From the IMG/VR virus record IMGVR_UViG_3300045941_000435, positions 1 to 21,222 of that record: a stretch of DNA of 21,222 nt; one strand, 5' to 3'. This stretch comes from a virus. Of the stretch, positions 1 through 21,222 are shown in pieces. Within the stretch, counting starts at the first letter, position 1. Every line of letters begins with the position of its first letter. Made by a program: the position numbers and the translations under genes. The notes below the pieces were generated by a model that did no database searches, was not told where the DNA came from, and was given only the letters and a program-made list of their open reading frames with translations.

Positions 1-145
1 GTATCTGGGCATCGGTCCAGTGCTTGAAGTCGCGGTGTCCCTTGGTGCGAGCTTTGGTCATGCCCCGTATTTCCTTGGCAACATAGCGGTCATAATGGGT
101 TTGGCTATACTGCTTCGTCAGCTTGCGGAATGTTACTTCTGCCAT
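1..145 (-). CDS. Partial small phage protein, C-terminus cut by window edge
   Basis: The reading frame starts MAEVTFRKLTKQYSQTHYD and runs off the left end of the window after 48 codons, so only the N-terminus is seen. I do not recognise the family; the visible part is basic and tyrosine-rich. An AGGAG sits exactly 8 bases before the ATG at 145. A second ATG three bases earlier (148) would be only 5 bases from it, so 145 is preferred. It is the last visible member of the minus-strand small-gene array, which shares the same ribosome-site cassette, and is probably transcribed from the repressor-controlled promoter near 1455-1483. Confidence 0.6.
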   Translation of the reverse strand, partial: MAEVTFRKLTKQYSQTHYDRYVAKEIRGMTKARTKGHRDFKHWTDAQI

Positions 146-149
146 CATC

Positions 150-196
150 GTGTCTCCTGTGGGGCAGTGCGCATCCTCTCCCGTGGGGTGGTTAGG
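150..196 (-). repeat. Intergenic hairpin/RBS cassette, copy A
   Basis: Read on the minus strand it begins with the stop codon of the upstream gene (CCTAACCACC), continues CACGGGAGAGGATG and ends CCCCACAGGAGACAC next to the downstream start. The inverted repeat is weaker here than in copies B to D: GGG pairs with CCC but the inner stem has mismatches. The AGGAGACA ribosome site is intact. Confidence 0.6.
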
Positions 197-509
197 CAAC
201 AGTGGTATGCCGCGCCAGATAGTTAAAACCTTGCCAGAAGACACAGGGGTGATACCCTGCCCGGTTACTCACGGCATGCAAGCCATCGTCGAGACCATGG
301 CGGTCGCAGAAGTCGCGGATCGCGGCAACGTGCGTGTCCGTGAACCGATGCTGCGTCTTCGCGGTCGGGCGGATGTCGATATGGTGATACGCATACTGCT
401 GTGTGTGTCGGCGCAGCGTCACGGGAAAGGGTAACTCTGTTTTCGCTGCCGCTTTCAGGGTGGCATACGCCGCGTCGTTCAAGCCTTCAACCTGCCACAT
501 GGTCGCCAT
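192..509 (-). CDS. Hypothetical small phage protein (105 aa)
   Basis: A 105-residue frame starting MATMWQVEGLNDAAYATLKA, with AGGAG exactly 8 bases before the ATG. I do not recognise the family. It looks soluble, with no membrane segment, and is rich in His, Thr and Ala. A central HHIDIRP stretch is followed by a helical part (residues about 57-80). It lies in the repressor-linked minus-strand array, bounded by hairpin cassettes A and B. Its stop codon (TAA) is the first element of cassette A. The start MAT and the ribosome site match its neighbours, which supports it being a real gene and not a shadow. Confidence 0.6.
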   Translation of the reverse strand: MATMWQVEGLNDAAYATLKAAAKTELPFPVTLRRHTQQYAYHHIDIRPTAKTQHRFTDTHVAAIRDFCDRHGLDDGLHAVSNRAGYHPCVFWQGFNYLARHTTVA

Positions 510-558
510 TGTCCTGTCTCCTGTGGGGGCGAGGGCACATCCTCGCCCGTGGGTGTTA
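510..558 (-). repeat. Intergenic hairpin/RBS cassette, copy B
   Basis: The minus strand reads TAACACCCACGGGCGAGG, a short loop, CCTCGCCC, then CCACAGGAGACAGGACA and the ATG at 509. The stem GGGCGAGG/CCTCGCCC is a perfect 8-base inverted repeat. No T-tract follows it, so it is not a standard intrinsic terminator. Just upstream, an ATG at 582 opens an 8-codon frame (MKGIHSNR) that ends on the cassette's own TAA at 556-558. This could be a minigene or the residue of a lost gene. Confidence 0.7.
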
Positions 559-584
559 GCGATTGCTATGGATGCCCTTCATGA

Positions 585-842
585 TTACCAGAGAATCTCT
601 TGTTCTTGTTGCCCAGCTTTCCAGTCTTGCGCTTGTTGGGCGAGTTGGACGATCTCGCCTTCCTCATACACGTACCACCCTTCGTGCGTCTCAATCTTAT
701 AGGTCTGGACACCATTGTAGATGGTGTGGCTTCCAACCGTGGCGGTGATGCCCAGGCGTTTCAAGTGTTGGTAAATACGGAGGAGCGTCCCGGCTGCCAT
801 GCTGCCTACTGGTTCGTTGTTGGTCAGAATTGTTGCGGCCAT
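585..842 (-). CDS. Hypothetical small phage protein with conserved N-terminus MAATILTNNE (85 aa)
   Basis: Starting at the ATG at 842, AGGAG is 8 bases away, as in the rest of the array. Upstream ATGs at 848 and 923 stay in frame but have no proper ribosome site. The protein starts MAATILTNNEPVG, nearly identical to the start of the next gene up the array (MAAAILTNNEALA), and then diverges completely. The middle, with TVGSHTIYNGVQTYKIETHEG, reads like a short beta-rich domain, and the end is a Gln-rich helix. Function unknown. The shared first ten codons are similar at the nucleotide level too, which suggests recombination between array members or a selected translation-start region. Confidence 0.6.
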   Translation of the reverse strand: MAATILTNNEPVGSMAAGTLLRIYQHLKRLGITATVGSHTIYNGVQTYKIETHEGWYVYEEGEIVQLAQQAQDWKAGQQEQEILW

Positions 843-894
843 CGTCATGTCTCCTTGTGGGCGAGTGCCCATCCTCGCCCGTGGGGGTATGTTA
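843..894 (-). repeat. Intergenic hairpin/RBS cassette, copy C
   Basis: The minus strand reads TAACATACCCCCACGGGCGAGG, loop, CTCGCCC, ACAAGGAGACATGACG and the ATG at 842. The stem is GGGCGAG/CTCGCCC. As in the other copies, the cassette opens on a TAA, here ending the open stretch 892-984. Confidence 0.65.
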
Positions 895-984
895 GTATTT
901 GCCGACGAACTCTCCAGTTTCATCGTAGATCGCTATGTAGCTCTTGCCGCGGCCTGTGGGGCCAGCAGGCTGGCCCGTGGGGTG
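892..984 (-). pseudogene. Start-less coding remnant between hairpin cassettes
   Basis: Directly after the TAA of the 95-aa gene (985-987), the same frame stays open for 30 codons and ends GKSYIAIYDETGEFVGKY before another TAA. That last part looks like genuine protein, but the stretch has no ATG, GTG or TTG and no ribosome site. The first dozen codons are cassette D itself. The simplest reading is a small gene whose 5' part was lost when cassette D was formed or recombined. The alternative is a readthrough extension of the 95-aa protein, since it is in frame with it. Confidence 0.4.
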
Positions 985-987
985 TTA
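955..987 (-). repeat. Intergenic hairpin cassette, copy D, without RBS
   Basis: The minus strand reads TAACACCCCACGGGCCAG, CCTG, CTGGCCCCACAGG. The stem GGGCCAG/CTGGCCC is perfect but its sequence differs from copies B and C, so pairing is kept while bases change. It stops at CACAGG and lacks the AGGAGACA plus ATG, which agrees with the start-less remnant downstream. Confidence 0.6.
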
Positions 988-1272
988 GGCAATCTGTCCC
1001 GTGGTGCGGATACGATACTGTGTTGTTTCGCGGGGGTGCGTGATACACCAGCGACAGGTGCATTCCACAAAGCACCGCTGGTGTTTGTGCCAGCGCACGC
1101 CTGCCCGGTGCGCCACTTCGAGGCCATCGGTATCGAGGCTGTAATTGCCCTGGTCCGCATCCCAGGTATAGACGGCGTTGCGAGTGGTGACCGTGTTATC
1201 CTGCTCGAGAATGAGCAAGGACTGGTTATACAGGGCTAAGGCTTCGTTGTTGGTCAAGATTGCTGCTGCCAT
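985..1272 (-). CDS. Hypothetical small phage protein, first gene of the array (95 aa)
   Basis: It starts MAAAILTNNEALALYNQSLL, with AGGAG 8 bases before the ATG at 1272. The second half carries a cluster CFVECTCRWC followed by HPRE, with three cysteines in seven residues and nearby histidines (WHKHQ), so a small metal site is possible. No known family is recognised. It is the gene nearest the repressor-controlled promoter (about 1455-1483), with a roughly 180-base leader between. It shares its first ten residues with the 585-842 gene. Confidence 0.6.
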   Translation of the reverse strand: MAAAILTNNEALALYNQSLLILEQDNTVTTRNAVYTWDADQGNYSLDTDGLEVAHRAGVRWHKHQRCFVECTCRWCITHPRETTQYRIRTTGQIA

Positions 1273-1454
1273 GATGCTGTCTCCTGTCTTAGAGGCTTTG
1301 AACTCGCTCTGTCACCAGAGGCGACATTCCAGCATCACTTGTTCTGTGCTCCGCTGCCGCCCCCCTACTGCCTCCTACGTTGCCTCAGAGGCTAGGTCGT
1401 CCTGGACGGTGCCCAGCAGTCCCGGTTGCCCGGTCGCTCTTGCTTTGTGACTAG

Positions 1455-1483
1455 AGTATGACAGTGTTAATAACACATGTCAA
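1455..1483 (-). promoter_or_regulatory. Repressor-controlled promoter of the small-gene array with operator
   Basis: On the minus strand, TTGACA (1483-1478) and CATACT (1460-1455) are separated by exactly 17 bases. The spacer contains the perfect palindrome GTGTTATTAACAC (1464-1476). The -35 box overlaps the stop codon of the XRE gene. A palindrome between the boxes is the classic position for a blocking repressor. The half-site architecture matches the operator upstream of the repressor gene. Confidence 0.65.
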
Positions 1484-1767
1484 GGGGTATTATGAGGTTC
1501 CCGCAAAATTTTTTCACGATGTTCAATGGCCCTTGGGAGTGCAGCCCTGGTCTGGGCATAAATGACGAAGGCAAGGAGCCGTGCTAAGGGCTTGCTGGTG
1601 GTGCAGCGATCTGGTTGGGTCTCGATCTTACGGAGGGAAGCTTCGCTAATGTCCATACTGCTGGCAAGCTCGTGCTGGCTCAGCCCGGCGTGCTCGCGTA
1701 ACCGCTGCACATCTGCGCCGGTCAAATCACTTGCCCGCTGCCGGGTCCGTTGTGTCTGTGGGGGCAT
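1480..1767 (-). CDS. XRE-family helix-turn-helix repressor (95 aa)
   Basis: A small DNA-binding protein, probably a transcriptional repressor. Residues about 18-52 form a Cro/C1-type helix-turn-helix: LREHAGLSQHELASSMDIS followed by ASLRKIET. The recognition helix is in SEASLRKIE. The C-terminal 40 residues are helical and basic with no protease or ligand domain, so it is short for a full CI repressor and closer to Cro or RstR size. The frame extends upstream to 1920, but the ATG at 1767 has AGGAG 8 bases before it and begins MPPQTQRTRQ, so 1767 is chosen. It is followed by the array promoter. A palindrome shared by its own promoter and the array promoter suggests autoregulation and control of the array. 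Confidence 0.8.
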   Translation of the reverse strand: MPPQTQRTRQRASDLTGADVQRLREHAGLSQHELASSMDISEASLRKIETQPDRCTTSKPLARLLAFVIYAQTRAALPRAIEHREKILREPHNTP

Positions 1768-1807
1768 GTGTGTCGCTCCTGTGGCAAAGAATAAGGATGC
1801 TTCCAAG

Positions 1808-1837
1808 AGTATAGCATATGTTAGTAACACGCAGCAA
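1808..1837 (-). promoter_or_regulatory. Repressor gene promoter with second operator copy
   Basis: On the minus strand, TTGCTG (1837-1832), an 18-base spacer and TATACT (1813-1808) preceded by TGC form an extended -10 promoter. The spacer holds TGTTACTAACA (1819-1829), the same palindrome as in the array promoter with one central base changed. A transcript would start near 1801, about 34 bases before the XRE start codon. Confidence 0.6.
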
Positions 1838-1952
1838 TACGCGACTGCTCGCGCGTGGTTGCTTGCTGGTGCGTCACGACTCCTGCGCCAGCGACTCTTC
1901 GCCAACCTCTCTTCTTGCATCGCCCTCGCCTTTTGATGTATGATATTCCTAC

Positions 1953-1974
1953 ACTGTAGGTCTCGGCCTACAGT
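1953..1974. other. Perfect 8-bp hairpin upstream of a secreted-protein gene
   Basis: ACTGTAGG, six bases, CCTACAGT. It lies in the 283-base gap between the divergent XRE gene (minus) and the gene starting at 2051. No T-tract follows it, so it may be an operator or a leader hairpin. No clear + strand promoter was found in this gap. Confidence 0.4.
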
Positions 1975-2050
1975 TGTTGTATGCCGATACAGTCACTCTC
2001 TGTATGCGTCGTCATTTCGCTCCTGGCGAAATCCTCCTGGAGTCTGCGGT

Positions 2051-2473
2051 ATGCGTCTCTCAACGGTGGCTTTCCTGGGTCTGTTGCTTGGTGCTCCTGC
2101 CCTCACGGTGGCACAAGAGATTCCCTGTGCGCCGCGGGACAACTATTACAGTTCCGCCAAAATCTTCTGGCAACCGAAGGCGTTGACGGACGGCTGGGTG
2201 CTGGATAGCTATCTCCTGAAGCGCCGCGATATGGCCACGACGCAGTGGGATGTCATCGCCGATGCCATCCCTGCCACGACGCTGTACTACGAGGATAAGG
2301 GCCTGAAACGCGGTGTGACGCAGCAATGGCTTCTCTATGCCCGGCTCAAGACGCCTGACGGCTTGCTGGTGCTGTCGGACCCGTGGCCCCATGACGCGAG
2401 CTTTCCCCCGTGTCTGGCGACCAAAGCGTTGCCTGAGATGGGCACGGTGGGTGCCGAGCCGCTGGTGCCGTGA
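2051..2473 (+). CDS. Secreted protein with fibronectin-III-like domain (140 aa)
   Basis: Residues 1-22 (MRLSTVAFLGLLLGAPALTV plus AQ) form a typical Sec signal peptide with cleavage likely after Ala-Gln. The mature part reads like one fibronectin-III or Ig-like sandwich: AKIFWQP near the start, then LDSYLLKRRD, TTLYYEDKGL and QQWLLYARLK in the expected strand order. The ATG at 2051 has GGAG 8 bases upstream. An earlier in-frame start at 1940 would add 37 residues in front of the signal peptide and has no ribosome site. It ends on TGA, and the same frame continues directly as the next entry. No enzymatic residues are seen. A cell-surface or virion-associated role is a guess. Confidence 0.6.
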   Translation: MRLSTVAFLGLLLGAPALTVAQEIPCAPRDNYYSSAKIFWQPKALTDGWVLDSYLLKRRDMATTQWDVIADAIPATTLYYEDKGLKRGVTQQWLLYARLKTPDGLLVLSDPWPHDASFPPCLATKALPEMGTVGAEPLVP

Positions 2474-2764
2474 GTGGACGGGCTGTGCACCGTCGTGTTG
2501 CGGTGGTCCACGCCTGACGTGCTGCTCCCGGTGCGCGTGCGGCAACGCGATAGCGGGGTGATTACGGTGCTGGCGCTGGAACCAGGGGATACGCGGTTTG
2601 TGACGACGCCGGTGAAAGAGCGCCGGTGCTGGAGTGCCCGGTTTGAGGATGCGGGCAAAACCACCAAATGGAGCCGCTGGGTGTGTCGTACCCGGCAAGG
2701 GACGATCGACACGAATGACCCTGACACTGCGCCGCAGCGCTTGCGACGCCAACGAAGGAGCTAA
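2474..2764 (+). CDS. Second fibronectin-III-like unit, in frame after a TGA (96 aa)
   Basis: The frame opens with GTG immediately after the TGA of the preceding gene and is in the same phase. It reads as a second sandwich domain: TVVLRWSTPD, then VRVRQRDSG, TRFVTTPVKE and CWSARFEDAG, closing with TTKWSRWVC. There is no ribosome site near the GTG. It is therefore either translated by re-initiation at the overlapping stop-start, made as a C-terminal extension by TGA readthrough, or is the broken half of a two-domain protein. The codon pattern and the conserved aromatic and cysteine positions say it is, or recently was, coding. Its end carries the AAGGAG ribosome site of the next gene. Confidence 0.5.
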   Translation: MDGLCTVVLRWSTPDVLLPVRVRQRDSGVITVLALEPGDTRFVTTPVKERRCWSARFEDAGKTTKWSRWVCRTRQGTIDTNDPDTAPQRLRRQRRS

Positions 2765-2770
2765 CCTGCG

Positions 2771-3457
2771 ATGTGGCACGATTCGGTACGTAAAGGGCTG
2801 ATGCTGGCGTTGGGGTTGGGACTGTGTGGGGTGGCGTGGGTCGTGGCCCAGGGCGCCCATAATGCCCGCACCGATATTTTTGACTTCCTTAATGGCTTCC
2901 AACTCAATGGCGGGACGGTCATTACTGGGACCACGGGTGCGCAAAATAGTGCCGTGGTGCTGCCCGCTAATAGTGTGGGTGGGGCTGAACTGTCTGGCGC
3001 CCCCATTGAGCTGATCTATTGTGGACAAGCTGACGAGAATGGGACCATCTACCTGAGCCCTACCGCCGGGGTCAACGGCGTCGATTTGGGCGATGGGGTT
3101 GATTACAGCATCAGTGGGACCGCCTGCGATGGGTTGGACGGGGCCACGGAAGCGACGCAAGACTTGATCCTCTTCCCGGAAGTCGCGTTTAAGATTATGG
3201 GTGGCTATTGTCAACAGGCAGGGGCGGAAGCCCTGGGCGCTGGCGAAACGATCGTCTTTCATTATCGGGCCGCTGCCGCCAATGTGACGCCTGACCTGAC
3301 CTGTACCATTAGTGAGGCGCAACGTGGCTGTGCGATTGCCACCGGCACCACGACCAATATTGCCGCCAATGCCGCAACAGCGGTGCAAGCGGTGATGACT
3401 AGTAACAATACGGATAGCGATCTCTGGTGCTCGTTTCGCGCTATGCTGCTTCCCTAG
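2771..3457 (+). CDS. Exported or membrane-anchored hypothetical protein (228 aa)
   Basis: Residues about 8-26 (GLMLALGLGLCGVAWVVAQ) form a hydrophobic segment after a short basic N-terminus: a signal peptide or anchor. The rest is small-residue and Thr/Asn rich, beta-like, with scattered cysteines (YCGQ, TACDG, GYCQQ, LTCTIS, GCAIA, LWCSF) that could form disulfides outside the cytoplasm. Residues about 64-74 (LPANSVGGAEL) recall a short motif often seen in phage tail or fibre proteins. AAGGAG lies 10 bases before the ATG. Exact role unknown; a structural or surface protein is the best guess. Confidence 0.55.
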   Translation: MWHDSVRKGLMLALGLGLCGVAWVVAQGAHNARTDIFDFLNGFQLNGGTVITGTTGAQNSAVVLPANSVGGAELSGAPIELIYCGQADENGTIYLSPTAGVNGVDLGDGVDYSISGTACDGLDGATEATQDLILFPEVAFKIMGGYCQQAGAEALGAGETIVFHYRAAAANVTPDLTCTISEAQRGCAIATGTTTNIAANAATAVQAVMTSNNTDSDLWCSFRAMLLP

Positions 3458-3466
3458 GACCTGACT

Positions 3467-4060
3467 ATGCCGGAATCTGCTGCGGCTCGCGCAAAACGCC
3501 AAGCTACCGCACGAGCCTATGCCAAGCGCAAACGTGCCGAAGCGCGTGCCCTCAAGCAACAAGAGAAAGTGCCTATGGACGTTGTAAGACCGCCTGACGA
3601 ACTCCCGCCGTGGACGCCTGATGCCCAGAGTCCCGCTGATGTGGTGCTGGCTGACCCTGGCCCGGTGCGTGCGCAGCCTCCCGCGACTCCACGCGACTTT
3701 GCCCCTGCCACGGTGCCGCAAACCTCGCCCCTGGCTACGTGGGACGAGGAGATTCCTGCACATACGCCGTTTAGCTATACGATGAATGCGCCGCTGTCGC
3801 CGAGTGATGTGGATACGATTACGACCTTTTATAATTTGTACATGGGCAATCCGCCTGTCGCGCTTCAGGGGATGACGACGCCGAGCGCTCGGGCCCAGGT
3901 CAAGCGGCAGATGCTGCAAGATGCCGCGGTGGTCCTGCCCCTGCTCCAGCGGCAATATGAGCTGGCACGCCTCGGTGATAGCGCCAACGGGCAAGAGGCG
4001 CTGCAAGTGAAGCGGAACCTGGAATGGGTGGAACAACGGCTCAGTGAAGTCCAGGGATAA
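3467..4060 (+). CDS. Hypothetical protein upstream of the terminase genes (197 aa)
   Basis: Residues 1-36 are strongly basic and Ala/Arg/Lys rich (AKRQATARAYAKRKRAEARA), suited to binding nucleic acid. Residues about 40-95 are a Pro-rich linker. Residues 105-197 are helical, ending VKRNLEWVEQRLSEVQG. AGGA stands 7 bases before the ATG and overlaps the stop of the previous gene. I do not recognise a family. Its position directly before terS, and its basic tail plus helical body, are compatible with a packaging accessory protein, but that is inference only. Confidence 0.55.
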   Translation: MPESAAARAKRQATARAYAKRKRAEARALKQQEKVPMDVVRPPDELPPWTPDAQSPADVVLADPGPVRAQPPATPRDFAPATVPQTSPLATWDEEIPAHTPFSYTMNAPLSPSDVDTITTFYNLYMGNPPVALQGMTTPSARAQVKRQMLQDAAVVLPLLQRQYELARLGDSANGQEALQVKRNLEWVEQRLSEVQG

Positions 4061-4071
4061 AGGCTGCGACG

Positions 4072-4638
4072 GTGGACGGGCTTACGCCATTGCAAGAACG
4101 CTTCGTGGCGGAATATGTGAAAGACCTTAATGCCAGCCAAGCCTATCAGCGTGCCGGGTATAAGGCCCGTGGAAATATTGCTGATGTCAATGCTTCGCGA
4201 CTGCTCAGGAATGCTAAGGTTGCTGACGCAGTGCGTCAACGCACTGCGTCACAGCTCAAAAAGATTGATATTACAGCGGATCGTGTCCTCGAAGAATCGG
4301 CGCGTCTCGCGTTCCTCGACGTGCGGCAACTCTACGAGGATGATGGCTCGCTCAAGCCTGTCTCACAATGGCCTGACCACATCGCTGCGGCGGTGGCAGG
4401 GATTGAGACCGTGCAGCAATATGAGTATGTCGATGGTGTGAAAGTCCCTACCGGCACGGTGAAGAAGGTGAAGCTCTGGGATAAGCCAGGGCAATTGGCG
4501 CTACTGGCCAAGCATCTCAAGCTCTTACAGGAAGATGTCCCCCAAACCGTGGTGAACATTCAGATTAACGTGCGCACGTCCTTAGCAGAAGCGTTACAGC
4601 ATGCCTACGGCAACGACCAAACCTCCGAAGCCCGCTAG
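4072..4638 (+). CDS. terS: Terminase small subunit
   Basis: This subunit recognises phage DNA and hands it to the large terminase for packaging. The N-terminus LTPLQERFVAEYVKDLNASQ followed by AYQRAGYKARGNIADVNASR matches the Terminase_2 (XtmA-like) helix-turn-helix region, residues about 4-50. The middle is helical (oligomerisation), and a C-terminal tail precedes the large subunit. It starts with GTG at 4072. The length of 188 aa is normal for the family. Its last 38 bases overlap the start of terL, a common arrangement that keeps the two subunits co-translated. Confidence 0.85.
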   Translation: MDGLTPLQERFVAEYVKDLNASQAYQRAGYKARGNIADVNASRLLRNAKVADAVRQRTASQLKKIDITADRVLEESARLAFLDVRQLYEDDGSLKPVSQWPDHIAAAVAGIETVQQYEYVDGVKVPTGTVKKVKLWDKPGQLALLAKHLKLLQEDVPQTVVNIQINVRTSLAEALQHAYGNDQTSEAR

Positions 4639-7114
4639 TCTGCCTCCTGCGGACCAGGCGCTCCTCGATGACTTGATCCAGCTGGTGGACAAGCCCTTAG
4701 CCTATGTCCACTGGGCCTTCCCGTGGGGCGAAGGAGAACTGGCGGGGGAGTCAGGGCCTGATACGTGGCAACGCGACGTGCTCCTGGACCTGGAGCAGCA
4801 GCTCAGAGTCACGGAGAGTAGCGTGCGGCTCGCGGTCTCGTCGGGCAATGGTATTGGCAAAGGGGCGCTGACGGCCTGGGTGGTGCAATGGTTCCTCGCC
4901 ACCAGACCCCAGTGTAAAGGGATTGTCACGGCCAACACGGCGGACCAGCTCTCTACCAAGACATGGGCCGAGGTGGCGAAATGGGTCAAGCTGTCGCGCG
5001 TCGGGCACTGGATGCACTGGCAGGCCACGAAGCTCTCCAGCATCTTTGCGCCAGAGACGTGGTTTATCAGTGCGCTGCCGTGGTCCAAAGACCGGCCGGA
5101 AGCGATGGCGGGGCTGCATGCGCCGTACGTCCTGGTCATTCTGGATGAGGCGAGCGCCATTCCTGACACGATCTGGGACACCTTAGAGGGCGCCATGACG
5201 ACGCATCGGGCCGTCTGGCTGGCGTTTGGTAACCCGACGCGCAATAGTGGCCGCTTTAAGGACGTCTTTCCGGGCGGGCTCTATGCGCATGAGTGGCGCA
5301 CCCGGCGGATTGATAGCCGTACCGCGAAGAAAGCGAACCGGGCACAGCATGAGCAGTGGATTGCTACTCGTGGCCTGGACTCGGACTTCGTCAAGATCCA
5401 CGTCTTAGGCGAGCATCCGCGTCAGTCCGAAGAGCAATTTATTGGCCAGGACATTATTGACGCAGCGCGTCAAAGAGACCAGGCGCCATTTCTGCATATG
5501 CCGATGATCCTCGGGGCGGATGTCGCGACCACGAACCGCAGCGTCCTGCTCGTGCGCCAGGGGGCCAAGATTCTCTGGCGGGGCGAGTACTGGGGGAAGA
5601 CACCGGGCGAGTGTGCGGCGCTGATCACCTCGACGATGGACCACTATGAGCCGGATGCCACGTTTGTGGATGCGGCGGGCCTCGGGGCGGGCATCTATGA
5701 CATGATCCGCCATACGAACCATTACGTCATTGCAGCCAATGGCGCCCATGCCGTGCCGGAGACTTTAAGTCTCCCCAACATGCCGAGCGACAAGGACATT
5801 TATTATAATATGCGCGCGTGTATGTGGGGGCGCATGAAAGACTGGCTGCGGGACGTGGGCACGTTGCCCCTGGAGTACACCGATCTCTCAAGAGAACTTC
5901 AGGAACCTCAATGGACGTATGCTGGAGCTAACAAAATCTTGTTAGAATCCAAGGAAGATATGCGTAGTAGGGGTGTCTCATCCCCAGACTGCTTCATTGC
6001 TGGAACGCTTGTTGATACCCCTGGCGGGCTGTGTCCTATCGAGAGCCTTCAGGTAGGAGATATGGTTGATACACCCATGGGACCGCGTGCTATTCTGCGG
6101 GTGTGGGTGACAGCAACAACCAGTCTCACTACAGCACATTTTTCCAACGGATCTTTCTTGACCGGAAAAGGTGCACATCACGTATTTACGTGGGATTGTG
6201 GATGGAAACGCCTTGATGCATTGTTATTAGTTAATAGAATAGAGACTAATAACACATGGAGGCGAATGTTATGGAAATTCCTCGCAAGATCATATACGCC
6301 GGTGAAACCTTTTGGCTTCAAACATCAGGTCGATACTATCAGTCAGGGCGACATAATGCGCCGGAGAGACTTTTACATCGGCGCATCTACACAGACCATT
6401 ATGGGCCTATTCCTGCGGGGTATGTGGTCCATCATGACAACGAGAATTGGCAAGACAACACACCGAGCAATCTTATCCTTAAACTGGATGAAGTCCATGG
6501 GCGTGAGCATATGCTCGAACGTATGGCGGACCCTGACTACCGGGCGAGAGCCTTGGAGGGGTTGGGCAAGGCCCAGCATGCCGCACGTGCCTGGCATAGT
6601 ACGCCAGAAGGGCTGGCATGGCATAGCGAGCATGGCAAAGCCTGCTGGGATGGTCGGGAGTCTGTGGCAGCAGTGTGTACGGTCTGCGGAACGGGCTTTG
6701 ACACCTACTTCCCTTCCCGTGCTAGGTTCTGCTCTAGGTCATGCATGCAGCGTGAAGGCTACCAGCGTGCCAAGACGAGTCATGGCATCTGTGAAATCTG
6801 CGGTGTGTCTTTTGTGGTCAATAAGTACCGGCGTCAGGCCTGTTGTTCCCGTAAATGTGGAAGTATCCTCCGGTGGCATGGCGGTTCCGGTCTACAATCT
6901 GACACTGGACGGTGACAACGTCTACTATGCCAACGGGGTGCTTGTGGCAAATTGTGCGGACAGCCTGTCACTCACCTTCTATGCCACCGTGCGTCCCAAG
7001 CGCGGCGTGGGCCTCAATGGGCATCAGCAGCAGTATGCGACACCAGCCGCCAGCCCGTTTGCGCCACGGGGCGGACCCCGGCAGCAGTTCGCGGGGGGTG
7101 GGTCGCGGCGATGA
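4601..7114 (+). CDS. terL: Terminase large subunit precursor with intein (837 aa; 516 aa after splicing)
   Basis: The packaging motor ATPase and nuclease. The Walker A-like loop SGNGIGKG is at residues 81-88, and Walker B with the catalytic Glu, VLVILDEA, at 177-184. The RNase H-like nuclease carries Asp307 in GADVAT, Asp357 in FVDAAG and the last acidic motif SPD/CADSLSLTF. An intein begins at Cys464, right after SPD, and ends at Asn784. The spliced protein would read SPDCADSLSLTF, the conserved form of this motif, and be of normal length (516 aa). The precursor is inactive until spliced because the catalytic motif is split. Bases 5880-5989, just before the intein, are more AT-rich than the rest of the gene. 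The last residues are Gly/Arg/Gln rich. Confidence 0.9.
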   Translation: MPTATTKPPKPASLPPADQALLDDLIQLVDKPLAYVHWAFPWGEGELAGESGPDTWQRDVLLDLEQQLRVTESSVRLAVSSGNGIGKGALTAWVVQWFLATRPQCKGIVTANTADQLSTKTWAEVAKWVKLSRVGHWMHWQATKLSSIFAPETWFISALPWSKDRPEAMAGLHAPYVLVILDEASAIPDTIWDTLEGAMTTHRAVWLAFGNPTRNSGRFKDVFPGGLYAHEWRTRRIDSRTAKKANRAQHEQWIATRGLDSDFVKIHVLGEHPRQSEEQFIGQDIIDAARQRDQAPFLHMPMILGADVATTNRSVLLVRQGAKILWRGEYWGKTPGECAALITSTMDHYEPDATFVDAAGLGAGIYDMIRHTNHYVIAANGAHAVPETLSLPNMPSDKDIYYNMRACMWGRMKDWLRDVGTLPLEYTDLSRELQEPQWTYAGANKILLESKEDMRSRGVSSPDCFIAGTLVDTPGGLCPIESLQVGDMVDTPMGPRAILRVWVTATTSLTTAHFSNGSFLTGKGAHHVFTWDCGWKRLDALLLVNRIETNNTWRRMLWKFLARSYTPVKPFGFKHQVDTISQGDIMRRRDFYIGASTQTIMGLFLRGMWSIMTTRIGKTTHRAILSLNWMKSMGVSICSNVWRTLTTGREPWRGWARPSMPHVPGIVRQKGWHGIASMAKPAGMVGSLWQQCVRSAERALTPTSLPVLGSALGHACSVKATSVPRRVMASVKSAVCLLWSISTGVRPVVPVNVEVSSGGMAVPVYNLTLDGDNVYYANGVLVANCADSLSLTFYATVRPKRGVGLNGHQQQYATPAASPFAPRGGPRQQFAGGGSRR
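6213..6240 (+). promoter_or_regulatory. Candidate promoter for the HNH gene inside the intein
   Basis: TTGATG (6213-6218), a 16-base spacer and TAGAAT (6235-6240) in the AT-rich N-terminal intein coding region, about 31 bases before the HNH start. The following bases TAATAACACATG (6247-6258) repeat exactly 12 bases of the array operator region. This is a prediction from consensus similarity only. Confidence 0.3.
6271..6915 (+). CDS. HNH homing endonuclease nested out of frame in the terL intein (214 aa)
   Basis: A probable DNA-cutting enzyme that would spread the intein. It is encoded in a different frame from terL (terL frame 2, this gene frame 1). GGAGG (6258-6262) lies 8 bases before the ATG at 6271. 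An in-frame ATG at 6256 has no such site, so 6271 is preferred. Residues 37-80 show the HNH core: HRRIYTDHYGPIPAG, then VVHHDNENWQDN with His54 and His55, Asn67 and His76. Two zinc-finger pairs follow: C136/C139 with C154/C158, and C174/C177 with C192/C196. The C-terminal 15 codons overlap the intein's final splicing block. Both frames appear to be used, because the terL frame remains open over the whole gene. Confidence 0.85.
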   Translation: MEIPRKIIYAGETFWLQTSGRYYQSGRHNAPERLLHRRIYTDHYGPIPAGYVVHHDNENWQDNTPSNLILKLDEVHGREHMLERMADPDYRARALEGLGKAQHAARAWHSTPEGLAWHSEHGKACWDGRESVAAVCTVCGTGFDTYFPSRARFCSRSCMQREGYQRAKTSHGICEICGVSFVVNKYRRQACCSRKCGSILRWHGGSGLQSDTGR

Positions 7115-7117
7115 GGG

Positions 7118-7237
7118 AGAAAAGGGGTCAAGAGTCAATAATTTGACGACACCATAACAATATATAGAACAAACATTTAGTTTTTGAGGGTGTCAAATTA
7201 GTCGGGGTAAACACTTTATTGAGAATGTCCCCTTTAT
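7118..7237. repeat. REP/MITE-like palindromic element between terL and the next gene
   Basis: An AT-rich 120-base stretch with nested inverted repeats. The outer arm AAAGGGG (7121-7127) pairs with CCCCTTT (7229-7235). The inner arm AATTTGACGACACC (7140-7153) pairs with GGTGTCAAATT (7189-7199) apart from a 3-base bulge. GAGTCAATAA on the left is matched by a related TTCTCAATAA on the opposite strand of the right arm. The pattern resembles, from memory, palindromic elements spread by IS200/REP-type transposases. No transposase is present, so it would be a non-autonomous copy. It contrasts in base composition with both neighbours. Confidence 0.55.
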
Positions 7238-7250
7238 TCTTAGGTGCATC

Positions 7251-7436
7251 GTGCCAGCAACAACAGAGAAACAACAACACTTTATGCAGATGGTGCAAGC
7301 TGTGAAAGCAGGTCATGACATCAAGGGAGTCTCGAAGGAGACCACGGGCAAGCTCCACCAAGCGGCCAATAGTATGAGTGATAAGCAACTGAAGGACTTT
7401 AGTCACGTGGCGAAAAAGCCCCAGAAAGGGTATTGA
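7251..7436 (+). CDS. DUF3008-like small protein (61 aa)
   Basis: The sequence MPATTEKQQHFMQMVQAVKA followed by KGVSKETTGKLHQAANSMSD and DFSHVAKK fits the DUF3008 pattern: MPA.S..QQ.FMGMV at the N-terminus, then KAAKSMS.KD..DFA. The function of that family is unknown; members are about 60 aa and basic and occur in phages and bacteria. Here it starts with GTG at 7251, with a weak AGGTG before it, just beyond the palindromic element. The MPA start matches the family, which supports the GTG. Confidence 0.7.
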   Translation: MPATTEKQQHFMQMVQAVKAGHDIKGVSKETTGKLHQAANSMSDKQLKDFSHVAKKPQKGY

Positions 7437-7439
7437 GCC

Positions 7440-7670
7440 ATGCCCCGGCGCCCGGCTCAGGGTATGACCTATGTGGTTGCGGGCAAGCTCTATACGCTGT
7501 GTGGGGTCACGCTGCGGTACACGCTGGCGTGCTGGCGGTGCACCGAGGTGAACGTGCAGGACGTGCGGCTGCCGGCGGGGCGCGAGGTGCCCTTGGGCAC
7601 ACTTCCCCCAGGGTGGCAGGTGGTCGAGGGGAAGCCGATCTGTCCGCAGCACAGCGTGCAGGTGAGCTAG
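7440..7670 (+). CDS. Hypothetical small protein with possible zinc site (76 aa)
   Basis: It follows the previous stop by three bases. It begins MPRRPAQGMTYVVAGKLYTL, then CGVTLRYTLACWRCTEVNV with a CxxC pair (residues about 31-34) and near the end CPQH. Two Cys plus a Cys/His pair could bind one zinc. The residue pattern LPPGWQVVEGKPICPQH recalls the short domains many phages carry with a GW...G...CP..H ending. No firm family. A 94-codon frame overlapping in another phase (7433-7717) looks less protein-like and was dropped. Confidence 0.5.
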   Translation: MPRRPAQGMTYVVAGKLYTLCGVTLRYTLACWRCTEVNVQDVRLPAGREVPLGTLPPGWQVVEGKPICPQHSVQVS

Positions 7671-7671
7671 G

Positions 7672-7956
7672 ATGTTTCGTGTCCACTGGAAAACCGAAGT
7701 GTCCGTTCCCGAACTGAAGCTTTTGCTGGCCGAGCTGCGCCAGTTGAAGGAGGGTGTGATGGCTGGGTTAGAAGGACTGCATCAAGCGTTAGATGGGCTC
7801 GCCGAGCGGATTGCCCAAGAGATCGAGCAATGGGGCCAACAGCATATGATTGACCCGGCGGAGGTGGCTGTCCTGACTGAGCGCATCAACGGGATGGCGC
7901 AGCAGGTCCGGGACATTATCCCTGGGGACCCCGTGGAGGAGGAGCCGCCCGCGTAG
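7672..7956 (+). CDS. Coiled-coil hypothetical protein (94 aa)
   Basis: The ATG comes one base after the preceding stop. Residues 1-12 (MFRVHWKTEVSV) form a short strand. Residues about 13-80 are almost entirely helical with heptad-like Leu spacing (LKLLLAELRQLKEGVMAGLE, then LAERIAQEIEQW and TERINGMAQQVRDI), so a coiled-coil oligomer is likely. The tail is acidic and Pro-rich (PGDPVEEEPPA). Phages often carry such small coiled-coil proteins near head genes. No specific function can be assigned. Confidence 0.5.
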   Translation: MFRVHWKTEVSVPELKLLLAELRQLKEGVMAGLEGLHQALDGLAERIAQEIEQWGQQHMIDPAEVAVLTERINGMAQQVRDIIPGDPVEEEPPA

Positions 7957-7979
7957 CATCGTCGTTGCGTCACAATTCT

Positions 7980-8088
7980 ATACGCCGCGCTCTCCCTGGA
8001 CTTGCTCCCCAGGCCGAGGCGCACCGTGAGGGCCAACGTGGATCGATCCCCATTGTTGGCCTTTTGTGTTTCTGGGGGCGCGGCGTAT
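7980..8088 (+). ncRNA. Candidate structured RNA or closed inverted-repeat element
   Basis: ATACGCCGCGC (7980-7990) and GCGCGGCGTAT (8078-8088) are a perfect 11-base inverted repeat enclosing about 87 bases. Inside are a small hairpin CCTGG/CCAGG (7995-8013) and the terminator hairpin (8031-8061). The whole intergenic region could fold as one closed, multi-branched structure. It lies just before the ribosome site of the 8106 gene. No known RNA family is recognised. Confidence 0.35.
8031..8071 (+). terminator. Intrinsic terminator
   Basis: GGCCAAC (8031-8037) pairs with GTTGGCC (8055-8061), extended inward by GTGG with CCAT. It is followed by TTTTGTGTTT. It would end transcripts from the terL to 7956 block, partly separating it from the portal block. 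Confidence 0.6.
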
Positions 8089-8105
8089 GGACCAAAGGAG
8101 TCAGT

Positions 8106-8363
8106 ATGCCTACCGCTGAACACCAGGCCGCGGCGGCGCTCGTGAATCAGGCGCTCAGTCAGCTGATGGTCTATCTTCAGGCGATTGCGCATGCCAAGCA
8201 GGACGGCATCAGCGACATGGAGAAGTGGATGCTCGCCATGCAGGGGGCGACCATGGCGTCGTCACTGGCCATGCCGTTTATGTTGGCACCCAAGGAGGTG
8301 CTCGCGGTGATGCCCCAGATAGCGCCCTATGTACGGGTGGTGCTGCCGGGAGGGTTAGCCTAG
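8106..8363 (+). CDS. Hypothetical small helical protein (85 aa)
   Basis: The ATG at 8106 has AAGGAG 5 bases before it. The frame is open from 7965, but that part is the structured intergenic element, so the short form is chosen. The protein begins MPTAEHQAAAALVNQALSQL and has two predicted amphipathic helices up to residue about 45. After MEKWMLAMQGATM comes a moderately hydrophobic stretch (SSLAMPFMLAPKEVLAVMPQ). It could be a small membrane-associated or head accessory protein. No family recognised. Confidence 0.5.
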   Translation: MPTAEHQAAAALVNQALSQLMVYLQAIAHAKQDGISDMEKWMLAMQGATMASSLAMPFMLAPKEVLAVMPQIAPYVRVVLPGGLA

Positions 8364-8771
8364 ATGGCCTGGATTGACCGAGAAGCCGTATTACGCCTGA
8401 TTGATGAGCAGTTCGCGGGGGTCCAGCAGGATCGCACGCGGCCTGATTCGCGATGGGTGCGGCGGTCGGACGAGGCATTAGACGCCGTGGAGCGATGCTT
8501 GCGTGCGTTGCAGAGTCAGGTCGAGGGGCTTTCGGGAACGGCGCACGGGCCGCATGCCACCCAGGAACAGGCCCGGTTGGGGCGGTATCTCGCAACGAGA
8601 TGGGCGGGGCATGGGACACAGAACACGGTGGATTTGGCGCTGGCCGTGATGGAGGAACATCGCCACTGCCGGGATCTCGAGGAGTTGGGACTGGTGGGGC
8701 ATGACCCGGCGTGTCGATGCCTCTGGCAGTGTGAAGGCAAGCACAAAGAGCAGACAGGAGTGTACTACTGA
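8364..8771 (+). CDS. Hypothetical protein (135 aa)
   Basis: The ATG directly follows the previous stop (TAGATG). Residues 1-60 are helical and charged (MAWIDREAVLRLIDEQFAGV). The C-terminal third contains HRHCRDLEELG and HDPACRCLWQCEGKH, with four Cys and several His within 35 residues, a possible metal-binding site. It is co-translated with the next gene through a TGATG overlap at 8769-8773. It is unlike any family I know. Confidence 0.45.
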   Translation: MAWIDREAVLRLIDEQFAGVQQDRTRPDSRWVRRSDEALDAVERCLRALQSQVEGLSGTAHGPHATQEQARLGRYLATRWAGHGTQNTVDLALAVMEEHRHCRDLEELGLVGHDPACRCLWQCEGKHKEQTGVYY

Positions 8772-9019
8772 TGCGCCTGTCCTACGCAGAACGAACGCTC
8801 CGGCGTCTGAGTCGTGCGGCACGGATGGTAGCCCTCCGGCAGTTGGGACCCAGTTATGCTGCGATTGGGCGGCTCGAGGGATTGTCGCCGCAGTATGTCT
8901 GGACGCAAGTGGAAGCGTATGCCCGGCTCGCACGCAGGAATGAGGAGAATGTGGTGTGGGATGCGCGACGCAAGGGAGATAGCCTAGATGTCCACGGCCT
9001 ATGCCTTTGGCCCGATTGA
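8771..9019 (+). CDS. Small helix-turn-helix protein (82 aa)
   Basis: Residues about 12-52 (LSRAARMVALRQLGPSYAAI then GRLEGLSPQYVWTQVEAYAR) fit a helix-turn-helix of the sigma-region-4 or LuxR/Trp-repressor kind: helix, SYAAIGRLEG turn, and SPQYVWTQV as recognition helix. The protein is Arg-rich and probably binds DNA. It overlaps the stop of the gene before (TGATG) and the first 32 bases of the portal gene. A late-gene or packaging regulator is possible; this is inference. Confidence 0.5.
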   Translation: MRLSYAERTLRRLSRAARMVALRQLGPSYAAIGRLEGLSPQYVWTQVEAYARLARRNEENVVWDARRKGDSLDVHGLCLWPD

Positions 9020-10718
9020 CACGTACGCGGCGACGCCGGGCACCAGTGACAGCAAGGTCACCCGCCTCCTCCAGCGCCATAACGAACTGCTGGCGCAGCG
9101 CACCTTGCACGATAACGTGTGGCAGGACATCCTCGAGCTGATGCTGCCGGGTGCGGCCGACATTACCCGCTTTCGGGCGCCGGGCCAGTCCCGCACCGAT
9201 AAGCTCTTTGACACCACCGCCATTCTCGCCAGTCAGACGCTTGCCGCCAATCTCATGGGCAGTGTCACGAATCAGGCGATTACCTGGGCGAAGCTTGGCT
9301 TCCGCAATAGTCAGTTGAAGGATAGCCAGGCCGTCAGTACGTGGCTCAGTACCGTCGATGACATTATGATGGCGGCCTACAACGCCTCGAACTTCTACCA
9401 GGCGGCGCACACCTTTTACCTCAACCTGGCGATCTTTGGCACGGCGGCGATGTACGTGGGCCAAGTCGAGCAGCTGGGGCGCCAGGGCCAGGCGGAGTTG
9501 TTCCTCCGCTTCCAGACCTTGTCCACCGGCCACTACACCATTGCCGAGAACCATTTTGGCAAAGTCGATACGCTGTTTCACACGTTTACCTTAACCCCCC
9601 GGCAAGCCCGCCAGAAGTTTGGCGAGGTGCAAATCAGCCGCCAGTTGCGGGAGCAAGCCCGCAATCCCAGTGAGATGGACCGGCCGAAGCGCTTTGTGCA
9701 CTGCGTCTATCCCCGGGCCGATGTCGTGGCCGGCAAGCTCGGCAATCGCAACATGCCCTTTGCCGAGACCTACATCGAGGTGGATGCCCGGCATATCTGC
9801 TGGGAAAGCGGGTATGAGGAGTTTCCGTTCCTCGTGTCGCGCTGGGAGACCGTGGGCGATACGCCGTATGGTTTTGGGCCGGGGCACATGGCCTTGCCCG
9901 ATGTCCGCACGCTGAACACGCTGCGCGAATTGATGCTGTTGCAGTTGGAATTGTGGGTGCAGCCACCCCTGACCGCGCTGGAGGAGGCGGTGGTGGGGGC
10001 GATCAGCCTGGAGTCGCTGGCGGTCAATACGGTACGCCAGGACGGGGCGCTCAAGCCGATTGACCTGGGTGGGCGGCCGGATCAGGTGCGCATCGAAGAG
10101 GCCATGCTCCAGAAGGCCATTCGGGACCTGTTCTATGCCGATGCGCTCCAGGGCTTGCCGCCGGCCGAGGCCTCGACCATGACGGCCTTTGAGGTGGCGC
10201 AGCGGGTGGAGATGATGCAGCGGCTCATGGGGCCGGCGTTTACGCGGCTGCTCAGTGAGATGTTGGACCCGTTGGCAGATCGGGTCTTTGGGCTGCTGTG
10301 GCGGGGTGGGGTGTTTCCGCCGGTGCCCCGGGAAGTCGTGCGGGCGGCGCAGCAGAACCAGGGGCAGTTGGATGTGGAGTATGAAGGACCGCTGGCGCGG
10401 GCGCAGCGGGGGGTGGAAGTCAAGGCCATTAGTGAGAGTTTGGCCGTGGCGGGGCAGATCGTCGGCTTGACGCAAAGCTTGGCGATTCTGGATAATATTG
10501 ATCTCGACCTGGCGTGGCGGATTGTGACCGAGGCGAATGGCACGCCACGGGAAATCATCAAAGATACGGCGCAGGTGGAGCAGCTGCGGCAACTCCGTGC
10601 CCAGCAGCAGGCGGAGCAAGCGCAGCTCGCGATGCAGGCGCAGCAGGCGGAGAGCTTAGGAAAGGCGGCACCGATGATGAAGGCTGTCAATGAGATGGGG
10701 AGTATGGCCGCAGCATGA
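8988..10718 (+). CDS. Head-to-tail connector (portal) protein, T7 gp8-like (576 aa)
   Basis: A dodecameric ring at one head vertex through which DNA is packaged and ejected and to which the short tail attaches. Length and features fit the podovirus head-tail connector family (T7 gp8 type, usually 500-580 aa). The N-terminal helix TRLLQRHNELLAQRTLHDNV precedes a wing domain with TTAILASQTLAANLMGSVTN near residues 76-95. LSTGHYTIAENHFGKVDTLF and then FTLTPRQARQKFG fall near residues 178-210. The C-terminal crown is a Gln/Ala-rich helix (QLRAQQQAEQAQLAMQAQQA). AAGGGAGA precedes the ATG. It overlaps the preceding gene by 32 bases and the next start by 4 (ATGA). Confidence 0.9.
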   Translation: MSTAYAFGPIDTYAATPGTSDSKVTRLLQRHNELLAQRTLHDNVWQDILELMLPGAADITRFRAPGQSRTDKLFDTTAILASQTLAANLMGSVTNQAITWAKLGFRNSQLKDSQAVSTWLSTVDDIMMAAYNASNFYQAAHTFYLNLAIFGTAAMYVGQVEQLGRQGQAELFLRFQTLSTGHYTIAENHFGKVDTLFHTFTLTPRQARQKFGEVQISRQLREQARNPSEMDRPKRFVHCVYPRADVVAGKLGNRNMPFAETYIEVDARHICWESGYEEFPFLVSRWETVGDTPYGFGPGHMALPDVRTLNTLRELMLLQLELWVQPPLTALEEAVVGAISLESLAVNTVRQDGALKPIDLGGRPDQVRIEEAMLQKAIRDLFYADALQGLPPAEASTMTAFEVAQRVEMMQRLMGPAFTRLLSEMLDPLADRVFGLLWRGGVFPPVPREVVRAAQQNQGQLDVEYEGPLARAQRGVEVKAISESLAVAGQIVGLTQSLAILDNIDLDLAWRIVTEANGTPREIIKDTAQVEQLRQLRAQQQAEQAQLAMQAQQAESLGKAAPMMKAVNEMGSMAAA

Positions 10719-10894
10719 CCCAAGACACCCCTAGTCAGGACCTGCTCGCCATGCTAGACGCCGATGCCTATGCCTCCTGGCAATTTTTTCCGTTGGTTTG
10801 TCTGGATGGGGCGTTTACGCTCGAAAAGCTGGAAGCTTTTGTGGCCGCCTGGCGGGCCTATGAAGACACGAAACAGAAGGAACAGCCCTCATGA
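10715..10894 (+). CDS. Small hypothetical protein (59 aa)
   Basis: A short frame starting on the ATG that overlaps the portal stop (ATGA). It reads MTQDTPSQDLLAMLDADAYA, then SWQFFPLVCLDGAFTLEKLE and a helix ending in DTKQKEQPS. It overlaps the next start codon by 4 bases (ATGA). These tight overlaps on both sides argue that it is translated. Acidic N-terminus, one helix, no family recognised. Confidence 0.6.
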   Translation: MTQDTPSQDLLAMLDADAYASWQFFPLVCLDGAFTLEKLEAFVAAWRAYEDTKQKEQPS

Positions 10895-11091
10895 CTTTAG
10901 CGACCGACTTGATTGCCCAGGTGCAGGGGCATCTAGCGACGTCGGGGCAGAACCTGCCCTTGTGTTACGTGGACCCGGTCACGGGGGAGCGGTGCCCGGT
11001 GGTCGTGCGGCATCGGATTGCCCGGGAGGCGGGGAACCCGTTTGTGTACCTCGAACTGGTGCCGCTCCGCCCGGTGGCGGTCGTGGAGTAG
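10891..11091 (+). CDS. Small hypothetical protein (66 aa)
   Basis: The ATG at 10891 overlaps the preceding stop. It reads MTLATDLIAQVQGHLATSGQ, a short helix, then LCYVDPVTGERCPVVVRHRI and ends in beta-like VYLELVPLRPVAVVE. The CYVDPVTGERC stretch could be a beta-hairpin with paired cysteines. It is part of the string of overlapping small genes behind the portal. No function can be assigned. Confidence 0.5.
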   Translation: MTLATDLIAQVQGHLATSGQNLPLCYVDPVTGERCPVVVRHRIAREAGNPFVYLELVPLRPVAVVE

Positions 11092-11094
11092 CCG

Positions 11095-11427
11095 ATGGAC
11101 TCCCCTGGCGTCAATCCGCAGCGGCTGCTCAGTCGGGAGGGCCAGGCGCAGTGGCTGCGGGCCGAGGCCCAGCGCGAGAAGCTGCAAGAGCATGCGCGGT
11201 ATCTGGCGGCGCTCCAGCATCTGCTGAGTGATCCGTCGTTTGACGTGGTCCTCCGGCACTGGTTTCAGGTGCTCTTTCTCAGTGGCGACATGGGGGCGGA
11301 GACGGGGGACGGGCTGTTACCAGGGACGGGGGACGGGGAACAACGGTTCTTTTGGCAGGTGTTACGCGACTTGCGCCAGGCGGGCGCGATGCAGGCCCAG
11401 TTAGCACGACAAGGGGTGACAGGATGA
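11095..11427 (+). CDS. Hypothetical protein, weakly Bbp19-like (110 aa)
   Basis: The ATG lies three bases after the preceding stop. Residues 1-45 are a charged helix (QAQWLRAEAQREKLQEHARY). SDPSFDVVLRHWFQVLFLSG and QRFFWQVLRDLRQAG flank a Gly/Asp insert. The two halves recall, weakly, the Bbp19-type phage domain, where the residues between are a short loop. The insert is built from a duplicated 13-base unit GACGGGGGACGGG (11301-11313 and 11325-11337), giving TGDG twice, and is unusually G-rich. Confidence 0.45.
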   Translation: MDSPGVNPQRLLSREGQAQWLRAEAQREKLQEHARYLAALQHLLSDPSFDVVLRHWFQVLFLSGDMGAETGDGLLPGTGDGEQRFFWQVLRDLRQAGAMQAQLARQGVTG

Positions 11428-11672
11428 CCACACCACCACACGTGATGCCGCTCCTCAAGTCAGGGGCAATGCGGATGAGTATTACGGTCGAACCGTCTGG
11501 CGTGGTCGGCGAAGTGGCGGTGAACGTGACGCCCGAAGCGGTGCCCGGTGGGTGGGCACAGGTGATGAAGCTCTGCTGTCTGGGCATTGAGGTGGCGACG
11601 GCGCAACTTCAGCAGAAGCAGGGGCCGCAGGCCCCGTTGGTGATACTGCCGGGGAATGGGGAGCAGCATTAG
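11424..11672 (+). CDS. Small hypothetical protein (82 aa)
   Basis: The ATG at 11424 overlaps the previous stop (ATGA). An in-frame start at 11352 exists, but that part is the shadow of the preceding gene. The sequence begins MTTPPHVMPLLKSGAMRMSI and has a beta segment MSITVEPSGVVGEVAVNVTP. A helix AQVMKLCCLGIEVATAQLQQ follows. It ends two bases before the next ATG. Not recognised. Confidence 0.5.
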   Translation: MTTPPHVMPLLKSGAMRMSITVEPSGVVGEVAVNVTPEAVPGGWAQVMKLCCLGIEVATAQLQQKQGPQAPLVILPGNGEQH

Positions 11673-11674
11673 CG

Positions 11675-12262
11675 ATGAAGTTTCTTGTGGACCATGCTGG
11701 GCTGGACGGTCTGTCGTGGCATCTGGAACGGTTGCCTTCGGGCATCACTCGTCGTCCGAACACTCGGTTGATGGCGAATTATGCGGAGGCTGCGGTGCGC
11801 CTCCCGTTGCAGATCGTTGCAGACTGTCTTGGTGATCTTCCGTCAGACATGCCTGTGCTCCAGATTCACACCGTGTTTGATGTGCTCACACTACGGAATA
11901 GGTGGACACTGGACGTAGAGAGCGTTCCCAGACTCACTCCTGTGCAGCAGCAAGCGCTTGACATCGCCAACCAGCGCTTGCAAGCCCGTATCGACGCTGA
12001 ATATCTTCACGCGATGACGCCTCCAGCTCAGACGCCTTCAAGTGGCACTGGTTTAACAGTGGCAAAGCTACGCCAGGCCCGCGCTCTCTTGGAGCAGCGA
12101 GAGATCGTTGGGCAGGATGATGGCTTCCGCTACACGGCCAAGTCAGATGCGGATGTTCCCGATACCCCGCTGGACGAGTGGACCGCCGGCGTGGAGGCGC
12201 TGCTCGCGGGGTGCGAGACCTGGCAAGCGCAGACGCAGGAGGTGTTGGATGACGTCCGCTGA
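11675..12262 (+). CDS. Hypothetical protein with a capsid-like helix motif (195 aa)
   Basis: The N-terminal 85 residues (VRLPLQIVADCLGDLPSDMP, FDVLTLRNRW) look like a folded alpha/beta domain. A helix LTPVQQQALDIANQRLQARI follows. Residues about 127-147 (LTVAKLRQARALLEQREIVG) repeat a helix motif also found in the major capsid protein and in the gene at 14859. The first 130 codons use more CGT/ACT-type codons than the flanking genes, suggesting a different origin. Its end overlaps the next gene by 14 bases. No catalytic residues seen. Confidence 0.5.
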   Translation: MKFLVDHAGLDGLSWHLERLPSGITRRPNTRLMANYAEAAVRLPLQIVADCLGDLPSDMPVLQIHTVFDVLTLRNRWTLDVESVPRLTPVQQQALDIANQRLQARIDAEYLHAMTPPAQTPSSGTGLTVAKLRQARALLEQREIVGQDDGFRYTAKSDADVPDTPLDEWTAGVEALLAGCETWQAQTQEVLDDVR

Positions 12263-12587
12263 GGTGAGTCCAGACGACCGCGTGCTCTTTGAGGCGGCCT
12301 GTGCGCTCTATGACCAGCGCGAGGCGCTCGCCGCGAAAGTGTACTGGGCGCTGATCGCGGAGCCCGACGTGGTGGCGGTGCGTGTAGCGCCTGCGGACAT
12401 CAGCCCGCTCCAGGCGCATGCGATGGAGGTGCTGGTGTGGCTCGCGCCAGCCGGGGATGTGTGGTTGCTCCGGTTAGAGTCGGTGGAAGCAGCACCGCCT
12501 ATGGCTATTCTTGATGCGTACCATCGGGCACGGTGGAAGAGGCAGAGGCTGGAAGCGAGCAAGAAAGTGAGCCTCGGATGTCCGTGA
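12249..12587 (+). CDS. Hypothetical protein (112 aa)
   Basis: The ATG at 12249 (MTSAEVSPDDRVLFEAACAL) is inside the end of the previous gene; an upstream in-frame start at 12108 would be wholly inside that gene, so it was rejected. Residues 1-30 are helical. The middle VVAVRVAPADISPLQAHAME and VLVWLAPAGDVWLLRLESVE are alternating beta strands, and a helix YHRARWKRQRLEA follows. The strand VRVAP...VWLLRLESV pattern suggests a small barrel or ferredoxin-like fold. Unknown function. Confidence 0.45.
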   Translation: MTSAEVSPDDRVLFEAACALYDQREALAAKVYWALIAEPDVVAVRVAPADISPLQAHAMEVLVWLAPAGDVWLLRLESVEAAPPMAILDAYHRARWKRQRLEASKKVSLGCP

Positions 12588-12808
12588 GTCATGACACCCT
12601 GACCCAACTCGAAGCCTGCGGCGTCACGGAGACGCATCTGAAGGAGCTGCTACGCTTTCTCCGGTGCCAGCGCAACGGCTCGTGGTCCTGGCACGGGCGC
12701 AATGGGCAGTTGGAGCAGTGTGAGCTACGGCTGGTGTATCCCGCGAAGCGGGCGGTGGTAGAGGAAGTGGGGATGCATATGTGGAAGGACCACGAGACCA
12801 AACGCTAG
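12578..12808 (+). CDS. Small hypothetical protein ending in the terminator (76 aa)
   Basis: The ATG at 12578 overlaps the previous stop by 10 bases and gives MSVSHDTLTQLEACGVTETH. A longer in-frame start at 12533 lies inside the preceding gene and has no better ribosome site. The protein has an HTH-like or helical first half (LKELLRFLRCQRNGS), then WSWHGRNGQLEQCELRLVYP and an acidic-basic tail. Its last codons are part of the terminator hairpin, and the stop TAG is in the loop-stem junction. Confidence 0.5.
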   Translation: MSVSHDTLTQLEACGVTETHLKELLRFLRCQRNGSWSWHGRNGQLEQCELRLVYPAKRAVVEEVGMHMWKDHETKR

Positions 12809-12824
12809 GTCTCGTGGTCCTGTT
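12787..12824 (+). terminator. Strong hairpin terminator at the end of the portal operon
   Basis: GGACCACGAGACC (12787-12799), eight bases, GGTCTCGTGGTCC (12808-12820), then TGTTTG. The 13-base stem is perfect and the loop contains the stop codon. The T-tract is weak. It separates the + operon from the repeat array beyond. Confidence 0.7.
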
Positions 12825-12861
12825 TGCCTGCGGCGCCGTGTGCTGTCCAGTCACGCTCTGC

Positions 12862-13316
12862 CACCCCCTGCCGTGACGAGTCTTGCCGCGCCTGCGCTGC
12901 CATGTCGGGAGCGGCCACGCCTGGCCGCGTCGAGCCTCGCCTGCCAAGCCCAGTCCGGCCTGGCCGCGTCAAGAGGCGCCATGTCTCGTCTCGCCTGCTA
13001 TGTCCCGCCTTGTCACGTCGTGCCCAGCCATCCCCGCCATGCCTGCGAAGCCTTGCCAGGTCAAGTCGCGCCAGGTTCTGTCGCGCCGCGCCATGCCTGC
13101 GGTGCCTCGTCGCGCCTTCCTCAGCCTCGTCATGTCGCGCCTAGCCTGCCATGTCCCGTCGGGCCTAGTCGCGTCTCGCCTTGCGTCGCCTGCCGTGCTA
13201 TGGAACGCGGTGCGATGCGAAGCCTGGCGATGCCTGCGAAGCCGCGTCGTGCCGTGTCCGGCCAGGTCGTGCCTAGTCAAGCCATGCTTGCGCAGCCCGG
13301 TCTGGTCCTGCCACGC
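12862..13316. repeat. Degenerate pentanucleotide repeat array (YCNNG)
   Basis: No gene is supported in 12821-13329. Instead the sequence is built of 5-base units YCNNG on +, which read CNNGR on the minus strand. Uninterrupted runs include 13242-13286 (nine units such as CCGCG TCGTG CCGTG), 13149-13183 (seven units), 12944-12973 (six units) and 13051-13095 (nine units with one deviation). Phase slips of one base separate runs. Because A is rare, all frames stay open and give Arg/His/Ala/Gly-rich nonsense proteins. It sits in the convergent gap at the 3' end of the minus-strand operon 13330-14612. Confidence 0.75.
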
Positions 13317-13329
13317 CTTACCTACACTA

Positions 13330-13935
13330 TCAGCCCCCATTCTTGTTGCGTTTGCCTTGGGCTGCTTCCCATAGGGGGGCAAACTCGTTGAGGACGTCAA
13401 GCGGGAGGTCACTCAAGGTCTCTTTCTGATGGACGGTCAGCAGGTCAATCCCTTTTGCTAAGACGTCAATGTGTCGGGTGAGCCCGTCCCGTTGGGCGCC
13501 AAGGCGAGTCATATGAAACAGGAGGTCGTTTTTTGTAAAGTAGAGCAACGCTTTTACTTCATGATTCGCGACTTCGAGGTGCGTGTCTTGCAAAATTTGG
13601 GGATAGACGATGGTTGGGCCAGTCCAGGGCATTGTCTGGACGGGGATCGTGATGGTGCGGTGTTCCTGGGCTCCGCGTGTGATGGGGACGGTGCCGATGA
13701 GCACACCCGTAGTGGCTTCGCGGGGCTGGGGGCTGGACAAGGCCGCACTGACGCGGGCGGCGAGCGCATCTTGGGCTAAATCTTCGATCAGACTCTTGGA
13801 AATACGGGGGCGTAAGGTTTCCCATCGCGTACGGATAGTTTCGCGTGGTAGTTGTTTGTGCTGCTTAATGTCGTCACAAATGGCGGCGACAATGGCTTGT
13901 TTTGTTTCAAACAGTGCAAGGGTGTCCTGACTCAT
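13330..13935 (-). CDS. Hypothetical protein, second gene of minus-strand operon (201 aa)
   Basis: It begins MSQDTLALFETKQAIVAAIC and overlaps the stop of the upstream gene by 4 bases, so it is co-translated with it. Residues 1-70 are helical (RWETLRPRISKSLIEDLAQD). Residues about 75-110 are beta-like with RTITIPVQTMPW, and residues about 120-190 are helical (VKALLYFTKNDLLFHMTRLG, RDGLTRHIDVLAKGIDLLTV). No family recognised. Two helical ends around a beta core, and the tight pairing with the RAMP-like protein, suggest the two act together. The 3' end runs into the pentanucleotide array. Confidence 0.6.
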   Translation of the reverse strand: MSQDTLALFETKQAIVAAICDDIKQHKQLPRETIRTRWETLRPRISKSLIEDLAQDALAARVSAALSSPQPREATTGVLIGTVPITRGAQEHRTITIPVQTMPWTGPTIVYPQILQDTHLEVANHEVKALLYFTKNDLLFHMTRLGAQRDGLTRHIDVLAKGIDLLTVHQKETLSDLPLDVLNEFAPLWEAAQGKRNKNGG

Positions 13936-14612
13936 GGTTTCGTCGTATCCACATTAAAGAGTCCATACCCAATTCCATTACTGTCGCGAGAGTCGGGCCG
14001 TCCTTCGCCTATGCCCACCTGCCGTCCAACCCGCACCAGTAAATTGGAAATATCCTCATAACTAAATTGGTCCATATCAAAGCGCACGCGGAGCCAAACC
14101 TCCCACGTTTCCCAGAGGGGGCGATTACGGAGGTCAATCACACCGGTGGCATTTCGCACGGGGAGCAGGTGAGGGTGGGGGGCCCCATAAATGCGGACGA
14201 GCGGGGTCTTATCGACGACATCCAAACCATCGCTTTCAATAAAGATCGAGAGCTTGGCAATCGTCATTTTGAAGCCACACATGCGGCAGGCACTGATAAA
14301 CGCACTCCGAAACGCGCCACAGGGGATGCCGTAGGTGCCCTCATCCATGAAGTGAATCGCCTGGAGATAATCGGCCTCAAAATTTCGCGCTTCTCTGGTG
14401 CGTTTGGACCGTGATTGTTGTCCCGCTTCGTGCGTCGCTTGGATCTTGTGGATGGCTTTTTCGCTAAACCGGCATTGCATGTACGGACTGGTGCCAACCA
14501 GATGGTACGTCGCCGTGTGTTCGGCGAGTGGAGTAATTTTTACAGTGGCGGTGGCGACCACGAGTGGCATGCCATTGCCTGGGGAGGAGGGAAGAGTGGT
14601 TGTGCGAGCCAT
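13932..14612 (-). CDS. Conserved phage protein with RAMP-like features (226 aa)
   Basis: The start ATG at 14612 has AAGGAG just before it; the frame opens further to 14717, but that is the promoter region. Residues 95-104 (GIPCGAFRSA) resemble the IPGSSLKGALRSA motif of RAMP/Cas7 proteins. Residues 200-217 (GIGEGRPDSRDSNGIGYG) look like the glycine-rich loop near the end of RAMP proteins. Between them, KLSIFIESDG, TPLVRIYG, VRNATGVIDL and VWLRVRFDMD read as alternating strands. A Lys/Arg-rich helix (KIQATHEAGQQSRSKRTREA) could bind nucleic acid. The combination suggests an RNA- or DNA-binding ferredoxin-like protein, but sequence identity is only motif-level. Function not known. Confidence 0.6.
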   Translation of the reverse strand: MARTTTLPSSPGNGMPLVVATATVKITPLAEHTATYHLVGTSPYMQCRFSEKAIHKIQATHEAGQQSRSKRTREARNFEADYLQAIHFMDEGTYGIPCGAFRSAFISACRMCGFKMTIAKLSIFIESDGLDVVDKTPLVRIYGAPHPHLLPVRNATGVIDLRNRPLWETWEVWLRVRFDMDQFSYEDISNLLVRVGRQVGIGEGRPDSRDSNGIGYGLFNVDTTKP

Positions 14613-14757
14613 GCGACTCCTTTCTGTATCACGAACACAGTTATCAACTGTATGATATATGTAGTATGACAAATGATGTATGAATACGCAATACCTCTTG
14701 CAGAGTATGTGCTTCATACTTCATAATAGTAGGAGTATTTTTTCGTAATAGATTGCC
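14613..14757 (-). promoter_or_regulatory. AT-rich control region of the RAMP-like operon
   Basis: The AT-rich stretch contains the palindrome ACAGTT ATC AACTGT (14637-14651) and a hairpin AGTATG/CATACT (14704-14720). Several more GTATGA-type repeats lie between. On the minus strand, TTGCGT, 17 bases and CATACT give a weak promoter match. Its operator-like repeats suggest regulation of the minus-strand operon. Confidence 0.45.
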
Positions 14758-14794
14758 CTAGCTCTGGCTAGGAGCCCAGCGCCACTGACCATCA

Positions 14795-14837
14795 AGCGCC
14801 AGCCACTCGGATTCCCCGAGTGGCTGGCGCTTTTTTT
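14795..14837 (+). terminator. Strong intrinsic terminator on the plus strand
   Basis: AGCGCCAGCCACTCGG (14795-14810), five bases, CCGAGTGGCTGGCGCT (14816-14831), then a run of Ts to 14837. The 16-base stem is perfect. There is no + strand gene between 12808 and here, so what it stops is unclear. A second hairpin, CCTAGC/GCTAGG, lies at 14757-14772. Confidence 0.75.
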
Positions 14838-14858
14838 GTTGCCTGGAGAGATGCCGGG

Positions 14859-15068
14859 ATGGCTGACCCCACGTTGACTCCAGAAAAGATCCGTGCGGCT
14901 CGCGCGATGTTCGATGCCCGCGAGGTTGGTCTGGATGCGCTCCCAAAGCAAAGCTTCCTCTTCTGGTGTGGTGGGTGTGATCAGATCCCCACTGGGATGA
15001 CGGAGGCCTGTGCCTCCGCAGGTCCGTTCTGTGTCATTCGTCGCTTACGTGAGATGGAGAAAGTGTAG
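14859..15068 (+). CDS. Small Cys-containing protein with capsid-like helix motif (69 aa)
   Basis: The ATG at 14859 has GGAGAG 8 bases before it. The frame extends to 14820, but only through the terminator. It begins MADPTLTPEKIRAARAMFDA and continues REVGLDALP, matching the capsid helix LTYAKVRETRAILNAREVGI. The second half has CGGC and two more cysteines (EACASAGPFC), a possible zinc site. It ends directly before the scaffold ATG. Its position before the scaffold and capsid genes suggests a head role, by inference. Confidence 0.55.
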   Translation: MADPTLTPEKIRAARAMFDAREVGLDALPKQSFLFWCGGCDQIPTGMTEACASAGPFCVIRRLREMEKV

Positions 15069-16163
15069 ATGGCTGAAGAAAGTGCTGCTGCGGTCCTTGA
15101 TGCCCCTGCTAGTCCCACCGCTGATAGTTCTCCGTCTGCTGACGTCGCAGCGCCTGTGGTGGTGGAGTCTCCGTCTGCGCCCCAGGTTGAGACTCCCCCT
15201 ACGCCTGTGCCTCAACGATCCATTGAGCCTGATCCCACGCCCACCCGTCAGCAGCGCCAGCCAGAGCCGGTGGTCCCTGAGACGCCGCCTGCACCCTTGG
15301 AAGACGCCCGTGATGCGAATGATACCCTCCTCAACTGGCGGGATCTGGCGGACCCGGAGTTTCGCAACCATCCGACGCTCCAGAAGTACAAGTCGGTGAA
15401 TGAAGCGCTCAAGGCGGTGGTGAATCAGGAAGAGTTGCTGGGCCGCTCCATCACGATTCCGAAGCCTGGGGCCAGTGATACCCAATGGCGCACGATCTTC
15501 GAGAAGCTCGGCTGTCCCAAGACGGCGAGTGACTACGCCATTACGGACCCGGATATGGGGAAGGATGCAGACGGCAACGCCAAAGGTCTGGCCCCCAACT
15601 TCCTGGTGTCGCTGCTCGATGTCGCGCACACCGCGGGCCTGACCAATAAGCAAGCCCAGGAGTTTGTGAACTTTGCGGCCCGCACGGTGGTGCAGTCGGA
15701 GAATATCCAGGCGGGTGAGATGGCGATGCAGAAGGCGCAGGCCGAGCGGCAGTTGTTTGAGGCGTTCGCGGGTGATGCGGCGACGATGATTCAAAAGGCG
15801 ACCATGGCTATTAGCCGACTCGGTGAGGGCAGATACGGCGGTGGTAGCTATAGTCAAAGAGCTGCTGAGAAACTTAGGTCTAGCTCACTTGGTAATGATG
15901 TTGATGTTATTGCTGCATTTAGTAACTTATGGGACAACATGAGCGAGGGCCAATTTATTGAAGGTCCTGCTGGAAGTCTTTCTTCTAAAGATCAGATTCA
16001 GGCTGATCTTGTTGCTTCAGACAGTATCATGAACGATGACACAAAGCCAATAGCTGAACGCAATCAAGCCGCAGCCAGATCTTTCCAGCTACGGCATGAT
16101 TTGGTCGCGCTCGAAGAGGCAGCCGAGCGACGCGCGACGGGGTTTGGTGGACGGAGGGCCTAA
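15069..16163 (+). CDS. Capsid scaffold (assembly) protein (364 aa)
   Basis: Directs head assembly and is removed before DNA packaging in T7-like phages. Residues 1-85 are Pro/Ala/Glu-rich and likely disordered. From about 100 come NHPTLQKYKSVNEALKAVVN and a tract with IPKPGASDTQWRTIFEKLGC, then PKTASDYAI, which fit the podovirus scaffold pattern. The C-terminal third is helical and basic at the end (EEAAERRATGFGGRRA), as scaffold tails that bind the capsid protein usually are. The position between portal and major capsid agrees. Codon use changes to AT-rich from about 15829 to 16060. It overlaps the next ATG by one base (TAATG). Confidence 0.75.
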   Translation: MAEESAAAVLDAPASPTADSSPSADVAAPVVVESPSAPQVETPPTPVPQRSIEPDPTPTRQQRQPEPVVPETPPAPLEDARDANDTLLNWRDLADPEFRNHPTLQKYKSVNEALKAVVNQEELLGRSITIPKPGASDTQWRTIFEKLGCPKTASDYAITDPDMGKDADGNAKGLAPNFLVSLLDVAHTAGLTNKQAQEFVNFAARTVVQSENIQAGEMAMQKAQAERQLFEAFAGDAATMIQKATMAISRLGEGRYGGGSYSQRAAEKLRSSSLGNDVDVIAAFSNLWDNMSEGQFIEGPAGSLSSKDQIQADLVASDSIMNDDTKPIAERNQAAARSFQLRHDLVALEEAAERRATGFGGRRA

Positions 16164-16438
16164 TGGCCTTTGCGCATGTGTCCGCTGATGGCGTGTTCCA
16201 TGTCCACACCAGGGACGAAGGGGTCTGTAGCGAGACCGCTGAGGGACGGCTGGCGACGTACCTCAGGACGGCGTACCCCGAGGTATGGCACGGCTCAGTG
16301 GTGGACACGGCCCTCTGGCTCCTGGAGCACCTGAGGCGGGTAGAGACGATGCAGCCGCCGGTGTTGCGAACGGTATGGGGCGCGGAGCAGGCTGCGACCT
16401 ATGTTCAGGCTACTGTGACCCATCCTGAAATCAGGTGA
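16163..16438 (+). CDS. Small hypothetical protein (91 aa)
   Basis: The ATG shares its A with the scaffold stop (TAATG), which implies co-translation. It begins MAFAHVSADGVFHVHTRDEG, a beta-like start, and has helices around SETAEGRLATYLRTAYPEVW and WLLEHLRRVETM. No membrane segment. Between scaffold and capsid this may be a head accessory protein. Family not recognised. The 149 bases that follow hold no clear gene, only a small hairpin GCATG/CATGC near 16535. Confidence 0.5.
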   Translation: MAFAHVSADGVFHVHTRDEGVCSETAEGRLATYLRTAYPEVWHGSVVDTALWLLEHLRRVETMQPPVLRTVWGAEQAATYVQATVTHPEIR

Positions 16439-16587
16439 TAGGCGGGCAGGTGGCGGCATGGGACAGATAGGGCTCGAAAAGCCGGTGTTTTGCCCGAGAG
16501 AAATGTTCGAGAAACTGTGTCGCTCACTTGGGGCATGCGGAAACCATGCGCACCATGTTTCCCGTACAGCAGAGGAAGGAGTCTTCT

Positions 16588-16908
16588 ATGGCGGATGCCA
16601 CGCACGACTATAACCTCCAGCAACTGAGCGAGAAGCTCGACGCCCTGGACTTCCTGCTGCATCAGCTCGAAGCCACGGTGGCGCAGTACCTGGGGCAACA
16701 CGGGGATCTGCGGACGCAGGTCACGGCCCTGGCCCAGGCGATGGGGGTGGACCGGCCGAAGCCCGCTGTCCAGCCGGCGCCGGGGGCTGAGAAGCCGGTC
16801 GAAGCCCCGAAGCCGCCCGAGGCGCCCCCGGCCCCGAAGCCCGCCGGTGCGAGTAGCCGCAGTAGCGGGAGTCGGGCCAGTGGCGATAAGGGCATGGGCG
16901 AGGACTAG
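16588..16908 (+). CDS. Coiled-coil protein with Pro/Ala-rich tail (106 aa)
   Basis: The ATG at 16588 has GGAAGGAG 6 bases before it; an in-frame start at 16528 lacks a ribosome site. Residues about 10-52 (LQQLSEKLDALDFLLHQLEA onward) have heptad Leu spacing and form a coiled coil. Residues 53-90 are Pro/Ala/Lys-rich, and the end is Ser/Gly/Arg-rich with an acidic tip. Its stop codon overlaps that of the convergent gene in the shared CTAG at 16905-16908. Probably a small structural or assembly protein; no family. Confidence 0.5.
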   Translation: MADATHDYNLQQLSEKLDALDFLLHQLEATVAQYLGQHGDLRTQVTALAQAMGVDRPKPAVQPAPGAEKPVEAPKPPEAPPAPKPAGASSRSSGSRASGDKGMGED

Positions 16909-17135
16909 GGGTTGGCATGCCGACTGGGGAGGCTGGACAGGCCATCGGTGCGCGGGTGATGCTTAAGCCATCCGGCTATCCATTCCCGAAGCATCGCGTC
17001 ACACTCGGCGTCCGTCAGCGGATCAGGGTGGCCTGTTGGTCGTAACCAGGGGCAACAGTCATAGACAAGGTTGACGAGGCTTTTCGCCGCCGCCACCGCT
17101 TCTGGCGACATGAGGGGTGGTTGGTGCTCAGGCAT
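16905..17135 (-). CDS. Small hypothetical protein on the minus strand (76 aa)
   Basis: The ATG at 17135 has AAGGAG 5 bases before it and gives MPEHQPPLMSPEAVAAAKSL. The frame stays open upstream to 17474, but that is leader sequence. The protein has a helix, then VYDCCPWLRPTGHPDPLTD and an ending with EWIAGWLKHHPRTDG, Trp- and His-rich. It is the only gene here read against the head module and has its own promoter (17236-17264), so it is probably expressed at another time. Function unknown. Confidence 0.55.
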   Translation of the reverse strand: MPEHQPPLMSPEAVAAAKSLVNLVYDCCPWLRPTGHPDPLTDAECDAMLREWIAGWLKHHPRTDGLSSLPSRHANP

Positions 17136-17235
17136 AGGGGCTCCTTGGGGCATGAGACATGTGCCGGGCTCGCATTGCCAAGGACAATACGACTTGTGAC
17201 GCTTGCTGATCAGGCGAGGACCCGACAAACAAGTA

Positions 17236-17264
17236 ATTATGGCGTGTTTTGCTAGGAAAATCAA
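17236..17264 (-). promoter_or_regulatory. Promoter for the small minus-strand gene
   Basis: On the minus strand, TTGATT (17264-17259), 17 bases and CATAAT (17241-17236) match the sigma-70 consensus well. It would start transcription near 17229, about 90 bases before the gene at 17135. Confidence 0.5.
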
Positions 17265-17285
17265 GAGTTTAGTAGGACAAACGTA

Positions 17286-17379
17286 GGCACTCGGCGACGA
17301 TCTACGTGACACTCTGGAACAGACAGGGATTGGTAGTAACAGGCAGTAGCTCGACAATGAGGGGCACTCGGCGACGATC
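17286..17379 (+). repeat. Direct repeat in the leader of the major capsid gene
   Basis: GGCACTCGGCGACGATC occurs at 17286-17302 and again at 17363-17379, 77 bases apart. The 25 or so bases after each copy are also similar (ACTCTGGAACAGACA versus ACTCTATGGAAGAGACA). A shortened form GGCACTCCG appears near 17444. Between the copies, TGGTAGTAACA (17331-17341) differs by one base from the repressor operator. The whole 17136-17494 leader holds no gene. Confidence 0.55.
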
Positions 17380-17494
17380 CTTCTGACTCTATGGAAGAGA
17401 CATAGCGCACAACCCGCGTAGTGGTAAGTCGGATCGTACATACGGCACTCCGACATTACAACCAGGAACGCCATAGCATATAAAGGAAAGGACT

Positions 17495-18418
17495 ATGGCG
17501 ACTGGTATCGACCAGGCTATTGTAATGCAGTACTCGTCTCAATTCGACCATGCCTTTCAGCAGAGAACTCCACGGTTGAGACGCTTCGTCCGCGTGAAGA
17601 CAGACGTGGTCGGCAATCAGACGCAGTTCTCCGTGTTGGGTGAGTCCTCGATGAATAACATCACGGGACACCAGCACGCGGATACGATCTGGATTGATCC
17701 TCAGGTAACGGCACGTTGGGCGCCAAAGGGTGACTACACCCATCCTGTTTTATTAGACTGGCAAGATAAGGCAGAGATCCTCATCGACCTCCAGTCCGGC
17801 TATGCCATGAACGGCGCCCTTGCCGCAGCGCGTACTGCCGACGCCATCATTGTTTCGGCAGTCGCAGGCACGGCCTACCAGGGTGCGCAGGGTGGTACCG
17901 CCAGTGCGTTTAACACGACTGGCATCACCTCAGCCACAGCGGCCACGACGCTCGGCAATGTGCTGGCGGCTGGTGGCACGGGCCTCACCTACGCGAAGGT
18001 GCGGGAAACCCGGGCGATCCTCAATGCCCGCGAAGTCGGCATCGACGATCTCGGCAACCGCGACCGCAATGCATTTGTGTGGGCGGTCAACGCCGGCGCG
18101 ATGTCGCAACTCATGAATGAGACCCAGGCCATCAGCAAGGACTACATTGAAGGCAGTCCGCTGACCGAAGGCGCGGTCATCTACTTCATGGGGTTTAACT
18201 TTGTCATTTACAACGCCCTGACCAACACCACGGGCACGACCTACCGCACGCTCGTGTGGCACCGGGACGCCATGGGGTATGCGATCTGGAAAGAGCGTGA
18301 CCTGCGCATTGACCAGATCCCGACGAAGAATTATTCTACTGGTGTTACTTATATGACTAGTATGGGTGCTACTAGGATACAAGATAAGGGTGTCTTGGCA
18401 GTTGACGTAGTCCTCTAG
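17495..18418 (+). CDS. Major capsid protein (307 aa)
   Basis: Forms the icosahedral shell. It begins MATGIDQAIVMQYSSQFDHA and contains SVLGESSMNNITGHQHADTI, then VLLDWQDKAEILIDLQSGYA. Later TGLTYAKVRETRAILNAREV and DRNAFVWAVNAGAMSQLMNE resemble the spine helix and following strand of HK97-fold capsid proteins of T7-like podoviruses. AAAGGAAAGGA precedes the ATG. Length is near the usual 300-350 aa. A long leader with direct repeats precedes it. The last 90 bases switch to AT-rich codons (TCT ACT GGT GTT ACT), continuing into the next gene. Confidence 0.85.
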   Translation: MATGIDQAIVMQYSSQFDHAFQQRTPRLRRFVRVKTDVVGNQTQFSVLGESSMNNITGHQHADTIWIDPQVTARWAPKGDYTHPVLLDWQDKAEILIDLQSGYAMNGALAAARTADAIIVSAVAGTAYQGAQGGTASAFNTTGITSATAATTLGNVLAAGGTGLTYAKVRETRAILNAREVGIDDLGNRDRNAFVWAVNAGAMSQLMNETQAISKDYIEGSPLTEGAVIYFMGFNFVIYNALTNTTGTTYRTLVWHRDAMGYAIWKERDLRIDQIPTKNYSTGVTYMTSMGATRIQDKGVLAVDVVL

Positions 18419-18432
18419 AAAGGAGGCAGCAT

Positions 18433-18939
18433 ATGGCAGAGACCTATAGTCTAGAATATACCAATTTACTGATTACAAAGCCTCCTGTGAAAACTGTGAG
18501 GCAGTCGGTTGCCATGAAGGTGCAGCCGTTTAGTTATACACAAGTGTTAGCTGGAACGGCTGAGGATACGTGTATTATCGCGCAGCTTCCGCCGTTTAGT
18601 CAGCTCTATCTGCCAAGTTGTGTGTTCTATCACGCTGGGTTTACTAGTGGTATGACGCTCTCAGTAGGCTGGAAGGCCTATGTGGACAAGAACGGAGTGA
18701 CCCAAGCACTCAGCGCAACAGGGTTGTTTAATGCAGCGGACATCAGTAACGGCACCGGCATGTTGCATGGCGGGATGAACTCAGTTGCCAGTCCAGATGA
18801 CTTTAATCCTGTCTCTACTAGTATCATGAAGGATTTCGAAAATTCTGGGCCGGTGGATATTTACGTGACGTTTGGTGCGCAAGTCCCAGGAGCTGCTGCT
18901 GTACTCCTGGGATATCTTGTCTATGGCAACATAGGCTAG
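18433..18939 (+). CDS. Putative capsid decoration or minor virion protein (168 aa)
   Basis: It has AAAGGAGG before the ATG, 14 bases after the capsid stop. It is beta-rich: MKVQPFSYTQVLAGTAEDTC, LPSCVFYHAGFTSGMTLSVG and WKAYVDKNGVTQAL, with the tail VPGAAAVLLGYLVYGNIG. The composition (Ser, Thr, Gly, Tyr) and the place right behind the major capsid gene fit a decoration or head-surface protein of podoviruses. Codon use is AT-rich in the first third. It ends in CTAG, which also contains the stop of the facing HNH gene. Confidence 0.55.
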   Translation: MAETYSLEYTNLLITKPPVKTVRQSVAMKVQPFSYTQVLAGTAEDTCIIAQLPPFSQLYLPSCVFYHAGFTSGMTLSVGWKAYVDKNGVTQALSATGLFNAADISNGTGMLHGGMNSVASPDDFNPVSTSIMKDFENSGPVDIYVTFGAQVPGAAAVLLGYLVYGNIG

Positions 18940-19604
18940 AACAAACGTTGCTGCTGGGCAATCTTCCGATTGCCCTTTGAAGAGTTGCACCGGAGGTGGG
19001 CGAGTACGCAGTTCTTGTAACTATGCTCACCTCCTTCGGAGATAGGGATTACGTGATCTCTCGACGCATCTTCGCGAGTACAACGTTTCAAACACAACTG
19101 ACAGATGCCCTTGTCACGCTTATAGAGCACGTCAAGGTCTACTGGTTCTCCGCTAAGCGCATGGCGTACCAGTATGCGGCGTGCATTATTGACGGCATAG
19201 ACATACGACCGCCGCTTGCTTACCCATCGCTGCCGCGATCTTTTGCAAGACTCAGGATGGGCTTTCTTCCATGCACGGTCTTTCTTGCGAGCCTCTTCAA
19301 GATTGGCTTGCCTACGCCTACGAGCTTGGGCATTCACATGGTCCCGATTGTTTGCCACATGCTTACGAGACCGCGCCAAAGCTTTACTGGGGTCTTTACG
19401 ATGTTTTGCCGCACTTCTCTCGCGTTCCTTGTCGATGTTCTTGGCATACGACTTTCGGCCCGATGCCAGATGCGCGTCAGCATTGTCCCTCTGATGCTGT
19501 GCCTTACAGGCTTTGCATGTGGTCTGATAACCACGCTTCGTACTGGCACGATGAAATTCAGTGGTTGGCTTGGATGCTTTGCAATGCGAACAGACGAGTT
19601 CCAC
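18936..19604 (-). CDS. Freestanding HNH endonuclease with zinc ribbon (222 aa)
   Basis: A DNA nuclease of the homing type. The GTG start at 19604 has AGGAGG 5 bases upstream. The N-terminal zinc ribbon uses C5/C8 and C30/C33 (CSHC, CKAC). Residues 40-150 are a very basic helical DNA-binding region (RARRRRQANLEEARKKDRAW). The HNH core is in residues 167-210: CQLCLKRC, then DHVIPISEGG with the catalytic His, KNCVLAHLRCN and the closing SSKGNRK. It is inserted against the head-tail operon between the decoration protein and the Acb2-like gene. Such genes usually spread by cutting intein- or gene-free relatives. Confidence 0.85.
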   Translation of the reverse strand: MELVCSHCKASKPTTEFHRASTKRGYQTTCKACKAQHQRDNADAHLASGRKSYAKNIDKERERSAAKHRKDPSKALARSRKHVANNRDHVNAQARRRRQANLEEARKKDRAWKKAHPESCKRSRQRWVSKRRSYVYAVNNARRILVRHALSGEPVDLDVLYKRDKGICQLCLKRCTREDASRDHVIPISEGGEHSYKNCVLAHLRCNSSKGNRKIAQQQRLF

Positions 19605-19736
19605 AGATGCCTCCTATTTAGGCGTGTGAGGGGTGCCGGGCTCCTGAGAGAAATAGGCTCCCAGGACAAGGGATTGATCAGATCCGCCCGGCAGTTAATG
19701 TTACCACATTTTCCGCGTCATTGCTTGGGGAAAGCT

Positions 19737-19937
19737 ATGTCTGACGCTACTCCAACGCCAACCCAGGCGCGCACCATGGATCTGCTCCGCGAAGCTTTCC
19801 ACGACTTCGCGGCGATCCTCGACACGTGTGCGGGGCCATCCCCGTGGAAGACGCAGGCCGAGTCGGCGCTGGAAGAGTGTGCGATGTGGATGAATAAGGC
19901 TGTGACCCATACGGTCGTCGCCGCGAATAAGGAATAG
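19737..19937 (+). CDS. Acb2/Tad1-like hairpin-domain protein, putative anti-CBASS sponge (66 aa)
   Basis: The ATG at 19737 (GGGGAAAGCT before it) gives a 66-residue two-helix protein. The second helix, residues 44-58 (ALEECAMWMNKAVTH), matches the signature LEEA.MWANKA..H of the Acb2/Tad1 hairpin family. Acb2 proteins bind cyclic di- and trinucleotides and stop them from activating CBASS effectors. Helix 1 is LLREAFHDFAAILDTC, followed by a short GPSPWKTQ link. The length is usual for the family. It ends 3 bases before the tail tubular gene. The match is by memory of the motif, so binding must be tested. Confidence 0.6.
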   Translation: MSDATPTPTQARTMDLLREAFHDFAAILDTCAGPSPWKTQAESALEECAMWMNKAVTHTVVAANKE

Positions 19938-19940
19938 CCG

Positions 19941-20561
19941 GTGGACCCTATTGCTGCCTGTAATCAGGCCCTCATTGAACTGGGCTCGCGCCTCATCACC
20001 TCGTTTGATGATGGCACGAGTGTGAGCACGGTTTGTGGGCAGGTTTACCCCGATACGCGGGATGAGGTCCTCCAACTGGCGCCCTGGAACTTTGCCACGA
20101 CGTTTGCGGTCCTGGCGCTCTCCGCGGACACCCCGGCGATGACGTGGGCCTATCAGTTTCCCTTACCAACCAATCCCTACTGTCTCCAGGTGCGGCAGAC
20201 CGATCGGGACGCCTGGGTGCAGTGGGAGATTGGCCTCGACGCGGCAGGCCATCGGGTGCTGTTCAGCGATGAGGCGGCGGTCAGTATTGAGTACACGGCG
20301 CGCGTGGTGGATCTCAACCTATGGTCGCCACTGGCGGGCCAGGTGCTCGTAAAGATGCTGGCGGCACGCCTGGCGAAGGTTGTGACGGGTCAGAACAGCA
20401 CGGAAGAGTTAAAGCTCAAAGAAGCGCTAGCGTTGCTCCCAGAGGCGAAGACTAAGGATGCCCAGGAAGGAGCACCGCGGCTGTTGCGCCGCTCAGGACG
20501 GCTGGTGCATGCCAGGCTGGGCGGCAGTGCGTGGTGGTCACAAGGATATCCGCGATGGTAA
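19941..20561 (+). CDS. Tail tubular protein A, T7 gp11-like (206 aa)
   Basis: The gatekeeper ring between portal and nozzle in short-tailed phages. The GTG start gives MDPIAACNQALIELGSRLIT, then TVCGQVYPDTRDEVLQLAPW and NFATTFAVLALSADTPAMTW, which is the standard N-terminal pattern of this family (VNxxLxxIGE..V......L...YD..RD..L...PWNFA). The later YQFPLPTNPYCLQVRQTD and IEYTARVVDLNLWSP, then LVKMLAARLAKVVTG, are also typical. About 200 aa is the normal length. It overlaps the next ATG by 7 bases. Confidence 0.85.
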   Translation: MDPIAACNQALIELGSRLITSFDDGTSVSTVCGQVYPDTRDEVLQLAPWNFATTFAVLALSADTPAMTWAYQFPLPTNPYCLQVRQTDRDAWVQWEIGLDAAGHRVLFSDEAAVSIEYTARVVDLNLWSPLAGQVLVKMLAARLAKVVTGQNSTEELKLKEALALLPEAKTKDAQEGAPRLLRRSGRLVHARLGGSAWWSQGYPRW

Positions 20562-21038
20562 CGCTGGACCCCTATCCGATTCTGCCGGATACGGTCGCCG
20601 CGGTGCCTGGGGGCTGTTGGGTCAGTCCAGGAGAAGCCTGGATGGTGCCTGGGGGCATCCAACAGATTGAGGCAGGCTTGGACCTGCACTTCCTCAGTCA
20701 GCATGGCTGGTTTCGTGCGCTGTGGGTGGACGAGACGCCGGTCTGGCTGGTGGGTATCCATCGCCTGTGGCCAGGGGTGGGGTTGATCTGGCAGCACGTC
20801 GTCGTGCCTGCGGTGGTCCAGACCCACCGCCATGCGCTCCTCCGGCTTCTCCATCGGGAGTGGCAGACGTGTCTGGCGGCGGAAGACTGGCGCTGGATCG
20901 AATCACAGATTCTGGCGACGGATAGCGTCTCTGCCCGGTTCTTGCGGTGGTTAGGGTTTCGCATCTGGACGTCGAAGCCGGGCTATGGACCGCTGGGGGA
21001 AACGGTGCACGTCTATGTCTGGCGCACGGAGGTGTCTC

Positions 21039-21049
<11 letters not shown>
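20555..21049 (+). CDS. gp13-like internal virion protein with GNAT-type fold (164 aa)
   Basis: The ATG at 20555 (AAGGATATCC before it) gives MVTLDPYPILPDTVAAVPGG. The frame extends upstream, but that is inside the tail gene. Residues about 50-100 (WFRALWVDETPVWLVGIHRL, then QHVVVPAVVQTHRHALLRLL) look like strands and helix of an acetyltransferase fold. SARFLRWLGFRIW and GYGPLGETVHVYVW are the typical GNAT ending. T7 gp13 and its relatives share this layout and the position after the tail tube genes. The acyl-CoA loop is not obvious, so enzymatic activity is doubtful. Overlaps the next gene by 11 bases. Confidence 0.65.

Positions 21050-21222
<173 letters not shown>

What the first reader, a model, noticed from the sequence alone, without database searches (positions are those of the whole stretch)
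12862..13316. Roughly 450-base array of degenerate pentanucleotide units
The units follow YCNNG (minus strand CNNGR) for long uninterrupted runs, while the two middle bases vary freely. A fixed C..G with free middle bases is not explained by coding (the period is not a multiple of 3) or by simple slippage of one unit. It could be a structured RNA, a protein-binding track, or a site for DNA bending at half-turn spacing.
Basis: seen in the sequence. Interest (0 to 1): 0.78.

Follow-up and report, generated by a model that had tools for sequence, protein, structure and literature searches.

The report
Phage VIPR guide-RNA array beside Vipr
The stretch of five-letter repeats in this phage is almost certainly a string of about ten guide-RNA genes of VIPR, an RNA-guided system described in 2026 that phages use to bind and silence the DNA of rival phages; the matching Vipr protein is encoded right next to it.

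Summary
Window 12827-13317 holds 90 five-base units, CNNGY on the + strand (GRC-NN on the - strand), with lag-5 identity 0.49 against about 0.25 at other lags. The two N are nearly random. The phase shifts by one base at 4-base units, mostly CTGC (GGCAGG in the RNA), about every 10 units.

Similar arrays are common in viral contigs. A co-directional gene family, phrog_4652, lies beside them in 84/120 and 88/102 array loci, against 1/115 control loci. Here it is 13932-14612(-). Its profile matches one solved protein above chance, 'SUSP1 Vipr protein' (36pp, E=2.5e-11), and its predicted fold is a Cas7-type RAMP.

The VIPR preprint (PMC13142463, April 2026) describes this anatomy: a phage RAMP plus guide RNAs of 9-16 tandem YNNGG units whose NN pairs specify dsDNA with one base skipped. 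So the array is a VIPR vrRNA array: known in kind, unannotated here.

Particular here: a scaffold that is GAC in a third of units (GGY in the preprint), tail-less blocks joined by GGCAGG, and an accessory gene of another family. Guide composition fits codon positions 1-2, but no natural target was found. Transcription and silencing are inferred.

The parts
12827..13317 (-). VIPR-type vrRNA array: about ten guides of GRC-NN units (CNNGY on the + strand)
   Evidence: HMM decoding, lag statistics; relatives beside Vipr
13932..14612 (-). vipr homologue (phrog_4652), RAMP protein of 226 aa; start ATG with AGGAG upstream
13330..13935 (-). accessory gene (201 aa), overlaps the vipr stop by 4 bases, unrelated to phrog_15946; homologues sit between vipr and array in L483, L485 and L486
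13238..13287 (-). guide block, 10 units: AT-TT-TA-AC-CT-CG-AC-AC-GC-TT (RNA order)
13194..13233 (-). guide block, 8 units: AT-CA-TT-AT-AC-GT-AT-AC
13150..13189 (-). guide block, 8 units: GA-AA-GA-GC-TA-CC-GG-AT
13101..13145 (-). guide block, 9 units: TA-GC-AT-GA-TG-AA-GC-GA-AC
13047..13096 (-). guide block, 10 units: AT-GC-GC-AG-CT-GC-TT-CT-AA-TT
12999..13028 (-). guide block, 6 units (broken): TG-AC-GT-AA-GG-AT
12945..12994 (-). guide block, 10 units: GA-GA-AT-GC-TT-GC-CA-CG-TG-TT
12896..12940 (-). guide block, 9 units: GA-TC-GC-CA-GT-CG-CC-AT-AG
12827..12891 (-). guide block, 13 units as decoded: GC-AA-TC-AC-AG-GT-AG-GT-TG-AG-AC-GC-AG
12892..12895 (-). junction unit CTGC on + strand (GGCAGG in the RNA); others at 12941, 12995, 13043, 13097, 13146, 13190, 13234, and TTGC at 13288
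12784..12822 (.). perfect 14-bp hairpin at the RNA 3' end of the array, shared with the convergent + strand gene 12533-12808; possible two-way terminator
   Evidence: fold; sequence

Best explanation
The array is the guide-RNA array of a phage-encoded VIPR system. The operon is transcribed on the minus strand: vipr (13932-14612), an accessory gene (13330-13935), then the array (13317 to 12827), ending at a hairpin. The array RNA is a series of about ten guides, mostly of 8-13 GRC-NN units, joined by the 4-base unit that reads GGCAGG. Copies of the RAMP protein Vipr coat each guide, presumably one per pentanucleotide. The constant GRC triplets are the protein-bound scaffold, and the NN pairs, exposed by the RAMP, base-pair with double-stranded DNA in the pattern NNx (two bases read, one skipped). 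Binding blocks transcription of genes of competing phages or prophages. Shown here: the array, its block structure, its orientation, its tight linkage to a Vipr homologue, the RAMP fold, and guide composition like codon positions 1-2. Taken from the VIPR preprint for related systems and only inferred here: transcription, processing, RNP formation, the 1-nt skip code and silencing.
For: (1) Array statistics and anatomy. (2) The phrog_4652 gene is present in 84/120 and 88/102 array-scan loci but 1/115 control loci; 220 of 233 array-gene pairs are co-directional. (3) The profile of that family hits PDB 36pp 'SUSP1 Vipr protein' at 2.5e-11, next best 0.16. (4) The AlphaFold2 model (pLDDT 91.1, pTM 0.83) matches Cmr4, Csm3 and type VII Cas7 chains, best E 3.4e-5. 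(5) The preprint PMC13142463 describes vrRNAs of 9-16 YNNGG repeats with conserved GGY and hypervariable NN, a minimal vipr+vap locus and mostly phage or prophage carriage; here 85 arrays have blocks with mode 10 units. (6) Isolates: 31 phage records hold the protein, and all 12 checked (9 F1 mycobacteriophages, Gordonia phages ODay and Pipp, cyanophage Cy-LDV1) carry the array beside it, whereas F1 phage Firehouse51 has neither. (7) Alleles in F1 phages: flanks nearly identical while guides are swapped whole or change by single 5-nt units. (8) Guide NN composition is closest to codon positions 1-2 (KL 0.12-0.19) against 0.19-0.27 for positions 2-3 and over 0.43 for 3-1, as the wobble-skip rule predicts.
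Against: No natural target was found: local 1-nt-skip matches do not clearly exceed shuffled guides, and exact searches for three window guides and one F1 guide gave nothing convincing (one hit, L479, was not examined). The scaffold is GGC 43 and GAC 28 of 88 triplets, not GGY. There is no constant structured 3' tail after each guide as in the SUSP1 clade. The usual accessory family phrog_15946 is absent from the window. The window protein alone matches SUSP1 Vipr only weakly (E 0.032); the family profile is needed. No expression data exist for this virus.
Confidence: 0.93

Rival explanations
1. A target array for another ring- or filament-forming RNA-binding protein, of the TRAP kind (triplets with 2-nt spacers in blocks of about 11), used for regulation and not for guiding.
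For: Triplet plus 2-nt spacer layout and block size of about 10-11; arrays lie after stop codons.
Against: The linked protein is a RAMP of the Vipr family, not TRAP. NN composition follows codon positions 1-2 and whole blocks turn over, which a plain binding track does not predict.
Confidence: 0.04
2. A degenerate minisatellite kept by replication slippage, without function.
For: Single 5-nt unit duplications or losses between F1 alleles.
Against: NN positions are no more alike between neighbouring units than chance. C, G and Y stay fixed across very divergent phages. Linkage to one gene family is near-absolute in the array scans and almost absent in controls.
Confidence: 0.01
3. A DNA-level element: protein filament track or bending site at half-turn spacing.
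For: The 5-bp period is about half a helical turn.
Against: Strong orientation bias to transcription (67 of 81 neighbours on the 3' side of the CNNGY strand; 220 of 233 pairs), start just after stop codons, and frequent -1 slips that break helical phase.
Confidence: 0.01
4. Coding repeat (pentapeptide-like protein).
For: Stop-free frames exist across the array.
Against: The lack of stops follows from the motif itself. Block lengths such as 49, 54 and 59 nt shift the frame, and the array lies outside the conserved genes in relatives.
Confidence: 0.005

Closest known systems
VIPR (Viral Interference Programmable Repeat), SUSP1 and P. fulva type II systems, PMC13142463
   Same: Phage-encoded RAMP gene (Vipr); adjacent intergenic tandem 5-nt repeats with a conserved triplet and free NN; about 9-16 repeats per guide; small locus with one accessory gene; composition consistent with wobble skip.
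   Different: Scaffold GRC (a third GAC) in place of GGY; guides concatenated through GGCAGG with no constant tail between them; accessory protein unrelated to the common phrog_15946 family. The preprint mentions 'a related consensus' and 'staggered arrays' in supplements that could not be read, so these may already be covered.
Class 1 CRISPR-Cas Cas7 (Csm3, Cmr4, type VII Cas7)
   Same: RAMP fold; protein expected to coat a guide RNA at regular spacing.
   Different: No CRISPR repeats and a single RAMP; no cas genes among those scanned; guide information lies in the NN pairs of a 5-nt repeat, not in a contiguous spacer.
TRAP binding sites ((G/U)AG-NN x 11; from general knowledge)
   Same: Triplet plus 2-nt spacer layout in blocks of about 11.
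   Different: Different triplet, different linked protein, arrays of many blocks.

Membership tests
VIPR | Vipr protein: RAMP homologue with RRM-like core and glycine-rich loop | tested here: met
   Profile hit to SUSP1 Vipr 2.5e-11; Foldseek to Cas7-type RAMPs; conserved C-terminal glycine-rich stretch ending in RP
VIPR | vrRNA of about 9-16 tandem 5-nt repeats: conserved triplet plus hypervariable NN | tested here: met
   90 units in blocks mostly of 8-13; mode 10 in relatives
VIPR | Scaffold triplet GGY | tested here: inconclusive
   Window GGC 43, GAC 28 of 88; all arrays GGC 77%, GAC 6%, GGU 6%. The preprint allows 'a related consensus', not readable here
VIPR | Invariable structured 3' tail on each vrRNA (a feature of the SUSP1 clade) | tested here: not met
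   Blocks joined by GGCAGG only; no Rfam match, no excess structure. The preprint describes other array architectures, so this defines the clade and not VIPR as a whole
VIPR | Accessory vap gene in the locus | tested here: inconclusive
   Gene 13330-13935 occupies the place and recurs in relatives, but its identity with vap1-6 could not be checked
VIPR | Phage-encoded locus | tested here: met
   Terminase, portal/head-tail connector, capsid and tail genes in the window
VIPR | Targets matched by NN with a 1-nt skip | tested here: inconclusive
   Codon-position 1-2 composition fits, but no target was found
VIPR | vrRNA expressed and bound by Vipr; represses its target | not testable with these tools
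   needs sRNA-seq, pull-down and reporter assays
CRISPR-Cas (class 1) | CRISPR array with identical repeats of about 20-50 nt, and cas genes | tested here: not met
   Only 5-nt degenerate units, no long identical direct repeat in the array; no cas gene among the window genes scanned
TRAP target | GAG/UAG triplets and a TRAP protein | tested here: not met
   Triplet is GRC; linked protein is a RAMP

The most novel reading that the evidence does not exclude
This clade is a distinct VIPR variant: a GRC scaffold drifting towards GAC (the GAC-rich label needs at least six changes on the Vipr tree), CRISPR-like concatenated guides delimited by GGCAGG with no tails, and a previously undescribed accessory protein co-transcribed with Vipr.
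Probability: 0.3. Interest if true: 0.65.

Novelty: new member of a known kind. Interest (0 to 1): 0.55.

Why it matters
VIPR was described only in 2026 and is proposed as a relative of the ancestor of CRISPR. The arrays can be found from raw DNA alone by their 5-base frame, and they mark the system in many uncultivated viruses. The work points to sequenced phages that carry it (F1 mycobacteriophages such as Saal, Mattes, Zizzle and Donkeykong; Gordonia phages ODay and Pipp; cyanophage Cy-LDV1). In the F1 phages, natural guide alleles on nearly identical backgrounds make guide turnover directly testable. It also raises a clear question: whether GAC scaffolds work like GGC.

Tried and rejected
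Coding or pentapeptide reading: rejected, because the frame shifts at each junction. Slippage minisatellite: neighbours are not alike at NN. TRAP-like and rut-site ideas: dropped once the linked gene proved to be a RAMP. BLAST of C-type arrays against phages and plasmids found nothing, probably because of the low-complexity filter. Bacterial genome scan: only one degenerate array among the first 120 hits. Target searches by the 1-nt skip rule in 4 Mb of held DNA, viral contigs, 399 Mycobacteriales genomes and the F1 phages, and a decoded peptide by tblastn, gave no convincing target. One window guide hit two independent sites (four contigs), but the tenth unit did not match at either; hit L479 of another guide was not examined. 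One guide in L448 matches a conserved site in six vipr genes at 16/18, including its own; suggestive only.

Full report
OBSERVATION. The lag-5 signal is far beyond Markov simulations of the same sequence (0.456 against 0.298 +/- 0.014; maximum of 5000, 0.348) and unique in the window. A hidden Markov decoding gives 12827-13317 with 90 full units. The C, G and Y are held and the two N are nearly random. The one-base phase slips are not noise: eight of ten are the 4-base unit CTGC, roughly every ten units.

RELATIVES. Scanning viral contigs for eight CNNGY units plus CNNG gave more than 120 stretches. After simple and coding repeats were removed, 41 degenerate arrays of at least 150 bp remained in 35 loci; the pattern read backwards gave none in 80 loci. 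A second scan built around the slip found 119 stretches. In 85 arrays, 463 of 576 short units are CTGC, and the number of full units between them peaks at 10, mostly 7-12. The bacterial genome scan gave one such array among its first 120 hits, so the feature is strongly viral.

ORIENTATION. Read as RNA on the strand opposite to CNNGY, the array begins a median of 6 nt after a stop codon of a co-directional gene (77 arrays). Of 81 arrays with a called neighbour on that side, 67 have a co-directional one (a simple ORF caller was used). This argued against a coding reading and suggested a transcribed, non-coding RNA of the form (GRC NN)n.

THE LINKED GENES. Genes just 5' of the arrays fall mainly in two PHROG families of unknown function: phrog_15946 (29 of 71) and phrog_4652 (11 of 71). 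The second family is the window gene 13932-14612(-). An iterated profile search found it in 84 of 120 and 88 of 102 array loci, 1 of 115 control loci and 2 of 120 genome-scan loci; 220 of 233 array-gene pairs point the same way. The phrog_15946-type protein was found in 112 loci, 107 of them with phrog_4652.

IDENTITY. A profile of 72 members matches one solved protein above chance: PDB 36pp, 'SUSP1 Vipr protein', E 2.5e-11. The predicted structure is confident (pLDDT 91.1) and its best PDB matches are Cas7-type RAMPs of type III and type VII CRISPR complexes. The paper behind the name is a preprint of April 2026 (PMC13142463). It describes VIPR: a phage RAMP, Vipr, with vrRNAs of 9-16 YNNGG repeats. 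The NN pairs read double-stranded DNA with one base skipped between pairs, the skipped base usually being the codon wobble. Natural targets are competing phages and satellites, and the accessory genes are called vap.

MECHANISM HERE. By that model, the minus-strand operon makes Vipr, an accessory protein and a string of about ten guides ending at a 14-bp hairpin. First, the NN pairs of 933 guides resemble codon positions 1-2 better than 2-3 or 3-1. Second, in F1 mycobacteriophages and in the L069/L486 pair, whole guide blocks are replaced or retained while the scaffold and, in the F1 phages, the flanks stay. Several F1 variants also differ by single 5-nt units, which by the code would be single codons of the target; this last step is inference.

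WHAT WAS NOT SHOWN. No target was found for the window guides or for the F1 guides tried. At the two sites hit by one guide the next unit failed to match, so they look like chance; one further hit (L479) was not examined. The window host is unknown and its rivals may not be sequenced. Transcription, processing and silencing are inferred.

HOW IT DIFFERS. (a) The scaffold triplet is GGC 43 and GAC 28 of 88 in the window. Across the arrays, GAC-rich scaffolds are scattered over the Vipr tree, needing six label changes. (b) Guides are concatenated with GGCAGG junctions and no constant tails; Rfam finds nothing in the seven sources scanned, hammerheads included. (c) The window accessory gene is not phrog_15946. 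It recurs between vipr and array in L483, L485 and L486, and beside the array in L484, where the vipr side lies at the contig end. L483, L484 and L485 carry the same array and are near-copies (L483 is the L069 contig), so this rests on the window and two distinct relatives. The preprint's supplements, which mention related consensus motifs and staggered arrays, could not be read, so these differences are offered as a possible variant and not claimed as new.

ISOLATES. In the phage collection the Vipr homologue is found in 31 records (25 Mycobacterium, 5 Gordonia, 1 cyanophage), annotated as hypothetical proteins. Nine F1 mycobacteriophages, Gordonia phages ODay and Pipp and cyanophage Cy-LDV1 were inspected, and all carry the array next to it. 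The preprint's main text does not mention mycobacterial, Gordonia or cyanobacterial phages.

VERDICT. Real feature, known kind: a VIPR vrRNA array, confidence 0.93. New member, with a modest chance of being a distinct variant.

Noticed in passing
window 4601-7114 and 6256-6915: The large terminase ORF holds a Hint (intein) domain, and an HNH endonuclease ORF of 219 aa overlaps it in another frame: apparently an intein with a nested homing-endonuclease-like gene.
   Followed up: partly
window 18936-19604(-): Free-standing HNH endonuclease gene on the strand opposite to the structural genes, downstream of the capsid gene and before the tail gene.
   Followed up: no
window 21164-21222: Poly-C/CG-rich end of the contig, probably an assembly or sequencing artefact.
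   Followed up: no
window 14794-14832: Strong terminator-like hairpin with T-run on the + strand, upstream of the structural gene block that starts near 15069.
   Followed up: no
L448 7962-8006: A guide whose 1-nt-skip reading matches 16/18 at a conserved site in six vipr genes, including the one in its own locus; the preprint reports vrRNAs aimed at other VIPR systems.
   Followed up: partly
L063, L076, L092, L394, L403, L460: Arrays whose scaffold is mostly GAC instead of GGC.
   Followed up: partly
L127 4053-4211, L128 4028-4192, L366 1650-1814: Some F1 mycobacteriophage records annotate short 'hypothetical protein' genes inside the array (ByChance 39, DRBy19 51, Gorge 53); these are probably false genes.
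   Followed up: partly
L286 359-568: A degenerate array in a Desulfobulbaceae MAG contig without a detected Vipr in the held stretch; possibly a prophage.
   Followed up: no
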